Shown here: positions 1 to 64,000 of the stretch, one piece after another
Layout: each line of letters starts with the position of its first letter
Numbering within the stretch: the first letter of the stretch is position 1
Notes under the pieces: generated by a model
Told to the model about the DNA's origin: nothing
What the model saw: only the letters and a program-made list of their open reading frames with translations
The model's database searches: none
Position numbers and translations under genes: made by a program
DNA from: Halogeometricum limi
GTDB lineage: Archaea; Halobacteriota; Halobacteria; Halobacteriales; Haloferacaceae
Reading direction: 5' to 3'
DNA length: 64,000 bases
NCBI RefSeq assembly: GCF_900115785.1
Contig: NZ_FOYS01000008.1
Coordinates: 1 to 64,000 of the forward strand

Positions 1-561
1 GGTCCCCTCGACATGTCGCCGTTCGAGCGCGAAGAGATGCGCGTCATCGGCGACGCGGCGGCCGACGGCGGCGTCGAAACCGACGGCGGCACGGCGACTG
101 CTGACCGACTGGCGGTCGAACCGTGGCTTCCGCACCAGTACAAGTGGGGCAACGTCGCGATGATTGGCCTCGTCGTCGGCATCCTCGGCGGCTACATCGC
201 GATGACCACGGGGAGCGCGTTCCTCGCGTTCGGTATCAGCGCGGCGTCGCTGCTGTTCTTGAATCTGGGCGTCGAGAAGATTCCGGTCACCCACCACATG
301 GCTCTACCAGGAAGCACGGCGGCGCTGGCGGTGACGAACGGTGGCGAGGGGTCGCTCGTCGTCGCGCTCGTCGTCGCCGCGGTCTTCGGCGTCGTCTGTG
401 CGCTGTTCGGTGAGGTGTTCCAGCGCATCTTCTACGCGCACGGCGACACCCACTGGGACCCGCCCGCGGCGGCCATCGTCTTCGGGACGTTCCTTGTCGC
501 CGTCCTCCACATCGCCGGCGTCTTCCCCAGTTCCTCCTGGGTCGCCACCCTCGGCCTCTAA
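1..561 (+). CDS. C-terminal part of a multi-pass membrane protein (5' end outside window)
   Basis: The reading frame is open from base 1, so the gene begins before the window; an in-frame ATG lies at 13 but nothing marks it as the true start. The visible part has a roughly 45-residue charged stretch, then about four hydrophobic segments (residues 50-70, 75-90, 115-135 and 155-172 of the part read from 13). Two His-containing loops, THHMALPG and AHGDTHWDPP, sit between membrane segments and could be functionally important. I do not recognise a characterised transporter family; it looks like a conserved haloarchaeal integral membrane protein. The next gene starts 57 bases downstream on the same strand. 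Confidence 0.6.
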   Translation, partial: GPLDMSPFEREEMRVIGDAAADGGVETDGGTATADRLAVEPWLPHQYKWGNVAMIGLVVGILGGYIAMTTGSAFLAFGISAASLLFLNLGVEKIPVTHHMALPGSTAALAVTNGGEGSLVVALVVAAVFGVVCALFGEVFQRIFYAHGDTHWDPPAAAIVFGTFLVAVLHIAGVFPSSSWVATLGL

Positions 562-618
562 CGCCGAACGAGGCCACCCCGTTCGACCATTCAACACGAC
601 GCGGACACAGCAGTTCGG

Positions 619-1782
619 ATGAACCTCGAAGAACGAATCCTCCAACGAAAACGACGCGGTGACAGGCGACAGTTACTTCTCGAAGAGACGTCGCTGAGTC
701 CGGTCTGGCACCCGAGCGAACCGACCGGGCGCGGTCCGACTATCGAACGTCTCCTCGACCGCCTCGAACCCGTGTTCGACCACCGGACGCCGGAGAACGT
801 CTACGTCCGCGGTCCCGCGGGGTCGGGCAAGTCAGCCGTCGTCACCGCGTTGTTCGAACAACTCTCTCGTCTCCTCTCCTCGCCGGAAGACACCATCGTC
901 ACGACGACGCGCGGGGGAAGCGCCTCCCGCCGGTCGTTCGCGTACGTCGACCTCCGGGAGGCGACGAGTCGGTTCGAGTTCTACCACGCCATCCTCTCTG
1001 CGACGACGACCGAATCGGTCCCGCGCCGCGGACTCGCGACCATCGACCTCAGACAGCGAGTCAGCAAACACCTCCGCGGCGGCCGCGTCCTCGTGGTGGC
1101 GATGGACCACGCCGACGACGACACCGACCGACTCGCGTCGTTCGCGGGCGAACTGGAGAGCCTCGGTCATCGAACCGCATGGGTCGCCGTCGGCCGGGGG
1201 GACCCGAAAGACGTGCTTCCGGACCCCCGCGCGACGAGCGTCGTCGGCGTCGACCCGTACCACGCCGCCGAACTCACCGACGTGTTGACCGCGCGCATCT
1301 CGACCGGACTGGCCAGAGACGCGACGACGCATCAGCAGGTTCGGAGGCTGTCCACGTGGGCCGACGGCGACGCGCACGACGCCCTCGCGGCCCTCCTCGG
1401 CGCGGTCGACGTCGCACTGGAAGCGGACAGCGACGTCCTCGAAGACGCCCACCTCGACGCGGGGATAGAGTCGGTTCCCAAGCCGTGCGTCTCGTTGGGG
1501 CGCGTCCTCGCTCTCTCGGAGAATCGCCGCGCCGTCCTCCGGGCCCTCGTCGTCCTCGACGCCGAGGAACGGTCGTCGGTGAGTCGGACCGCGGCCGCCA
1601 TCGCAGCGTCCTCGTCGCTGTCGGAGAGCACCATCACGCGCTACCTCTACGAGTTCGCCGAGAACGGAATCGTCGAACGCGTCCCCGTCGAGGGGTCGCA
1701 GGGCGCGGGTCGACCGCCGAGTCGCGTCGAGACGCGCGTCCCGACGCGGGCGTTTCGCCGACTCACCCGCGGCGACGACTGA
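619..1782 (+). CDS. Cdc6/Orc1-like AAA ATPase
   Basis: A 387-residue protein with the layout of archaeal Cdc6/Orc1: Walker A GPAGSGKS at residues 65-72, a Walker B-like strand VLVVAMDHAD at about 157-166, and a C-terminal winged-helix region (about 300-380, containing ESTITRYLYEFAENG). Cdc6/Orc1 proteins bind origin DNA and load the replicative helicase. Here the usual Walker B DE is DH, and the protein is divergent, so it may be a non-initiator paralogue. I see no cluster of origin recognition boxes next to it. ATG start 619; it ends before a convergent transporter gene, with a 16-bp inverted repeat between them. Confidence 0.75.
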   Translation: MNLEERILQRKRRGDRRQLLLEETSLSPVWHPSEPTGRGPTIERLLDRLEPVFDHRTPENVYVRGPAGSGKSAVVTALFEQLSRLLSSPEDTIVTTTRGGSASRRSFAYVDLREATSRFEFYHAILSATTTESVPRRGLATIDLRQRVSKHLRGGRVLVVAMDHADDDTDRLASFAGELESLGHRTAWVAVGRGDPKDVLPDPRATSVVGVDPYHAAELTDVLTARISTGLARDATTHQQVRRLSTWADGDAHDALAALLGAVDVALEADSDVLEDAHLDAGIESVPKPCVSLGRVLALSENRRAVLRALVVLDAEERSSVSRTAAAIAASSSLSESTITRYLYEFAENGIVERVPVEGSQGAGRPPSRVETRVPTRAFRRLTRGDD

Positions 1783-1852
1783 GGGGCGTGTCGGACGCAC
1801 CGACGCGACGCGCCGTTCGACAGTCTTTTTCGCGTGCACCGCGCATCCTCGC

Positions 1853-1901
1853 ACGAAGCGAGTGGTCTGCGACGTAGGATACCGGAGACCACTCGCTTCG
1901 T
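1853..1901. terminator. Perfect 16-bp inverted repeat between convergent genes
   Basis: Arms at 1853-1868 (ACGAAGCGAGTGGTCT) and 1886-1901 are exact reverse complements separated by 17 nt. The element lies in the 183-base space between the 3' ends of the Cdc6-like gene and the convergent iron-binding lipoprotein gene. A hairpin this strong could stop transcription or stabilise 3' ends from both sides. There is no long T tract on either side, so the terminator role is inference from position. Confidence 0.5.
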
Positions 1902-1965
1902 CTCTACACCTTCGAGTGCAAACAGTCGGATACGGGTCGGAAAGTACCGACGACGCGGCCGTCGT

Positions 1966-3174
1966 TCAGAAGTCGCCGGCGACGATGTCCGCGACGCGCT
2001 GACGGTCGAACAGTTCGTCTTCGACGCCGTACAGTTGTCCGGCGGTGCGTTCGGTCAGCACGAGGTTGGTGATGGGGCCTTGGTAGAGCCCACCGGCGCG
2101 GTAGACGTCGTCGTTCTTCACGGCCGTGAGCGCGCTGGCGGTGTCGTCGTTTCGGAGGTAGTCGACGACGGTGTTCTGGAACTCCTCGCGGGTCTTCGAC
2201 TCGTAGCCGCGGAGCATGAGCACCTCGGGGTTGACTTCGAGAACCGTCTCTAGGTCGATGGCCGCCCGACTGCCGTGGAAGTCCTGTACGTCCGTGTTGG
2301 CGAGGGCGTCGCGGACGCCGAGGTCACGGAAGTGTTTGAAGCCGGTCCCGCCGCCGATGATGTAGGGGTAGAACTCCGTCGGTTCGTCGCCGACGCCCCA
2401 GAGGACGGCGACTTCGGGTCGGTCACCCTGTTCGGGAACGTGGGGGGAGAGAGCGGTCTGGAACTCGTCGTGAAGCGTCGCGAACGCCTCGTATCGGTCG
2501 GTCCGCTGGAACACCTGTGCGAGTTTCTCGAAGCCCTCGTACAGCGTGTAGTAGCGGTAGTCCTCGTGCCACGGGTAGTGCTGCGCGTAGATGCAGTTCC
2601 CGAAGAGCGGGGCGACCTGCTCGGAAATCTCGTCGACGTCCGCCTGTTCCCACCCCTTGAACCGGTTCATGAGGAAGTTCGGGTCCATCACGTGCACGTC
2701 GCCGTCGAGTTCGTAGAACACCTCTTTGGAGACGCCGTCGGAGTAGAGGTCGACCATCTCGCTCTTGTCGACGGAGACGTCCGGAATCTCGTCGTAGTAC
2801 TGCGTGTGGTACCGAGAAGTGAGCCAGAGACCCTTCGGCGGTTCGAGGCCGAGAGCGACGCCCATATCGGCCCAACTGCCGTTGTTCGCGACCCACGTCT
2901 CCGGCACGCTGTCGAACTCGACGGTCCCGACGGGTTCCATCGTCACCGAGTACGCCTCGGTCGTCTCGGTCGCTTCGTCGGTCTCCGTCTCGGCGTCCGT
3001 CGAACTCTCGGTGCCCGTCTCCGTCGCCGCCGCGGACTCCGTCGCCGTCGACCCGGCGTCCGTCCCGTCCTCGGAGGTTCCGGTACATCCCGCGAGGAGG
3101 CCGCTAGCCGCCAGAATCCCGCTCGCCTTCAGTACGTCGCGCCGCGTTCGACTCCGCGAGCCGTCGTGTGTCAT
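1966..3174 (-). CDS. Iron/siderophore ABC transporter substrate-binding lipoprotein
   Basis: A 402-residue exported protein. The N-terminus has a Tat motif (TRRDVLK, residues 10-16) and a lipobox LLAGC with Cys30, then a Thr/Glu/Asp-rich linker to about residue 75, as in haloarchaeal surface lipoproteins. The rest resembles the periplasmic-binding fold of FecB/FepB/BtuF proteins. It lies downstream of its ATPase and permease on the same strand. A separate iron-box palindrome sits in the 47-base gap before its start, so it probably has its own iron-regulated promoter. The true ligand (ferric siderophore, haem or other chelate) cannot be read from sequence. Confidence 0.85.
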   Translation of the reverse strand: MTHDGSRSRTRRDVLKASGILAASGLLAGCTGTSEDGTDAGSTATESAAATETGTESSTDAETETDEATETTEAYSVTMEPVGTVEFDSVPETWVANNGSWADMGVALGLEPPKGLWLTSRYHTQYYDEIPDVSVDKSEMVDLYSDGVSKEVFYELDGDVHVMDPNFLMNRFKGWEQADVDEISEQVAPLFGNCIYAQHYPWHEDYRYYTLYEGFEKLAQVFQRTDRYEAFATLHDEFQTALSPHVPEQGDRPEVAVLWGVGDEPTEFYPYIIGGGTGFKHFRDLGVRDALANTDVQDFHGSRAAIDLETVLEVNPEVLMLRGYESKTREEFQNTVVDYLRNDDTASALTAVKNDDVYRAGGLYQGPITNLVLTERTAGQLYGVEDELFDRQRVADIVAGDF

Positions 3175-3178
3175 TGTA

Positions 3179-3196
3179 TTTTAGGCCGACCTAAAA
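3179..3196. promoter_or_regulatory. Iron-box palindrome (DtxR/IdeR-type operator) before the binding-protein gene
   Basis: TTTTAGGCCGACCTAAAA has 7-base arms (TTTTAGG/CCTAAAA) around a 4-base centre, and begins 5 bases upstream of the start codon at 3174. It matches the arms and spacing of the palindrome before the permease gene at 5215-5230 and the TTAGG...CCTAA pattern bound by DtxR-family metal repressors. In a leaderless promoter this position overlaps the transcription start, which fits repression by iron-loaded regulator. Confidence 0.75.
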
Positions 3197-3221
3197 GTTC
3201 AAAGGAGTTTCGGTACGCGGC

Positions 3222-4070
3222 TCACAGCGAGTGCTTCGGAACGATTTCGGGGTCGGGCGTGTAGGAGACGGCCGCCTCGACGCGGAAGACGTCCGCGAGG
3301 AGTTCCTCGGTGACGACCTCTCGCGGCGGGCCCCAGTCGTACACCTCGCCGTCTTGCAGGGCGACGAGGTAGTCCGCGAAGCGGGCGGCCTGAGCGATGT
3401 CGTGGAGGACGACGGCGACGGTCACCCCTCGTCTCTCGTTCAGTTGCTGGACCGTCTCCATCACCCGGAGTTGGTGGTGTAGGTCGAGGTACGTCGTCGG
3501 TTCGTCCAGTAAGAGGACGTCCGTATCCTGTGCGAGCACCATCGCGATCCACGCCAGTTGTTTCTGCCCGCCGGAGAGGTTCCCGACCGTCTGCTCGCGC
3601 AGGTGGTCGACGCCCGCGAGTTCGATGGCGCGTTCGACCGCCCGGTGGTCCGCCTCTCCGACCTGTTCGAAGAAGCCCCGGTGCGGGTAGCGTCCGTGGT
3701 AGACCAGTTCCTCGACGGTGATGGACCCGGGCGACTCGTTCTCCTGCGAGAGGAGTCCGAGTTCGCGGGCGAACTCCTTGTCGTCGTACTCGTGGACCGC
3801 GCGGCCGTCGAGGAGGACGCGTCCGGTATCGGGGGCGAGTTGCTTCGAGAGCGCCTTCAACAGAGTGCTCTTGCCGCTCCCGTTCGGGCCGACGAGGGCG
3901 GTTATCTCCCCGCGTGGGATGTCGATTCGGTCGCACTCGACGACGGGTCGCTCGCTCGTCGAGTACGACAGCGTGAGTCCGTCGCCGACGAGTGCGCTGG
4001 CGTCGTCCGCCTCGCCGTTCCGTGCTCGCTCGATGCGCTCGTGGTCGTTCTCGTGGTTGCTCTCGGACAT
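3222..4070 (-). CDS. Iron/siderophore ABC transporter ATP-binding protein
   Basis: A 282-residue FecE/BtuD-type ATPase. Walker A GPNGSGKST is at residues 61-69, followed by the Q-loop, the signature LSGGQKQ and Walker B LLLDEPTTYLD. The acidic first 28 residues are an extension typical of haloarchaea. Its start codon shares bases with the stop codon of the permease gene (position 4070), so the two are translationally coupled and form one transcript running from 5209. Confidence 0.92.
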   Translation of the reverse strand: MSESNHENDHERIERARNGEADDASALVGDGLTLSYSTSERPVVECDRIDIPRGEITALVGPNGSGKSTLLKALSKQLAPDTGRVLLDGRAVHEYDDKEFARELGLLSQENESPGSITVEELVYHGRYPHRGFFEQVGEADHRAVERAIELAGVDHLREQTVGNLSGGQKQLAWIAMVLAQDTDVLLLDEPTTYLDLHHQLRVMETVQQLNERRGVTVAVVLHDIAQAARFADYLVALQDGEVYDWGPPREVVTEELLADVFRVEAAVSYTPDPEIVPKHSL

Positions 4071-5209
4071 CAGACGTCACCCAGGTTCTGTTGGCGTCGC
4101 ATCAGGTAGAGGAAGTACGGACCGCCGACCAGTCCCGTGACGATGCCGACGGGAATCTGCGTCGGGGCCATCGCGAGTCGCGCGCCGACGTCCGCGAGGA
4201 CCATCAGCGCGGGGCCGACGAACAGACAACCGACCACCAGTCGCTTGTAGTCGCTGCCGACGAGGTTGCGGACGACGTGCGGGACGATGAGGCCGACGAA
4301 GCCGACGATGCCCGCGACGGCGATGGCGGCGCTGGCCGCGAGGATGGCGACGCCCGACAGGAGGAATCGCGTGCGTTCGACGGACATGCCGAGCGAACGC
4401 GCAGTCTGTTCGCCGAGGAGCAGGACGTTCAACTGTCGCGCGCCGAGGACGGCGAGGGCGACGGCGAGCGTCGTCGAAGGGAGCGCGAGTCTGACCTGTT
4501 GCCAGTCGACGCCCGTCAGCGAACCGGTCGTCCACGCGATAGCGCTCTGGACGACGGCCAAGTCGTTGGCGAAGAAGAACAGCCCCGTCTGCAGCGACTG
4601 GAAGATGGTGGAGACGATGACGCCCGCGAGGACCAGTCTGACGGGTGACGTGCCGTTCTGCCACGCGATACCGTAGACGATGAGGAACGCGACGGCCCCA
4701 CCGCCGGCGGCGATGAGGGGGAGGAACGGCGCGAGTCCGCTGAAGACGACGAGCGTGAGGAGGATGGCCAGACCGGCACCGGAACTGACGCCGAGGATGT
4801 ACGGACTGGCGAGTTCGTTCCGCGTCACGGCCTGGAAGATGGCCCCGGAGACGGCGAGGTTCGCGCCGACGAGGATGCCGACGAGGACGCGCGGGAGGCG
4901 GATGTTCCAGACGACGAGCGTCGTCGTCGGCAGTTCGGTGAGCGTCCCCTCGAACCCCGTGAGCGTCCGCATCAGCCCCTCGCCGACGAAGAAGTTGAGG
5001 AGCCAGTGGGGGTCGAAGAGGACGATGGGGTCCAGGACGGCGCGCCACGCCTGTTCGAGCGTCATCGTGTACGTCCCGAAACTCACCTGCACCAGGCCGC
5101 CGAGGACGACGAGGCCCACGCTGACGAGGCAGACGGAGACGAGCGTCGCGTCCACCCAGTCGAACAGTCGTGCGCCACCGAGTCGATTCGTCCGCGCGTC
5201 TCCGGCCAT
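4070..5209 (-). CDS. FecCD/BtuC-type iron ABC transporter permease
   Basis: A 379-residue integral membrane protein of the FecCD family, with about ten hydrophobic segments and family motifs such as RLPRVLVGILVGANLAVSGA near residues 105-125 and GLIVPHVVR in the C-terminal half, near the coupling loop that contacts the ATPase. It is the first gene of the permease-ATPase transcript. The start codon lies 5 bases downstream of a perfect iron-box palindrome. Proteins of this family form a homodimer that moves ferric chelates across the membrane. Confidence 0.92.
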   Translation of the reverse strand: MAGDARTNRLGGARLFDWVDATLVSVCLVSVGLVVLGGLVQVSFGTYTMTLEQAWRAVLDPIVLFDPHWLLNFFVGEGLMRTLTGFEGTLTELPTTTLVVWNIRLPRVLVGILVGANLAVSGAIFQAVTRNELASPYILGVSSGAGLAILLTLVVFSGLAPFLPLIAAGGGAVAFLIVYGIAWQNGTSPVRLVLAGVIVSTIFQSLQTGLFFFANDLAVVQSAIAWTTGSLTGVDWQQVRLALPSTTLAVALAVLGARQLNVLLLGEQTARSLGMSVERTRFLLSGVAILAASAAIAVAGIVGFVGLIVPHVVRNLVGSDYKRLVVGCLFVGPALMVLADVGARLAMAPTQIPVGIVTGLVGGPYFLYLMRRQQNLGDV

Positions 5210-5214
5210 GTTGA

Positions 5215-5230
5215 TTTAGGTATACCTAAA
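5215..5230. promoter_or_regulatory. Perfect iron-box palindrome (DtxR/IdeR-type operator) before the permease gene
   Basis: TTTAGGTATACCTAAA is a perfect 16-base palindrome starting 6 bases upstream of the permease ATG. It shares TTTAGG-N4-CCTAAA with the element at 3179-3196. The regulator itself is not in the window. The link to DtxR/IdeR/SirR-type proteins rests on the known binding pattern of that family. Confidence 0.78.
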
Positions 5231-5312
5231 GCAACGGTAAAGCAGTTGCGACATCGGTTCCGAGTCCGACGGCCCGGGAAACTCATAAGCGCCCGCCGCG
5301 GGAGGATGAGTC

Positions 5313-6113
5313 ATGAACGTCGCCGCCGTCCAGATACCCGCCGCGGAGTCCGTGGAAGCGAACGTCGAACGCGCCGTCTCGCGCGTCCGGGCGGCCGCCG
5401 AGAAGGGCGCGGAACTGGTCGTTCTCCCCGAGATGTGGAACGTGGGCTACTTCGCGTTCGACGCGTACGAGGCGGCCGCCGAACCGGTCGACGGGCCGAC
5501 GGCGACGCGTCTCTCCGAACTCGCCGCCGAACTCGGCATCCACCTCCACGGCGGCAGCATCGTCGAACGCGACGGCGGCGACCTGTACAACACGAGTCTC
5601 CTGTTCGACCCCGCGGGCGACCGAATCGCCACCTACCGGAAGGTGCATCTGTTCGGCTACGAGTCCGAGGAGAGCGCCATCCTCACGCCCGGCGAGGACG
5701 TCGTCGCCGCCGACACCGAACTGGGGACGGTCGGTCTCACGACGTGCTACGACCTGCGCTTTCCGGAACTGTACCGGCAGTTGGTCGACGAGGGCGTGGA
5801 GATGCTCCTCGTCACCTCCGCGTGGCCGAACGCCCGCGCGGACCACTGGCATCTCTTCACCCGGACCCGGGCGGTGGAGAGTCAGGTGTTCCTCGTCGCC
5901 GCGAACCTCACGGGAACGAACCGCGGCGTCTCGCTCGCGGGCCAGAGCGTCGTCGTCGACCCGTGGGGGACCCAGCGAGCGAACGCCGGGAACGGGCCGC
6001 ACACCGCGCACGCGGAAGTCGACATCGAGACGGTCTCGGAGGTTCGTTCGGAGTTCCCCGCTCTCCACGACAGGCGGTTCGACGGGTCGTACTCGCTCCG
6101 CGCCGACGAGTAA
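5313..6113 (+). CDS. Carbon-nitrogen hydrolase (nitrilase superfamily, omega-amidase-like)
   Basis: A 266-residue single-domain enzyme, the usual length for the amidase branches of the nitrilase superfamily. The catalytic triad is visible: Glu40 in VVLPEMW, Lys110 in YRKVHLFG, and Cys145 in TTCYDLRFPELYR. The DLRFPELYR context is typical of Nit2/omega-amidase-like and related amidases that hydrolyse small carboxamides such as 2-oxoglutaramate. There is no signal peptide, so it acts in the cytosol. It is divergent from the iron transporter, with about 100 bases between the starts. Confidence 0.9.
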   Translation: MNVAAVQIPAAESVEANVERAVSRVRAAAEKGAELVVLPEMWNVGYFAFDAYEAAAEPVDGPTATRLSELAAELGIHLHGGSIVERDGGDLYNTSLLFDPAGDRIATYRKVHLFGYESEESAILTPGEDVVAADTELGTVGLTTCYDLRFPELYRQLVDEGVEMLLVTSAWPNARADHWHLFTRTRAVESQVFLVAANLTGTNRGVSLAGQSVVVDPWGTQRANAGNGPHTAHAEVDIETVSEVRSEFPALHDRRFDGSYSLRADE

Positions 6114-6191
6114 CGACACGCGGGTGGAGACGGACGCGCCGGAGTGACAGGAGGGCGAGGAGTTTAGTGCTCTTTGCCCGTACTCACGACG

Positions 6192-7382
6192 ATGCAGTTC
6201 GGCTTCACTTCGACTATCGACCGGTCACGGGTAGGATGGTGGCTGTTGGGACTGGCGATACTCCTCGTCCTCGCGTTCGTCGCCGAGGCGTACCTCGGGA
6301 CGTTCATGCTCGGACTGTTTCTCTACTACTCCACGCGGCCCGTCTACTCGCGGATTCGCGGGCGCATCGGCCAGCAGAGCATCGGCGCGGCCGTCTCGCT
6401 TCTCGCGCTGTCGTTACCAATCGTCCTCCTCGTCGCCTATACGGTCCTCGTGGCGTTCCAAGAACTGAGCGCGTTCGTCGGACAGAACCAGCAGGGACTG
6501 CTGGCGATGCTGGACCCTTACCTCGGGTCGTTCGACGCCGTTCGCAACCCCCAGGAGGTGCTCGGGTCGCTCCTCGAAGACCCCGGCGCGTTCTTCGACT
6601 CCGCCGACACGGCGACGGCGGAGACGATACTCGCCTCGCTCGCCGGAACCGCATCGTTCGTCCTCGGGGCGGCCCTCCAACTGTTCATCGCGTTCGCGTT
6701 CGCGTTCTACCTCCTGCGCGACGACCGGCGACTGTCGGCGTGGACGCGCGAGAACCTCTCCGGTCGCGGCGGCGTCGTCAACGCGTACATGACCGCCGTC
6801 GACCGCGACCTGAAGACCATCTACTTCGGCAACATCCTCAACGCGTTCGCCATCGCCGTCATCGCCGCCGTCTCCTACAACGTCATCAACCTGTTCGCGC
6901 CGTCGACGCTGTCGATTCCGTCGCCGACCCTCCTCGGGGCACTGACGGGCGCGGCCAGTCTCATCCCGGTCGTCGGGATGAAGATTATCTACGTCCCGGT
7001 GACGGTTCTCCTCGCCGTCGAGGCGGCGCTGACCGACCCGGCGACGATATGGGTCGCCGTCGTCTACGGCGTCGTCTCGTTCGTCGTCGTCGACACCATC
7101 CCGGACTTCCTGCTCAGACCGTACGTCTCCGGGCGAAACCTCCACACGGGGACGGTGATGTTCGCGTACATCATCGGCCCGGCGCTGTTCGGGTGGTACG
7201 GGCTGTTCTTGGGTCCACTCCTCCTCGTCGTCGCCGTCCACTTCGTCCGTATCGTCCTCCCCGAACTCGTCTCGGGAGAACCGCTGGACCCCGACGCGCG
7301 CGGCCGGAACCCGCTCCGGTCGGACGACGGCGCACAGCGAAGCATCTCCGACTTCGACGCGACGGGCGCGGACGACGACTGA
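6192..7382 (+). CDS. AI-2E (PerM) family membrane transporter
   Basis: A 396-residue membrane protein with the AI-2E/PerM pattern: paired hydrophobic segments near the N-terminus, a soluble central stretch (about 100-160), then a cluster of membrane segments including FAFAFYLLRDDRR and the reentrant-like GALTGAASLIPVVG region. The open frame begins earlier at a TTG, but the ATG at 6192 (MQFGFTSTIDRSRVGWW) is the more natural start. Some family members export autoinducer-2 and others act as Na+/H+ antiporters; the substrate here is unknown. The acidic C-terminal tail is probably cytosolic. Confidence 0.85.
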   Translation: MQFGFTSTIDRSRVGWWLLGLAILLVLAFVAEAYLGTFMLGLFLYYSTRPVYSRIRGRIGQQSIGAAVSLLALSLPIVLLVAYTVLVAFQELSAFVGQNQQGLLAMLDPYLGSFDAVRNPQEVLGSLLEDPGAFFDSADTATAETILASLAGTASFVLGAALQLFIAFAFAFYLLRDDRRLSAWTRENLSGRGGVVNAYMTAVDRDLKTIYFGNILNAFAIAVIAAVSYNVINLFAPSTLSIPSPTLLGALTGAASLIPVVGMKIIYVPVTVLLAVEAALTDPATIWVAVVYGVVSFVVVDTIPDFLLRPYVSGRNLHTGTVMFAYIIGPALFGWYGLFLGPLLLVVAVHFVRIVLPELVSGEPLDPDARGRNPLRSDDGAQRSISDFDATGADDD

Positions 7383-7412
7383 GCGTCGCTTCGGCCGTCG
7401 CATCCATCACTG

Positions 7413-8567
7413 ATGCGCCCGAACGAACTACCAATGAGAGTCGAAGGCGGCGAGACGATGGCGGTGCTCCGGACGGTCACGGCGCGTGTCCGCGAGCAGA
7501 ATCTGACGTTCCTCGCCGGAAGCCTCGCGTACAACGCCTTCGTCTCGCTCATCCCGCTTCTCCTCTTGCTCCTCCTCGTCGTCGGCGCCGTCGGAAACGA
7601 TGTGTTCGCGACGCGCGTCGCAGAACTCACGGGGACGTACCTCACCACCGGCGCACAGGAGGAGATCGCCGCCGCCATCGACAATGCGGGCGGCGAACTC
7701 GGCCTGTCGGTGACGGGCGTCCTCGTCCTCCTGTGGGGGGCGCTCAAACTGTTCCGCGGCCTCGACACCGCGTTCGCGGAGGTGTACGAGACCGAACAGG
7801 ACCCCAACCTCCTGAAGCAGTTTCGCGACGGCCTCGTCGCGTTGACCGTCATCGGCCTCTCGCTCGTCGCCCTCGCCCTCGCCGGGACGGCGTTCGCCTA
7901 CTTCCGACTCCCCCTCCTGCACGTCCTCAACCCCCTGTTCCTCCTCGTCGGCCTGAGCCTCGCGTTCCTCCCGATGTACTACGTCTTCCCGGACGTGGAG
8001 ATGACCGTCCGCGACGCACTCCCCGGTGCCGTCGTCGCCGCCGGCGGGTGGGCGATACTCGAAGTCGGGTTCCAGGTGTACGCCACCTACGCGGGCCAGT
8101 ACGAGGCGTACGGCGTCGTCGGCGGCATCCTCCTCCTCCTGACGTGGCTCTACTTCGGCGGGTTCGTCCTCCTCGTCGGCGCGGCGGTGAACGCGGTCAT
8201 CCGCGAACGAGACCAGAGCGGTCTCGTGGCGGCGGCGACGGACGAGGCAACCGAGAGCGAAGACGGTGTGGCACGTGCGACACCGGGAGGCGACACCGCG
8301 ACGGGTGCTGCGACGACGGAGGCGAAAACGGTGGAGACGGACGCGGTGACGACGGAGGCGACGTCGCAGACGAACGGCGGAACGGCGTCGAAGTCGTCGT
8401 CAGAAGACGCGAGGTTCGCCGCCGAGAGTGCACGGAGCGGACACCGAGAGCGAAACGCCGACAGCGGTCGGAGACGACCGACGCGGAGCATCGTGGCGGC
8501 GTTCGCCGTCGGCGTCCTCGTCGGATTCGTCGCCGTCGTGGCGGCCGCTCTCGGGGTCGGTCGCTAA
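7413..8567 (+). CDS. YihY/BrkB family membrane protein with long C-terminal extension
   Basis: A 384-residue protein. Residues 1-275 carry the YihY family core, including NLTFLAGSLAYNAFVSLIPLLL, the LWGALKLFRGLDTAFAEVYE motif and about six membrane segments. Residues 280-350 are a Thr/Glu/Ala-rich low-complexity linker, and residues 355-384 form an added membrane segment. Function in this family is not settled; it was once called ribonuclease BN in error. The start at 7413 is used here; an in-frame ATG at 7434 is equally possible. The gene lies 30 bases after the AI-2E gene and may be co-transcribed with it. Confidence 0.85.
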   Translation: MRPNELPMRVEGGETMAVLRTVTARVREQNLTFLAGSLAYNAFVSLIPLLLLLLLVVGAVGNDVFATRVAELTGTYLTTGAQEEIAAAIDNAGGELGLSVTGVLVLLWGALKLFRGLDTAFAEVYETEQDPNLLKQFRDGLVALTVIGLSLVALALAGTAFAYFRLPLLHVLNPLFLLVGLSLAFLPMYYVFPDVEMTVRDALPGAVVAAGGWAILEVGFQVYATYAGQYEAYGVVGGILLLLTWLYFGGFVLLVGAAVNAVIRERDQSGLVAAATDEATESEDGVARATPGGDTATGAATTEAKTVETDAVTTEATSQTNGGTASKSSSEDARFAAESARSGHRERNADSGRRRPTRSIVAAFAVGVLVGFVAVVAAALGVGR

Positions 8568-8576
8568 CGGTCGGAC

Positions 8577-8605
8577 TCAGCACTCAACGACGTCGCCGAG
8601 TTCGG
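8577..8605. repeat. Left direct repeat: duplicate of the 3' end of the beta-CASP nuclease gene
   Basis: These 29 bases match 9262-9290 at 27 positions, with an uninterrupted 19-base core ACGACGTCGCCGAGTTCGG (8587-8605 and 9272-9290). The other copy is the last codons and stop of the beta-CASP gene. Read on the minus strand this copy would encode the same LGDVVE- ending plus a stop. The repeats bracket the AT-rich PH-domain gene. Confidence 0.85.
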
Positions 8606-8659
8606 CAACAACAGATACAGGAATGTTGAGTGGGGAGAAATAATTTCCAGTGAGAACAC

Positions 8660-8670
8660 ATACTTAACAC
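8660..8670 (+). promoter_or_regulatory. Probable TATA element of the PH-domain gene
   Basis: ATACTTAACA-like sequence lies about 25-32 bases upstream of the ATG at 8693. This is the spacing expected for a leaderless archaeal promoter, so the cassette seems to bring its own promoter. Confidence 0.35.
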
Positions 8671-8692
8671 GGTTGCTACTAACTACCACGTC

Positions 8693-9232
8693 ATGTCAAC
8701 CGAGGAGACAGAGGTGGAAGGAGAACAAAGAAGAAGCGAAATGCACGCAGACCGAGTGTCGAATATTCAAGGCGTAACACTACTCGACGACGAAGAACTA
8801 TTATTCGACCTCAGACCCGCGTGGTACGGAGGTATGACATTAAAACGCCTCGCACTATGGACCGTCGCGACGACCGTTACGCTCGGTCTTGCTCTACTCT
8901 ATTTCTGGTATCCTGCCCTCAAAATGTGGCGTTCAAGTAAGAAGGTTCGATACATCGTTACGAGCGAACGCGTCGTTATCAAGGACGAAGGTGGATTGTT
9001 GGGTACGAAGCGGACAGAAGAGTTCCCTATCCGAAACGTATCAGATATTCAAACACGAGCGACATGGTTTGAGCAACGGGCTGGTGTCGGTACTGTCACC
9101 CTCAAAGAACGTGACGGGAAGACGAGCGAAATAGCACTGACATCGATTCCAAATTACGAGGAAGTAGCTTCGACTATCGGTGGCTACCAGCGTCGGGAAT
9201 CTAAACAGAGTCGCCACTACGGGGAGCGGTAA
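8693..9232 (+). CDS. PH domain-containing protein (bacterial-type bPH2/DUF304), AT-rich
   Basis: A 179-residue protein: a charged N-terminus (1-50), a hydrophobic stretch LALWTVATTVTLGLALLYFW (about 53-72) and a PH-like beta domain (about 80-165) with the recurring pattern RYIVTSERVVIKDEGG...TEEFPIRNVSDIQ...VGTVTLKERDG. Such proteins are usually membrane-associated; ligands are mostly unknown. Codon use is unlike its neighbours, with many A/T third positions (for example AGA, ATA, TTA), which suggests transfer. It sits alone in the repeat-bounded segment 8577-9261. ATG 8693 is supported by the TATA-like element at 8660-8670. Confidence 0.8.
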   Translation: MSTEETEVEGEQRRSEMHADRVSNIQGVTLLDDEELLFDLRPAWYGGMTLKRLALWTVATTVTLGLALLYFWYPALKMWRSSKKVRYIVTSERVVIKDEGGLLGTKRTEEFPIRNVSDIQTRATWFEQRAGVGTVTLKERDGKTSEIALTSIPNYEEVASTIGGYQRRESKQSRHYGER

Positions 9233-9261
9233 CAGAATAGTATAAACGAAAGACTGTGCGT

Positions 9262-9290
9262 TCAGAACTCCACGACGTCGCCGAGTTCGG
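9262..9290. repeat. Right direct repeat: native 3' end of the beta-CASP nuclease gene
   Basis: This copy encodes the last residues and the stop codon of the beta-CASP protein on the minus strand. It differs from the left copy at two of 29 bases. Because it is the intact gene end, it is probably the restored target copy. Confidence 0.8.
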
Positions 9291-10494
9291 GCGCGCGGGC
9301 GTCGAACCCGTCGTCGCGAAGTCGCTCGGCGAACCCGGCGCAGTCGTCGCCGTGGTTCACGAGAATATCCGCACCCTCGTACTCCGAGAGGAACTCCCTG
9401 AGACCGTCGCGGTCCGCGTGCGCGGAGAAGTCGTACATCTCCGCGCGGGCCGCGATGGGCATCATCTGCCCGGCTATCTCGGCGCGGCCGCGTTCGACCA
9501 AGTCGCGACCCGGCGTCCCCTCGACCTGATAGCCCGTAAGCGCGATTTTGTTCGTCGGGTCGCCTCGAATTTCGGGGACGTACGTCATCGCCGGACCGCC
9601 CGAGAGCATCCCACTCGTCGTCACGATGGCGGTGTTCTGGTTCGCGATTCGACGGCGCTGACCGTCTCTGCCCGTGACGAACCGCGCGTTCGACTTCGCC
9701 CGGCGCAGGGCGTCGGCGTCGCGGACGAACCCGGGGTTCCGCCGGAGCATCTTCGTCACCTGCTTTCCCATCCCGTCGACGTAGCAGTCCACGTCGTGGG
9801 CGTCCAAGACGAGGAGCATCTCCTGCGTGCGGCCGATGGCGAACGCGGGGACGACGACGGTGCCGCCCTCCCAGATGGTCGTCCGGACGGACTCGACGAA
9901 CCGCTCTTCGACCGTCGACCGGTCGTCGTGTTCCACGTCGGCGTAGGTCGACTCGCAGATAACGACGTCCGCGTCGGGTCGGTCCGTCGTGCCCGAGACG
10001 AGGCGTTGGTCGTCGGTGTGAAAGTCCGAGGTGTAGAGCAGTCGGGTGTCGCCGTCGTCGACGAGGACGTGCGCGCTCCCGGGGATGTGGCCCGCGTTGT
10101 ACAGCGTCACCTCGTACCCCGCCGCCTCGAACGTCTCGCCGTAGTCGTGGCGTTCGGAGACCTGCGACATCCGCTGGACGTGCGTCTCCGTGAACGGGCA
10201 GTCGTAGGTGCCGCCGTGGAGTTTCAGCGTGTCGCGCGCCAGCGTCCGGGCCAACTCCGCCGTCACGGGCGTCCAGTGAATCGGCGGGCGGCGGTCACCG
10301 GAGAGCAGCGAGGGAACCAGTCCGACGTGGTCTAAGTGCCCGTGCGAGACGACGACGGCGTCGGGTTCCGGCGTCGAGACGGGGTACTGCGGGGGGTTGC
10401 CCGTCAGCATCCCGTAGTCGAGGAGGAGCGAGTCGTCCACGAGAATCGCCGAGCGTCCCACCTCGCCGACGCCCCCGAGGAACTGGAGTTTCAT
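9262..10494 (-). CDS. Beta-CASP metallo-beta-lactamase nuclease (archaeal CPSF2-like)
   Basis: A 410-residue protein with the metallo-beta-lactamase core and beta-CASP insertion of RNA-processing nucleases. The zinc motif HGHLDHVG has His51, His53, Asp55 and His56; later motifs include CESTYAD, FAIGRTQEML, TSGMLSGGPAM (motif B) and SAHADRDGL (motif C His). It lacks the N-terminal KH domains of the longer archaeal CPSF1 proteins, so it fits the short aCPSF2 group that cuts or degrades RNA in the cytosol. Its last codons form one of the repeats bounding the PH-domain cassette. Confidence 0.88.
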   Translation of the reverse strand: MKLQFLGGVGEVGRSAILVDDSLLLDYGMLTGNPPQYPVSTPEPDAVVVSHGHLDHVGLVPSLLSGDRRPPIHWTPVTAELARTLARDTLKLHGGTYDCPFTETHVQRMSQVSERHDYGETFEAAGYEVTLYNAGHIPGSAHVLVDDGDTRLLYTSDFHTDDQRLVSGTTDRPDADVVICESTYADVEHDDRSTVEERFVESVRTTIWEGGTVVVPAFAIGRTQEMLLVLDAHDVDCYVDGMGKQVTKMLRRNPGFVRDADALRRAKSNARFVTGRDGQRRRIANQNTAIVTTSGMLSGGPAMTYVPEIRGDPTNKIALTGYQVEGTPGRDLVERGRAEIAGQMMPIAARAEMYDFSAHADRDGLREFLSEYEGADILVNHGDDCAGFAERLRDDGFDARAPELGDVVEF

Positions 10495-10611
10495 CTACCT
10501 CTCCTTTCCGCTGGAGGGGCTTTTCGTCGTCGGTTCCGATACTCGACCCGTCGGCTCCCCTCTTTCGCCGTCTTCGTCGCGTTCATGTCACGGGCGCTAC
10601 TCTCGAAACCA

Positions 10612-12507
10612 ATGAGTCACGCCGACGAGAGCGCCTTCGACCGGTACCGTCGAGACGTGACGCGTCCGCTCGCCCGCCTCTTCCGCGAGTACGGCACGTC
10701 GCGCGCGCGGTGGCTGACCGTCGGCCTCCTCGCGAACCTCGTCGCACAGGCCGCCTCCCTCCTCCCGCCGGTCGTTCTCGGCACCGCCATCGACTCGCTG
10801 TTCGGGTCCGGCACGACGGCGTACACGCTGCCGTTCGTCCCGCAGTCGGTGATTCCGCCGACCGCCGAGGGACAGTTCTGGTTCTCCGCCGCCCTCATCG
10901 CCGGGTCGTTCGTCGTCACCGGCGCGTTCACGTGGGTGTACGGCGTCGCCGCCAACCAGTTCGCCCACGACGTGATGCACGCCGTCCGCACGGACAGTTT
11001 CGCGAAACTCGTCCGTCTCGACATGACGTTCTTCGACGACAAGCAGACGGGCGAGGTGATGGCCATCCTCAACAACGACGCCGGGAACCTGGAGACGTTC
11101 CTCGACAACGCCCTCATGAACTCCCTCCGACTGGTCGTCATGGTTGGCGGCATCGCTGTCGTCCTCTTCACGCTGAACTGGCAGTTGGCGCTCGTCACCC
11201 TCGTCGCCGTCCCCGCAATCGTGCTCTTGACGTGGTGGTTCATGCGCGTCGTCGCCCCGCGGTACCGCGCCCGCCAGTCCGCCAACGCCGGGTTCAACAC
11301 GAGAATCGAGAACGGTATCAGCGGCATCGAACTCGTGAAGACGACGAACAGCGAGGGCTACGAGCGAGAACGCGTCCGAAACGCCTCGCGGAGTCTGTTC
11401 GAGACGACGATGTCCGTCCTGAAACTGAGCTACTTCTACCGGCCGGGGATGGAACTGCTCGCGGGCCTCTCGTTCGCCGCGACGTTCCTCGTCGGGGGGT
11501 ACTGGCTCTTCACCGGCACCGCTCCCGGCCCCCTCACCGGCGAACTCGCCGTCGGGACGTTCGTCACGTTCATCTTCATGACACAGCGGTTCGTCGCCCC
11601 CCTCGCCGAGGTGTCGAACATCGTCGACCAGGTGCAGAACGCCCGCGCCTCCGCCGAACGCGTCTTCGGCCTCTCGGACATCCCCGTGAACATCGAAGAC
11701 CACGACGACGCGACGGTACTGGAGGACCCCCGGGGCGTCGTCGCCTACGAGAACGTCTCGTTCGCCTACCGCGACGTGTTCGGCGAGGTGGCGAGCGACC
11801 CCGTTCTGGAGTCCGTCTCGTTCGAGACTGGACCCGGCGAGACGGTGGCCGTCGTCGGCGAGACGGGCGCGGGGAAGTCGACGCTCCTGAAACTGCTCCT
11901 CCGACTGTACGAACCGACGAGCGGAACGGTGCGACTCGACGGCCACGACGTGGAGGACCTGACCCTGAGCAGTCTCCGTGACGCCGTCGGCTACGTGAGT
12001 CAGGACACGCACCTGTTCGACGGCACCATCGCCGAGAACGTGCGGTACGGGCGGTTCGACGCGAGCGACGAGGCGGTCCGGCGGGCCGCGAAGGCCGCGG
12101 AGGCGCACGCGTTCATCACCGACCTGCCGAACGGCTACGAGACGCGCGTCGGCGAACGAGGGGTGAAACTCTCCGGCGGCCAGCGTCAGCGTATCTCGCT
12201 CGCCCGCGCCGTCCTCCGCGACCCGCCGGTGCTCGTCTTGGACGAGGCCACCTCCGCCGTCGACACCGAAACCGAGCGGGCCATTCAGCGCTCGCTGGAC
12301 CGACTCTCGGAGAAGCGAACCACGCTCGTCGTCGCGCACCGCCTCTCCACCGTCGTCGACGCCGACGAGATTCTCGTGTTGGACGACGGGCGAGTGGTCG
12401 AGCGCGGCGCTCACGACGAACTGGTCGCGCGGGACGGCGAGTACGCGGCACTGTGGAACGCCCAGACGGGCACCGCCGACGAACCGCTGTCGGAGGGAAG
12501 ACGATGA
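10612..12507 (+). CDS. ABC transporter, fused membrane and ATP-binding domains
   Basis: A 631-residue half-transporter: about 330 residues with six membrane segments (ABC type 1 exporter fold), then an ATPase domain with Walker A GETGAGKST, signature [14 protein letters not shown], Walker B LVLDEATSAVD and the H-loop VVAHRLST. Members of this layout dimerise and export lipids, peptides or drugs; the substrate here is not evident. The upstream frame is open without coding character, and ATG 10612 (MSHADES) is chosen; ATG 10585 is possible. The stop overlaps the next gene's start by 4 bases. Confidence 0.9.
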   Translation: MSHADESAFDRYRRDVTRPLARLFREYGTSRARWLTVGLLANLVAQAASLLPPVVLGTAIDSLFGSGTTAYTLPFVPQSVIPPTAEGQFWFSAALIAGSFVVTGAFTWVYGVAANQFAHDVMHAVRTDSFAKLVRLDMTFFDDKQTGEVMAILNNDAGNLETFLDNALMNSLRLVVMVGGIAVVLFTLNWQLALVTLVAVPAIVLLTWWFMRVVAPRYRARQSANAGFNTRIENGISGIELVKTTNSEGYERERVRNASRSLFETTMSVLKLSYFYRPGMELLAGLSFAATFLVGGYWLFTGTAPGPLTGELAVGTFVTFIFMTQRFVAPLAEVSNIVDQVQNARASAERVFGLSDIPVNIEDHDDATVLEDPRGVVAYENVSFAYRDVFGEVASDPVLESVSFETGPGETVAVVGETGAGKSTLLKLLLRLYEPTSGTVRLDGHDVEDLTLSSLRDAVGYVSQDTHLFDGTIAENVRYGRFDASDEAVRRAAKAAEAHAFITDLPNGYETRVGERGVKLSGGQRQRISLARAVLRDPPVLVLDEATSAVDTETERAIQRSLDRLSEKRTTLVVAHRLSTVVDADEILVLDDGRVVERGAHDELVARDGEYAALWNAQTGTADEPLSEGRR

Positions 12508-12788
12508 GCGTTGATGACGAGACCAGAGCGCGGGTAGAGGCGTTGTACGACCACCTCGCGGCGACGGCCGAGCGACCGGTCGAACGGACGGCGAGCGCGC
12601 ATCTCGGCGAGGCGGAGGCCATCGCCGGTGACCTCGCGCGGGACCCGACGGTCACCGAAGACGTAGTTCGGTCGCGCGTCGAGACGGTCGGAGAGTTGCT
12701 CTCGAACGTCGACGGAACGGGCGACGACGAGGCGGACGAACACGTCGAGCGGGCGCGAGAACGGGTCGCGGAACTGCTGGCGGACTAG
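12504..12788 (+). CDS. Small acidic helical protein, coupled to the ABC exporter
   Basis: A 94-residue, strongly acidic protein with a heptad-like helical pattern and no membrane segment or cysteine. Its ATG overlaps the stop codon of the ABC exporter (ATGA), so the two are translationally coupled and probably used together. I do not recognise the family; it looks like a conserved haloarchaeal protein. It might act as a partner or regulator of the transporter, which is inference from coupling alone. Confidence 0.65.
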   Translation: MSVDDETRARVEALYDHLAATAERPVERTASAHLGEAEAIAGDLARDPTVTEDVVRSRVETVGELLSNVDGTGDDEADEHVERARERVAELLAD

Positions 12789-12798
12789 TCGTTCGGCG

Positions 12799-13101
12799 TT
12801 AGTCCTTCGTCGGGACGCGCGTCACCTGGAACTCCCGGTACCCGCCGTAGGCGGCTTCGAGCGCCCCGAGCCACCAGTTCCAGCGTTCGGCGACGGTCGA
12901 ATCGTCGGGCGCGTCGCGCATCTGGCGAACGATGTCGTCGACGGTGAGCGCTTCGCCGCGGTCGCGTTCCGGTTTCCCGGAGTCCGCGAGGTCACGCGCC
13001 TGTCTGGCGACGACCCGCCGTTCGGGTTCTGTCCCGCCGAACGCGGCCTCCAACGAGGTCATCAACTCCTCGGGGTCGAACGGCGGCACGAAACTGGGCA
13101 T
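12799..13101 (-). CDS. Small haloarchaeal protein of unknown function
   Basis: A 100-residue protein starting MPSFVPPFDPEEL, with a Trp-rich C-terminal segment (RWNWWLGALEAAYGGYREF) and no membrane segment. The ATG at 13101 is chosen over an upstream in-frame TTG at 13128. It is convergent with the small acidic gene and lies 46 bases after a membrane protein gene on the same strand. No function can be assigned. Confidence 0.55.
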   Translation of the reverse strand: MPSFVPPFDPEELMTSLEAAFGGTEPERRVVARQARDLADSGKPERDRGEALTVDDIVRQMRDAPDDSTVAERWNWWLGALEAAYGGYREFQVTRVPTKD

Positions 13102-13147
13102 ACCGCTTCGTTCGTTCCCGAACCGCAAGAAGGCGCTGGCGGGGGGT

Positions 13148-14014
13148 TCACACGAGCCACGCCAGACCGACGAACAGCACGCCGAAACTCGCCATCAGGA
13201 GCGCCGGAACCGCCACCCGCGGGTCGCTGTCGCCGACGCTGAGAAACAGTCCGGCGGCGACGGCGACGAACAGCAGACCGAACCCGGCGAGGAACGCCTT
13301 CGCGACGGGCGACGTCTCGGTCACCTCGACGCCGTAGTCTCGCGTCTCGACGGCCGAGAGTGCGGAGTCGATGCGGCCGTAGTCCTCGACGGGGACGACG
13401 AGGAGCGTCGGCCGCGAGAGAATCGCCGTCCCCCGGTACCGGAGACGGACGAGGCGATAGCGACCCACGCGCCACGACGAGTGCGAGCGGAGTTGGCGCA
13501 CGTCGGCCGGCCCGACTGCTTCCGCGCCGCCGTAGTCTCTGGTCAGCGTCCCCGCTTCGACGTCGAGTTCGCCGCCGGAGTCGCGGGCCGCGATGGCACC
13601 CCAGACGAACGGCGCGCCGAGGAGGTAGACGAAGCCGACGGGCGGGAACAGCACCCACGAGAGGAGGAGGAGGGCACCGACGGGCATCCCGAGGAGGACG
13701 TACCACGGGTTCAAGTCGAGTTCGTACGGCAGGAACTCCGCGAGCGATATCCGGTCGCGAAGCGCGACGAGGTAGAGGAGGGCGAACGGCCCGCCGAAGA
13801 GGAGACCCACGGCGACGATGACGAGTTGGTCGACAGGCGCGCCGCCGGTGGCCGACGAGACGACGACGAGCGCCAGAAGGGCGAGGACGCAGAGGCCGAC
13901 GAGGGCGAACGTGCCCGCGACGACGTGCCGGAACGCCGCCCGGAGACGGCCCGTCGTCTCACCCCGCCAGCGGACGACGGCGGCCCGCGAGTCGTCATTC
14001 GATTGCGCGGTCAT
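13148..14014 (-). CDS. Haloarchaeal membrane protein with cytoplasmic middle domain
   Basis: A 288-residue protein from ATG 14014 (MTAQSNDD). Hydrophobic segments: about 28-50, 58-78, 95-125 (with PVGALLLLSWVLFPPVGFVYLL) and two more at about 225-250 and 262-285. The middle region (130-220) is soluble, beta-rich and Arg-rich, with a pattern reminiscent of PH-like membrane proteins (GTLTRDYGG...VRQLRSH...GTAILSRPTLLVVP), but the match is too weak to name. The ORF extends upstream to another ATG at 14053, which adds nothing recognisable. Confidence 0.6.
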   Translation of the reverse strand: MTAQSNDDSRAAVVRWRGETTGRLRAAFRHVVAGTFALVGLCVLALLALVVVSSATGGAPVDQLVIVAVGLLFGGPFALLYLVALRDRISLAEFLPYELDLNPWYVLLGMPVGALLLLSWVLFPPVGFVYLLGAPFVWGAIAARDSGGELDVEAGTLTRDYGGAEAVGPADVRQLRSHSSWRVGRYRLVRLRYRGTAILSRPTLLVVPVEDYGRIDSALSAVETRDYGVEVTETSPVAKAFLAGFGLLFVAVAAGLFLSVGDSDPRVAVPALLMASFGVLFVGLAWLV

Positions 14015-14074
14015 GACAGGAGAGAAGCGTACTGAGAACATCACCGTTCGCACGTGACAACCGTGACAGCGCGG

Positions 14075-15172
14075 TCACGTCCACCACTCGCTGCGTCGGT
14101 CGCTGTAGGAGGCGTCGCGGAAGGGCGCGGGCTTCTCCTCGTCCCGTTCCGCGCCGAGCGAGAACGCCAGCCAGTAGCCGACGTGCCAGCCGACGGCGTC
14201 GGTTTCGAGGTCGACGAGGACGATTCGGACGTCCGAGTACGTCTCGACCGCTCCGTCGCCGTCGGGGTCCCACCCGCGCGTCGCGCCGCAGGACGCGGCG
14301 TTCGGAGAGCACGGTGACGTCTCTGCGAACTCGACGACGACGTCCGCTCCGGCCGGGTCGTCGACGACGGTGAAGGTGAGGTTGTCGGGCATCCCCGGCG
14401 CGCCGCGTTCGTAGTAGTCGAGGGCGTGACGCACCTGTTGTCGCTTGGCCGCGGCGTCGTCTACGTTCGTCGTGTTCACGTAGACGGTGAACGCGCCGTC
14501 GCTCCACGGGAAGTCGCGTTCTGTGGCGTTCGGTTTTTCCGTCGTGTACAGGACCGACCGACTCGACATCACGTCGGCGGGTGCGTCGTCGTGCGTGAGA
14601 CCGAGCGTGTGACCTAACTCGTGTTCGAGGACGAGCACCGTCGACTCGTCGGAGAACCCCGTGCGGACAGAGACCGTCTCGGGGCGGTCTATCTGTCTCG
14701 CGTCGGTGACGAGCGGAGCGCACCCGGCGGCGTCGTCGGACCCGTCGCACTCGGGCACGGTCCGGACGAACTCGACGACGAGGTCGGGGTTCTCGGCGGT
14801 CGGTCTGACCTCGTAGTCGACGGGGTAGCCCGCGTATCGCTCGGCGTGTTCCTCCCAGTACGCCGTCGCTTCGCGGACGAGCGGTTCCCAGTCTCGGTTC
14901 GTGTCGGCGGGGTCTCGAACCGCGACGACGATGGGGTCGGACCCCCACGGACTCCGCGCGTCGGGGACGGCCGTCGGTACCGGCGTCGCTCCGTCGGCGC
15001 GCGTCCGGTCGGTCGGCGAGTCGTCCGGCGGCGTCGTCTCCGCTGCCGGGGCCGAAACCGAGTCCGGCACCGGGACGGGCGACCCGTCCCCGGAGAGGGG
15101 GGCGGCGCATCCGGCGACGACGACGAGGAGTGCGAGCGTCGCCGCCGCGAGGCGGGGGCTACGAGACGGCAT
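14075..15172 (-). CDS. Matrixin-like zinc metalloprotease lipoprotein
   Basis: A 365-residue exported protein. The N-terminus has a hydrophobic signal ending in the lipobox VVAGC, followed by a Pro/Ser/Thr/Asp-rich linker. The extended zinc motif HELGHTLGLTH (HExxHxxGxxH of metzincins such as matrixins) lies at about residue 185. Cys residues flank the domain (CDGSDDAAGC; CSPNAASC) and may form disulphides outside the cell. It probably cleaves proteins at the cell surface. It sits downstream of the metal P-type ATPase on the same strand, 57 bases away. Confidence 0.8.
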   Translation of the reverse strand: MPSRSPRLAAATLALLVVVAGCAAPLSGDGSPVPVPDSVSAPAAETTPPDDSPTDRTRADGATPVPTAVPDARSPWGSDPIVVAVRDPADTNRDWEPLVREATAYWEEHAERYAGYPVDYEVRPTAENPDLVVEFVRTVPECDGSDDAAGCAPLVTDARQIDRPETVSVRTGFSDESTVLVLEHELGHTLGLTHDDAPADVMSSRSVLYTTEKPNATERDFPWSDGAFTVYVNTTNVDDAAAKRQQVRHALDYYERGAPGMPDNLTFTVVDDPAGADVVVEFAETSPCSPNAASCGATRGWDPDGDGAVETYSDVRIVLVDLETDAVGWHVGYWLAFSLGAERDEEKPAPFRDASYSDRRSEWWT

Positions 15173-15229
15173 CTACTGGGATACCATACCGCCGGAGTGA
15201 AAGAACGTTCCGCCCGAGCGTCGACGGCG

Positions 15230-17965
15230 TCACGCAGCCGAGGAATCGGCGGGAGACGCCGACTCGTGGTCCGCAGCGGCCGAATCGGGTTCGACGCCCG
15301 CCAGACGCAGGGCGTTCGTCGTCACGCCGAGACTCATCCCCATGTCGCCGACGACGATGGCCATCGCGACGGTGACGAGGCCGAGAGGTGCGCCGACGGC
15401 GAGTGCGCCCTTCACGAGCAGCGACGCCCAGACGTTCTGTCTGATGACCGACGACGTGCGGTTCGAGAGGTCGAGGAGGTACGGCAGGCGCGTCAGGTCG
15501 TCCGAGAGGAGGGCGACGTCCGCCGTCTCCAACGCCGTGTCCGTCCCCGCCGCGCCCATCGCGATAGCCACCGTGGCGGCGGCGAGGGCGGGCGCGTCGT
15601 TCACGCCGTCGCCGACCATCGCCACGGAGTCGTACTCGGCGGCGAGTTCGCGGACGGCGTCGACTTTCTGGTCGGGCAGGAGGTCCGCGCGAACCTCGTC
15701 GACGCCGACGCGTTCGCCGATGACCTGCGCGGTCCGTTCGTTGTCGCCGGTGAGCATCACGACGCGCGAGACGCCGAGTTCGCGGAGGCGCGAGACGGCC
15801 CACGCGGCCTCCGGGCGGACGGTGTCGGCGACGGCGACGACGCCCTCTATCTCGTCTTCGGTGCCGACGAGGACGACGGACTTCCCCTCCGACTGGAGGC
15901 GCGGGATGACCTCGTTCGTCAGGTCGAGGAACGTCCCGTGGTCGCAGTCGCGGGCGTCTTTCGTCACCTGTCCACCGTCCGTCTCGACGTGCGCGTGTTC
16001 GAGGTCGAAGCCGAGCGACTCGAACAGGGCGGGCTTGCCGGCGTAGTGCGTCTCGCCGTCGAGGACGGCCTTCACGCCCTCGCCGGTGATGGACTCGAAG
16101 TCGCGAATCTCCCTGTCGGGGACGTCGCGTTCGGCGGCGTGCCCGACGATGGCCTGCGCGATGGGGTGTTCGCTGCGGGACTCGATGGCCGCGGCGCATC
16201 CCAGCACGTCGGTCGGGTCGTTGCCGTTGAGCGCCACGACGTCGGTGACGCCGAGTTCGCCCGTCGTGAGCGTCCCCGTCTTGTCGATGGCGACGACTTC
16301 GACGTCGCTCATCGCTTCGAGGTACTGGCCGCCCTTCACGAGGACGCCGTTTCGGGCCGCCGACGTGATTCCCGAGACGACGGAGACGGGCGTCGAGATG
16401 ACGAACGCGCACGGGCAGGCGACGACCAGGAGCGTCAACGCGCGCACGAACCACATCCGGAACGGTTCGCCGAACAGGAGCGGCGGAACCGACGCCGTGA
16501 GTATCGCGCCCGCGACGATAATCGGGGTGTAGTACCGCGCGAAACGGTCGATGAAGCGTTCGGCCTCGGTCTTCTCGCGGTTGGCGTCCTCGACCATCGA
16601 GACGACCTGCGAGAGCGTCGAATCGCCCGCGAGCGTCGTCGTCTCGACTTCGAGGTAGCCCTCCGCGACGATACTGCCCGCGAACACCTCGTCGCCCGGC
16701 CCCTTGTCGACGGGCACCGACTCGCCGGTGATGGGCGACTCGTCCACCGCGGACGTCCCCTCGGTGACGACGCCGTCGAGCGGAATCCGTTCGCCCGGTC
16801 GAATCAGCACCGTCTCGCCGACGGCCACGTCCTCGACGGGGACGACCGATTCGGCCTCTCCGCGGCGGACCGTCGCCGTGTCCGGCGAGAGTTCCATCAG
16901 TTCGCGGAGCGAGTCGCGCGCGCGGTCCATCGAGAACCGCTCTAACAGTTCGGCGACGCTGAACAGGACGGCGAGCGTCGCCGCCTCGAACGGCATGTTC
17001 ACCGCCATCGCGCCGAGGATACCGGCCGACATCAGAAAGTCGATGTCGAGGCTCAGATTCTTCGCGGAGTAGTAGCCGTTTCGGAGGATCGGAATGCCGG
17101 CGAGGAGGACGGCGGCGGTGTAGAGCACCCAGGCGACGCTCACTTCGTAGCCGAGGGGGGCGGCGAGGACGGCGTCGAGCGCGGAGAAGACGAACTCCAG
17201 CGCCAGACCCGTCGCGAGGAAGACGGCACCGCTCCACGTCTTCAGCGCGCGCCGACTGCGCCAGACGTCGCTCGGCGAATCGCTCTCCCCGTCGTCTTCG
17301 ACGGCGTAGCCCGCGCCCTCGATGGCGGCGACGAGGTCACCGCGGGAGGCCACGTCGGGGTCGTAGGTGACCGTCACCCGCCCCGTCGTCGGTTGGGTGT
17401 CGAACGAGACGACGCCGGAGACGCTCTCCAGAGAGTTCGACACTTTCCCCGCGCAGGAGGCGCAGTCCATCTCCGGGACGGAGAACCGAACCGTCTCCTC
17501 GTCGGCGACGGCGTAGCCCGCACCTTCGACCCGCGACCGCACCGCGTCGCCGTCGGTCGTCCGCGGGTCGAACCGGACGAACAGCGTCCCGGTCGTCGGT
17601 TGCGCGTCCACGTCGCGGACGCCGGCGTCGGCGCGGACGCTCTTTGTGACCTTGTCCGCACAGGAGGCGCAGTCCATGTCGGGGACCGAGAGGCGAAGCG
17701 TCTCGCCGTCGGCGACGCCCTCGTCGGCGGCGGACGTCGCCTCCGCCTCGGTCGCACCCGATTCGGAGGCGGAAGACGAATCCGCACACTCGCCGTCGCA
17801 CCCGCACGTCGCGCCCGGGGCGTCCGTGTCGGCCGTGTCGTGCGCGGCGTCCGTGGCGTCGTCGGTGCCGTGCGCGTCGCCGGCACCGTGTGCGTGTTCC
17901 GACCCGTCGCGGGCGTGGTCGTGGGCGTTCTCACCCCCGTCGTGGTCGTGACCGTCTCGATTCAT
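15230..17965 (-). CDS. Heavy-metal (Zn/Cd-type) P1B ATPase with two HMA domains
   Basis: A 911-residue metal exporter. The first 50 residues are rich in His-Asp, then CGCDGEC (54-60), then two HMA metal-binding domains with MDCASC at 97-102 and 166-171. The ATPase core has eight expected membrane segments, the metal-site CPC in ACPCAF, the phosphorylation motif DKTGTLT, and GDGVNDAP. The last membrane region has GDMGMSL, as in Zn/Cd/Pb exporters (P1B-2, ZntA/CadA), so divalent Zn or Cd export is more likely than copper. A palindrome lies just upstream of the start. Confidence 0.9.
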   Translation of the reverse strand: MNRDGHDHDGGENAHDHARDGSEHAHGAGDAHGTDDATDAAHDTADTDAPGATCGCDGECADSSSASESGATEAEATSAADEGVADGETLRLSVPDMDCASCADKVTKSVRADAGVRDVDAQPTTGTLFVRFDPRTTDGDAVRSRVEGAGYAVADEETVRFSVPEMDCASCAGKVSNSLESVSGVVSFDTQPTTGRVTVTYDPDVASRGDLVAAIEGAGYAVEDDGESDSPSDVWRSRRALKTWSGAVFLATGLALEFVFSALDAVLAAPLGYEVSVAWVLYTAAVLLAGIPILRNGYYSAKNLSLDIDFLMSAGILGAMAVNMPFEAATLAVLFSVAELLERFSMDRARDSLRELMELSPDTATVRRGEAESVVPVEDVAVGETVLIRPGERIPLDGVVTEGTSAVDESPITGESVPVDKGPGDEVFAGSIVAEGYLEVETTTLAGDSTLSQVVSMVEDANREKTEAERFIDRFARYYTPIIVAGAILTASVPPLLFGEPFRMWFVRALTLLVVACPCAFVISTPVSVVSGITSAARNGVLVKGGQYLEAMSDVEVVAIDKTGTLTTGELGVTDVVALNGNDPTDVLGCAAAIESRSEHPIAQAIVGHAAERDVPDREIRDFESITGEGVKAVLDGETHYAGKPALFESLGFDLEHAHVETDGGQVTKDARDCDHGTFLDLTNEVIPRLQSEGKSVVLVGTEDEIEGVVAVADTVRPEAAWAVSRLRELGVSRVVMLTGDNERTAQVIGERVGVDEVRADLLPDQKVDAVRELAAEYDSVAMVGDGVNDAPALAAATVAIAMGAAGTDTALETADVALLSDDLTRLPYLLDLSNRTSSVIRQNVWASLLVKGALAVGAPLGLVTVAMAIVVGDMGMSLGVTTNALRLAGVEPDSAAADHESASPADSSAA

Positions 17966-17966
17966 A

Positions 17967-17981
17967 CGAGCTACTAGCTCG
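17967..17981. promoter_or_regulatory. Inverted repeat between TATA and start of the metal ATPase gene
   Basis: CGAGCTACTAGCTCG has exact 7-base arms around one central base and ends 2 bases before the ATG at 17965 (minus strand). It lies between the start codon and a TATA-like TTAATAA at about 17989-17995, so a bound repressor would block a leaderless promoter. A metal-sensing regulator is plausible but not in the window. Confidence 0.5.
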
Positions 17982-18078
17982 GTCGTGGTTATTAATCCAT
18001 CTACGAAAACGCCCCCGTTTAGTGCGATATATTATTAATTAGAAGAGGATGAGATAACAACATCTCGTCGGTCGAGAG

Positions 18079-18604
18079 CGGCTGAGAGGAGTAAGCCCCC
18101 TTCTGTTTTTACCCGGCATTCGGCTGAGCGTCCGCGTCCTCCCCGTGAGGGGGCACGCCGGGCGAACCCGAACGTGCTGTTCGGACTACCTTATCGGCGC
18201 GGACTTGCACCGGTGAAGTTTCGCCGTTCCATCCGTTCTCGGTCGTCTGCGCACGGTTCGCACCGTTCGCGTCCGGGGCGACTGCCGTCGCCCCGTGGGT
18301 CACGGCTGACGCCGTTCACCTCCCGCGGTCACGGAGTGACCACGTGTCCCTCGACGGGTTAGCTCCCTTCCCTTACGGGTCGGTTCGCACGCGTGCGGGT
18401 AGCCCCGCACGCGCCGCCGGTGGACGTCCGTCCACCCGCGCGTCTCATCGGTCGGACCGAGGGGTCTCGTTTCTGTTCCAGAGCCAGTCGTCTCCGACTC
18501 CGGGCTTGCGCCCGGTCACCTGTCCGAACGGTGGGGGGACTTTCCTCATGTCCGCGGACAGGAATGCTGTCCGACAGGACACGGGAACCGGGCTCTCTCT
18601 GCCG
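18079..18604 (-). ncRNA. rnpB: RNase P RNA (archaeal type A)
   Basis: The catalytic RNA of RNase P, which trims tRNA 5' leaders. Conserved region I (GAGGAAAGTCCCCCC on the minus strand, plus coordinates 18533-18547) pairs with conserved region V (ACAGAAGGGGGCTTAC, 18091-18106) to form helix P4, including the bulged U. An internal ACAGAAAC matches conserved region II. The ends pair as P1: CGGC-A-GAGAG at 18604 going down with CUCUC-A-GCCG ending at 18079. Ends are set by P1 and could shift by a few bases. At about 526 nt it is long for an archaeal RNase P RNA because of extended peripheral helices. Confidence 0.93.
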
Positions 18605-18627
18605 TCTCTCTCTACCCCCGTGAGTCC

Positions 18628-18633
18628 AATAAG
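18628..18633 (-). promoter_or_regulatory. Possible TATA element of the RNase P RNA gene
   Basis: CTTATT on the minus strand lies 24-29 bases upstream of the RNA 5' end deduced from helix P1 (18604). The spacing supports transcription starting at P1, but the sequence is a weak TATA match. Confidence 0.3.
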
Positions 18634-18757
18634 GGGTTCGATTCGGCCGTTCGCGGGCGATTCGCCGAGTCCATCACGAACGAGCGGGCTAAATACAGGA
18701 CGAATCAGGGTGGTGACAAGGGAAGCGTTCAAGTTTGACGAGTGCCTCGTACACACC

Positions 18758-19360
18758 ATGTCCGAGGCGCAGACCGTTCGACTCACGTACGACGATGGGT
18801 CGAGGGCGGTCGAACTAGCGCGTGAATCGGTCGAATCGTACGTACTCCACGGCCAACGAGAACAACCGGGGAGTATGCGTGATGCGTTCTACGCACGTAC
18901 CGGGGCGTTCGTCCGAATCCAATCCACACGCGGCCGCGGCCGTCTCCGTGGCTGTGCCGGCGCGTATCGAGGGAAAGATCAACTGGGACACGCCATCGTC
19001 GACGCGGCGATTCAAGCCGCGTCGGGCGACTCGTGCGGGTCCGAAATCGAACCGCCCGAACTCCCGAACCTCAATATCTCCGTCTGTATCGTCTGTAATC
19101 ACGTTCTCACCAACGACCCCGTCGCCGACCTAGAACTCGGAACGCACGGCGTCGCCATCGACAAAGACGGGAGCCACGGCTGGCTCTACCCGACGATTCC
19201 CGTCGAGAACGGCTGGTCGAAAGAGCAGTTCCTGACGCACGCCTGCCGGAAGGCCGGTCTCTCGCCGCTGGCGTGGCAGGACGAAGACGCCATGGTCACG
19301 CTGTTCGAAGGCCAGGTGTTCCGCGAGCGTCCGGACGGCGGCAGCGTCGAAGAACTGTAG
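18758..19360 (+). CDS. AMMECR1 domain protein (TIGR00296 family)
   Basis: A 200-residue protein that fills the AMMECR1 domain, the typical archaeal length. Diagnostic parts are the LRGCAGAY segment (RGRLRGCAGAYRG), IQAASGDSC, and a late GWLYPTIPVENGWSKEQFLTHAC region. Archaeal and human members are widely conserved; the biochemical role is unresolved, although a redox or RNA-related role has been suggested. The open frame runs further upstream through the RNase P region, which is not coding; ATG 18758 gives the normal family start. It is divergent from the RNase P RNA gene. Confidence 0.88.
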   Translation: MSEAQTVRLTYDDGSRAVELARESVESYVLHGQREQPGSMRDAFYARTGAFVRIQSTRGRGRLRGCAGAYRGKDQLGHAIVDAAIQAASGDSCGSEIEPPELPNLNISVCIVCNHVLTNDPVADLELGTHGVAIDKDGSHGWLYPTIPVENGWSKEQFLTHACRKAGLSPLAWQDEDAMVTLFEGQVFRERPDGGSVEEL

Positions 19361-19412
19361 CCTGCACGGAGTTACGAGAGCACGAGCGACCGCGTTCGAC
19401 TTCTGCGCCTTC

Positions 19413-20579
19413 TCACCCGTCGAGTCGCGACTCCGCGCCGTAGCCACACAGGTCCGCGTCGTTCGCCGCGCGCGCCGCCGCGGCGTCGATATCGAACTCC
19501 TCGGTGAGGAGTTCGCCGTCGCGAATCAGCGGTTCCAAGAGCGGTTCCGCGTCGGCGGGCGGGTCCGCACGGCTCAGGCCTACGTGGTGGCCGCCGTCCT
19601 GCGTGCGGTACACCTCCTTTACGCCCGTAAGTTTCCCCCGTTTCGCCGCCGGTTCGCCGTCTATCTCGACGATGTCGAGCGCGAAGTCCACCGGGTCGGC
19701 GTTCGAGACGTAGCCGCCGACGCCGAACCCGTCGGCCACGTCGCGGAGATGTCGCAGGTCCGAGGGGCCGAGGCCGCCGGAGACGAACACGTCCACGTCG
19801 TCGTGGTCGTACGCGGCGAGCGTCCACTGCACCTCGCGGACGATGTGCCGGAAGTCGCCGCGGCGCGAGGAGGTGGTGTCCAGACGGACGCTGTCTAAGT
19901 CGTCGCCGAGGGTGTCGACGGCGCGGAGCACTTCGTCCGTCTCGTCGCTGTAGGTGTCACAGAGGGCGACGCGCGGGACGTCCTCGTCCACCGCCTCGTC
20001 GAACGCTCGCCACGCCTCCTCTTGGTTCCCTCGGCCGAAGCAGATGAGGAGGGCGTGCGGCATCGTTCCGGACGCCTCTCTCCCCAGCACCTCGCCCGCG
20101 GCGACGTGCGAGAACCCGTCCAGACCGGCGACGAGTGCGCTTCGCTCGACCATCGCGGCGATGGAGGGGTGGACGTGGCGCGCGCCGAACGAGAGCACCG
20201 TCGACTCCGGCGCGGCGCGGCGCACGTCGAGTGCGGCGGTGGCGACGCCGGAGGCGTGCGAGAGAAAGCCCAAGAGCGAGGTTTCGAACCGGGCGAAGTC
20301 GAGGTAGTTCCCCTCGATTCGCATGACCGGGCCGCCGTCGAACAGGCGGCCCTCCGGAATCGCGTCGACGTCCACGTCGTGGCCTTCGAGGAGGGCGGCG
20401 GCGTCTTTCACGCCCGCGAGGAGTTCGTAGTCGCCGTCGGGGAACTGGTCGGCGGTCACCTCGGCGACGACGTGGGGGTCCTTCTCCGCGTACCGAAGCG
20501 TCGTCTCCGTCCGCTCGAAGTAGGCGTCGGTCGCCGACCCCTCGCGGATGGCGTCGGTGCCGACGATGTCGAAATCCAT
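19413..20579 (-). CDS. pncB: Nicotinate phosphoribosyltransferase
   Basis: A 388-residue NAPRTase-family enzyme, which makes nicotinate mononucleotide from nicotinate and PRPP in NAD salvage. Typical parts are the DAYFERT N-terminus, the GNYLDFARFETSLLGFLSHASGVAT segment, SFGARHVHPSIAAMVERSALVAG, GTMPHALLICF, LDTTSSRRGDF and FVSGGLGPSDLRHL (phosphate-binding half). The length fits the archaeal group. Cytosolic. A cysteine hydrolase that could be a nicotinamidase lies 3.1 kb away, beyond two surface-protein genes. Confidence 0.88.
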   Translation of the reverse strand: MDFDIVGTDAIREGSATDAYFERTETTLRYAEKDPHVVAEVTADQFPDGDYELLAGVKDAAALLEGHDVDVDAIPEGRLFDGGPVMRIEGNYLDFARFETSLLGFLSHASGVATAALDVRRAAPESTVLSFGARHVHPSIAAMVERSALVAGLDGFSHVAAGEVLGREASGTMPHALLICFGRGNQEEAWRAFDEAVDEDVPRVALCDTYSDETDEVLRAVDTLGDDLDSVRLDTTSSRRGDFRHIVREVQWTLAAYDHDDVDVFVSGGLGPSDLRHLRDVADGFGVGGYVSNADPVDFALDIVEIDGEPAAKRGKLTGVKEVYRTQDGGHHVGLSRADPPADAEPLLEPLIRDGELLTEEFDIDAAAARAANDADLCGYGAESRLDG

Positions 20580-20630
20580 ATTTCTCCATTCACAGGGGCC
20601 GTGAAAAGCGCACGTGTTCGGCGGCGTCGA

Positions 20631-21989
20631 CTACGCCGCGTGCACGTCGTCCAACTGTTCGGCCGTCGGCGCGTTGACGATGGTGACGCGGGTGCCGTCT
20701 TGCGTCACGCGGAAGGCGTCCGCGAACGGTCCCGACTCTATCACGTAGGTGCTCTCGTCCACCCTGTCGGCGTTCATCCGCAGTTGTAAGAGGAACCGTT
20801 CGTACGTCCTGCGGAACTGGTCGGCGTCGCCTTTCGTGTCCCACTCGGTGGCCCAGACGTAGCCGTACTCGCCGTCGTCGCTCCGATACGGGACGACGCT
20901 GTCGCCGGCCCATCCGACCGTCGCGCCGGTGGAGTAGTTGTACCGCGAGTACGCCCCCGTCTGCTGTCTGAGCGAGGACTGGTCGATGGCGCGCGCGTCC
21001 CAGAACATCACGTACGCGAACACCTCTCCGAGTCTGTCCGTGGCCGGGTCACGGTCGAAGCGGGACCACTCGTTCGAAGACCGGTCGGGGACGGTCACGT
21101 TCGCCGGTCGTTCGTCGGGGTAGGCGTCCGGATGGAGAATCTGCTCCGAAGAGACCGGGACGTCGTCGTAGGCGGCGTTCACCGCCTCCCACCCGCCGCG
21201 TTCTCGAAGCGCGGCGACGAACTCCGGCCCCTCGCTGTACGGCGCGTAGACGGTGAGGTAGACGCCGAAGTCGAACGACGACCCGCCGCCGGCCTCCCGC
21301 GCGGGCGATTCGACGCAGTCCCACTCGGCCGCGCACCGTTCGGCGTACAGCGACTCGACGTAGTTCGCGTCGCCTTCGAACAGACCGTCCTCCGCGAGGG
21401 TGCCGTCGCGCGTCTGCGGCGGCGCGGCGTAGCCGAACTGCTGGTCCTGCAGGGCGTGAACGAGTTCGTGCGCCAGCGTCGCGCGACTCATCGTCGGCGC
21501 CTCCGAGTCGCTGACGACGACTATCCGGTCGTTGCTCGGCGTGTAGTAACCCGCGATGGCCCCGCCGTAGAGTTCGGAGAACACCTCCGCGACTGACTCG
21601 TCCTCGCCGACGAGAAACGTCGCCTCGTACAGTTGTTCTTCCCACGGGTCGGGTTCTGAGACGAACACGTTCCGGTTCGACTGGTAGTCCTCGCGCGAGA
21701 CGACGTCGACGGGAACGGTTTTGTCGAACTCCAACTGCCGAATCTGTTCGACGCGGGCCATCGTCCGAGCGACGAACGCCTCCTGTTCGGTCTCGTTCAG
21801 TCCGTCGGACTGGTCTACGTCTATCGATTCGTTGTACCAGTAGCCGTTCTCCCAGCCGATTCTGTCCGTCGGCGGGTCGTCCGGCCACGACCACGTCGCG
21901 TCCGCGTCGGCGACGGGCGCGCTACACCCGGCGAGGACGAGGAGGAGGGCGAACGAGACGGCGACGAGCGAGGAGCGAGAGACGTTCAC
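20631..21989 (-). CDS. Hvo_1808-family surface lipoprotein with HELVH zinc motif
   Basis: A 452-residue exported protein with a lipobox LLVLAGC near residue 20. A conserved opening GWENGYWYNESIDVDQSDGLN is shared with the next gene. HELVHALQDQQFGY at about residue 170, followed by LFEGDANYVESLYAERC, fits a gluzincin-like zinc site (HExxH plus a later EGDA glutamate). The C-terminal part has SNEWSRFDRDPATDRLGEVFAYVMFW and a YGYVWATEWDTKGDADQFRRTYERF block. The family is named only as a surface protein; protease activity is inferred from the motif. It is a tandem paralogue of the gene at 22042-23532. Confidence 0.82.
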   Translation of the reverse strand: MNVSRSSLVAVSFALLLVLAGCSAPVADADATWSWPDDPPTDRIGWENGYWYNESIDVDQSDGLNETEQEAFVARTMARVEQIRQLEFDKTVPVDVVSREDYQSNRNVFVSEPDPWEEQLYEATFLVGEDESVAEVFSELYGGAIAGYYTPSNDRIVVVSDSEAPTMSRATLAHELVHALQDQQFGYAAPPQTRDGTLAEDGLFEGDANYVESLYAERCAAEWDCVESPAREAGGGSSFDFGVYLTVYAPYSEGPEFVAALRERGGWEAVNAAYDDVPVSSEQILHPDAYPDERPANVTVPDRSSNEWSRFDRDPATDRLGEVFAYVMFWDARAIDQSSLRQQTGAYSRYNYSTGATVGWAGDSVVPYRSDDGEYGYVWATEWDTKGDADQFRRTYERFLLQLRMNADRVDESTYVIESGPFADAFRVTQDGTRVTIVNAPTAEQLDDVHAA

Positions 21990-22041
21990 ACGGTATCGTG
22001 GGTGAGCGCGAAAAAAAGCTTCCCGGCGCGTCGGCCGTCGG

Positions 22042-23532
22042 TCAGTTCGACGACGGGCGGATGTCGCTCAGGTCTTCGACGCTCGGTCCGTTGGTGATGA
22101 CGACGCGCGTCCCTTCGTGTTGGACGCGGAACGCGTCGGCGAACTCGCCGTCTTCGACGACCCAGACGTTCTCGCTCTGCTTGGTCGCGTCCTGCGCTCG
22201 GAGAATCTTCGTGTAGGCGTCGCGGAACTCGCGGGCGTCACCCTTCGTGTCCCACTCGGTGACCCAGACGTAGCCGTACTCCGTCTCGTCGCCGCTCTCT
22301 TTCTGGTACGGGAACAGACGGTCGTTCGCCCACCCGTTCGACGGCGCGGCGTTGTAGTTGTACGTGTCGTACCGTTCGTCCGTCTCGATGACGTTCTGCG
22401 GGCGAATCGTGTCCGCACCGGCGGTTCGCGCCTGATACCAGAACATCACGTACATCGACGCCTCGCCGACGGTGTCAGAGCCTCGCTGTCCTTGCTCGGG
22501 GAACGTGGACCACCCGTTCGTCGCGCGACTCCGGTACTCGATGGGAACCGGCTTCTCGTCGGTGAGGTGGATGGTCTGTTCCGTCGACTCCGGCGGGTCC
22601 TGCAACATCTCGTCGACCGCTTGCCAGCCGCCCGCCTCCACTTTGTCGTGGACGTACACCGGGCCGTCGGAGTACGGTTGGAAGATGGTGAGGAGGATGC
22701 CGAGGTTGGGGCCGTTCCCGTTGCCTGCGGACTGGCCGGACTGGTCGGAGCCACCCGTCGCGGGCGGGGTCTGGACGCAGTCCCACTCGACGCCGCACAT
22801 GTCGACGTAGCGGAGTTCGACGTACTTCGCGTCACCTTCGACGGCACCGTCGATGGCCAACTCCGCGTCCTGCGTCTGCGCGCGGAACTGGTCGCTCGTC
22901 AGGTCGTAATGTTGGTCCTGAAGCGCGTGGACGAGTTCGTGGACGAGCGTCACGTTGTCGATGGTGGGCGAGTCGGGCGAGGGCGTGATGATGGTTATCG
23001 CGTCGTTCGTCGGCGCGTAGAACCCCGCCACCGAACTCCCTTGCGTCTCGCTTATCGCCTCCTGACTGTCGCCGGATTCGCCGGTGACGAACAGCGCCTC
23101 CCACACCTGGTTGTTCCACTCGCTGAACTCTGCTTGGTCACCGCTGGAGGCGTTCTGTGACCGCGATCGCGTCTGTTCTTGGTACTCCTCGCGCGAGAGC
23201 ACGTCGACGGAGACGCGTTCTTTGAACTCCTTGTGCCGGAGGTACTCGACGCGGGCCATCGACCGGGCGACGTACGTCCGCATCTCCGCGTCCGAGAGGC
23301 CGTCGGATTGGTCCACGTCGATAGACTCGTTGTACCAGTAGCCGTCTTCCCACCCCAGCGGGTCACCGCTCGGGTCGGAGAAGTTCTCGTCCGGCGTGGC
23401 GATATCCGCGGCGTCGGACGCCGCGCCCGTCGCGCCACCGTCTCCGTCCGGGTTCACCATCGGTGCCGCACATCCCGCGAGAACGAGGAGGAGGGCGAGG
23501 GCACCCACGGCGATTCCGTGTCGCGTTAGCAT
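22042..23532 (-). CDS. Hvo_1808-family surface lipoprotein (tandem paralogue) with HELVH motif
   Basis: A 496-residue protein from ATG 23532 (MLTRHGIAVGALALLLVLAGC, lipobox). The open frame continues upstream to 24168 but that part is the shadow of the convergent hydrolase gene. It shares the opening block, HELVHALQDQHYDL (about residue 197), AVEGDAKYVELRYVDMC and the YGYVWVTEWDTKGDAREFRDAYTK ending with its neighbour 52 bases downstream. It is longer, with Ser/Gly/Gln-rich insertions. Tandem duplication is clear; the two probably act on the outer cell surface. Confidence 0.82.
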   Translation of the reverse strand: MLTRHGIAVGALALLLVLAGCAAPMVNPDGDGGATGAASDAADIATPDENFSDPSGDPLGWEDGYWYNESIDVDQSDGLSDAEMRTYVARSMARVEYLRHKEFKERVSVDVLSREEYQEQTRSRSQNASSGDQAEFSEWNNQVWEALFVTGESGDSQEAISETQGSSVAGFYAPTNDAITIITPSPDSPTIDNVTLVHELVHALQDQHYDLTSDQFRAQTQDAELAIDGAVEGDAKYVELRYVDMCGVEWDCVQTPPATGGSDQSGQSAGNGNGPNLGILLTIFQPYSDGPVYVHDKVEAGGWQAVDEMLQDPPESTEQTIHLTDEKPVPIEYRSRATNGWSTFPEQGQRGSDTVGEASMYVMFWYQARTAGADTIRPQNVIETDERYDTYNYNAAPSNGWANDRLFPYQKESGDETEYGYVWVTEWDTKGDAREFRDAYTKILRAQDATKQSENVWVVEDGEFADAFRVQHEGTRVVITNGPSVEDLSDIRPSSN

Positions 23533-23640
23533 ACTATACGTCCCCCTGGGACCCCGCGGGGAAGTACCTTTTTCCCGAGACTCTCGCGCAAAAATGCATC
23601 CCGGGACACCGTTTTGGTCTCGCGCCGGCTTCGGAGACGT

Positions 23641-24222
23641 ATGGGAGACTACACGTTCGACCCCGAGCGAACCGCCGTCGTCGTCGTGGACGTGCAGAAC
23701 GGCTTCTGTCACCCCGACGGCAGTCTGTACGCGCCGCCCAGCGAAGCCATTCTCGACGACGTGACCGCTCTCGTCGCCGACGCCCGCGACGCCGGCGCGT
23801 CCGTCGTCTACACGCGAGACGTCCATCCGCCCGAACAGTTCGCGGACGCGTACTACTACGACGAGTTCGACCGCTGGGGCGAACATGTCCTCGAGGGGAC
23901 GTGGGAGGCCGAACTGGTCGACGCACTCGACGTCCGAGACGACGACCACGTGGTCACGAAGCACACCTACGACGCCTTCCACGAGACGGAGTTGCACGGG
24001 TGGCTCCGGGCGCACGGCATCGACGACCTGTTGTTCTGCGGGACGCTGGCGAACGTCTGCGTCCTCCACACCGCGGGGAGCGCCGGTCTCAGAGACTACC
24101 GGCCCGTCCTCGTCGAAGACGCCATCGGCGCTATCGAAGACGAGCACCGAGAGTACGCCCTCGACCACGCGGGATGGCTGTTCGGCGAGGTGACGCCCCG
24201 AGCGCAGGTGCGGTTCGAGTGA
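23641..24222 (+). CDS. Isochorismatase-family cysteine hydrolase (nicotinamidase-like)
   Basis: A 193-residue enzyme with the isochorismatase fold. The triad is visible: Asp17 in VVVVDVQNGF, Lys107 in VVTKHTYDAF and Cys140 in GTLANVCVLHT. The RDVHP segment (residues 60-63) could supply metal ligands as in nicotinamidase, but the second His of that site is not obvious, so other amide substrates are possible. Cytosolic. If it is a nicotinamidase it would feed the nicotinate phosphoribosyltransferase encoded nearby. ATG 23641 is the family start. Confidence 0.85.
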   Translation: MGDYTFDPERTAVVVVDVQNGFCHPDGSLYAPPSEAILDDVTALVADARDAGASVVYTRDVHPPEQFADAYYYDEFDRWGEHVLEGTWEAELVDALDVRDDDHVVTKHTYDAFHETELHGWLRAHGIDDLLFCGTLANVCVLHTAGSAGLRDYRPVLVEDAIGAIEDEHREYALDHAGWLFGEVTPRAQVRFE

Positions 24223-24231
24223 GACGCGGCG

Positions 24232-24735
24232 TCAGTCGCGGAACAGGCGGTACGCGCCCTGACCGGTGGCGACGGCCTCCTCGTCTGCGGTTCCCTCCCA
24301 CCGCTCGAACGCCTCCTCGTCCTCGCGGACGTGTTTCGGGGGTCGGCTGACGACGGTGATGGTGCTGACGCCGATGGTGCCGCCCGCGCGGACGACTTCG
24401 GCCGTCGCGCGCAAGTCGCCGGCGGCGCGCCGGAGGTAGTTCACGTTCAGGTTCACCGTCGCGACGCCGCCGTTCAGCGGGTCGCCGAGCATCGTCCGCT
24501 GGGCGACGCCGCCCGCGGTGTCGATGAGCGTCGCCGCGATGCCGCCGTGGACCGTCGGCGGACTCGTGGTGTTTGTGAGTTTCTCGTCGTACGGTATCGT
24601 CATCACGACGCGACCGGGCGAAATCTCGTTTACCTGCGTCCCCAGCCACGAGAGGTAGCCGTGTTCCTGTTCGATGTAGGCTTGGACGAACGCGACGGCG
24701 TCGTCCGGGAACTCGGTGGTTCCATCCTCGCTCAT
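24232..24735 (-). CDS. PaaI-type hotdog-fold thioesterase
   Basis: A 167-residue protein with the PaaI/YbgC-type hotdog pattern: GRVVMTIPYDEKLTN, the active-site helix region VHGGIAATLIDTAGGVAQ and VNLNVNYLRRAAGDLRATAEVVRAGGTIGVSTI. Such enzymes cleave acyl-CoA thioesters; the substrate is unknown. The start at ATG 24735 (MSEDGTTEF) gives a standard length. It is convergent with the cysteine hydrolase, 9 bases apart. Confidence 0.87.
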   Translation of the reverse strand: MSEDGTTEFPDDAVAFVQAYIEQEHGYLSWLGTQVNEISPGRVVMTIPYDEKLTNTTSPPTVHGGIAATLIDTAGGVAQRTMLGDPLNGGVATVNLNVNYLRRAAGDLRATAEVVRAGGTIGVSTITVVSRPPKHVREDEEAFERWEGTADEEAVATGQGAYRLFRD

Positions 24736-24797
24736 ACAGCCGTTGGCGGCGGCGGCGCGTATGTAGCCACCGGTGAGACGTCGCCGCCGCGCTTCGG

Positions 24798-25118
24798 CTA
24801 CAGCTTCTTCCCGAGTTCGAGCGCTCTTCCGAACGTCTCCAACGCCGGTTCCACCTCCTCGACGCCGGGGATGACGGTGATAGCGCGTTCGGCGACCGGC
24901 ACGCACGCGAGGTCCGCGACCTCGAAGACGGAGATGTCGTCGTCGACGACGAAGCGGTCCAGCGTCGCCACGCCCTCCTCGACGGCGTAGTGGACGCGGA
25001 CGCGCGTCTCCACCGTGCCAGAGAGTTCGACCGTCGCCGAGACGGCGTCGAGGGTTCCGTCCCCGTCTCGATGCGAGCGAATCGTGTTGATTTCCGTAGT
25101 CAGCCCCTCGTCAGTCAT
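24798..25118 (-). CDS. Small haloarchaeal protein of unknown function
   Basis: A 106-residue acidic protein from ATG 25118 (MTDEGLTTEINTIRSHRDGDG). The body has alternating strands (LDAVSATVELSGTVETRVRVHYAVEEG) then a short C-terminal helix, suggesting a compact alpha/beta fold. No membrane segment, no cysteine cluster. Family not recognised. It lies upstream of the thioesterase gene, same strand, and is divergent from the DUF4385 gene. Confidence 0.6.
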   Translation of the reverse strand: MTDEGLTTEINTIRSHRDGDGTLDAVSATVELSGTVETRVRVHYAVEEGVATLDRFVVDDDISVFEVADLACVPVAERAITVIPGVEEVEPALETFGRALELGKKL

Positions 25119-25196
25119 ACGAGATTCCTCGATTTCCAGACACATAACTGTCGCACGGGCCAGCAGAGCGAACCCCCTCGGAGCCGAATCGAGCGT

Positions 25197-25643
25197 ATGA
25201 GCGAGAACGACGGCCCCGAATACGACGTGGACTTCCGCGAACATCCCGAGAAGTACGACGTCGGCCGCGGCGAGGAGGGCGTGTTCAAAGTTGAACCGTA
25301 CAAGTCCGAACTGCTGCCGCACTGGTCGTACGCCGACGAGGAGTCCGCCGAGGAGTCCGCAGCGGCCATCTACGACCGGTACGACTCCTACCGAGACGCC
25401 GACGACTTCGTCGGGATGGACATGGCTCGGAAGTACCTCCAGATGGGGTACACCCGGTCGATGCGGTACGCGAAGTACCCCGGCGGGCAGAAGTACGAAG
25501 ACGGCGAGGAACGCGAACCGCGGGAGTGGGCCGACGCCGACAAGCGCGCCGCCGCCCTCGTCTTCCAGGCGTACCTCGAACGCGTTCGCGACGACGAGCG
25601 GTATCAGGAGTTACGAGACGGACACCGAGAGCGACACGGCTGA
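25197..25643 (+). CDS. DUF4385 family protein
   Basis: A 148-residue protein matching the DUF4385 pattern as I know it: YDVDFREHPEKY near the start, MDMARKYLQMGYTRSMRYAKYPGG in the middle and the helix KRAAALVFQAYLERV near the end. Members occur in bacteria, archaea and some phages, with no established function. The predicted protein is soluble. ATG 25197 gives the usual length. Confidence 0.8.
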   Translation: MSENDGPEYDVDFREHPEKYDVGRGEEGVFKVEPYKSELLPHWSYADEESAEESAAAIYDRYDSYRDADDFVGMDMARKYLQMGYTRSMRYAKYPGGQKYEDGEEREPREWADADKRAAALVFQAYLERVRDDERYQELRDGHRERHG

Positions 25644-25660
25644 GCCGAACCCACCGACCG

Positions 25661-26563
25661 CTACCCCAGCCGAATCGGGTCGTCGGTATCGCGTACCCGA
25701 ACGCGAACCTCGTCGCCGACGGCGAACTCGTGGCCGGGACAGACGAGTTTCGCGCCGAACTCCGGGTCCAGTCCCGAAAAGAGCGAGAGACCGGTGATTC
25801 GCTCGCCGTTCGCCAGCACGTCGATATCGCGCCACGGGACGTTTCGGCCCGTCGCGTCGCCGACGCGGTGGCCGAGAAACGAGACGGGTCCGTCGTCGCC
25901 GGCGGTGAGGACGCCGCCCGCCGCGTAGTGGGCGAACCCGCCGTCCAAGACGCGGCCGTCGTCGGTCCCGATGCCAGCGAACGTCTCGCCGGGGTTCGGA
26001 TGCACGGGACTGTCGAGGAGCGCGTACGTCGCCGCCGTCTCGACGACGGTTCCCGTGCCGTCCCACGCGAGGGGTTCGACCGGCGCGTCGGCGACGGCGG
26101 GGAGCGACCCCGTCGCGCGCCGGAGGTTCTGGTCGTGGCGACGGAAGCCGACGTGGACGTGGTTGGCGACCCACGGCGCGAAGAACCCCGAGCGAATCAT
26201 CTGCCCGAGCGAATCGCCCACCTCGACCGTCTCGCCCGCCTCGACGTCGGGGTCGACGTGGAGGATTCGGGCGACGTAGTCGCCGGCGTCGACCAGAATC
26301 AGGAACTCGTCGCCGTGAGCGTACGGTTTCGGCGGCGCGCGGACGGTTCGCGTCTCCAGTACCTCACCGGAGACGGGCGAGAGCCCCTCGTTCGACGCCG
26401 GGTAGAGGTCGATGGCACAGCCGCGGTCGTGCGCCGGATACGGCGAGTTGTAGAGCGAGAACCGTCGGTAGCGCCGGAGCACGGACTCGGGAACCGTCAC
26501 CACCTCGTCGGCGTCGGCGGGGGCGGCGGGCCGGGACGCCGTCCGCGACTCGTGGCCGTCCAT
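25661..26563 (-). CDS. M23/LytM-like (biotinyl-lipoyl-fold) protein, cytosolic
   Basis: A 300-residue protein from ATG 26563 (MDGHESR). Residues about 40-160 follow the LytM layout: HDRGCAIDLYP, then SPVSGEVLE, ARILHVDPDVEAGETVEVGDSLGQM and a final NHVHVGF (HxH). The Asp and the HxH metal ligands are present, but the first His of HxxxD is replaced (Gly at that place, with His 7 before the Asp). There is no signal peptide. Archaea lack peptidoglycan, so the usual M23 substrate is absent; its role is unknown. It is divergent from the lipoate ligase-like gene. Confidence 0.6.
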   Translation of the reverse strand: MDGHESRTASRPAAPADADEVVTVPESVLRRYRRFSLYNSPYPAHDRGCAIDLYPASNEGLSPVSGEVLETRTVRAPPKPYAHGDEFLILVDAGDYVARILHVDPDVEAGETVEVGDSLGQMIRSGFFAPWVANHVHVGFRRHDQNLRRATGSLPAVADAPVEPLAWDGTGTVVETAATYALLDSPVHPNPGETFAGIGTDDGRVLDGGFAHYAAGGVLTAGDDGPVSFLGHRVGDATGRNVPWRDIDVLANGERITGLSLFSGLDPEFGAKLVCPGHEFAVGDEVRVRVRDTDDPIRLG

Positions 26564-26615
26564 GTCGAGACGGGAGGACCGGGAGGGCTTAGACGCGTCG
26601 GGTCCTGTCTGGAGC

Positions 26616-27335
26616 ATGGACGGCGACAGAGCCGCCGACTCCGTCCGGACGCTCCGCGGACGGACGGCGACGAGAGACGCCGACCGGGCGGTGACGGCCC
26701 GGATGGCCGACGTGGCCGGCGAGACGGGCGAACCGGCGTTTCGCGCGTGGACGCCGCACCGACAGGTCGCGTTCGGGCGGCGGGATACGCGTTCGGACGG
26801 CTACGAAGCGGCACGCGAGGCGGCCGAGTCACGAGGGTTTCCGGCGGTCGAACGGAGCGTCGGCGGGCGCGTCGTCGCCTACACCGGACGGACCGTCGCG
26901 TTCGCCTCGGCCGTTCCGCTCGACGACGCGCGAACGGAGATGGAAGGGCGATACGAGACGGCGACGACGGCAGTCGTCCGCGCCCTGCGGTCGCTCGGCG
27001 TCCCCGCACGGCGCGGCGAACCGTCCGCGTCGTTCTGCCCCGGCGACCACTCCGTACAGGCGCACGGGAAGATATGCGGCATCGCACAGCGAGTCAAGCG
27101 CGACGTCGCACTCGTCTCCGGCATCGTCGTCGTCGCCGACCACGAGGAGATAGCGGCCGTGCTCGACCCCGTCTACGACGCCCTCTGCGTGCCGTTCGAG
27201 CCCGATACGGTCGGGAGCGTCGTCCGCGGCGGCGGCCCCGCCGACGCCGAACGGGTGTGTCGCGTGCTCGAAGACGCGTTCGTCGGTGAACGACGGCGGC
27301 GCGTGGAGGCCGTCGGGTCGGGCGACCCCGACTGA
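26616..27335 (+). CDS. Lipoate/biotin protein ligase-family protein
   Basis: A 239-residue protein with the LplA/LipB/BirA catalytic domain layout. The central SVGGRVVAYTGRTVAFA fits the substrate pocket motif, and HGKICGIAQRVKRDVALVSGIVVV contains the Lys and the (K/R)-x-x-G-x-A-Q pattern of lipoate ligases. It likely attaches lipoate or a related cofactor to E2 or GcvH-type lipoyl domains in the cytosol. No lipoyl-domain protein is encoded in the window. ATG 26616 is chosen; the frame opens slightly upstream. Confidence 0.78.
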   Translation: MDGDRAADSVRTLRGRTATRDADRAVTARMADVAGETGEPAFRAWTPHRQVAFGRRDTRSDGYEAAREAAESRGFPAVERSVGGRVVAYTGRTVAFASAVPLDDARTEMEGRYETATTAVVRALRSLGVPARRGEPSASFCPGDHSVQAHGKICGIAQRVKRDVALVSGIVVVADHEEIAAVLDPVYDALCVPFEPDTVGSVVRGGGPADAERVCRVLEDAFVGERRRRVEAVGSGDPD

Positions 27336-27400
27336 CCCCGGTTCCGGCGACGTCCGCGAGTAACCGCGGGGCTTACGACACCTCCGTGGGAGAGGCAGGT

Positions 27401-28717
27401 ATGTCACTGCTCGTCACCGATGTGACGCTGGCCGACGGCCGCGTCCGCGACGTTCGCGTCGAGGGAGAGACCGTCGTCGCCGTCGAGGAGTCGCTGGAAC
27501 CGCGGGACGACGACCGGGTCGTGAACGCCTCGGAGAAGATGCTGTTTCCGGGCGCGATAGACGCGCACGTTCACTTCCGCGAACCGGGGTTCTCGCACAA
27601 GGAGACGTGGGAGACCGGGTCGCAGAGCGCCGCCGCGGGCGGCGTCACCGTCGTCGCCGACCAACCGAACACCACGCCGCCGACGACGACCGGCGAGGCG
27701 TTCGACGAGAAGGAGGCGCTGGCCGCAGCGTCGTGCGTCGACTTCGGAATCAGCGGCGGCGTGACGCCCGACTGGGACCCCGACTCGCTGTTCGACCGAC
27801 CGCTGTTCGCACTCGGCGAAGTCTTCCTCGCGGACTCGACGGGCGACATGGGAATCGACGCCGATCTGTTCGCGGACGCGGTGTCGCGCGCCGCCGACGC
27901 CGACGTGACCGTCACGGTCCACGCCGAGGACGCGGACCTGTTCGACGAGTCGGCGCGAGACAGAGACGCCGGCGGAACCGGCGAGGCCGCCGACGCCGAC
28001 GTCTGGAGTCAGTACCGCGCCGCCGAGGCGGAGGCGGCGGCCGTCGAACGCGCCGTCGAAGTCGGCTCCGACTCGGGCGCGGCCATCCACATCGCGCACA
28101 CGAGCACACCGGAGGGCGTCGACGCCGCGAAGGCGGGCGGCGCGACCTGTGAGGTGACGCCGCATCACCTGTTCCTCTCGCGCGAGGACGCCACCGAGTT
28201 GGGGACGTACGGCCGGATGAACCCGCCGCTCAGGAGCGAGGAGCGTCGCGCCGGAATGTGGGAGCGACTCGTCTCCGGCGAGATAGATATCGTCGCGACC
28301 GACCACGCACCGCACACGCGCGCCGAGAAGGACGTGGGACTGTGGGACGCTCCGAGCGGCGTTCCGGGCGTCGAGACGATGCTTCCGCTGTTGCTCGAAC
28401 GAGCGCGGAACGACGACATCTCGTACGAACGCGTCCGCGACGTGACCGCCGCGAACGCCGCCGAGATATTCGACCTGCCGTCGAAGGGTCGGGTGGCCGT
28501 CGGAAACGACGCGGACCTCGTCCTGTTCGACCCCGACGACTCCCGGGAGATTCGCGGTTCGGACCTGCACTCGAACTGCGGGTGGACGCCGTTCGAGGGG
28601 ATGCGCGGCGTCTTCCCCGAGATGACCGTCGTTCGCGGGAACGTCGTCTACGAGGACGGAGCGTTCGGCGACGCGACGGGCGAGAACGTGCGTGCGAGCG
28701 TCGCGGACCGAGTGTAG
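27401..28717 (+). CDS. pyrC: Dihydroorotase
   Basis: A 438-residue amidohydrolase of the type I dihydroorotase/allantoinase group, which closes the dihydroorotate ring in pyrimidine synthesis. Metal and substrate motifs: DAHVHFREPG (His56, His58), DQPNTTPPTTT, TVHAED, IHIAHTST, EVTPHHLFLS and the late ATDHAPHT. The NTTPPT segment and overall length favour dihydroorotase over allantoinase. Start ATG 27401. A strongly structured intergenic region follows its stop. Confidence 0.9.
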   Translation: MSLLVTDVTLADGRVRDVRVEGETVVAVEESLEPRDDDRVVNASEKMLFPGAIDAHVHFREPGFSHKETWETGSQSAAAGGVTVVADQPNTTPPTTTGEAFDEKEALAAASCVDFGISGGVTPDWDPDSLFDRPLFALGEVFLADSTGDMGIDADLFADAVSRAADADVTVTVHAEDADLFDESARDRDAGGTGEAADADVWSQYRAAEAEAAAVERAVEVGSDSGAAIHIAHTSTPEGVDAAKAGGATCEVTPHHLFLSREDATELGTYGRMNPPLRSEERRAGMWERLVSGEIDIVATDHAPHTRAEKDVGLWDAPSGVPGVETMLPLLLERARNDDISYERVRDVTAANAAEIFDLPSKGRVAVGNDADLVLFDPDDSREIRGSDLHSNCGWTPFEGMRGVFPEMTVVRGNVVYEDGAFGDATGENVRASVADRV

Positions 28718-28777
28718 GAGCGTCTGCGAGTCGTCGCTCACTCGACCGCACGGGCGGCGTGTGGTCGGATGAGGAAA

Positions 28778-28891
28778 CTGGCGCAGACGCTATTGTAGGG
28801 CAGACAGCCAGCGGTAGCGAACCGAGTCGGGTGCTGGACTCCCGCGGACCGACTCGGGGCCGTGGTCAGGTCACGGGGTGACTGGCCCCGA
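28778..28891. ncRNA. Candidate structured RNA (three tandem stems, two mutually exclusive)
   Basis: The 189-base space between convergent genes contains three strong stems. Stem A pairs CTGGC (28778-28782) with GCCAG (28807-28811). Stem B pairs CCGAGTCGG (28822-28830) with CCGACTCGG (28849-28857), a perfect 9-bp stem. Stem C pairs TCGGGGCC (28854-28861) with GGCCCCGA (28884-28891) and holds an inner hairpin GTCAC-GGG-GTGAC (28870-28882). B and C share bases 28854-28857, so they exclude each other. It may be a 3' UTR element of pyrC or an independent RNA on either strand. No known RNA family was recognised. Confidence 0.45.
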
Positions 28892-28906
28892 CTTCCTATT
28901 TGAACC

Positions 28907-29293
28907 TCAGGTCAGGAGCGTCCCGAGCGTCGCCGCCGCGAGCATCACGCCCGCGCCGAACCCGCCGATGCGGGCCATCGCGCGGCGCGAGTCCATCTCG
29001 GTCCAGTCCGCGCCGGTGTCGAGTCGGCGTTGCATCTCCTCGAACCCCCGCCCGGCGAGGACGGACCCCGACCAGCCCAGGGTTCCGAACCCGAACAGGA
29101 GGACGCCGAGGAGGAAGGCCGTGTCCGCGCCGTCGGCGACGCTGGACAGGAGAAGAGTGGCGACAGCGAGTGCGACGACGCCGCCTCCGAGGCCGACGAG
29201 AAACGCCCCGCCGGCGACGGTCAGACGGCGCGAGAGCGTCGGCGACGCTCGGTCGAGTTCGCGTCGCGGCGTGTCGTCCGGTGGGGGTGACAT
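28907..29293 (-). CDS. Small haloarchaeal membrane protein
   Basis: A 128-residue protein with a charged N-terminus, two long hydrophobic segments (about 27-50 and 58-78, Gly-rich), a soluble stretch with RGFEEMQRRLDTGADW, and a third hydrophobic segment at the C-terminus (about 108-126). Family and function not recognised. It is convergent with pyrC and lies upstream on the minus strand of nothing closely coupled; the permease gene downstream ends 39 bases away and could be part of another transcript. Confidence 0.6.
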   Translation of the reverse strand: MSPPPDDTPRRELDRASPTLSRRLTVAGGAFLVGLGGGVVALAVATLLLSSVADGADTAFLLGVLLFGFGTLGWSGSVLAGRGFEEMQRRLDTGADWTEMDSRRAMARIGGFGAGVMLAAATLGTLLT

Positions 29294-29332
29294 GAGCGAT
29301 GAGCGAGAGAGAAGCGCGGCCGTCGAGCGCGG

Positions 29333-30274
29333 TCAGTCGACCGCTTCGCGCATCCGCGGGTCGAGTGCGTCGCGCATACCGTCACCCAGGAGGTTGAACC
29401 CGAGGACGGTCACGGCGAGGAACAGGCCGGGGAAGAACGACCACCACCAGTCGCCGGTGAGAAGCCCCTGACTCACGCCGTTCGAGAGCATCAGTCCCCA
29501 CGAGGGCGACCCCGGTTCGGCGCCGAAACCGAGGAACGAGAGCGCCGCGAGGTCGATGATGGCGAGGCCGAAGTTGAGCGTCGACTGGACGGTGATGGGC
29601 GCCAGACAGTTCGGCATGACGTGCCGAACGAGGACGCGCGGGTCCGTCGCGCCGAGGGCGATGGTCGCGTCCACGTACTCGTCTTCGAGCACTTTCAGCG
29701 CGGCGCCGCGGACGACGCGGGCGAACCGCGGCGTGTAGACGAGCGTCAGCGCCGTCACCGCCCGCCACAGACCGAGTTCGTTCGGGAAGATGGCGACGAG
29801 CGCAAGCGCCAACAGGAGCGACGGGAACGCCAACAGCACGTCCATCGTCCGCATGATGACGTTGTCCGTGATGTCGCCGTAGTAGGCGGCGACGACGCCG
29901 AGCGAGACGCCCGCGGCCGTGGAGATACCGACGGTGACGGTACCGAACTTCAGCGCCAACCACGACCCGTAGAGGACGCGGTCGAAGATGTTGCGCGCCT
30001 GGATGTCGGTCCCGAACGGGTACTCCGCGGATGGGGCGGCGAGACTCGGGTTCGCCCCGAACTGCGAGGACTGCAGTTCGGCGTACGTCGGTGCGAAGCC
30101 GACGAGCGCGCCGATTCGCGCGTAGAGTGCGACGGCCACCATCGCGAGGATGAGCGCGATACCCGCGAGGGCGAGACGGTTCGACAGCAGGTCTGAGAGG
30201 AACGGAGAGGCCCGGAGTCGACTCACGAAGCCGCGGCGAGTCGAGTCGGTCTCCGTCTGTGTCTGGGTGCTCAT
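29333..30274 (-). CDS. Peptide ABC transporter permease, DppC/OppC type (system 1)
   Basis: A 313-residue permease with an N-terminal membrane segment, a large extracellular loop (about 55-100) and the BPD-type core: VVRGAALKVLEDEYVDATIALGATDPRVLVRHVMPN is the EAA-like coupling loop, and LSFLGFGAEPGSPSWGLML is typical of DppC. It lies at the end of the operon, one base after the DppB-type gene. With that protein it forms the membrane channel of a dipeptide/oligopeptide importer. Confidence 0.9.
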   Translation of the reverse strand: MSTQTQTETDSTRRGFVSRLRASPFLSDLLSNRLALAGIALILAMVAVALYARIGALVGFAPTYAELQSSQFGANPSLAAPSAEYPFGTDIQARNIFDRVLYGSWLALKFGTVTVGISTAAGVSLGVVAAYYGDITDNVIMRTMDVLLAFPSLLLALALVAIFPNELGLWRAVTALTLVYTPRFARVVRGAALKVLEDEYVDATIALGATDPRVLVRHVMPNCLAPITVQSTLNFGLAIIDLAALSFLGFGAEPGSPSWGLMLSNGVSQGLLTGDWWWSFFPGLFLAVTVLGFNLLGDGMRDALDPRMREAVD

Positions 30275-30275
30275 G

Positions 30276-31301
30276 TTACTGGTCGATGCGGGGGTCGAGG
30301 TACGAGTAGGTCAGGTCGACGCCGAGGTTCACCAACGTGAACAGGAAGGCGAAGACCAGCACGGTGCCTTGGACGACGGGGTAGTCCCCGACTTCGATGG
30401 CCTGCACGAGCATCGTTCCGATGCCGCCGATACCGAACACCGTCTCGGTGAGGACGGCCCCGCCGAGGAGCGTCCCGAACTGGATACCGATGACGGTGAT
30501 TACGGGGATGAGCGCGTTCTGGAAGCCGTGTTTCATCACGGTTATCTTCGCGCCTTGGCCCTTCGCGCGGGCGGTCCGCATGTAGTCTTGGCGGATGACT
30601 TCCAGCATCGACGAGCGCATCATCCGGGAGATGAGCGCCATGCCGTAGACGCCGATGACGGCGGCCGGGAGGAGCATGTGCGACGCCGCCGAGACGAAGG
30701 CGGCGAACTCGCCGGACTGGAGGCCGAAGACGAACGTGTCGACGGTGATGAGGCCGGTGTACACCGGCGGGTCGAACTGCGAGGCGATACGGTTCGACGC
30801 CGGGAGGACGTTGAGGAACTGCGCGAACAGGAGGATGACGAGGGGACCCGTCCAGTAGATGGGCATGCTGATACCCGTCAGCGCACCGACGCGCGTGAGG
30901 TGGTCGGTCAGCGTGTCCTGCTTCACCGCGCTGATGATGCCGAACGGGATGCCGAGGAGGATGCCGATGACCTGCCCGTAGATGGCGAGTTCGAGCGTGA
31001 CCGGCAGGCGGGCGCGCAGGATGGTGAGGATGGGCGTCCCGCGCTGGATGATGTACGACTCGCCGAGATTGAGCGTCACGATATCCACGAGGTAGCGACC
31101 GTACTGGACCCACAGGGGGTCGTCCAGACCCAGGTCTGCCCGCACCGCGGCGACCTGTGCGTCCGTCGCCCGTTGTCCCGCGATAACGCGGGCCGGGTCC
31201 CCCGGACTGAGGTGCAGGATGGCGAACACGAGCGTCGCGACGCCGAAAAGCACCGGCACGAGGAGGAGGAGTCGCTTGAGAACGAAGCGCTTCGATACCA
31301 T
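30276..31301 (-). CDS. Peptide ABC transporter permease, DppB/OppB type (system 1)
   Basis: A 341-residue permease from ATG 31301 (MVSKRFVLKRLLLLVPVLFG). The start of the family is recognisable: FAILHLSPGDPARVIAG and LGLDDPLWVQYGRYL, then the transmembrane core and the coupling loop SMLEVIRQDYMRTARAKGQ. It ends DYPVVQGTVLVFAFLFTLVNLGVDLTYSYLDPRI, also typical. The open frame continues upstream to 31436 without coding sense. Gene order SBP-DppB-DppC is standard. Confidence 0.92.
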   Translation of the reverse strand: MVSKRFVLKRLLLLVPVLFGVATLVFAILHLSPGDPARVIAGQRATDAQVAAVRADLGLDDPLWVQYGRYLVDIVTLNLGESYIIQRGTPILTILRARLPVTLELAIYGQVIGILLGIPFGIISAVKQDTLTDHLTRVGALTGISMPIYWTGPLVILLFAQFLNVLPASNRIASQFDPPVYTGLITVDTFVFGLQSGEFAAFVSAASHMLLPAAVIGVYGMALISRMMRSSMLEVIRQDYMRTARAKGQGAKITVMKHGFQNALIPVITVIGIQFGTLLGGAVLTETVFGIGGIGTMLVQAIEVGDYPVVQGTVLVFAFLFTLVNLGVDLTYSYLDPRIDQ

Positions 31302-31324
31302 GTGAAAAAATAACTGTCGACGCG

Positions 31325-33049
31325 TTAGTTGAGGCTTACGAGATTGAGGAACGGTCCGCTGATCGGTGCGAGGACGAACCCGGAGACGCGGTTCGCCACG
31401 CCGCGGAGTTCCTTCGCGTGGTCCATGAAGACCCACGGCGCCTCGTCGTGCGCGATTTTAGCGGCCTGCTTGTACTTCTCCTCGCGGACGGTCTGGTCGT
31501 ACGTCGTCTGCGCCTCTTCGACCAGCGTCATGTAGTCGCGGTTTGCCCACGCGGCGACGTTGAGCGTGTTGAAGCCCTCCGCGTCGAAGGAGACCCAGTC
31601 CTGTCCCTCCGTGAGTTCGCCGTCTGCGACCTGCGGGTGAAGCAGGGCGTAGAAGAAGTTGTCCGGGTCGGCGTTGTCGGTCATCCAGCCGAGGAAACAG
31701 GCGTCGTGGTTCCCCGCGCTGGTGTAGTCGAGGAACGGGTTGAACGACTGCTGGTTGATGGAGACTTCGATGCCGATTTCGGCGAGGTTGGACTTGACCA
31801 ACTGCGCCGCCTGAAGCGGCGAGGGGTTGTACGTCCGTGGGTTCTTGAACGTCGCGAGCTCGAAGCTGAAGCCGTCGCCGTAGCCCGCCTCATCGAGGAG
31901 CGTCTGCGCCCGTTCGAGGTTCTGCTCGTACGGGCTCAGGTCGTCGTTGAAGCCGAACACGTTGCTCGGGATGGGCTGACTCGCCTGTTCGGCGATGCCC
32001 TTGAAGATGTTCTCGACGAGCGCCTGCGTGTCGATGGCGTGACTGATTGCCTGTCGGACCTTCGTCTCGCGGAACGCCTCGACCTTCGCCATGTTGAACG
32101 CCATGTAGCCGACGTTGATACCGGCCTGTTGGACGAGTTCGGCGTTCGAGGAGTCCTGGACGATTTTCGACGCCTGCGCGCCGATGCCGTCGATGATGTC
32201 CGCGCCACCGCTGTCGAGCGTCTGGGCGCGCGTCGTGTTGCTGCCGACGGCCGAGAAGACGACTTCGTCGACCTGCGGCGCCTCGCCCCAGTAGTCGCCG
32301 TTCGCCGAGAGGCGGATGCGCTGGTTGGAGGTGTCCCAGTTCTCGAACTGGAACGGACCGGTTCCGACCGGGTTCTGCGCCAGTTCCTGCCCGAGTTCCT
32401 GAATCGCCTGCTGGGAGAGCACCGACGAGGCGAACATCGCGAGGTTGCGCAGGAACGGCGCGTACTTCTGGTTCAGTTCGATGGTCAGCGAGTAGTCGCC
32501 GTCCTTCGAGACCGAATCTATCCAGTTGCCCAGCGTGAACGGGCCGTACGCCGACACGTAGCTGTCGCCGGGGTAGTACTCGTAGTCGGGGTTGGTAAAG
32601 CGGTTGAACGTCGCGATGAAGTCGTCCGCCGTGAAGTCGTCGCCGTTGTGGAACGTCACGCCCTCGCGGAGCGTGAGCGTCACCGTCGTCCCCTCGAGGT
32701 TCCACTCCGTCGCCAGCCCTTCGCGCAGGGTCGTCTGCCCCGGCTCGAACATGATGAGCTGGTCGTACACCTGGTTCGTGACCTTCACGTCCTCGCCGCT
32801 GGTCGTGTTCTGGGGGTCGAGCGTCCCGGAGTCGTTCCCGCGGGCGTAGGTCAGCGTCGACCCTTCGCCCTCGGACTCCGTTCCGGACTCGGTGGCCTCG
32901 GTCCCGTCACCGCCGGCCTCGGTCGTGCCGGAGCCTTCGGTCCCCGTTCCGGTCTCGTCGGGGTCCGCCGCACAGCCGGCGAGCGTCGCCGCCGCCGCGG
33001 CACCGCCGGCCGCCTTCAAGAACGCACGTCTATCAATATCACGTGACAT
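31325..33049 (-). CDS. Peptide ABC transporter substrate-binding lipoprotein (system 1)
   Basis: A 574-residue family 5 extracellular binding protein. From ATG 33049 it has a Tat motif (RRAFLK, residues 7-12) and lipobox TLAGC with Cys26, then an acidic Thr/Ser/Glu linker. Typical family blocks are LREGLATEWNLEGTTVTLTLREGVTFHNGDDFTADDF and NVGYMAFNMAKVEAFRETKVRQAISHAID. An upstream in-frame ATG at 33061 is possible but would weaken the Tat signal. A TATA-like element at 33075-33081 suggests its own promoter in addition to read-through from the ATPase gene. Confidence 0.92.
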   Translation of the reverse strand: MSRDIDRRAFLKAAGGAAAAATLAGCAADPDETGTGTEGSGTTEAGGDGTEATESGTESEGEGSTLTYARGNDSGTLDPQNTTSGEDVKVTNQVYDQLIMFEPGQTTLREGLATEWNLEGTTVTLTLREGVTFHNGDDFTADDFIATFNRFTNPDYEYYPGDSYVSAYGPFTLGNWIDSVSKDGDYSLTIELNQKYAPFLRNLAMFASSVLSQQAIQELGQELAQNPVGTGPFQFENWDTSNQRIRLSANGDYWGEAPQVDEVVFSAVGSNTTRAQTLDSGGADIIDGIGAQASKIVQDSSNAELVQQAGINVGYMAFNMAKVEAFRETKVRQAISHAIDTQALVENIFKGIAEQASQPIPSNVFGFNDDLSPYEQNLERAQTLLDEAGYGDGFSFELATFKNPRTYNPSPLQAAQLVKSNLAEIGIEVSINQQSFNPFLDYTSAGNHDACFLGWMTDNADPDNFFYALLHPQVADGELTEGQDWVSFDAEGFNTLNVAAWANRDYMTLVEEAQTTYDQTVREEKYKQAAKIAHDEAPWVFMDHAKELRGVANRVSGFVLAPISGPFLNLVSLN

Positions 33050-33074
33050 GTTCCGAAACAATCCGAGTTGTCAC

Positions 33075-33081
33075 CTAAAAG
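33075..33081 (-). promoter_or_regulatory. Probable TATA element of the system 1 binding-protein gene
   Basis: CTTTTAG on the minus strand lies about 26-32 bases upstream of the ATG at 33049, the spacing for a leaderless archaeal promoter. It sits in the 109-base gap after the ATPase gene. Confidence 0.4.
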
Positions 33082-33158
33082 TGTCGATTCTACCGTGATC
33101 GACCCTGAAGAAAAAATGTACAAATGAGGTGCCGTACGTCGAATTCTGTCGAGCTTCG

Positions 33159-35627
33159 TTACTCGTCGTACAAGTGACAAGATGCCGGATGGTCACCCGT
33201 TCCGAGCGTCGGAGCGTCGCGTTCGCAGACGCTCTCGAACCGGCCGCGAAGCGTGTCCGCCGCCTCGTCCCAGCGTTCGGCGGCGACGGCGTCGAGTGCC
33301 GACTCGACGACGCGACGGTTCTCGCCGGTCAGCGGTTCGTCGAAGAACCGGTCGTACAACGCGGCGACGACGGCGTCCGCGGAGACTGCCTGCGGTTCGC
33401 CGCCGTCGGTGGCGGCCGCGGCGGCCCCCGTTTCGTCGCCCGAGGCGACGGACTCGCGGACGGCGTCGACGTCTATCTTCCGCGACTCGACGCGTTGTCT
33501 GAGGTCCATCACCTCGCGGTACGCCGCCTGTTCGACGTCTACGTCCTCGGGCGGGATGACCTGCGGACACCGCGTCCGGAAGTGACATCCAGACGGCGGG
33601 TCGATGGGCGACGGCACGTCGCCTTCGAGGATGATTCGGTCCGTCTCCGCCGTCGGGTCGGGTTCCGGAATCGCCGAGAGCAGTGCCCGCGTGTACGGAT
33701 GTTTCGGCTCGGCGAACAGGTCGTCCGTCGCCGCCGTCTCGACGATTTCGCCGAGGTACATCACGGCGATGCGGTCGCAGATGTGCCGGACGACGCTCAG
33801 GTCGTGCGCGATGAACAGGTAGGTCAGACCGAACTCGTCCTGCAGGTCTTCGAGCAGGTTCAGAATCTGCGCTTGCACCGAGACGTCGAGTGCGGAGACG
33901 GGTTCGTCGGCGACGATGAAGTCCGGGTCGACGGCGAGAGCGCGGGCGATGCCGACGCGTTGTCGCTGGCCGCCGGACATCTCGTGCGGGTAGCGCGTCT
34001 GCTGGCCGGGTTCGAGTCCGACCGCTCGCATCAGTTCCTCCACGCGGTCACGGCGTTGCTCGCGGCGGTTCTGCCCCTCCGGCGGTTCCGCCTCCGGCAG
34101 GTCGTGAATCTTCAGCGGTTCGGCGATAATCTGCCCGACGGTCATCCGGGGGTCCAGACTCGACATCGGGTCCTGGAATATCATCTGCAGGTCGCGACGC
34201 TTTTCCCGCAGTTCGGAGCCCTCCATCTGCGTCAGGTCTTCGCCCTGGAAGACGACGCGACCCGCCGTCGCGTCGAGGAGTTGCAGGATGGTCTCGCCGG
34301 TGGTCGATTTCCCGCATCCGGACTCGCCGACGAGCCCGAGCGTCTCGCCCTCGTACACCGAGAGGTCGACGCCGTCGACGGCTTTCACGCTCGCACCGTC
34401 GAGGCCGAGCCACTCGTCTAAGAGGCCGTCCGCCCGAGAGAAGTGCTTTTTCAGCCCTTCCGCTCGGAGGAGTTCGTCGCCTATCTCGTGGTCCTCCTTC
34501 CCGAGGGCGTCGCCGGACCCGTAGACGCTCTCGTCGAACTCCTGCATGATACACTTCGCGCGGTGGTCCACGTCGTCGGGGCCGTGCTGGAGGAACGGAA
34601 TCTCGCCCTCGCGGCACTCGTCGACGGCCCACGGACATCGGTCCGCGAAGTGACAGCCGGTGGGCATCTCCACGAGGTCGGGGACGTTCCCCTCGATGGG
34701 GGTGAGGCGGTCTTTGTCCTCCGTGGGGATGGATTCGAGGAGCGCGTACGTGTACGGGTGCGAGGGGTTCGCGAATATCTCCTCGACCGGCCCCTCCTCG
34801 ACTATCTCCCCGGCGTACATGACGGCGACGCGGTCGCACGTCTCGGCGACGACGCCGAGGTCGTGGGTTATCATCAGGACGGACATCCCGAGGTCGTCCT
34901 GTAACTCGTTGACGAGTTCGAGAATCTGCGCCTGGATGGTCACGTCCAGCGCCGTCGTCGGTTCGTCGGCGATGAGCAGTTTTGGGCGGCAGGCGAGGGC
35001 GATGGCGATGAGGACGCGTTGGCGCATCCCGCCGGAGAACTCGTGCGGGTACTCGTCGACGCGCGAGGTGGGTTCGGGAATGCCGACCTCCGAGAGCACG
35101 TCGACGGCGCGTTCGACGACCGCTTCGTCGAGGTCCTTGCCGCCTATCTTCGGGAGAATCTCGCGGACGGCGTTGAGCCACGTGTCCTTCTTTCGGCCGC
35201 CGTACTGGTGCAGGCGGAGGCTCTCGGAGACTTGCTCGCCGACCGTGAGCGCGGGGTTCAGCGAGGTCATCGGGTCCTGGAAGATCATACTCATCTCGCC
35301 GCCGCGAACCGAACGAAGCGCCTCTTCGGGTGCGGCGGTGAGGTCCACCTCGTCGCCGTCGACGAAGGCGGGCTTTCGGTACTCCTCGCGGAACTGCTCG
35401 GCGAGTTCGGGAGACGTGAGCGTCACCTCGCCGCCGACGACGCGGCCCGGGTCGTCCACGAGACCCATCGCCGAGAGGGCGGTCACGCTCTTGCCCGACC
35501 CCGACTCGCCGACGAGACCGACCGTCTCGCCCTCGTCTATCTCTAAGTCCACGCCGTCGACGGCTTTCACTTGACCGCGGTCCGTCGCGAACTGCGTGCG
35601 GAGGTCCGAGAGGGAGAGGAGACTCAT
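33159..35627 (-). CDS. Peptide ABC transporter ATPase, fused DppD-DppF (system 1)
   Basis: An 822-residue protein holding two complete ATPase modules that are usually separate proteins. Module 1 (about 1-365): Walker A GESGSGKS at 40-47, signature [12 protein letters not shown], Walker [13 protein letters not shown], and the C-terminal oligopeptide-transporter domain with CHFADRCP. Module 2 (about 395-780): [31 protein letters not shown] and CHFRTRCP. An extra 80-residue Glu/Arg/Ala-rich tail follows. Cys residues in the C-terminal domains can form an Fe-S or metal site in related proteins. ATG 35627 is chosen over an upstream TTG. It lies upstream of the binding-protein gene. Confidence 0.9.
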
Positions 35628-35723
35628 TGCCAACAGTTGCCTCCCTCGCCACGAAATAGCTTTTCACTCCGCTTCGAGACCGGAGGGGAACGTTTTTGCT
35701 CGCGCGGTGGCCGAACACGGGAC

Positions 35724-36248
35724 ATGAACGACCCGGACCGAGAGAAGGAGACGCACCCGCTCTCCGGCGTCATGGAGTTCTGGGAGAACGTGATGGCGGA
35801 CATGGAAGCCACCGCGGCCGAGTACCGCGAGGCCGGGTGGACCGTCACGGAACTCCATCCGGGCGACGTGACGCCCGTCCCGGCGCGCGTCGACACCGTC
35901 GAGACGGGTCGCGTCGGCCTCGACGTCCTCGTCCCCGGCGACGAGTTCGACGCGGTGGAGGACGTCGTCGGACGGGCGGCGTTCGACGCGTACGACGCCT
36001 ACCGCGCCGAACGCGGCGACGTGGTGTTCGCCGTCGTGGTCATGCAGGCCGAGGACGCCGGCGAGGCCGTCGCCGTCCCGGTGTACTACACGAAGAAGGA
36101 AGCGAGTCCGATGCTCGAACGCGTGGACGAGGACGGCGAGATGCGCCTGTACGTTCGACCGCTCTCGGGCGACCGGCGCGTCGTGTTCGTCCAGTCGGAC
36201 CCGGAAGCGTTGTTGCCCGTGGACGACGGCGGCGACGAAGACGCCTGA
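35724..36248 (+). CDS. Haloarchaeal protein of unknown function (about 175 aa)
   Basis: A 174-residue acidic soluble protein. Notable features are the N-terminal HPLSGVMEFWENVMADMEATAAEYREAGW helix, a central VLVPGDEFDAVEDVV segment and YTKKEASPMLERVDEDGEMRLYVRPLSGDRRVVFVQSDPEALLP. It looks like a single alpha/beta domain conserved in haloarchaea, but I cannot name a function. ATG 35724. It is divergent from the peptide transporter ATPase gene. Confidence 0.65.
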   Translation: MNDPDREKETHPLSGVMEFWENVMADMEATAAEYREAGWTVTELHPGDVTPVPARVDTVETGRVGLDVLVPGDEFDAVEDVVGRAAFDAYDAYRAERGDVVFAVVVMQAEDAGEAVAVPVYYTKKEASPMLERVDEDGEMRLYVRPLSGDRRVVFVQSDPEALLPVDDGGDEDA

Positions 36249-36249
36249 G

Positions 36250-36999
36250 TCAGTCGTCGCTCGCGTCGTCGGACAGGTCTTCTCTGCGGAGGTCCGCGCT
36301 GGCGTCGCGCACCTCGCGCATCACGCTGGAGATGCGCTCTTCGGCCTCCAGTTCGTCGGCGACAGAGAGGTCCACGCCCTCGACTTCGAGGAGGAACTTC
36401 GCCACCTCGGTCACCTCGTACATCAACTCGTCCAGTTCTTCAGCGGTGAAAAAGCCCGACATCGCGCCGTAGAGGAACGTCGCGCCCGCTTTGTGGACCT
36501 TTCCCTCGAACGACGACCGGGCCTGATTGACCGCCTGCGGGGTGTACGTGTCCGTCATGAACGGGACGAGTTCGGGGAGGTTCTCACCGATTTTCGTCAT
36601 CTCGACGCCCGTCTCCGTGCGGAAATCCGCGCAGAGTCGCGCGATGGCCCACTCGCGGGCCGTGACGTACGTTCGGTCGCGGAGGAACTCGTTGACCCGG
36701 TCGTACTGCGCGCCGTCCATCTTCTTGAAGCGCGCATACTTCTGCACGTCTCGCGGAATCTCCGGTTCGGCGTTGGCGTCAGCGTCGGTGTCGGCGTTGG
36801 CGTCAGCGTCGGTGTCGGCGTTGGCGTCAGCGTCGGTGTCGGCGTTGGCGTCGACGTTGTCCACCGCCTCGGATGCAGTGTCGGACTCGGCGGCCCCGTC
36901 CTCGGTCGTGGTGTCGGCGTCCCCCGTCGTGTCCGCTGTCTGCTCCCGTCCGTCGGCGGACGCCTCGGGGTCCGTCGCCGTCGGGTCGTCGTCGGTCAT
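36250..36999 (-). CDS. DUF5806 family protein with acidic repeat region
   Basis: A 249-residue protein. Residues 1-80 are low-complexity and acidic, including a 3.5-unit repeat of ANADTDAD. From about 82 on it matches the haloarchaeal DUF5806 family: IPRDVQKYARFKKMDGAQYDRVNEFL, REWAIARLCADFRTETGVEMTKIGENLPELVPFMTD and TFLYGAMSGFF. The domain is all-helical and of unknown function. It ends one base from the convergent 174-residue gene. Confidence 0.82.
   Translation of the reverse strand: MTDDDPTATDPEASADGREQTADTTGDADTTTEDGAAESDTASEAVDNVDANADTDADANADTDADANADTDADANAEPEIPRDVQKYARFKKMDGAQYDRVNEFLRDRTYVTAREWAIARLCADFRTETGVEMTKIGENLPELVPFMTDTYTPQAVNQARSSFEGKVHKAGATFLYGAMSGFFTAEELDELMYEVTEVAKFLLEVEGVDLSVADELEAEERISSVMREVRDASADLRREDLSDDASDD
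36769..36852. repeat. 24-bp tandem repeat (3.5 copies) inside the DUF5806 gene
   Basis: Units at 36769-36792, 36793-36816 and 36817-36840 are identical, with a 12-base partial copy to 36852. Each 24-bp unit encodes eight residues (DTDADANA register) on the minus strand, so copy number changes keep the frame. Such exact copies are expected to vary between strains. Confidence 0.9.
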
Positions 37000-37071
37000 A
37001 CCGCGGGGTATCTCGGCGCGGCGGAAAAGGGTTCCGTCGGGGCGTCCGCGCGAACTCCGACGGGCAACTGT

Positions 37072-37078
37072 TTTTTAC
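37072..37078 (+). promoter_or_regulatory. Probable TATA element of the first Usp gene
   Basis: TTTTTTA lies 23-29 bases before ATG 37101, consistent with a leaderless promoter driving the Usp-GNAT pair. Confidence 0.4.
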
Positions 37079-37100
37079 CGCGGCCACGACACCACGTCTC

Positions 37101-37469
37101 ATGAAGGTGCTGTTGGGAGTCGGCGGGAGCGACGATTCGATACGTGCGGTCGAACAGACCACCGCTCGGGCGGCCACCGCGGGCGACGAGTTGACCGTCG
37201 CCATCGTGGAGAACCCCTCTTCGGACCGGTCTCGCGAGGAGATAGCCGAGATGGTCCGCGAAATTCTCGACGCGGAGGGCGTCGACGCCGAGATTCGACA
37301 CCTCGAGGGCGACCCGGGGAGTAGCCTCGTCGACACCGCCGAATCCGAGGGCTTCGACGAAATCGTCATCGGCGGCGGGCAGACGAGTCCGATGGGGAAG
37401 ATAAACCTCGGGAGCATCGCGGAGTTCGTGCTCCTGAACTCACACGTCACGGTGTCTCTGGTCCGATGA
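37101..37469 (+). CDS. UspA-type universal stress protein
   Basis: A 122-residue Usp-fold protein from ATG 37101 (MKVLLGVGGSDDSIRAVEQT). The ATP-binding pattern G-2x-G-9x-GS is recognisable as GGGQTSPMGKINLGS near residues 93-107, so it probably binds nucleotide. Cytosolic. Its stop codon overlaps the start of the acetyltransferase gene by 4 bases (ATGA), indicating translational coupling. Confidence 0.85.
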   Translation: MKVLLGVGGSDDSIRAVEQTTARAATAGDELTVAIVENPSSDRSREEIAEMVREILDAEGVDAEIRHLEGDPGSSLVDTAESEGFDEIVIGGGQTSPMGKINLGSIAEFVLLNSHVTVSLVR

Positions 37470-38005
37470 GCAAACCACGTCGATATCCGGACGAGACCGC
37501 CGGACCGTTCGCAGCGCCCCCGACCTCGTTCGAAGACCGCGAAGGCCGCGAGATGGAGATTCGGCCGTACGACGGGAGCGACGAGGAGTTCGAGGCGCTC
37601 GTGGCGATGTACGAGGCGTTCGACCCGGCGGACAGAGCGCAGGGTATCCCCCCGGGACAGGAACGCCGCATCCGCGATTGGCTGGACAACATCCTTGACG
37701 GCGACTGTCTGAACGTCGTCGTCTGGGACGGCGACGACGCGGCCGGACACGCCACCCTCGTCCCCGACGGCGACGCCTACGAACTCGCTATCTTCGTTTT
37801 GCAGGCGTACCAGGAGGCCGGAATCGGGACGCACCTCATCGAGTCGCTGCTCGGGTACGGTGCCGAGCAGGGTGTCGAGAACGTCTGGCTCACGGTCGAA
37901 CGCTGGAACCGCGCGGCCGTCGGTCTGTACAAGAAAATCGGCTTCGAGACGAGCGATTCGGAGAGCTTCGAGTTGGAGATGACCCTCACCCTCTCGGCGC
38001 AGTGA
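37466..38005 (+). CDS. GNAT-family N-acetyltransferase
   Basis: A 179-residue protein with a 30-residue N-terminal extension and the GNAT fold. The acetyl-CoA loop region is FVLQAYQEAGIGTHLIESLL (Q/R-x-x-G-x-G/A), followed by VWLTVERWNRAAVGLYKKIGFE, the family's late helix-strand. The substrate is unknown. Coupled to the preceding Usp gene, so it may act in the same stress response (inference). Confidence 0.85.
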   Translation: MSKPRRYPDETAGPFAAPPTSFEDREGREMEIRPYDGSDEEFEALVAMYEAFDPADRAQGIPPGQERRIRDWLDNILDGDCLNVVVWDGDDAAGHATLVPDGDAYELAIFVLQAYQEAGIGTHLIESLLGYGAEQGVENVWLTVERWNRAAVGLYKKIGFETSDSESFELEMTLTLSAQ

Positions 38006-38009
38006 GACG

Positions 38010-38468
38010 TCAGACAGAGAGGACGGGCTGGCTGGCGTAGAGGAGAACGTACTCGGCGGCCTTCGCCAGCACTTCGCCGGGGTCGCCGGAGACGGGTTCG
38101 CGGGGGACGACGACGAAGTCGGCGTCGAGTTCTTCTGCGGTGTCGAGGACGACGCTTCCGGGGTGACGCAGTTTCATCTTCGTCGAGAAGCCGTAGGCGA
38201 CGGATGTGGACAACGGGACGCCGTACCGCGCGGCGATGTCGTCGCACGTCGTCTCGATGGCGTCGCTGTCGGCGACGACGTCCTCGTCGTTCACCGCGCC
38301 CGTCTCGATGGCGCGGACGACGTCTTCGCCGAGAACGTGGACGGCGTGGACGCGCGCGTCGTATTTCTCGGCGATGGCGGCGGCGTGTTCGACGGCGTTC
38401 GCGGACTCCTCGCTCCGGTCGACGGGGACGAGGACGAGGTTCACGTCCAACGGGCGTCGGTCGGTCAT
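38010..38468 (-). CDS. Usp-fold protein lacking the canonical ATP motif
   Basis: A 152-residue Usp-like protein from ATG 38468 (MTDRRPLDVNLVLVPVDRSEESANAVEHAAAIAEKYDARVHAVHV). The fold is clear, but the C-terminal G-2x-G-9x-GS motif is replaced by PREPVSGDPGEVLAKAAEYVL, so it likely belongs to the non-ATP-binding Usp group. Convergent with the acetyltransferase and divergent from the next Usp gene. Confidence 0.82.
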   Translation of the reverse strand: MTDRRPLDVNLVLVPVDRSEESANAVEHAAAIAEKYDARVHAVHVLGEDVVRAIETGAVNDEDVVADSDAIETTCDDIAARYGVPLSTSVAYGFSTKMKLRHPGSVVLDTAEELDADFVVVPREPVSGDPGEVLAKAAEYVLLYASQPVLSV

Positions 38469-38541
38469 ATCCGGCCATGCGACTCCCGCGGTCAAAAAGA
38501 CTCACCCCGCCGCCTCGCGATTCCCGCGGGTTCCCGGCTGG

Positions 38542-38548
38542 TTTTAAG
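38542..38548 (+). promoter_or_regulatory. Probable TATA element of the third Usp gene
   Basis: TTTTAAG lies 25-31 bases before ATG 38573, the spacing for a leaderless haloarchaeal promoter. Confidence 0.42.
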
Positions 38549-38572
38549 CCGCCGACGGACGAACCGCCGCGC

Positions 38573-39037
38573 ATGTTCGACACCATCGTCATCGCGACGG
38601 ACGGGTCCGAGAGCGTTCGGCGGGCCGTCGGCGTCGCCGCGGACCTCGCAGACCGGTTCGACGCGACGGTCCACGCCCTGTACGTCGTGGACGCCGGAGA
38701 GGTGGACTCCTCGCCCGAGCGCCTCCGAGAGGAGATGCGCGACGCGCTCACCGAACGGGGCGAACGCGCGCTCTCGGAAGTCGAGGAGGCCACCGACCGA
38801 CCGGTGACGACGGCCGTCCGGGAGGGCCGCCCGGCCACCGTCGTCGGCGACTACGCCCGCGAGATAGACGCCGACGTGGTCGCACTCGGCACGCGCGGCC
38901 GTCACGGCGAGAACCGGTTTCTCATCGGGTCGGTCGCAGAACGCGTCGTCCGCACCTGTCCGGTCCCCGTCCTGACGGTTCGACAGTTGGCCGAAGACGA
39001 GCGAGACGGACCGACGGGGACGCCCGAGACGGTCTGA
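38573..39037 (+). CDS. UspA-type universal stress protein
   Basis: A 154-residue Usp protein beginning MFDTIVIATDGSESVRRAVGVA. The ATP-binding motif is intact: GTRGRHGENRFLIGSVAERVV (G-2x-G-9x-GS). The fold is completed by VVRTCPVPVLTVR. It is the third Usp-fold gene within 2 kb. Cytosolic, presumably stress-related by family. Confidence 0.9.
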   Translation: MFDTIVIATDGSESVRRAVGVAADLADRFDATVHALYVVDAGEVDSSPERLREEMRDALTERGERALSEVEEATDRPVTTAVREGRPATVVGDYAREIDADVVALGTRGRHGENRFLIGSVAERVVRTCPVPVLTVRQLAEDERDGPTGTPETV

Positions 39038-39114
39038 GCGTCGGCGGAGACGGCGTCGCGACTGGAGAGCGCAGAGACCACGGAGGCTTTCACTCCCCGC
39101 CTCCTCGCCCCGGT

Positions 39115-40383
39115 ATGGAAGACGAACTCATCGACAGCGCGCGACTGTCGCTCTCGCGGAAGTCGCAGTTGCCCGGAAAGGGCTTTTTCTACCCCGACTC
39201 GCTGGACGAGGACTACGCCGAAGAACGAGTGAAGGAGGCCGTCGAGGACGCAGACGTCGTCGTCGTCGCCGACACCGACGCCGACGGACTGGGCTGTGTC
39301 GCCCTCGTGCGCGAGATGTACGACGCCGCCCTCGACGTGGCCTCGTTCGAGGAGAGCGTCGCCGAACGCGTCGAGCGCTGGGAGTCCGAGGCCCCCGCCG
39401 AGGACGAGGACGACTCGGGCGAAGACGGAGACGAAGACGAGGAAGCGCCGCGTTCGCGCGTCGCCCTCGTCGGCGCGGGTCCGTACTCGCTGGACGACGC
39501 CCTCGAACGCGTCGCCGAGTACGCCCCGGACGGTATCGACGCGTACGTCTGTGACCTCTGTCCCGACGACTATCGCTGGATTGCGGACGAACTCGACGCA
39601 CTCGTGGCGAAGGCCGCCTCGGTGTCGTGGTACGACCACCACCAGTGGGACGACGAGACGATGCAGGCCGTGCGCGACGCGGGCGTCGAACTGGTCGTCG
39701 GCGAGTCCGACGAGGAGTGTTCGACGGACGTGACGCTCCGCTCTTTGGACCACGAGTTCGACGACCGCTGGCAGGAACTCGCGGCGGTCACCCGCGACCA
39801 CGACCTGTGGATAAAGGAGGACGACCGGAGCGACGACCTGTCGGACTACGCCTACTGGGTGAACCCCGAAGAGTACGTCACCGTCGTCGGCGCGTACGGC
39901 GTCGACCTGCCGCCCATCGTCGAGCAGTTCATCGAACTGCGCCGCGTGGAGAAACAGCAACTCATCGACGCCGCCCTCTCGCGGGCGGAGATGAAGCGCG
40001 TCGGCCCGTGGACGGTGGGCGTCACCTACGGCCGGTGTTCGCAGAACGAAGTCGCGGAGGGCCTCCGCGAACGCGGCGCGGACGCCGCCGTCGTCGTCAA
40101 ACCCGCCGGAAGCGCCAGCATCAGAGGGTCGGACGACTTCGAGCACGCGCACGAAGTCGCCGGACAGGTCAACGGCGGCGGCCACCCGAAGGCCGCGGGG
40201 TGCAAGCCCGACATCTACGACGACATGCTGGACTACGCGCACCACTGGACGACGAACGGCGCGACGACAAAGCGCGTCATCCTCGCGGCGTTTGAGCGTG
40301 TGGCCGAAGACGTCGAAGCGGAAGCAGAAGCAGAAACGGACCGAGACGACGACGAGGACGAAGGCGTCGAGACCGAACGATAG
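39115..40383 (+). CDS. DHH-family phosphoesterase
   Basis: A 422-residue enzyme. DHH motifs are VVVADTDADGLGCVAL (metal-binding Asp cluster), a central WYDHHQWDD that contains the DHH itself, and the DHHA1 motif VNGGGHPKAAGCK near the C-terminus. An acidic insert (about 95-115) and tail are halophilic features. Related proteins hydrolyse short oligonucleotides or cyclic dinucleotides, or act as RecJ-like exonucleases; which applies is not clear. Cytosolic. Confidence 0.85.
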   Translation: MEDELIDSARLSLSRKSQLPGKGFFYPDSLDEDYAEERVKEAVEDADVVVVADTDADGLGCVALVREMYDAALDVASFEESVAERVERWESEAPAEDEDDSGEDGDEDEEAPRSRVALVGAGPYSLDDALERVAEYAPDGIDAYVCDLCPDDYRWIADELDALVAKAASVSWYDHHQWDDETMQAVRDAGVELVVGESDEECSTDVTLRSLDHEFDDRWQELAAVTRDHDLWIKEDDRSDDLSDYAYWVNPEEYVTVVGAYGVDLPPIVEQFIELRRVEKQQLIDAALSRAEMKRVGPWTVGVTYGRCSQNEVAEGLRERGADAAVVVKPAGSASIRGSDDFEHAHEVAGQVNGGGHPKAAGCKPDIYDDMLDYAHHWTTNGATTKRVILAAFERVAEDVEAEAEAETDRDDDEDEGVETER

Positions 40384-40443
40384 TCGCAGACGACCGATAG
40401 CCGCGGACGAACGATAGTCGCAGACGAATCGGCTCTCGTCTCG

Positions 40444-40923
40444 TTACTCGGTCCCTTCGGCGGGGTCGGACTCGCCGGGTTGGACGCCCGTCTCGGTCTC
40501 TTCGCCGACGACCCACTTGTCCGAGTAACTCGCGCCGCAGGCGCAGTGGGCGTACGCGTGGACCACCGCACCGCGGGCGTAGAGGCCGCCGACCTCTTCG
40601 TTCTGCGCTTCAGAGAAGGAGAAGATGAACTCCGCCTGGTGGTTCTCGTCGGGGTCGCGGTCCGGGCACTCGCCGCCGCCCAAGTCGCGGTCGACGTGTC
40701 CCTTCTGTCCCATCGCCGTACGGGAGAACTCCATCGCGTCCATACCGGTGCCGGCGGCGAACGCGCGGCGGCCGTCGTCGCCGGGGACGACGAGGACGTA
40801 GCCGTTCTCCACCTCTTCGCCGAGGTTCGGGAGTTTGCCCTGACTGTCGAGATACTCGTGCGTCAGGAACAGCGCCACGTCGTCGTGCCGTTCACCCGCG
40901 AGGAACTCGTCGAGTTTGCTCAT
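40444..40923 (-). CDS. DUF5807 family protein
   Basis: A 159-residue protein from ATG 40923 (MSKLDEFLAGERHDDVALFLTHEYL). The region VVPGDDGRRAFAAGTGMDAMEFSRTAMGQKGHVDRDLGGGECPD fits the haloarchaeal DUF5807 family. Three cysteines, one in GGGECPD and two in HCACGAS, with nearby His residues could bind a metal. No function is known. Convergent with the DHH gene. Confidence 0.75.
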   Translation of the reverse strand: MSKLDEFLAGERHDDVALFLTHEYLDSQGKLPNLGEEVENGYVLVVPGDDGRRAFAAGTGMDAMEFSRTAMGQKGHVDRDLGGGECPDRDPDENHQAEFIFSFSEAQNEEVGGLYARGAVVHAYAHCACGASYSDKWVVGEETETGVQPGESDPAEGTE

Positions 40924-40970
40924 ACTCTCCGGTACCCCGCGGAACCGTAAAAATCGCGTGAACTTCGGTG

Positions 40971-41405
40971 CTACTCGTCGCGTGTGAACTTCTCGGCGAT
41001 GTTCGAGAGCGACTCGTTCGGCCGTTGCGGAACGGAGTACACGGTCCGCTTGCCGGGTTCGCGGAGGCCGTAACAGAATCCCGCGTCGAGGACGTCCAGT
41101 TCGACGGCGGACCCGGGGCCGCGACCGGTCTTCTCGCACCACTCGACGAGGCGGTTCGTCCCCTCGCCGGGCGTTCGCGCGAGTCGTTTGTTGTCGTACG
41201 CGCCGCGAATCAGCCGACCGGAACTGTCGGCGTCGACGCGAGCGTGGTACAACTCGCCGTCGAGAGAGAGCCTGACGATGTCGCCGTCCGAGAGGGATAC
41301 TTCGTCGGGGACGCGGAGACACGGCCGGCGAGTGCCGCCGCTACGCGCGACCGTGGCGCGGTACGAGGTCACCGAGGCGTGGTCGCTTGGAACGCGTTCC
41401 GACAC
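40971..41405 (-). CDS. Conserved haloarchaeal protein (possibly DUF7112 family)
   Basis: A 144-residue protein with a short N-terminal strand segment (SVTSYRATVARSGGTRRPCLRVPDEVSLSDGDIVRLSLDGELYHARV) resembling a small beta-barrel such as SpoVT/AbrB-like or translation-factor beta domains, followed by a helical half. No catalytic motif is visible. It lies 13 bases downstream of the S6e gene on the same strand, so it may share its transcript and be tied to translation; this is inference. Confidence 0.65.
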   Translation of the reverse strand: MSERVPSDHASVTSYRATVARSGGTRRPCLRVPDEVSLSDGDIVRLSLDGELYHARVDADSSGRLIRGAYDNKRLARTPGEGTNRLVEWCEKTGRGPGSAVELDVLDAGFCYGLREPGKRTVYSVPQRPNESLSNIAEKFTRDE

Positions 41406-41417
41406 GTGTGCGCGTGG

Positions 41418-41822
41418 TTACTCGTCGTCTTCGGCGTCTTCGTCGTCGCCTTCGCCGAGTGCGGCCGCGACGTCGCCGCCGTCGATGACCTTGACGTTGA
41501 CCTGCGCCGTCTCGTCGGAGACCTGACGGCCGCGGACGGTGATTCGCTTTCGTTCGCCGTCACGGGAGGGCTTGTAGCCGACGCCGCCCTCTAAGAGGAG
41601 TTCCTTGAGGTTCGACCCGGCGACGTTCGCCCGCATCGGACGGCCCGCTTCGTCGGACCCGCCCGTGATTTCGAGCGTGAAGCCGTCGAGGCCGACGGCG
41701 CCGCCGTCGACTTCGTCGCCGATGTCTTTGCCGAGGAATCGGTTCGCGTCCTGACCGTCTACCTCGAACTGGTACGTGCTGCCGGTGTCGGGGTCGGAGA
41801 CGACCACCTGAAATTCTGCCAT
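41418..41822 (-). CDS. rps6e: 30S ribosomal protein S6e
   Basis: A 134-residue archaeal S6e from ATG 41822 ([23 protein letters not shown]). Family blocks are [39 protein letters not shown] and [22 protein letters not shown]. The acidic tail is halophilic. It is a small-subunit ribosomal protein shared by archaea and eukaryotes. A TATA-like element at 41846-41855 lies about 25-33 bases upstream, consistent with a leaderless mRNA. Confidence 0.95.
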
Positions 41823-41845
41823 GCGTGGAACGTGACGACAGCCGG

Positions 41846-41855
41846 TAAAAAGTAC
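41846..41855 (-). promoter_or_regulatory. Probable TATA element of the S6e gene
   Basis: TACTTTTTAC on the minus strand lies 24-33 bases upstream of ATG 41822, which suits a leaderless promoter. Confidence 0.45.
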
Positions 41856-41956
41856 GTCGAAAGCACTTCTCCCTCTCGCACGGTCTGCGTGGTTTACGTG
41901 AACGTCCAGTGTGACAATAGATGGCATTTAACATGGATAGTAGCGTACTCCTTCTC

Positions 41957-42091
41957 ATGACAGAACTGTTCGACAGGTCGCAGTGGTACGAGTGCGCGAG
42001 TTGCAACTTCCGGTCGGAACCGGGGGACCCGACGACGGTTTGTCCCCGGTGCGGCAAGCAGATGCACAACATCGCGCGCGTGCAAGAGTGA
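41957..42091 (+). CDS. 44-residue rubrerythrin-like zinc ribbon protein
   Basis: A short gene read directly from the sequence: ATG 41957 to TGA 42091. The product has two CxxC knuckles, YECASCNF and VCPRCGKQ, which form a rubredoxin/zinc-ribbon site as in the small rubrerythrin-like proteins of haloarchaea. Zinc is more likely than iron for such short ribbons. A TATA-like TTTAACA at 41927-41933 is 24-30 bases upstream, so the gene appears expressed. It is divergent from the S6e gene. Confidence 0.8.
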   Translation: MTELFDRSQWYECASCNFRSEPGDPTTVCPRCGKQMHNIARVQE

Positions 42092-42178
42092 GTCGGGACC
42101 CCTAATCCGGACAGACGTGTCGGCGCTCATCGCTATCCGCTCGACTCTTCTCTCCGAGTGACGACGCAGAACGGGGGC

Positions 42179-42700
42179 CTACGAAATCGTGAATTCGGCT
42201 ATCTTGTACGACTGAGAGCCTTCGACGGTTCCGGGATTGACGTTCTGAACCGGGCGTGTGTTCCAGTGGAGTTCGACCGTGACGCCGTCGACGCTGCCGT
42301 CCGGGTCCAGGTAAACGGTCTCGCCGGCCTCCCACGTCTCGCCGATGCCGACCTGTGGTGGTCTCCCGCCGGACGATTCGGTGAACGCCTCGCGTTCGCT
42401 GCTGTATCGCTCCAACGCCGGTGTCGCACTCCCCGGTGCGCCCCCGATATCGAGGTTCTTCGACCCGATGACGTACAATCGGTCGGTCTGGACGGCGTTC
42501 CCGGCTTCGAGCGTGACGGCAATAGTCTGTTCGTCACCGTCCTGCACCAGTTCGTGCGAGACGGATATCTGTGGTGCCGGCGTCTGTTCTCCGGCGACGT
42601 CCCAGAAGTAGAAGGCGATAGAAGACGAGACGACGACCACCACGGCGATCATCAAAATCACGCCGATGACCGACGACACCGCACGGTTCCCCCGATACAT
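42179..42700 (-). CDS. Archaeal type IV pilin (class III signal peptide)
   Basis: A 173-residue pilin-like protein. The N-terminus MYRGNRAVSSVIGVILMIAVVVVV carries the class III signal; prepilin peptidase PibD would cut after Arg6, leaving a hydrophobic assembly helix. The rest is a beta-rich extracellular domain of the DUF1628 type (ISVSHELVQDGDEQTIAVTLEAGNAVQTDRLYVIG). Such pilins act in surface adhesion or secretion. No pilus assembly genes are near. Confidence 0.88.
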   Translation of the reverse strand: MYRGNRAVSSVIGVILMIAVVVVVSSSIAFYFWDVAGEQTPAPQISVSHELVQDGDEQTIAVTLEAGNAVQTDRLYVIGSKNLDIGGAPGSATPALERYSSEREAFTESSGGRPPQVGIGETWEAGETVYLDPDGSVDGVTVELHWNTRPVQNVNPGTVEGSQSYKIAEFTIS

Positions 42701-42761
42701 ACCAGATACAACTGACCCGGAGTATTGGGTCTGTTGATGACCGCTCCAGAGTGGGTGCGCG

Positions 42762-43859
42762 CTACTCGAACCCGTCTTCCCAGCGGAAGACGCCGTCTCG
42801 TTGGACGACGTCGCCGTCCACCTCGATTCTGGAGTTCTCGCTCACGTCGGTTATCATGTCGACGTGGACGGCCGACTGGTTGGCCTCGTCCTCGCGGCCC
42901 GGCGGGAAGTTCGACCCGTAGGCCCGGCCGACGGCGAGGTGGACGGTGTCGCCCATCTTCTCGTCGAACAGGATGTTGTCGGTGAAGCGGTCGATACCGC
43001 GGTTCATCCCGATACCGAGTTCACCGAGTCGCCGCGCGCCCGCGTCGGTGTCGAGGACGTCCGCGAGCGCAGACTCGCCGGACTCCGCGGAGAAGTCGGT
43101 CACTTCGCCGTCCTCGAACGTGAGGTGGACGTTCCGCACGCGCGTCCCCGAGATGGTCATCGGCACGTCGAAGAACACCTCGCCCTCGGGGTCCGCGGGA
43201 GCGGTGAACACCTCGCCCGAGGGGAGGTTGTGCGAGTCGTAGGCGACGGAGGCGGCGGAGTTGACGGCGACGCGGTTCTCGATGGACATCGTGACGTCCG
43301 TGTCCTCCTTGACGAGGCGCACCTCGGAGCCGTCGTCCAGAATCTCCTTCATCTGCTGCATCTCCTCGGCTAACGTCTCCCAGTCGCGGAGGACGGCGTC
43401 GTAGACGAACTCCTGATACTCCTCGTAGGCCATCCCGGCCTGTTGGGCGAGCGAACGCGTCGGGTGGAGCGTCAGCACCCAGTCGGTGTCCATCCGCGCC
43501 TCGCGGACCGGTTGGGCGGCCACGTCCGCGGCCTGCCGCCTCTCACCGGGGACGTCGGCGGTGGCGAACGTGTTGCGCCCGCCGCGGAGGAACAGCACCG
43601 AGTCGGCGTTCTCGTAGAGGGCGAGTTCGTGGTCCGCCGTCTCGAAGTCGGCGTCGTGCGCGCGGAGGTACGCGCGGGACACCTCATCAGAGGCGTAGGT
43701 GGTGACCAGATTTGCACCGCGTTCGCCCAGTTTCTCGGCGACGGCGACGGCGAGTTCGTGCGTGTCTTCGGCGACGCTCAACACCACGTCGTCTCCGGCC
43801 TCGATTCGCGCGCTCCAGTCGACCAACACCTCGGCGTGGTCTCGCACTCGTGGGTCCAT
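42762..43859 (-). CDS. M29-family aminopeptidase
   Basis: A 365-residue metallopeptidase with the M29 layout: N-terminal domain with VDWSARIEAGDDVVLSV, then the catalytic region containing EVFTAPADPEGEVFFDVPMTISG, a GELGIGMNRGIDRFTDNILFDEKMGDTVHLAVGRAYG segment and SAVHVDMITD. His, Glu and Asp residues in these blocks are the expected metal ligands. It removes N-terminal residues from peptides in the cytosol. It probably helps use peptides brought in by the two ABC importers. Confidence 0.9.
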   Translation of the reverse strand: MDPRVRDHAEVLVDWSARIEAGDDVVLSVAEDTHELAVAVAEKLGERGANLVTTYASDEVSRAYLRAHDADFETADHELALYENADSVLFLRGGRNTFATADVPGERRQAADVAAQPVREARMDTDWVLTLHPTRSLAQQAGMAYEEYQEFVYDAVLRDWETLAEEMQQMKEILDDGSEVRLVKEDTDVTMSIENRVAVNSAASVAYDSHNLPSGEVFTAPADPEGEVFFDVPMTISGTRVRNVHLTFEDGEVTDFSAESGESALADVLDTDAGARRLGELGIGMNRGIDRFTDNILFDEKMGDTVHLAVGRAYGSNFPPGREDEANQSAVHVDMITDVSENSRIEVDGDVVQRDGVFRWEDGFE

Positions 43860-43946
43860 AGCGGGCGTTCACGGAGCAGAGAGAAAACAGTCGCGTCTGG
43901 TGTCGCCGACGCGGGCGGCGTTTGGCGGGCGGCCGCCCGGGGTCGC

Positions 43947-44345
43947 TCACTTCAGTAAGTCCAGTAAGGCGTCGAACTCCGCACTGTAGGCCGCGAGGAC
44001 GTTCTCGAACGTGACGACGCCGACGTACTGGTCGGAGTCGTCGACGACGATGGCCTCGCGGACGCCCTCGCGGGCGAAGACGGCGACGAGGTCCGCGCGG
44101 GTGGCGACCCGTCGAATCGTCACCGGGTCGGCGGGGAGGAGTTCGCCGACGGCCTGCGACCCGAGGTCCTCGCCCGCGACGACGGCCCGGCCCAACGTGG
44201 CGGGCGTCACGACGCTGCGCGGTCGGTCCTCGTCGAGGACGACGACCACATCCGCGTCGTGCGTTCGCATCGCCGTCGCGACGTCCGCGACTGGAGTGTC
44301 CGGGGCGGCGGTCGGCGCGTTCGTCCTGACGAGTTCGTCGAGCAT
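43947..44345 (-). CDS. CBS-pair domain protein
   Basis: A 132-residue protein consisting of two CBS motifs: residues 1-60 (APDTPVADVATAMRTHDADVVVVLDEDRPRSVVTPATLGRAV) and 68-128 (DPVTIRRVATRADLVAVFAREGVREAIVVDDSDQYVGVVTFENVLAAY). CBS pairs bind adenine nucleotides and regulate partner proteins. No enzyme domain is attached. It is divergent from the 6-phosphogluconate dehydrogenase gene. Confidence 0.88.
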   Translation of the reverse strand: MLDELVRTNAPTAAPDTPVADVATAMRTHDADVVVVLDEDRPRSVVTPATLGRAVVAGEDLGSQAVGELLPADPVTIRRVATRADLVAVFAREGVREAIVVDDSDQYVGVVTFENVLAAYSAEFDALLDLLK

Positions 44346-44483
44346 GATGCTGTGCTACGCCGTGACAGTACATAGGCGCATCGCGGTGTGTCGGGTGCGG
44401 GACAGGAGTACCGCGCGGGAAGACGGGGAGCGGAGAGTCGACGAATCGGAACCACTACCTCCCCCGCGAGTGGACGGCCACGC

Positions 44484-45380
44484 ATGCAACTGGGCGTCAT
44501 CGGACTCGGACGGATGGGGCAGATCGTGGTGAACCGCGTGCTCGACGCCGGGCACGACGTGGTCGCGTTCGACCTCTCGGAGGAGGCCGTCGCGGCGGCG
44601 GCGGACGCGGGCGCGGAGGCCGCGTCGAGCCTCGACGACTTCGTCGACAGACTCGACGAGGAGAAGCGTATCTGGCTCATGGTCCCGGCGGGCGACGCGG
44701 TGGACGCGACGCTGGACGAACTGGACCCCCATCTCACCGACCGCGACGTCGTCGTCGACGGCGGCAACTCGCACTTCGAGCAGTCCGTCCGCCGTGCGGA
44801 GGCGACGAAGGCGGCCTACCTCGACTGCGGCACCTCCGGCGGCCCCGCGGGCGCGGAACTCGGCTTCTCGCTCATGGTCGGCGGTCCCGAGTGGGCCTAC
44901 GAGGAACTGACGCCCGTCTTCGACGCCGTCGCGACCGGACCCGCGGGCCACGACCGGATGGGTCCGGCGGGGTCGGGCCACTACGTGAAAATGGTCCACA
45001 ACGGCGTCGAGTACGCCCTCATGCAGGCGTACGGCGAGGGGTTCGAACTGCTCGCGAACGGCCGCTACGACCTCGACCTCGAAGCCGTCTCGCGGACGTG
45101 GAACAACGGCGCGGTCATCCGCTCGTGGCTCTTGGAACTCTGCGAGGAGGCCTTCAGAGAAGAAGGAAACGACCTCGGCGACGTCGCCGACCACATCTCC
45201 GGCGGGTCGACGGGGACGTGGACGGTGCAGGAAGCCCTCGAACAGGAGGTACCGGTGCCGCTCATCTATCAGGCGCTCTCAGAACGCTTCGGCAGTCGCG
45301 ACGAGGCGCGCTTCTCGCGCCGTCTCGCGAACCGTCTGCGATACGGATTCGGGCGGCACGAAATCGTTCGCGAGGAGTGA
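44484..45380 (+). CDS. gnd: 6-phosphogluconate dehydrogenase (decarboxylating), short type
   Basis: A 298-residue enzyme of the short GndA/YqeC type. The Rossmann motif GVIGLGRMGQ is at the N-terminus; substrate motifs are VDGGNSHFEQSVRR, CGTSGGPAGAELGFSLMVGG and the catalytic Lys region SGHYVKMVHNGVEYALMQAYGEGFELL. It oxidises 6-phosphogluconate to ribulose 5-phosphate in the oxidative pentose phosphate pathway, which supplies ribose and reducing power in haloarchaea such as Haloferax. ATG 44484. Confidence 0.92.
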   Translation: MQLGVIGLGRMGQIVVNRVLDAGHDVVAFDLSEEAVAAAADAGAEAASSLDDFVDRLDEEKRIWLMVPAGDAVDATLDELDPHLTDRDVVVDGGNSHFEQSVRRAEATKAAYLDCGTSGGPAGAELGFSLMVGGPEWAYEELTPVFDAVATGPAGHDRMGPAGSGHYVKMVHNGVEYALMQAYGEGFELLANGRYDLDLEAVSRTWNNGAVIRSWLLELCEEAFREEGNDLGDVADHISGGSTGTWTVQEALEQEVPVPLIYQALSERFGSRDEARFSRRLANRLRYGFGRHEIVREE

Positions 45381-45429
45381 GCGAAGCGACACGAGCGTCG
45401 CGAGGAGTAGTCAGCCGAACTGACGGCGA

Positions 45430-45603
45430 CTACCGTCCGCCGCGCTTCTCCACCCGAAACACCCGCGTCTCGGGGACGTAGATGGACATGGGCTTTTCGC
45501 CCTCCTGTCGAATCGCCCAGGCGCGTCTGTTCTTGTCGTACTCGATGGTCGGAGCCTCGTACTCGACGACACCGGAGCCGTCGTCGTAGACTATCTTCGC
45601 CAT
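45430..45603 (-). CDS. 57-residue haloarchaeal protein
   Basis: A small protein from ATG 45603 (MAKIVYDDGSGVVEYEAPTIEYDKNRRAWAI). The predicted structure is mostly beta strand with a basic end (VFRVEKRGGR). No cysteine and no membrane segment. The upstream extension to 45681 is unsupported. Family not recognised; the compact, low-complexity-free composition and typical codon use support a real gene. Confidence 0.6.
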   Translation of the reverse strand: MAKIVYDDGSGVVEYEAPTIEYDKNRRAWAIRQEGEKPMSIYVPETRVFRVEKRGGR

Positions 45604-45755
45604 GCTGAACTGTGGACGAGGGAGGAGAAAACCGTTCGGTCGGGGAGCGGTATCCGAAGTGAGACGGTGAAATTCATCCACTCACCCCCTTCGAACCGCC
45701 GTTCGGCGTGGCGACAATCAAAATTCCCTTAACCCCCGACTCCGTAGCCGCCGAC

Positions 45756-46343
45756 ATGGTCGAAATCAGCCTCGTGGGGTTGGGTATCGGCGTGACCCTG
45801 ACGCTCACCGCCGTCGCCTTGCACTTCTCGCGAGGGACCGAGTGGAAGCCCACCGGGGACATCTCGCAGGCCGTCCTCGAACAGCGAGCGAGCACCGTCG
45901 CCGAAACGGACTTCCCCGAACCGATGAACCGCTCTATCGGTGGCGGCGGCGTCGCCGCCGGTGCCGTCGCGGGCGGCGAAGACGGCGCGGAACTGGAAGG
46001 CGACGCCGAAGAGGAGTCGACGAGTCCCGCTGACATCCCCGAGGACGAAGTCGAGTACTTCGAGGTCGAGTACACGAAGCAGGGAAGCACCATCGAAGTC
46101 GCCAACAACCAGACCGTCCTGGAGGCTGGCGAGGACGAGGGCTGGGACCTGCCGTACGCCTGCCGACAGGGTCAGTGCGTCTCCTGCGCCGGGCAGATTA
46201 CCTCCGGCGGCAACTCCGAGGACTACGTCGTCCACGACAACCAGCAGATGCTCGACGACGGCGAACTCGGCGAGGGCTACACCCTCACCTGCGTTGCGTA
46301 CCCGAAGGCCGACTTCACCATCGAGACCGGCGAAGCACCGTAG
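45756..46343 (+). CDS. Membrane-anchored plant-type 2Fe-2S ferredoxin
   Basis: A 195-residue protein. Residues 3-24 form one membrane helix (EISLVGLGIGVTLTLTAVALHF), residues 25-97 an acidic Gly/Ala/Glu-rich linker, and 98-195 a plant-type ferredoxin domain with Cys136, Cys141, Cys144 and Cys179 (CX4CX2C...C) binding a 2Fe-2S cluster. Electron transfer at the membrane is expected. ATG 45756 is chosen because it starts just before the helix; a TATA-like CTTAAC lies about 25 bases upstream. Confidence 0.9.
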   Translation: MVEISLVGLGIGVTLTLTAVALHFSRGTEWKPTGDISQAVLEQRASTVAETDFPEPMNRSIGGGGVAAGAVAGGEDGAELEGDAEEESTSPADIPEDEVEYFEVEYTKQGSTIEVANNQTVLEAGEDEGWDLPYACRQGQCVSCAGQITSGGNSEDYVVHDNQQMLDDGELGEGYTLTCVAYPKADFTIETGEAP

Positions 46344-46416
46344 CGCGGCCGACTCCCCCGAGGATTCGTTCTCTCGACGCTGATTTCGAAGCGGCGCTTC
46401 CGTCCGCTCCGAGACG

Positions 46417-46433
46417 TATTTCGATTCGAAATA
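46417..46433. promoter_or_regulatory. Inverted repeats upstream of the MATE gene
   Basis: TATTTCGATTCGAAATA (46417-46433) is a perfect 8-base inverted repeat around one base, about 60-77 bases before the GTG start. A second repeat, CGTTTC (46450-46455) with GAAACG (46464-46469), lies closer. They may be operators for the exporter gene; no regulator is encoded next to it. Confidence 0.4.
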
Positions 46434-46493
46434 GCCGGCGGTCCGTTCCCGTTTCGACGGGTTGAAACGAGAACACGTTGTCCGTAACGTTCA

Positions 46494-47972
46494 GTGCCTC
46501 CAAACCCTCCGTCAGACGGTGGTTCGCTGACCGAGGGCGACTTGAAACGGCCCATGTTCGCTCTCGCGTGGCCCATCATCGTCACCGAACTCCTCCAGGT
46601 GGCCTACAACCTCGCCGACACCATCTGGCTCGGCCGCCTCTCGACGGACGCCGTCGCCGCCATCAGCCTCGCGTTTCCGCTCATCTTCCTTCTCATCTCC
46701 GTCGGCGGCGGGTTCACCGTGGCCGGGACGATTCTCGTCGCGCAGTACACCGGCGCGAAGAAGGAGGGTTCGGCGGGCGTCGTCGCCGGGCAGACGTTCT
46801 CGTTCATCACCGTCATCGCCGTCGCCGTCGGCGTCCTCGGCTTCTTCGCGACGGACCTGATGCTCGGCGTCCTCCCGAGTTCCCCGGCGACGGCCGGCCA
46901 GGTCATCCCGCTGGCCGGAGACTACATGCGCGTCTTCTTCCTCGGCCTGCCGTTCCTCTTCGGCTTCTTCGTCTTCTCTTCTCTCATGCGCGGCTACGGC
47001 AACACCCGCGCGCCGATGGTCGTGATGTTCGTCAGCGTCGCCATCAACGTCCTCGTCGACCCCATCTTCATCTTCGGCTTCGAGAACAACCCCCTGTTCG
47101 GGATGCTCGGCCTCCGCGGCGTCGAAACGTGGCTGTTCGCCGCGACGGGTTTCGAGGGATACGGCGTCACCGGTGCCGCCTTCGCGACGGTGCTGTCTCG
47201 CGCCGTGGCGACGGTCATCGGCCTCTACGTCATCTTCGGGACGAGTGCCGGTCCGGACGTGTCGCTCGGCGACTTCGTCCCCCAACGCGAGTACATCGAA
47301 AAGATCGTTCGACTCGGCGTCCCGAGCGCACTCGAACAGTCCGCCAGCGCACTCGGCTTCATCACCCTCACCGCGATGGTCGTCACGTTCGCCCCCGAAG
47401 TCGTCGCCGCCTACGGCCTCGGCAACCGACTCACCTCGCTCGTGTTCCTCCCCGCACTCGGCCTCGGCCGGGCCACCGACACCATCGTCGGCCAGAACCT
47501 CGGCGCTCAAAAGCCCGAACGGGCCGAGCGTGCCGTCTGGTTGGCCGCGAAAGTCGGCGCGAGCGTCATGCTCGTCATCGGCGTCGTCGCCTATCTCTTC
47601 GCCGAACCCATCGTCGGCGTGTTCATCGGGACGGGAACCGACTCCGCGGCGCGAACCATCGAACTCGGAGCGGAGTACATCCGCGTCCGCGCCTTCGAGT
47701 TCGGCTTCATCGGCGTCCTCCAGACCGTCCTCGGCGCCTACCGCGGTGCCGGAAACACGAAGACCGCGCTGGCGTTCTCGCTGTTCGCGCTCTGGTTCGG
47801 CCGTATTCCCATCGTCTACTACCTCTCGTTCGTCCAGGGGTTCGGCGAGATGGGCATCTGGATCGGAATGGCCGTCGGGCAGATTCTGGGCGCCATCGCG
47901 GCGGCCGCCTGGTTCACCCGCGGAACGTGGAAAGAGTCCGTCATCGACCGCTCGGACGCCGCGGTAGAGTGA
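46494..47972 (+). CDS. MATE-family multidrug efflux transporter
   Basis: A 492-residue membrane protein with twelve predicted helices and MATE motifs: LKRPMFALAWPIIVTELLQVAYNLADTIWLGRLS, GYGNTRAPMVVMFVSVAINVLVDPIFIFG and GLGRATDTIVGQNLGAQKPERAERAVW. MATE proteins export cationic drugs or metabolites using Na+ or H+. The start is the GTG at 46494, because the next ATG (46554) would cut into the first helix block. It ends shortly before the tRNA-Arg gene. Confidence 0.9.
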   Translation: MPPNPPSDGGSLTEGDLKRPMFALAWPIIVTELLQVAYNLADTIWLGRLSTDAVAAISLAFPLIFLLISVGGGFTVAGTILVAQYTGAKKEGSAGVVAGQTFSFITVIAVAVGVLGFFATDLMLGVLPSSPATAGQVIPLAGDYMRVFFLGLPFLFGFFVFSSLMRGYGNTRAPMVVMFVSVAINVLVDPIFIFGFENNPLFGMLGLRGVETWLFAATGFEGYGVTGAAFATVLSRAVATVIGLYVIFGTSAGPDVSLGDFVPQREYIEKIVRLGVPSALEQSASALGFITLTAMVVTFAPEVVAAYGLGNRLTSLVFLPALGLGRATDTIVGQNLGAQKPERAERAVWLAAKVGASVMLVIGVVAYLFAEPIVGVFIGTGTDSAARTIELGAEYIRVRAFEFGFIGVLQTVLGAYRGAGNTKTALAFSLFALWFGRIPIVYYLSFVQGFGEMGIWIGMAVGQILGAIAAAAWFTRGTWKESVIDRSDAAVE

Positions 47973-48030
47973 CGTCGTGGTGCCGGTCGTTCACAACGGT
48001 TAAGCGGCGTCGTGCGGTACTCACTTCCGA

Positions 48031-48103
48031 GGGCCCGTAGCTCAGCGGACAGAGTGTTTGGTTCCGGACCAAGATGTCGCGGGTTCAAATCCCGTCGGGT
48101 CCG
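48031..48103 (+). tRNA. tRNA-Arg (anticodon CCG)
   Basis: A 73-base cloverleaf. Acceptor stem GGGCCCG pairs with CGGGTCC plus discriminator G (one G-U pair); the D arm contains AGCTCAGCGGACAGAG; the anticodon stem TTTGG/CCAAG encloses loop TTCCGGA with anticodon CCG, reading CGG codons; the T arm has GGTTCAAATCC. No intron is present and CCA is not encoded. The last bases are repeated 69 bases downstream. Confidence 0.97.
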
Positions 48104-48174
48104 TTCGGCCTTCGGCCTCACTCCCCCGACGACTTCCCGCTCACTTCGCTCGCGGGAATCCCGTCGGGTCCGTT
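48088..48174. repeat. 18-bp direct repeat of the tRNA-Arg 3' end (possible attachment-site scar)
   Basis: AATCCCGTCGGGTCCGTT occurs at 48088-48105 (T arm, acceptor stem and two following bases) and again exactly at 48157-48174, where it is followed by TTTTG. The spacer contains two hairpin-prone sequences, GGCCTTCGGCC and CCCGC...GCGGG. Duplication of a tRNA 3' end is the usual mark of an integrated element, but nothing mobile lies between the copies now. Confidence 0.6.
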
Positions 48175-48312
48175 TTGTGGTGGTTTCGAGTGAACGAAAT
48201 TTATCTCGTTTCGTACCGAATCCCCACCGAGTCCGTTGGTTTCCGAGGACGTGCGACGATAGGCTACTCGGTGAACTGAGACAGCTTCAGTCGGAAAACC
48301 GATACGAGAAGT

Positions 48313-49539
48313 TCAGATAGCGCCCACGTCGCGCAAGTGTTCGATGTCTTCGGGTCGATACCCATACTCCCCGAGGACCTCCTCCGTGTGTTCACCGAGA
48401 AGCGGCGGATGGCGACGAATCGACGTCGGCGTGCCCGAGAAGTGCATGGGGCTTCCAGCCATCTCGACGGGGCCGGCCGTGGGATGCTCGACAGTCCGAT
48501 GCATCCGCCGCGCTTCGACCTGCGGGTGGTCGAACACGTCTTCCATATCGTTGACCGGACTGACCGGAACGTCGTGGTCGCGGCAACGCGAGACGACTTC
48601 CGCGGTCGTGTACGTCGCGAGTTCCGCGTCGAGAATCGAATCGAGGGCATCCCGGTTTTCGACCCGGTCGGCGTTCGTCGCGAAGCGTTCGTCGTCCACG
48701 AGGTCCATCAGGTCGAACGCGGCGCAGAACCGCGGCCAGATGTGTTCGGACGCGCAGGCGACGACGACGTAGTCGTCGCGGGTCTCGAACGCCTGATACG
48801 GCGTGATAGTCGGGTGCTTGCTCCCCATTCGTCCCGGCGGGGTTCCCGTCGCGAAGTAGTTCGAGGCCATGTAACTCGTCCACGCCACCTGGCCGTCGAG
48901 GAGGCTGACGTCGACTTTCTGTCCGGTTCCGTCGCCGAGTTCACGGGACAGTAAGGCGGCGAGAATCGCCTGCGTGGCGTACATCCCCGCCCCGATGTCC
49001 GCGATGGCGACGCCGACGCGGACGGGCGGGCCGTCCTCCTCGCCGGTGATGCTCATCAGGCCACCCTCGGCCTGCATCATGATGTCGTACGCGGGGCGGT
49101 CTCTGTGCGGTCCCCACTCGCCGTACCCGGAGAGCGAACAGTAGACGAGCGCCGGATTCTCCGCGCGGAGGTCGTCGTAGCCGAGACCCCACTCCTCCAT
49201 CGTCCCGACGCGGAAGTTCTCGACGAGGATGTCGGCCTCGCTCACGAGGTCACGAAACACCTCGCGCCCCGCGTCGGTCGAGAAGTCGAGCGTGACCGAA
49301 CGCTTGTTGCGGTTGATACTCAGGTAGTAGGCGCTCTCCTCGGTGTCGCCGTACGACGGCGGCCGCCACCCGCGGGTCTGGTCGCCGACGTCGGGGCGCT
49401 CGACTTTGATGACGTCCGCACCGAGGTCACCGAGTTGCATCGTGCAGAACGGCCCCACGAGGACGCGGGACGCGTCGACGACGGTGAGTCCGTCGAGCGG
49501 CCCGGTCTCACCGTCCGGAGTGCGGGCTTCCCCGGTCAT
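48313..49539 (-). CDS. CoA transferase family III (CaiB/BaiF type)
   Basis: A 408-residue enzyme from ATG 49539 (MTGEARTPDGETGPLDGLTVVDASRVLVGPFCTMQLGDLGADVIKVERP). Family III blocks: VENFRVGTMEEWGLGYDDL, the catalytic Asp in RPAYDIMMQAEGGLMSITG, and DGTGQKVDVSLLDGQVAW. It moves CoA between carboxylic acids (for example mesaconyl, succinyl or carnitine substrates in relatives); the substrate here is unknown. The frame continues upstream to 49797 without coding sense. Confidence 0.9.
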   Translation of the reverse strand: MTGEARTPDGETGPLDGLTVVDASRVLVGPFCTMQLGDLGADVIKVERPDVGDQTRGWRPPSYGDTEESAYYLSINRNKRSVTLDFSTDAGREVFRDLVSEADILVENFRVGTMEEWGLGYDDLRAENPALVYCSLSGYGEWGPHRDRPAYDIMMQAEGGLMSITGEEDGPPVRVGVAIADIGAGMYATQAILAALLSRELGDGTGQKVDVSLLDGQVAWTSYMASNYFATGTPPGRMGSKHPTITPYQAFETRDDYVVVACASEHIWPRFCAAFDLMDLVDDERFATNADRVENRDALDSILDAELATYTTAEVVSRCRDHDVPVSPVNDMEDVFDHPQVEARRMHRTVEHPTAGPVEMAGSPMHFSGTPTSIRRHPPLLGEHTEEVLGEYGYRPEDIEHLRDVGAI

Positions 49540-49898
49540 CGGCCGGTCCGTAAATGCGAGTGTCCGTCGGGACGTGTTCGCGGACGCGTGACCGGATGCG
49601 CGCCGGCTACGCGGTGTCTCGTCGCGTCGTCGGACTCCGAGTGGAGTGCCGAGGTGGAAATTACAGGCCGTTCGTGAGCGTCGTCGGGAGTAGCCCGTCC
49701 CCGTTCGACACGCACAGAGAGAACGCGGCGGTCGGTCTCGTCCATACCGTCGTCTCGGAACGCACGAACAAAAGTTCGAGCCGAAGAAGGGACGCATGGG
49801 GGTGTTCTCCGACGCAGACTCCGACCCGTCTCGTTCGCCGGGGGCGACGGGACGACGGAGTTCAGGTCACGGTCGCTGCGACGGTTACGCTTCGTGGT
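49540..49898. other. Intergenic stretch without recognised features
   Basis: About 360 bases upstream of the CoA transferase and downstream of the convergent-facing katG end. I see no gene with coding character, no RNA motif and no clear repeat. A short A-rich run (GAACAAAAGTT near 49770) may be part of a promoter. Confidence 0.5.
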
Positions 49899-52135
<2,237 letters not shown>

Positions 52136-52287
52136 ATAAACCGTCGTCGGCAACGAGCCGGTCTCGTCTCGGGCGTCGGTCGAACTCCTCACAGACGCGT
52201 CGGTCGTCTCGGACCGAACAGGTACCGGAGGCTATCGGGGCGACCACGGCCAAGAGAGCCCACCGACGCGAGGGCCGCGACAGAGCC

Positions 52288-52905
52288 TCAGAGCACGCGA
52301 AACACGCGCACCGTGTCGCGCTTTCCCGGTTCCGAGAGCAGTTGGGCGAGGCCGAGTCCCGAGAACACCTGTTTCCAGTTGCGGTGATACAGTGGGAAGT
52401 CGTCGTTGACGTAACTGACCTCCGCGCCCTCGCGGCCGCGCTGTGGGCTGTTGCCCTCGTTCTCGGCCGTTATCAGGAGGTCCGAGGAGATTCGGGTCAG
52501 TTCCTCGAACACCCACGCGTCGTCCGGGTGGACGTGTTGGAGCGTCTCCACGGAGTAGACGACGTCGAAGGCGTCGTCGTCGAAGTCGGCGACGACGTCC
52601 TCTATCGCACCCGTGTAGAACGTCCCCGTCTCGGCGAGTTCGGGGAAGTACTCCCGCATGACGTCGAACGACGCTTCGTTGAGGTCGATACCGGTGAGGT
52701 TCTCGAAGCCGTGGCTCCGGAGGTGCGCGAGATGTCGCCCGGAACTACAGCCGACTTCGAGGACGGCGGCGTCCTCGTCGACGTAGTGCTCGAAGACGGT
52801 CGCGAGCGTCTCTGACACCTCGTTCGGGCCGATTTCGGCGTAGTAGCCCGGCGAGAACTCTCCGGAACGCTCGGCCCAGCCACGGCGGTTGTCGTCCGGT
52901 TCCAC
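52288..52905 (-). CDS. Class I SAM-dependent methyltransferase
   Basis: A 205-residue protein with the SAM-binding motif I VLEVGCSSGRHLAHL (about residues 47-61), then GIDLNEASFDVMREYFPEL, IEDVVADFDDDAFDVVYSVETLQHVHPDD (motif II region) and a late core strand. The likely start is GTG 52905 (VEPDDNRRGW); the frame runs on upstream to 53715 but overlaps the Rieske gene and lacks coding sense. The methyl acceptor is unknown. Confidence 0.8.
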   Translation of the reverse strand: MEPDDNRRGWAERSGEFSPGYYAEIGPNEVSETLATVFEHYVDEDAAVLEVGCSSGRHLAHLRSHGFENLTGIDLNEASFDVMREYFPELAETGTFYTGAIEDVVADFDDDAFDVVYSVETLQHVHPDDAWVFEELTRISSDLLITAENEGNSPQRGREGAEVSYVNDDFPLYHRNWKQVFSGLGLAQLLSEPGKRDTVRVFRVL

Positions 52906-52976
52906 ACGCGAGGTGAGGCGGTCGAAGGCTAAAGGTGCCGCGGAATCCGCGCTCACCGCGCGGCCGAACGCGGCAC

Positions 52977-53399
52977 TCAGAAGCCGAGGTGCGAGGTGGA
53001 GTCGGGGCCGTCGTCCGCCTCGATTCCCCCGTCGTGCAGGTAGCTGTAGCGGTCGTCCGTGAGGAACACGCCGCCGTCTCGAACCGCGATTTCGACGCTC
53101 GGAAGCGACGTTCCGGCCGCCTCGCCGTTGTCGCACGCGCCCGAACAGGCGTCGAACATCGAGCCGTGTTTCGGGCAGATAATCTCGCCGTTCCGCATGG
53201 CGGCCCCGGACCCGCGGTCGAAGCGTTGGTTCTCGTGCGTGCAGTTGTTGACCCACGCCTCGACGCCGGGGTCGTCTTCGCACGGGACGAGGATGACCTC
53301 TCGTTCGTTGGTGAACCCGTCTTCGGCGGTGAACAGGTACGACCCCGTCTCGGGAACGTCGTCGACGTCCGCGATTCGCGTGCCTTCGATGCCCGTCAT
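52977..53399 (-). CDS. Rieske 2Fe-2S domain protein
   Basis: A 140-residue soluble Rieske protein. Cluster ligands are Cys53-x-His55 in NNCTHENQRF and Cys75-xx-His78 in ICPKHGSMFD, with extra Cys85 and Cys89. It resembles the ferredoxin components of dioxygenases and stand-alone haloarchaeal Rieske proteins. There is no signal peptide. Electron transfer in the cytosol is expected; the partner is not encoded next to it. Confidence 0.92.
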   Translation of the reverse strand: MTGIEGTRIADVDDVPETGSYLFTAEDGFTNEREVILVPCEDDPGVEAWVNNCTHENQRFDRGSGAAMRNGEIICPKHGSMFDACSGACDNGEAAGTSLPSVEIAVRDGGVFLTDDRYSYLHDGGIEADDGPDSTSHLGF

Positions 53400-53521
53400 C
53401 GACCGGGCGTACTCGCCGCGCCGTCAAGTAGGCGTCGTCGGTGCCCTCGGACGTGTCCCGGTGATACCGACGCAGTCGGCCCGTCCGAACGTTGATACCG
53501 ACACCGGAGCAACCGACAGGT

Positions 53522-53776
53522 ATGACGAACTCGCGACTCGAACGGAATCTTCGCCGGAACGGCTGGGCGACGGTTGGACTCGGTCTCTCCGTCGTCTTCG
53601 CCGTCGGCGCGTTCGCGTACTTCGCCCTCGCCGGAACCCCGCTTCGCGGGGCGGTTCTCGGCGTCCTCGTCCTCGGTGCGGGCGTGTGGGAGTACCGCCG
53701 GAAGCTACAGGACACCGTCGTCGCCGAACGGTACGAAGCGGAGGCCGAAGCGCAACGGCGCGAGAACCGCCGCTAG
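53522..53776 (+). CDS. Small two-helix membrane protein
   Basis: An 84-residue protein from ATG 53522 (MTNSRLERNLRRNGW). Two hydrophobic segments (about 15-38 and 42-58) are joined by a short loop, then a charged C-terminal helix (YRRKLQDTVVAERYEAEAEAQRRENRR). Positive residues flank the helices. Function unknown. It is followed 79 bases later by the TldE-like gene. Confidence 0.65.
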   Translation: MTNSRLERNLRRNGWATVGLGLSVVFAVGAFAYFALAGTPLRGAVLGVLVLGAGVWEYRRKLQDTVVAERYEAEAEAQRRENRR

Positions 53777-53855
53777 CGGAGTAGTTGTCCCTCTGCTGAT
53801 ACGACACGCGTCGCCGTCCGGACGTTTCATACCACGGTAGTCGGTATCTCCGCCC

Positions 53856-55313
53856 ATGACCGAGAGCGAAGAGCCGATAGAGGCGATGGAGTGGTTGCTC
53901 GACCGCTTCGAGGACGACGAGACGGTGGCGTACGCCGAGGTGGGCGCCGTCGCCCAGACGAAGACGGACCTCGTCGTGACGCACGAGGGACCGCGCGACG
54001 AACTGGAGTTCGACGAGACGGGCGTCTGGTTCCGCGTGTTCGCCGACGGCGCGGCCGACTACCGGTACACGACGAGTCTCGGCGAAGAGGCGCTGGAAGA
54101 CGAGGCCGACAGGGCGGTCCGCGGCGGCGAGTTTCTCGCGCAAGACGAACCCGCCCGCTTCGACCAGTTCACCCTCCATCAGGCGGTCCACGAGGGGTGG
54201 GCGGCGGACCGAATCGACGCCGTCTCGCTGGAGACGAAACGGGACCTCCTCGACGAGAGCCTCGCCATCGCCGACGGCGTCGGCCTCGACCGGGCGTGGG
54301 TGAACTACGCCGACGCGCACATCGACTCCGTGCTGGGGACGACCACCGGAAGCACCGTGAAGACGACGTTGGACAGAGCGAGTCTCACGGCCGTCCTCTC
54401 GCTCACCGACGGCCCGGACGTACGCCGGCACGCGGGGTCGACCACCGGCGCGGCGTTCCTCGACGAGATACCCGACGTGTTTGCGTCGGCGACCGAGGAC
54501 GCCCACGCCTTGACCGACGCGGAACCGGCGGACGCGCCGACCGGCGAGGTGACCGTCGCGTTGAGTCCGCGCGCCGCCGGACAGTTGTTCGCGTTCGCCG
54601 CGCGCTATCTCGAAACCGACACCGGCTACATGGGACTGAGTCCCTACGACGTCGGCGACGAACTCGCCGCGGACTCTATCTCGATAGCGGACACGGTTCA
54701 GGCGGGGTCGTGGGCCGCGGCGGGCTACGACGCGGAACTCCGTCCGACGACGCCCGTCCAGTTGGTCGACGACGGCGTCGTCACGCGACGCCTGCACAAC
54801 ACCGCGAGTGCGGCCGAAGAGGGCGCGTTCCCCGCCGGCAACGCGGTCCACAGCCTCGGATTCGACCAACCGCCGCGCATCCACGCGCGTCATCTGGACG
54901 TCGCCCCCGGCGACGCGATGCCCGCGACGCTGACCGCCGACGCCGACGTCCTCGTCGAACGCTTCGACGAACCGTGGCTTCGCGACGAGTTCGAACGCGT
55001 CCAGCGGTCCGGCGTCATGCCCGCGAGCATCCTCTACGCCCGCGACATCGACCGAAAGACCGTCGACAGACCCGACTGCGGCTGCGCGTCGTTCCCCGTC
55101 GTCGAAGGCTACCGACTCCGCGACGGCGAACGCGTCGGCCGCGTCGACGGCGTCTCGCTGACGTACGACCCGACGACGCTCCGGGACGTCACCGCCGTCG
55201 GCGCGGTTCGGGAGACGCTGACCGGCGTCGACGAGAAACACAAATCGCGCGTTCCGTACGCCGTGACCGCGCCGGGCGTCCGTCTGGACGCGACCCTCAG
55301 CGCGCAGGAATAA
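53856..55313 (+). CDS. TldD/PmbA-family protein, TldE-like
   Basis: A 485-residue protein with the TldD/PmbA layout: N-terminal domain including VSLETKRDLLDESLAIADG, then VALSPRAAGQLFAFAARYLETDTGYMGLSPYDVGDELAADSISIAD and a late YARDIDRKTVDRPDCGCASFPVVEGYRLRDGERV. The zinc HExxxH of TldD is absent, as in TldE/PmbA, whose partner TldD supplies it. No TldD gene is in the window. The pair processes peptides, including modified ones, in bacteria. Confidence 0.82.
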   Translation: MTESEEPIEAMEWLLDRFEDDETVAYAEVGAVAQTKTDLVVTHEGPRDELEFDETGVWFRVFADGAADYRYTTSLGEEALEDEADRAVRGGEFLAQDEPARFDQFTLHQAVHEGWAADRIDAVSLETKRDLLDESLAIADGVGLDRAWVNYADAHIDSVLGTTTGSTVKTTLDRASLTAVLSLTDGPDVRRHAGSTTGAAFLDEIPDVFASATEDAHALTDAEPADAPTGEVTVALSPRAAGQLFAFAARYLETDTGYMGLSPYDVGDELAADSISIADTVQAGSWAAAGYDAELRPTTPVQLVDDGVVTRRLHNTASAAEEGAFPAGNAVHSLGFDQPPRIHARHLDVAPGDAMPATLTADADVLVERFDEPWLRDEFERVQRSGVMPASILYARDIDRKTVDRPDCGCASFPVVEGYRLRDGERVGRVDGVSLTYDPTTLRDVTAVGAVRETLTGVDEKHKSRVPYAVTAPGVRLDATLSAQE

Positions 55314-55337
55314 AAGAGAAGCGAGCGAAGAACGAAC

Positions 55338-56447
55338 TCAGTCGTCCGCGGGCGTCGACTCCGGCCCGTCACCGGACGCCGACACCGACTGTCCCTGGCG
55401 GAACGCTTCCGCGGGGTCGGTGCCGTCGACGCTCTCGTAGAGGTGACAGGCGACGGCCTGTTCGCCCTCGACGTGCGCCTTCTCCTCTAACGGCGGGACG
55501 ACTTGGTCGCAGACGTCGCCGATGTAGTCGGGACACCGCGACTTGAACCGACAGCCAGAGGGGATGTCGATGACGTCGCCCACCTCGCCGGCGAGTTCGA
55601 CGCGTTCGCGGCCGACGTTCGGTTCAGGCACCGGAACGGCGTTGATGAGCGCCTGCGTGTAGGGGTGCTGTGGGTTCTCGATTATCTGGTCGGTCGGCCC
55701 CTTCTCGACGATTTTGCCCATGTACATGATGGCGAGTCGGTCGCACATGTGTCTGAGCAGCGAGAGGTCGTGGCTGATGTAGACGACGGAGAGACCGAAC
55801 TCGTCGGTCATCCGTTCGAGAAGCGACAGGACGCCGGCCCGGAGACTCACGTCGAGCATCGACACCGGTTCGTCGGCGACGATGAAGTCCGGGTCGAGGA
55901 CGAGTGCGCGCGCGATGGCGACACGCTGTCGCTGACCGCCCGACAGTTCGTGCGGGTACTGGTCGAAGTACTGCTCGGCCGGGAGCAGTTCGGCGAACTC
56001 CAGGGCGCGTTGCACCCGCGCCGTCTCGTTGGTGATGTTGTGGATGCGGAGCGGTTCGGCGACGGTGTCGTAGACGGTCATCCGCGGGTTCAGGCTCTCG
56101 AAGGGGTCCTGAAAGATCATCTGCGCGTTCTGCCGGAACTCCTTGAGTTCGGCGTCCGTCGCGTCGTTGAGACTCTGTCCGTTGTAGTGGATGTCCCCGC
56201 CCGTCGGTTCGTGGAGTTTGACGAGCGACATCCCCGTCGTCGTCTTCCCGCACCCGGACTCGCCGGCGAGTCCGAGCGTCTCGCCCCGGCGCAGGTCGAA
56301 ACTCACGCCGTCGACGGCGTGGACGTAGTCGGGGTCGTCGCCCGACACCGACTGGAGGATGCTGGCTATCCACCCGGCGTCGACTTTGAAGTGCTTCTCC
56401 AGGTTCCGCACCTGGAGAAGTGCATCGTCGTGTGTTGTGTGGCTCAT
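55338..56447 (-). CDS. Peptide ABC transporter ATPase, OppF type (system 2)
   Basis: A 369-residue ATPase. Walker [10 protein letters not shown] follows [16 protein letters not shown]; signature [14 protein letters not shown] and Walker [13 protein letters not shown] are present, then the oligopeptide C-terminal domain with [16 protein letters not shown] and Cys-rich motif. It is the last gene of a five-gene operon and follows OppD after 2 bases. Confidence 0.93.
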
Positions 56448-56449
56448 GG

Positions 56450-57496
56450 TCAGTCACCCCCGGCCTGTTGGGCCTTCTGTGCCGCCTCGGTTTCGCTCCA
56501 CGTCTCCGCACTGTCTGCGTACGGCCGGAGTTCCGTGTCGATGTCCTCGGCGTAGTGGCAGTAGGTCCGCAGTTCGTTCATCTGGTGTGCCTCCGGTTCC
56601 TCCTCGCGGCACCGGTCGGTCGCCATCGGACACCGCTCGGCGAACCGACATCCCGTCGGCGGGTCGATGAGTTCCGGCGGGTAGCCCTCGATGGAGAGCA
56701 GGTCCTGGTCGGGTTGGCGGATGTTCGGGAACGCGCGCTTCAGGCCGATGGTGTAGGGGTGGTACGGTTTGTTGAATATCTCCTCGACCGGCCCCTCCTC
56801 TGCGACCTTTCCGGCGTACATCACGAGGACGCGGTCGCACGTCTCGGCGACGACGCTCACGTCGTGGGTGATGACCAGCATCGACGAGCGAATCTCGTCT
56901 TGAATCTGGCTGATGCGCTTGAGAATCTGGTCCTGCATGATGACGTCGAGCGCCGTCGTCGGTTCGTCCGCGAGGATGAGCGACGGTTCGAGCGCCAACG
57001 ACATGGCGATCATCGCGCGCTGACGCATCCCGCCGGAGAACTGGTGCGGGTAGTCGTCTGCGCGGTCGGGGTCCAACCCGACGAGTTCGAACATCTCGGT
57101 GACGATTTCGGTCGACTCCACCCGCCCCGTACCGGGTCGGTGGGTCTCTATCGCTTCGACGATCTGTTCGCGGATGGTGTACACCGGGTCCAGCGAGTTC
57201 ATCGCCGACTGAGCGATCATCGATATCTCCTCCCACTTCAGGCGGCGTCGCTGGCGGTCGGTCATCTGCGTGAGGTCGTCACCCTGGAACCGAATCTCGC
57301 CGTTGTTGACGTAGCCGGCGTCGGGGAGGATGCCGATGATGGACTTCGCGAGGGTCGTCTTTCCGCATCCGGACTCGCCGACGATGCCGAGGTTCTCCCC
57401 CTCTTCGAGGGTGAACGAGACACCGTCGACGGCCTGGGCGGGTCCCTCCTCCGTCTCGTAGTACACTTCGAGGTCTTCGACTTCGAGTAGACTCAT
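56450..57496 (-). CDS. Peptide ABC transporter ATPase, OppD type (system 2)
   Basis: A 348-residue ATPase beginning [53 protein letters not shown] (Walker A included), with [16 protein letters not shown] and [15 protein letters not shown]. The C-terminal domain has GCRFAERCPMATDRC. The ATG overlaps the end of the OppC gene by 4 bases, showing coupling. Confidence 0.93.
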   Translation of the reverse strand: MSLLEVEDLEVYYETEEGPAQAVDGVSFTLEEGENLGIVGESGCGKTTLAKSIIGILPDAGYVNNGEIRFQGDDLTQMTDRQRRRLKWEEISMIAQSAMNSLDPVYTIREQIVEAIETHRPGTGRVESTEIVTEMFELVGLDPDRADDYPHQFSGGMRQRAMIAMSLALEPSLILADEPTTALDVIMQDQILKRISQIQDEIRSSMLVITHDVSVVAETCDRVLVMYAGKVAEEGPVEEIFNKPYHPYTIGLKRAFPNIRQPDQDLLSIEGYPPELIDPPTGCRFAERCPMATDRCREEEPEAHQMNELRTYCHYAEDIDTELRPYADSAETWSETEAAQKAQQAGGD

Positions 57497-58473
57497 TGTA
57501 GCTTGGGGTTCGTGATTTCTTCGTAGCCGCGGCCGATGAGGAAGCCGCTAATGACGAGCAGTCCGATGCAGATTCCCGGCGGGACGAACCACCACCACGC
57601 TCCGAAGGAGAGCGCGGAGTAGGCCCGGGAGGCTTGCAGCATCGTTCCCCACGACACCGTGTTCGGGTCGCCGAGGCCGATGAACGAGACGCCCGCCTCG
57701 GTGAGGATGGCCCACGCGATGGCGAACGACCCGTAGAGGAACGACATCGGCAGCACGTTCGGTGCCAGGTGCCGACTGATGATGTGCCAGTCGCTCGCGC
57801 CCGCGACCTGTGCGGCCTTGACGAACGGTCGTTCGCGCAACGAGAGCGCCTGCGACCGGATGACGCGCGCCGTCGCCCGCCACTGCAGGATGATGACGGC
57901 GAGGATGATGTTCCACAGGCTCGGTCCGAGCAACGCGACGAGGATGATGACCGTCGGGAGCAGCGGCATCCCGTACAGGAAGTCCACGAGGCGCATCAGC
58001 GCGTCGTCGACGGTGCCGCCGTAGTAGCCCGCGACGAGGCCGACCATCGTGCCGATACCGGCGGTGAACACCGCGGCGATGATACCCACGAGCAGGGCCG
58101 CGCGCGTCCCGAAGATGAGTTGGCTGAAGATGTCGAACCCTTCGGCCGTCGTCCCGAGGAGGTAGCCGCTGTCGCCGCCGACAATCGACGGTTCGGCCCA
58201 CTTCTCGATGAGTATCTGGTCTTCGGTCTGGTACTGGCGTTCCAACGGCGGGTTCGGCGCGAGGAACGGCGCGAAGATGGCGACGAGGACGAAGAACGCC
58301 ACCATCAGCATCGACAGACGGACGGACAACTCGTCGGTCAGGAGACTCCAGTGCTCTTTGAGCGTCTCCCGCCAGAGTCGGGCCGTGCGTGCCCACTTGT
58401 TTATCTCGTCGGAGGAACTGACCTCCTCGACGTCCGCGAACACCGACGACCGGGTAGATTCTTCTTGTGCCAT
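57493..58473 (-). CDS. Peptide ABC transporter permease, OppC type (system 2)
   Basis: A 326-residue permease with an N-terminal cytosolic extension of about 50 residues, one membrane segment, an extracellular loop, and the BPD core. The coupling loop is ALSLRERPFVKAAQVAGASDWHIISRHLAPN, and EAGVSFIGLGDPNTVSWGTMLQ is typical of OppC. It follows OppB after 4 bases. Confidence 0.92.
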   Translation of the reverse strand: MAQEESTRSSVFADVEEVSSSDEINKWARTARLWRETLKEHWSLLTDELSVRLSMLMVAFFVLVAIFAPFLAPNPPLERQYQTEDQILIEKWAEPSIVGGDSGYLLGTTAEGFDIFSQLIFGTRAALLVGIIAAVFTAGIGTMVGLVAGYYGGTVDDALMRLVDFLYGMPLLPTVIILVALLGPSLWNIILAVIILQWRATARVIRSQALSLRERPFVKAAQVAGASDWHIISRHLAPNVLPMSFLYGSFAIAWAILTEAGVSFIGLGDPNTVSWGTMLQASRAYSALSFGAWWWFVPPGICIGLLVISGFLIGRGYEEITNPKLQ

Positions 58474-58477
58474 TGGT

Positions 58478-59455
58478 CTAGTCGTACGTCACCCGTGGGT
58501 CGAGGTACCCGTATGCCAGGTCGGCGACGAAGTTCAGGAGGATGATGGTCGCGGCGAGGACCATGAAGGTCCCCTGTGCGACGGGGAAGTCCCGGCGGAG
58601 GACCGCCCGCACCATCTCCCGACCGATTCCGGGCCACGCGAACACCGTCTCGATGAGGACGCTTCCCCCGACGGCGTAGCCGAGCGCGATTGCCGCCGCC
58701 GTGACGATGGGCAAGAGCGCGTTCCGCGCGGCGTGTTTGAACATGATCGTTCGCTCCGAGAGCCCCTTCGCGCGGCAGACGTCGATGAAGTCCTCCGAGA
58801 GCACTTCGAGCATGCTGGAGCGCATGATGAGCAACGGATAGCCCATGAAGTAGTACGCCAGCACCAACGCGGGCGCGGCGAGGTGGGTGACGAAGTCGAT
58901 GGAGGTTATCATGCCGATGAAACTCGTGTGCTCGACGCCGGGGCTGGTCATGCCCGCCATCGGGATGACGTTGAACGTGGCGCCGAACACCCAGAGCACC
59001 ATCAGGCCGACCCAGAAACTGGGGACACTGCGGGCGAGCAACGCCGTGATGACGGTGCTGCGCTCGAATCGCGACCCGCGGTACCACCCCGAGAGGACGC
59101 CGAGGGTGATGCCGAAGAAGTACGCGATGACGAACGCCGTCAGCATCAGCACGAGCGTGTTCGGGAGGTAGGTCATGATGACCTCTTGGACCGGGGCGTT
59201 AGAGTGGAACGACTGTCCGAAGTCGAGCGTCAGCACGTTCTCTAAGAACTTCACGTACTGGACGTGCATCGGTTCGTCGAGCCCGTAGCTTTCGATGATT
59301 CGCTGTCTCGCCTCCGGCGTCATCTGCGGCGAGATGACGAACGACGTCGGGTTGCCGGGCATCAGCCTGAACAGGAAGAACAGCACCGTCCCGACGGCCC
59401 AGAACGTCGCGACGAGTTGCAGCGAACGTCTGATTACAAAACTGGCTTTTCCCAT
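58478..59455 (-). CDS. Peptide ABC transporter permease, OppB type (system 2)
   Basis: A 325-residue permease starting MGKASFVIRRSLQLVATFWAVGTVLFFLFRLMPGNPTSFV. Family features are ESYGLDEPMHVQYVKFLENVL near residues 75-95, the coupling loop SMLEVLSEDFIDVCRAKGLSERTIMFKHAARNAL and the end LNFVADLAYGYLDPRV. It follows the binding-protein gene after a 58-base gap. Confidence 0.92.
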   Translation of the reverse strand: MGKASFVIRRSLQLVATFWAVGTVLFFLFRLMPGNPTSFVISPQMTPEARQRIIESYGLDEPMHVQYVKFLENVLTLDFGQSFHSNAPVQEVIMTYLPNTLVLMLTAFVIAYFFGITLGVLSGWYRGSRFERSTVITALLARSVPSFWVGLMVLWVFGATFNVIPMAGMTSPGVEHTSFIGMITSIDFVTHLAAPALVLAYYFMGYPLLIMRSSMLEVLSEDFIDVCRAKGLSERTIMFKHAARNALLPIVTAAAIALGYAVGGSVLIETVFAWPGIGREMVRAVLRRDFPVAQGTFMVLAATIILLNFVADLAYGYLDPRVTYD

Positions 59456-59513
59456 GATGTTGTGGTGGTGTCGTTGTTACGATGAAAGCCCCCTCTCGGG
59501 GGTCGGTCGTGGC

Positions 59514-61241
59514 TCAGTTACCGCTCGGCGCTTGCAGCACGTCGTTGTCGTTCCACGAGTAGCCCGCCTCTTCGAGGCGACTCCGCGCTTTCTCCTTGCT
59601 CTCCTCGTATCGGGTGACGTCTTCCGTGTGGAGGGGGCCGAACGCCGGCGAGACGATGTTGAACCCTTTCTGCGGGAATCCGAACAGAATCTGTTCGACG
59701 ATGGGCGTCCGCGGGATGCTGTTGACCGCCGCCTTCCGGAGGACCGGGTCGTCCAGTCCGTCCTGTCGCTGGTTCGGCGTGAAGTGCCAGAACGAGGTGG
59801 CCGGTTGGAACACCGTGCCGATGGCCTCGTGGTCCTGGTTCTCGTTGAGCGACCGGTCGATGCGGCCGAACGGTTCGTAGTTGAGTTCGCCGTTCTTCAG
59901 CAGTTCCCACACCGTCGACGCCTCCGGGATGATGCGCCAGAAGCGCTGTTCGAAGGAGACGGGTGCGAAGTGGTCTTCGAACTTCTTCAGGCCGAACTCG
60001 CTGCCTTTGTTCCAGTAGTCGAACATTAGCGGACCGCTGCCGACCGGTTCCTGGATGTTCGCCTGACTCGGGTTCGAGCGACTCTCCCACTTGTGCTGTG
60101 GGATGATGGGCACCTGCGTCGCGACCATCGTGTTGAACGGCCCCAGCGCCTGCGACATGTTGATGCGGACGGTGCTGTCGTCGACGACTTCCGCGCCCTC
60201 GATGTAGTTCGCCTGCACGGAGAACAGAGGCACCTCGTTCTCGGCGATGTAGTTGTACGTGAACGCCACGTCCTCCGCGGTCAGGTCCTCGCCGTCGTGC
60301 CACGAGTGGTCCGTCCGGATGGTGTACTCCATCGTCGTCTCGTCCACGCGGTTCCAGTCGGTGGCGAGACTCACGTCGGGGTTGAGTTGCCCCTCGTTGT
60401 CGAGACGCAGGAGCGTGTCGTACATCACCGTGAACTGGTAGGTGTGCTTGTTCTCGTCGTTGTGCCCGAGGACGTTCATCGTCGAGAGCGTCTCCGGCCA
60501 GTAGCCCTTCAGGGTGTCCTCGCCGTTCTTCATCTCGAGGTTCACCATCGTCCAGTAGGAGTTGAACCCGAGCGAGAGTTCGCCCTGCCAGTTGCCCGTC
60601 TGGTTCTTGTTGTAGATGGCCGCCGCGGGCATGTGCGTGATGGGCATCTGCGGCACGTCCTCCATCAGAATCTTCTGCGTCTCGTGGACCATGTCCACCC
60701 GCGCTTGCTCGTCGGGTTCGGACATGTAGCCGTCGAGGAGTTCGTCCACGTCGGGGTTCTCGTAGCCCGAGAAGTTCCCGTCACCCTGTCCGGTGTTCGA
60801 CGAGTGCATCGTCGAACTCAGCTCTAACACCGGGTCGATGGTGAAGAACGTGTGCCACGTCGAGAAACTGTAGTCGTACTCGACGGAGACGCGGTTGAAC
60901 AGCGTCCCCCACTCCAGCGTGTCCACCTCGACGTCCATGCCGATGTCGTTGAACTGCCGCGCGATGAGGTTTATCGCGTCGTGTCGCGGCGGGTTGTAGC
61001 TCTGCGAGTTGTTGACGTAGGTGTACGTCGGAAGACTCGAACCGGAACTGCTCCCTTCGCTCTCCGTCGTGTCGCCACCCGACGTCTCGGTGCTGTCGCC
61101 ACCAGCGCTGTCGCCCTCAGTACCGTCGCCACTCTGGTCCCCACCCGAGCAGCCAGCAAGGGCGGTCATACCTGCGAGTCCACCAGCCGTCGTCGCTTTC
61201 AGGAAGCTCCGACGCCGCACTCGATTGCTTTCTTCAGCCAT
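59514..61241 (-). CDS. Peptide ABC transporter substrate-binding lipoprotein (system 2)
   Basis: A 575-residue family 5 binding protein. From ATG 61241 (MAEESNRVRRRSFLKATTAGG) it has a Tat motif RRRSFLK (9-15) and lipobox ALAGC with Cys31, then a Gly/Ser/Thr/Glu linker (32-75). The body includes MEYTIRTDHSWHDGEDLTAEDVAFTYNYI, a typical family block. It is the first gene of the operon; the 195-base AT-rich region before it is shared with the divergent peptidase gene. Confidence 0.92.
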   Translation of the reverse strand: MAEESNRVRRRSFLKATTAGGLAGMTALAGCSGGDQSGDGTEGDSAGGDSTETSGGDTTESEGSSSGSSLPTYTYVNNSQSYNPPRHDAINLIARQFNDIGMDVEVDTLEWGTLFNRVSVEYDYSFSTWHTFFTIDPVLELSSTMHSSNTGQGDGNFSGYENPDVDELLDGYMSEPDEQARVDMVHETQKILMEDVPQMPITHMPAAAIYNKNQTGNWQGELSLGFNSYWTMVNLEMKNGEDTLKGYWPETLSTMNVLGHNDENKHTYQFTVMYDTLLRLDNEGQLNPDVSLATDWNRVDETTMEYTIRTDHSWHDGEDLTAEDVAFTYNYIAENEVPLFSVQANYIEGAEVVDDSTVRINMSQALGPFNTMVATQVPIIPQHKWESRSNPSQANIQEPVGSGPLMFDYWNKGSEFGLKKFEDHFAPVSFEQRFWRIIPEASTVWELLKNGELNYEPFGRIDRSLNENQDHEAIGTVFQPATSFWHFTPNQRQDGLDDPVLRKAAVNSIPRTPIVEQILFGFPQKGFNIVSPAFGPLHTEDVTRYEESKEKARSRLEEAGYSWNDNDVLQAPSGN

Positions 61242-61436
61242 GTCATTCGTTATCATCAACCGGAATATAAAACTCTTTGCAACTCGGACGGCGGATAATC
61301 AACATACTGCGGCGAGTTTTTGTCGGAGAGAAAATACTTCAGAACAATCGGACAGAACGAGAGCGGTGTCACCTCCTCGGCGAGAGTCACCTACGAACCG
61401 CAACACTATTGAGAAGCGGTACCACAGGCCACATAG

Positions 61437-62816
61437 ATGACTAGGTTATCCGACGAAGTCGTCGGCGGCGCGTACCGAAGCACGGTCGGTTGGGACCTCC
61501 TGGCGGACCTCGAAGACCTGAACGACCGGATGCCCGGCCACGAGGGCGAACGGACCGGCGCCGACCTCGTCGCGCAGGCGTTCGAGGACGTCGGCCTCGA
61601 CGACGTGTCGCTCGACCCGTTCCCCATCCCCGCGTGGTGGCGCGGCGACGCCTCACTCACCGTCGCGCACGGCGACCGAGAGACGACGTTCGCTCGGTCG
61701 CACGAACTGGTCGAACTGCCGGGAACGCCCGCCGGCGACGTGACGGGCGAACTCGTGGACATGGGCTACGGACTCCCCGAAGACTTCGAGGACGTCGACC
61801 TGACCGGCGACATCGTGATGGCCTCCAGCGTTACCCCGGACGACTACGGCCGGTGGGTCCACCGCTCCGAGAAGTACCACTACGCCGCCGAGTCGGGGGC
61901 CGCGGCGTTCGTCTTCTACAACCACCTCGAAGGCGCCCTCCCGCCGACCGGAAACATCGGGAGCGTGAACGGCCCCGGTCCGATACCCGCCATCGGCGCG
62001 AGCAAAGAGGTCGGTGCCCGACTCCAGCGCTACTGCGCCGACGGAACGGTCGAAGCGGACCTCTCCGTCGACGCCGACGTCTCGCGCGGCACCTCGCACA
62101 ACATCGAAGCCACCGTCGGCCCCGACACCGACGAGGAAGTGCTGTTCACCGCGCACGTCGACGGCCACGACGTCGGGACGGCCGCGAACGACAACGGGTT
62201 CGGCACCGCCATGGTCGTCGAAGTCGGGTCGATGCTCGCGCAGGTGGCCGACGAGTTGGAGACGAAGGTCAGACTCGTCGTCTTCGGCGCCGAGGAGACG
62301 GGGTTGTACGGGTCGTACTACTGGAGTCACACGCACGACCTCTCGAAGGTCAAGTGCATCGTGAACGTGGACGGCGCGGGCTACTCCCGGAACCTGGAGA
62401 TTCACGACCACGGCTTCTCGGACATCTCGGCGGCGTTCGAGGCCGTCAGCGACGAGTACGAGATTCCGGTCCACACGGAGAGTCAGGTCCGTCCGAACAG
62501 CGACCACTGGCCGTTCGTCCAACGGGGCGTCGCCGGCGCGCAGGGTCGGTCCTCCTCGGACGGGAGCGGTCGCGGGTGGGGACACACCCACGGCGACACC
62601 CTCGACAAACTCGACGTGCGCGACCTGCGGGACATGTCGATACTCTGTGCGGCGGGCGTCGCCCGTCTCGCCCGCGACGACGTCGAGGTGAGCCACGTCG
62701 ACGACGCGGAGATACGACAGGCGTGTCTCGACGACAACTTCGACGTGGGGATGAAAGCGACCGACTCGTGGCCGTGGGGCGGCGAGAAGGACTGGCCCTG
62801 GAAAGACCAACTGTAG
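61437..62816 (+). CDS. M28-family zinc aminopeptidase with PA domain
   Basis: A 459-residue peptidase. Residues about 125-205 resemble a protease-associated domain (GDIVMASSVTPDDYG...GAAAFVFYNH). The M28 catalytic part has zinc ligands His240 (FTAHVDGHD), Asp252 (NDNGFG), Glu286-Glu287 (FGAEETG) and Asp312 (VNVDGAG), with a late GWGHTHGDTLDKL His. No signal peptide is present, so it is probably cytosolic and trims imported peptides. It is divergent from the second peptide importer. Confidence 0.9.
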   Translation: MTRLSDEVVGGAYRSTVGWDLLADLEDLNDRMPGHEGERTGADLVAQAFEDVGLDDVSLDPFPIPAWWRGDASLTVAHGDRETTFARSHELVELPGTPAGDVTGELVDMGYGLPEDFEDVDLTGDIVMASSVTPDDYGRWVHRSEKYHYAAESGAAAFVFYNHLEGALPPTGNIGSVNGPGPIPAIGASKEVGARLQRYCADGTVEADLSVDADVSRGTSHNIEATVGPDTDEEVLFTAHVDGHDVGTAANDNGFGTAMVVEVGSMLAQVADELETKVRLVVFGAEETGLYGSYYWSHTHDLSKVKCIVNVDGAGYSRNLEIHDHGFSDISAAFEAVSDEYEIPVHTESQVRPNSDHWPFVQRGVAGAQGRSSSDGSGRGWGHTHGDTLDKLDVRDLRDMSILCAAGVARLARDDVEVSHVDDAEIRQACLDDNFDVGMKATDSWPWGGEKDWPWKDQL

Positions 62817-62873
62817 ACGGCCTGTCGAGACCGATTCGGACAGATTTACTTATCGTCGTCAGCGAGTACGGAC

Positions 62874-64000
62874 ATGATTCTGCGGGACGTGACGCTCGTC
62901 GACCGCGGCGAGACGCGAACGGGCGCCATCGCGTTCGACGAGGAGACGGAGACGATTACGGCCGTCGGCGACGCGGAGACGGTGCTGGCCGAGACGGACG
63001 ACGGGGACGACGCGGTTCGGTCGCTTCCGGGGTACGCGGTACTCCCCGGACTGGTCGACGCGCACGTGCACTTCTCGCTGTCGGGCGAACGGAGCGTCGA
63101 AGACGTCGTCGGGATGACCGACGCGGAACTCGCACTCGCGGAGGCGCGGAACGCGCGGCGGACGCTCGAATCGGGCGTCACCGGCGTCCGCGTGATGGGC
63201 GCGCGCGACGTGGACGTCCACGTCAGAGACGCCATCGAGGCGGGCGACGTCCCGGGGCCGCGGACGGTGGCGAACTGCCGGTCTATCACCGTCACCGGCG
63301 GGCACGGACACCACCTCGGCCGCGAGATAACGGGTGCCGACGACGCCCGCCGCGCCGTCCGCGAACAGGTCAAACTCGGCGCGGACTTCATCAAGTTCAT
63401 GACCACCGGCGGGGTGACGACGCCCGGGAGCGACCCGCACGCCGTCGCCATGACCGAGGCGGAGGTACACGCACTCGTCGACGAGGCGCATCGTCGCGGC
63501 GTCCACGCGGCGACCCACGTCCACGGGGCGGCGGGCGCGCGCGTCGCCCTCGAAGCGGGTGTCGACACCGTCGAACACGGGACGTTCTTGGACGAGGAGA
63601 CGGTCGAACTGTTCGCGGCGCACGACGCGACGCTCGTCCCCACGCTCTCCGCGCCGTACCACATCGTCCGCAACATCGAGACGGCCACCGAAGACGCCGC
63701 GCGCAAGACGCGGGACGTGTACGAACGTCACCTCGAATCGTTCGAGATGGCGGTCGATGCGGGCGTCCGCATCGCGGGCGGCACCGACGCGGGGACGCCG
63801 TTCAACTACCACGGCGCGAACGCGACCGAAGTCGAGTTCATGGCGAAGTACGGGATGAGCGCCGAGGAAGCCATCCGCGCGATGACTCAGACGGCCGCCG
63901 ACGTGGTCGGACTGGAGGGGTCGGGCACGCTCGAACCGGGAACGTACGCCGACCTGTTGGTCGTCGAGGGCGACCCGACCGAAGACCTGACGCGCCTGAA
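62874..64000 (+). CDS. Amidohydrolase, imidazolonepropionase/prolidase-like (3' end outside window)
   Basis: The frame opens at ATG 62874 and has no stop before base 64000, so at least 375 residues are encoded and the C-terminus is missing. Metal-site motifs: DAHVHFS with His64 and His66, the Lys in ADFIKFMTTGGV that is carboxylated in relatives, ATHVHG, VEHGTFLD and the late Asp in AGGTDAGTPF. The end visible, LEPGTYADLLVVEGDP, is typical of the superfamily's second beta-sandwich. Relatives include Xaa-Pro dipeptidases and imidazolonepropionase. It follows the M28 gene by 57 bases on the same strand. Confidence 0.88.
   Translation, partial: MILRDVTLVDRGETRTGAIAFDEETETITAVGDAETVLAETDDGDDAVRSLPGYAVLPGLVDAHVHFSLSGERSVEDVVGMTDAELALAEARNARRTLESGVTGVRVMGARDVDVHVRDAIEAGDVPGPRTVANCRSITVTGGHGHHLGREITGADDARRAVREQVKLGADFIKFMTTGGVTTPGSDPHAVAMTEAEVHALVDEAHRRGVHAATHVHGAAGARVALEAGVDTVEHGTFLDEETVELFAAHDATLVPTLSAPYHIVRNIETATEDAARKTRDVYERHLESFEMAVDAGVRIAGGTDAGTPFNYHGANATEVEFMAKYGMSAEEAIRAMTQTAADVVGLEGSGTLEPGTYADLLVVEGDPTEDLTRL

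Follow-up and report, generated by a model that had tools for sequence, protein, structure and literature searches.

A low-GC PH-domain gene inserted beside a duplicated beta-CASP gene end in Halogeometricum

Results

Insertion of a single gene at a conserved locus

A compositionally foreign segment carrying a single gene has been inserted between two conserved genes of a Halogeometricum genome, in an event specific to this lineage that duplicated the stop-codon end of a beta-CASP nuclease gene and left the gene itself intact. The locus was studied within a 64,000-nucleotide stretch of DNA, called the window here. On its left side is a YihY/BrkB-family membrane protein gene (7413–8567, forward strand; Pfam PF03631, 150 bits), which is the same neighbor in 4/4 congeners. 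On its right side is the beta-CASP/metallo-beta-lactamase nuclease gene (9262–10494, reverse strand; PF10996 and PF07521), with a protein 82–88% identical to that of the congeners. The inserted AT-rich unit between them (8606–9261, 656 bp) has a GC content of ≈0.49, against 0.69 in the flanks. Its only gene, an intact ORF on the forward strand (8693–9232, 179 amino acids), encodes a bPH_2 (PH-domain) protein, so that the original prediction of a low-GC PH-domain gene without a recombinase in its unit was borne out. A promoter-like AT-rich stretch at 8655–8692 (forward strand), with TACTTAAC ≈28 nt 5′ of the ATG, would fit a leaderless haloarchaeal transcript.

The unit is bracketed by two direct repeats of 29 bp, at 8577–8605 and 9262–9290 (spacing 685), both read on the reverse strand. 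They are identical at 27/29 positions (93%), and their last 19 bases form an exact core. The right repeat comprises the last nine codons and the stop codon of the intact beta-CASP ORF, ending in PELGDVVEF-stop. The left repeat is a displaced, non-coding copy of this gene end that would read PELGDVVEC-stop; it starts 9 nt past the YihY stop codon, near the position of the beta-CASP end in genomes without the insert. This description of the two copies agrees with what had been predicted.

As a test of insertion, it had been proposed beforehand that relatives should have the gene end only once, adjacent to the YihY gene. Such an empty site was found in 4/4 other Halogeometricum species (G001–G004; the beta-CASP gene of G001 is at 114696–115922), where the YihY and beta-CASP genes are adjacent in the same orientation, with 15–40 nt between their stop codons and the gene end present once; the PH gene is absent. 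No homolog of the bPH_2 protein occurs at this locus in the congeners. Because all four have the empty site, we conclude that a unit of ≈656 bp entered in this lineage and that the stop-codon end was duplicated. Two findings that would have spoken against insertion, presence of the PH gene and both repeats in all relatives or derivation of the left repeat from an unrelated conserved element, were not made. The beta-CASP 3′ end is as similar to the congeners as the rest of the gene, with no mosaic break.

Specificity of the repeats

The repeat pair scored 23, compared with a maximum of 14 in 20,000 shuffles of both flanks. Only 3 of 1,671 placements in the window scored above 14, and all three were sliding versions containing the 8577/9262 pair. 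Among 392 haloarchaeal genomes of the order, the 29-mer (≤3 mismatches) is double only in the source genome. The 19-bp core has one further genomic copy, inside an apparent ornithine cyclodeaminase gene, and since it is codon-driven enough to recur in this way, only the full 29-mer can be regarded as specific. The exact 29-mer pattern has no match in viral contigs; the core matches eight of them. The source genome contains no repeat family or att site of this kind elsewhere, and no copies were found near its integrases. Most other repeats of like spacing and strength in 1.34 Mb of haloarchaeal DNA come back in register, the pattern of repeated or duplicated genes, and none was found to enclose an insert in which the GC content clearly falls. 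A Halosimplex repeat (L105, 15238/16145), considered as a parallel case, is intergenic and without a GC drop.

The sole informative site for comparing the copies is repeat position 5, where the coding copy matches the congeners and the left copy differs. Since it is the coding copy that agrees, the left copy looks released from selection. An 8-bp inverted repeat (CACTCAAC...GTTGAGTG; 8582–8589 and 8625–8632) links the left repeat with the start of the insert and is completed by the two mismatched bases of that repeat; this could be chance or a templated change.

The repeat also fits, nearly exactly, a 28-bp dyad, CAGAACTCCAC-GACGTC-GCCGAGTTCGG, with 11-bp arms and a 6-bp spacer. The arms are complementary at 8/11 positions in the right copy and 7/11 in the left. 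Both mismatches between the copies fall within one arm, which is expected if that arm's parent differed between the copies. Xer/dif sites have this 11-6-11 arrangement (PMC8371274), and the genome has other candidate sites within 3 mismatches. The dyad is a post-hoc reading, noticed after the fact; one of equal quality occurs in 0.5% of window 48-mers and could be due to codon chance, and the same arms were not seen at the beta-CASP gene ends of the congeners. It lends mild support to a recombinase-type site.

A recombinase was neither found in the window nor matched on its contig. The source genome has ≈9 PF00589 genes, all on other contigs. Terminal inverted repeats are absent, the ends of the insert (CAACAACAG.. 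and ..GACTGTGCGT) not being inverted repeats of each other, and DDE transposons, MITEs and casposons were rejected on this ground. An integron gene cassette was rejected as well, the flanking copies being a gene end and not of attC type, with no integrase match on the contig.

The PH protein and related insertions

The predicted protein matches the Pfam family bPH_2 (PF03703) with 39.5 bits (cut-off 22). It has a hydrophobic stretch at approximately residues 48–78 followed by the PH domain at 84–162, and is probably a membrane-anchored bPH_2 protein. Its best relatives are 41–42% identical, and no close relatives were found in a scan of GTDB contigs. The closest relative found is a broken C-terminal fragment of 26 residues (69% identical; G196 C8, L082 5235–5316), which lies in a low-GC region and is joined to unrelated sequence. 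A viral or plasmid source for the gene was considered and set aside, as viral contigs, phages and plasmids yielded no match. The protein likewise matched neither defense families nor NCBIfam, and showed weak similarity (E 0.0015) to PHROG 3707, a "membrane-flanked domain" family filed under moron genes. As a working guess, the PH gene would be a useful accessory gene, moron-like, kept under its own promoter.

Single low-GC PH genes are found repeatedly in haloarchaea, each inserted alone between core genes. The source genome itself (G000) has a second one on contig C8 (≈477742–478173; L038 1441–1872), between an mscS-type gene and rps12; in congeners, where measurable, these two genes are 190–297 nt apart and the PH gene is absent. 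Another, in G400 (C12; L088 5160–5600), separates sufS from an S9 peptidase gene; in the relative G410 the same two genes are adjacent without it. In G102 (C154; L056 1299–1941), a low-GC lone PH gene is situated directly 3′ of a tRNA-Ile gene, the end of which is unrepeated. None of these three PH genes has flanking repeats. In G370, the same ≈190-bp upstream region precedes a PH gene and its neighbor gene (L057 ≈1230–1450 and 1904–2120), so that long, imperfect direct repeats flank the PH gene on both sides. This was the one strong repeat pair near other PH genes, and it was discarded as a parallel case, the repeats being shared upstream regions and not gene ends.

A 42-kb element within the beta-CASP gene

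Elements of ≈42 kb were observed inside the beta-CASP gene in two genomes, G057 (C1 1036551–1078520; L086, L087, L231, L232) and Halorussus litoreus (G418, C4 80893–123173; L142, L228–L230). The host genomes belong to different genera, and the two copies are 94–95% identical over most of their length. In both, the element splits the gene at the conserved SGML codons, with a 7-bp repeat (GATGCTC) and inverted arms GGAAACGA at both ends. It encodes a tyrosine integrase (PF00589), DpdA and DpdB of the Dpd type and, weakly matched, DpdH; Dpd genes are of the 7-deazaguanine DNA modification type. A full-length beta-CASP gene lies near its right end, and since the element thus brings a replacement copy, the host would keep beta-CASP function.

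The element demonstrates that integrases target beta-CASP genes in haloarchaea. It differs from the window insert in its position in the gene and in its repeat length; because its integrase leaves only a 7-bp repeat, that family is unfit as the agent at the window locus. Two of the PF00589 genes of the source genome are ≈40% identical to this integrase.

Discussion

How the segment entered can be read in several ways. We tentatively prefer, at slightly less than an even chance, acquisition of one gene by recombinase-type integration, with the recombinase since lost or acting in trans. Once this species had separated from its congeners, a foreign, compact one-gene segment with a promoter-like region would have arrived and entered the beta-CASP gene at its stop-codon end by a Campbell-type, site-specific reaction, through recombination at a short att-like sequence common to the gene end and the incoming DNA. 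The right copy would then be the 3′ end of the intact gene and the left copy the displaced end beside YihY. The recombinase, encoded outside the unit, may have disappeared as a larger element decayed or may have acted in trans. The action of a recombinase, the source of the DNA and which of the two copies arrived with the insert are what we infer.

This preference is based on the empty sites in 4/4 congeners, on a repeat well beyond chance that starts exactly at the stop codon, on the gene being intact, mildly on the dyad, and on the 42-kb element having independently targeted beta-CASP genes; the PF00589 genes of the source genome are in line with it. Tyrosine-recombinase att repeats are 8–60 bp long and often include the 3′ ends of housekeeping genes (PMC5704250), and the 29 bp fall within this size range. 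On the other hand, the known att repeats of archaea are mostly located in tRNA genes, with a usual length of 40–60 bp (PMC8371274), a single occurrence was found, the search of the window gave no recombinase, and the PH insertions elsewhere are free of repeats.

A close rival, to which we give about one chance in three, is break repair with target duplication. An acquired linear PH fragment would have been captured at a staggered break in the beta-CASP end, fill-in of the overhangs duplicating ≈29 bp without any recombinase, and the left copy would have drifted later. The lone AT-rich PH genes on C8 of the source genome and in G400, absent in relatives, indicate that gene-sized acquisition of this family needs no repeat, which keeps a repair-type origin alive. 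It is also consistent with a unit that has neither relatives nor an adjacent recombinase, and the work on Haloferax volcanii includes a report of microhomology end joining (PMC7521656). However, a staggered fill-in of 29 bp would be unusual, and the exact start at the stop codon and the near-exact centering of the dyad would be left unexplained.

Less probable, and in our view unlikely, is a remnant of homologous exchange, in which a donor with the PH gene beside its beta-CASP gene supplied both the PH gene and part of the nuclease gene, leaving the old gene end behind. Neisseria minimal mobile elements spread by homologous exchange of their flanks and need no repeats; like the unit described here, they consist of a lone foreign gene between two conserved genes, with the site empty in relatives. 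The gene ends show two differences, as alleles would, and PH relatives adjoin different core genes in different species. Against this, the beta-CASP gene lacks a mosaic break, the searched haloarchaea yielded no PH gene following a beta-CASP gene, and an extra illegitimate joint is required. Finally, that the left copy matches the ELGDVV codons by chance or is unrelated sequence, as the recurrence of the 19-bp core within another gene might suggest, is highly improbable given the shuffling result and a 29-mer that includes the stop codon, sits where congeners have their gene end and is double in this genome alone.

The original prediction went further in suggesting a minimal cassette mobilized in trans. 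Insertion has held up, but the reading as a mobile minimal cassette finds only partial support: a single occurrence was found, and two comparable PH insertions are without repeats. The proposed search for other genomes with duplicated beta-CASP ends came back empty, both for the 29-mer in the 392 genomes and within 10 kb downstream of the gene in 53 other haloarchaea, a span that islands >10 kb would exceed; no second occupied beta-CASP end was seen. A recombinase-less archaeal cassette system appears doubtful, with perhaps one chance in eight. In such a system, single AT-rich genes would enter the stop-codon ends of conserved protein genes via a short dyad site, on which a tyrosine recombinase, host or resident, would act in trans. 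Site-specific mobility of the unit is no more than plausible, with one case.

We file the unit as a variant of a known att-bracketed remnant or cassette. A CIME (cis-mobilizable element) is a decayed IME or ICE that retains attL and attR (PMC5704250). Like a CIME, the unit has flanking attL-/attR-like direct repeats, one of them completing the regenerated 3′ end of a housekeeping gene, and no integration or transfer genes; unlike one, it is only 656 bp long with one gene, no relative with a complete element was found, and no accretion or movement was seen. The dif modules of Acinetobacter carry one or two genes between Xer sites in 768–2549 bp (PMC6449649). They share with the unit the size of a gene and the lack of a recombinase, and the unit may also resemble them in a dyad of 11-6-11 geometry on both sides, whereas the site here is formed by the coding end of a chromosomal gene and not a known dif, with no link to Xer seen, in a single case and in an archaeon. 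Archaeal tyrosine-integrase elements likewise have a direct repeat and a regenerated target gene, but they usually use tRNA genes, have repeats of 40–60 bp and carry many genes including the integrase (PMC8371274).

If the insertion is site-specific, few known att-bracketed units of archaea would be smaller than this one, which would illustrate how a lone foreign gene can be placed harmlessly between core genes. Even if it is not, the locus, with its empty sites and both junctions defined, is a clean case for the study of gene-sized acquisitions, which recur with this PH protein family in haloarchaea.
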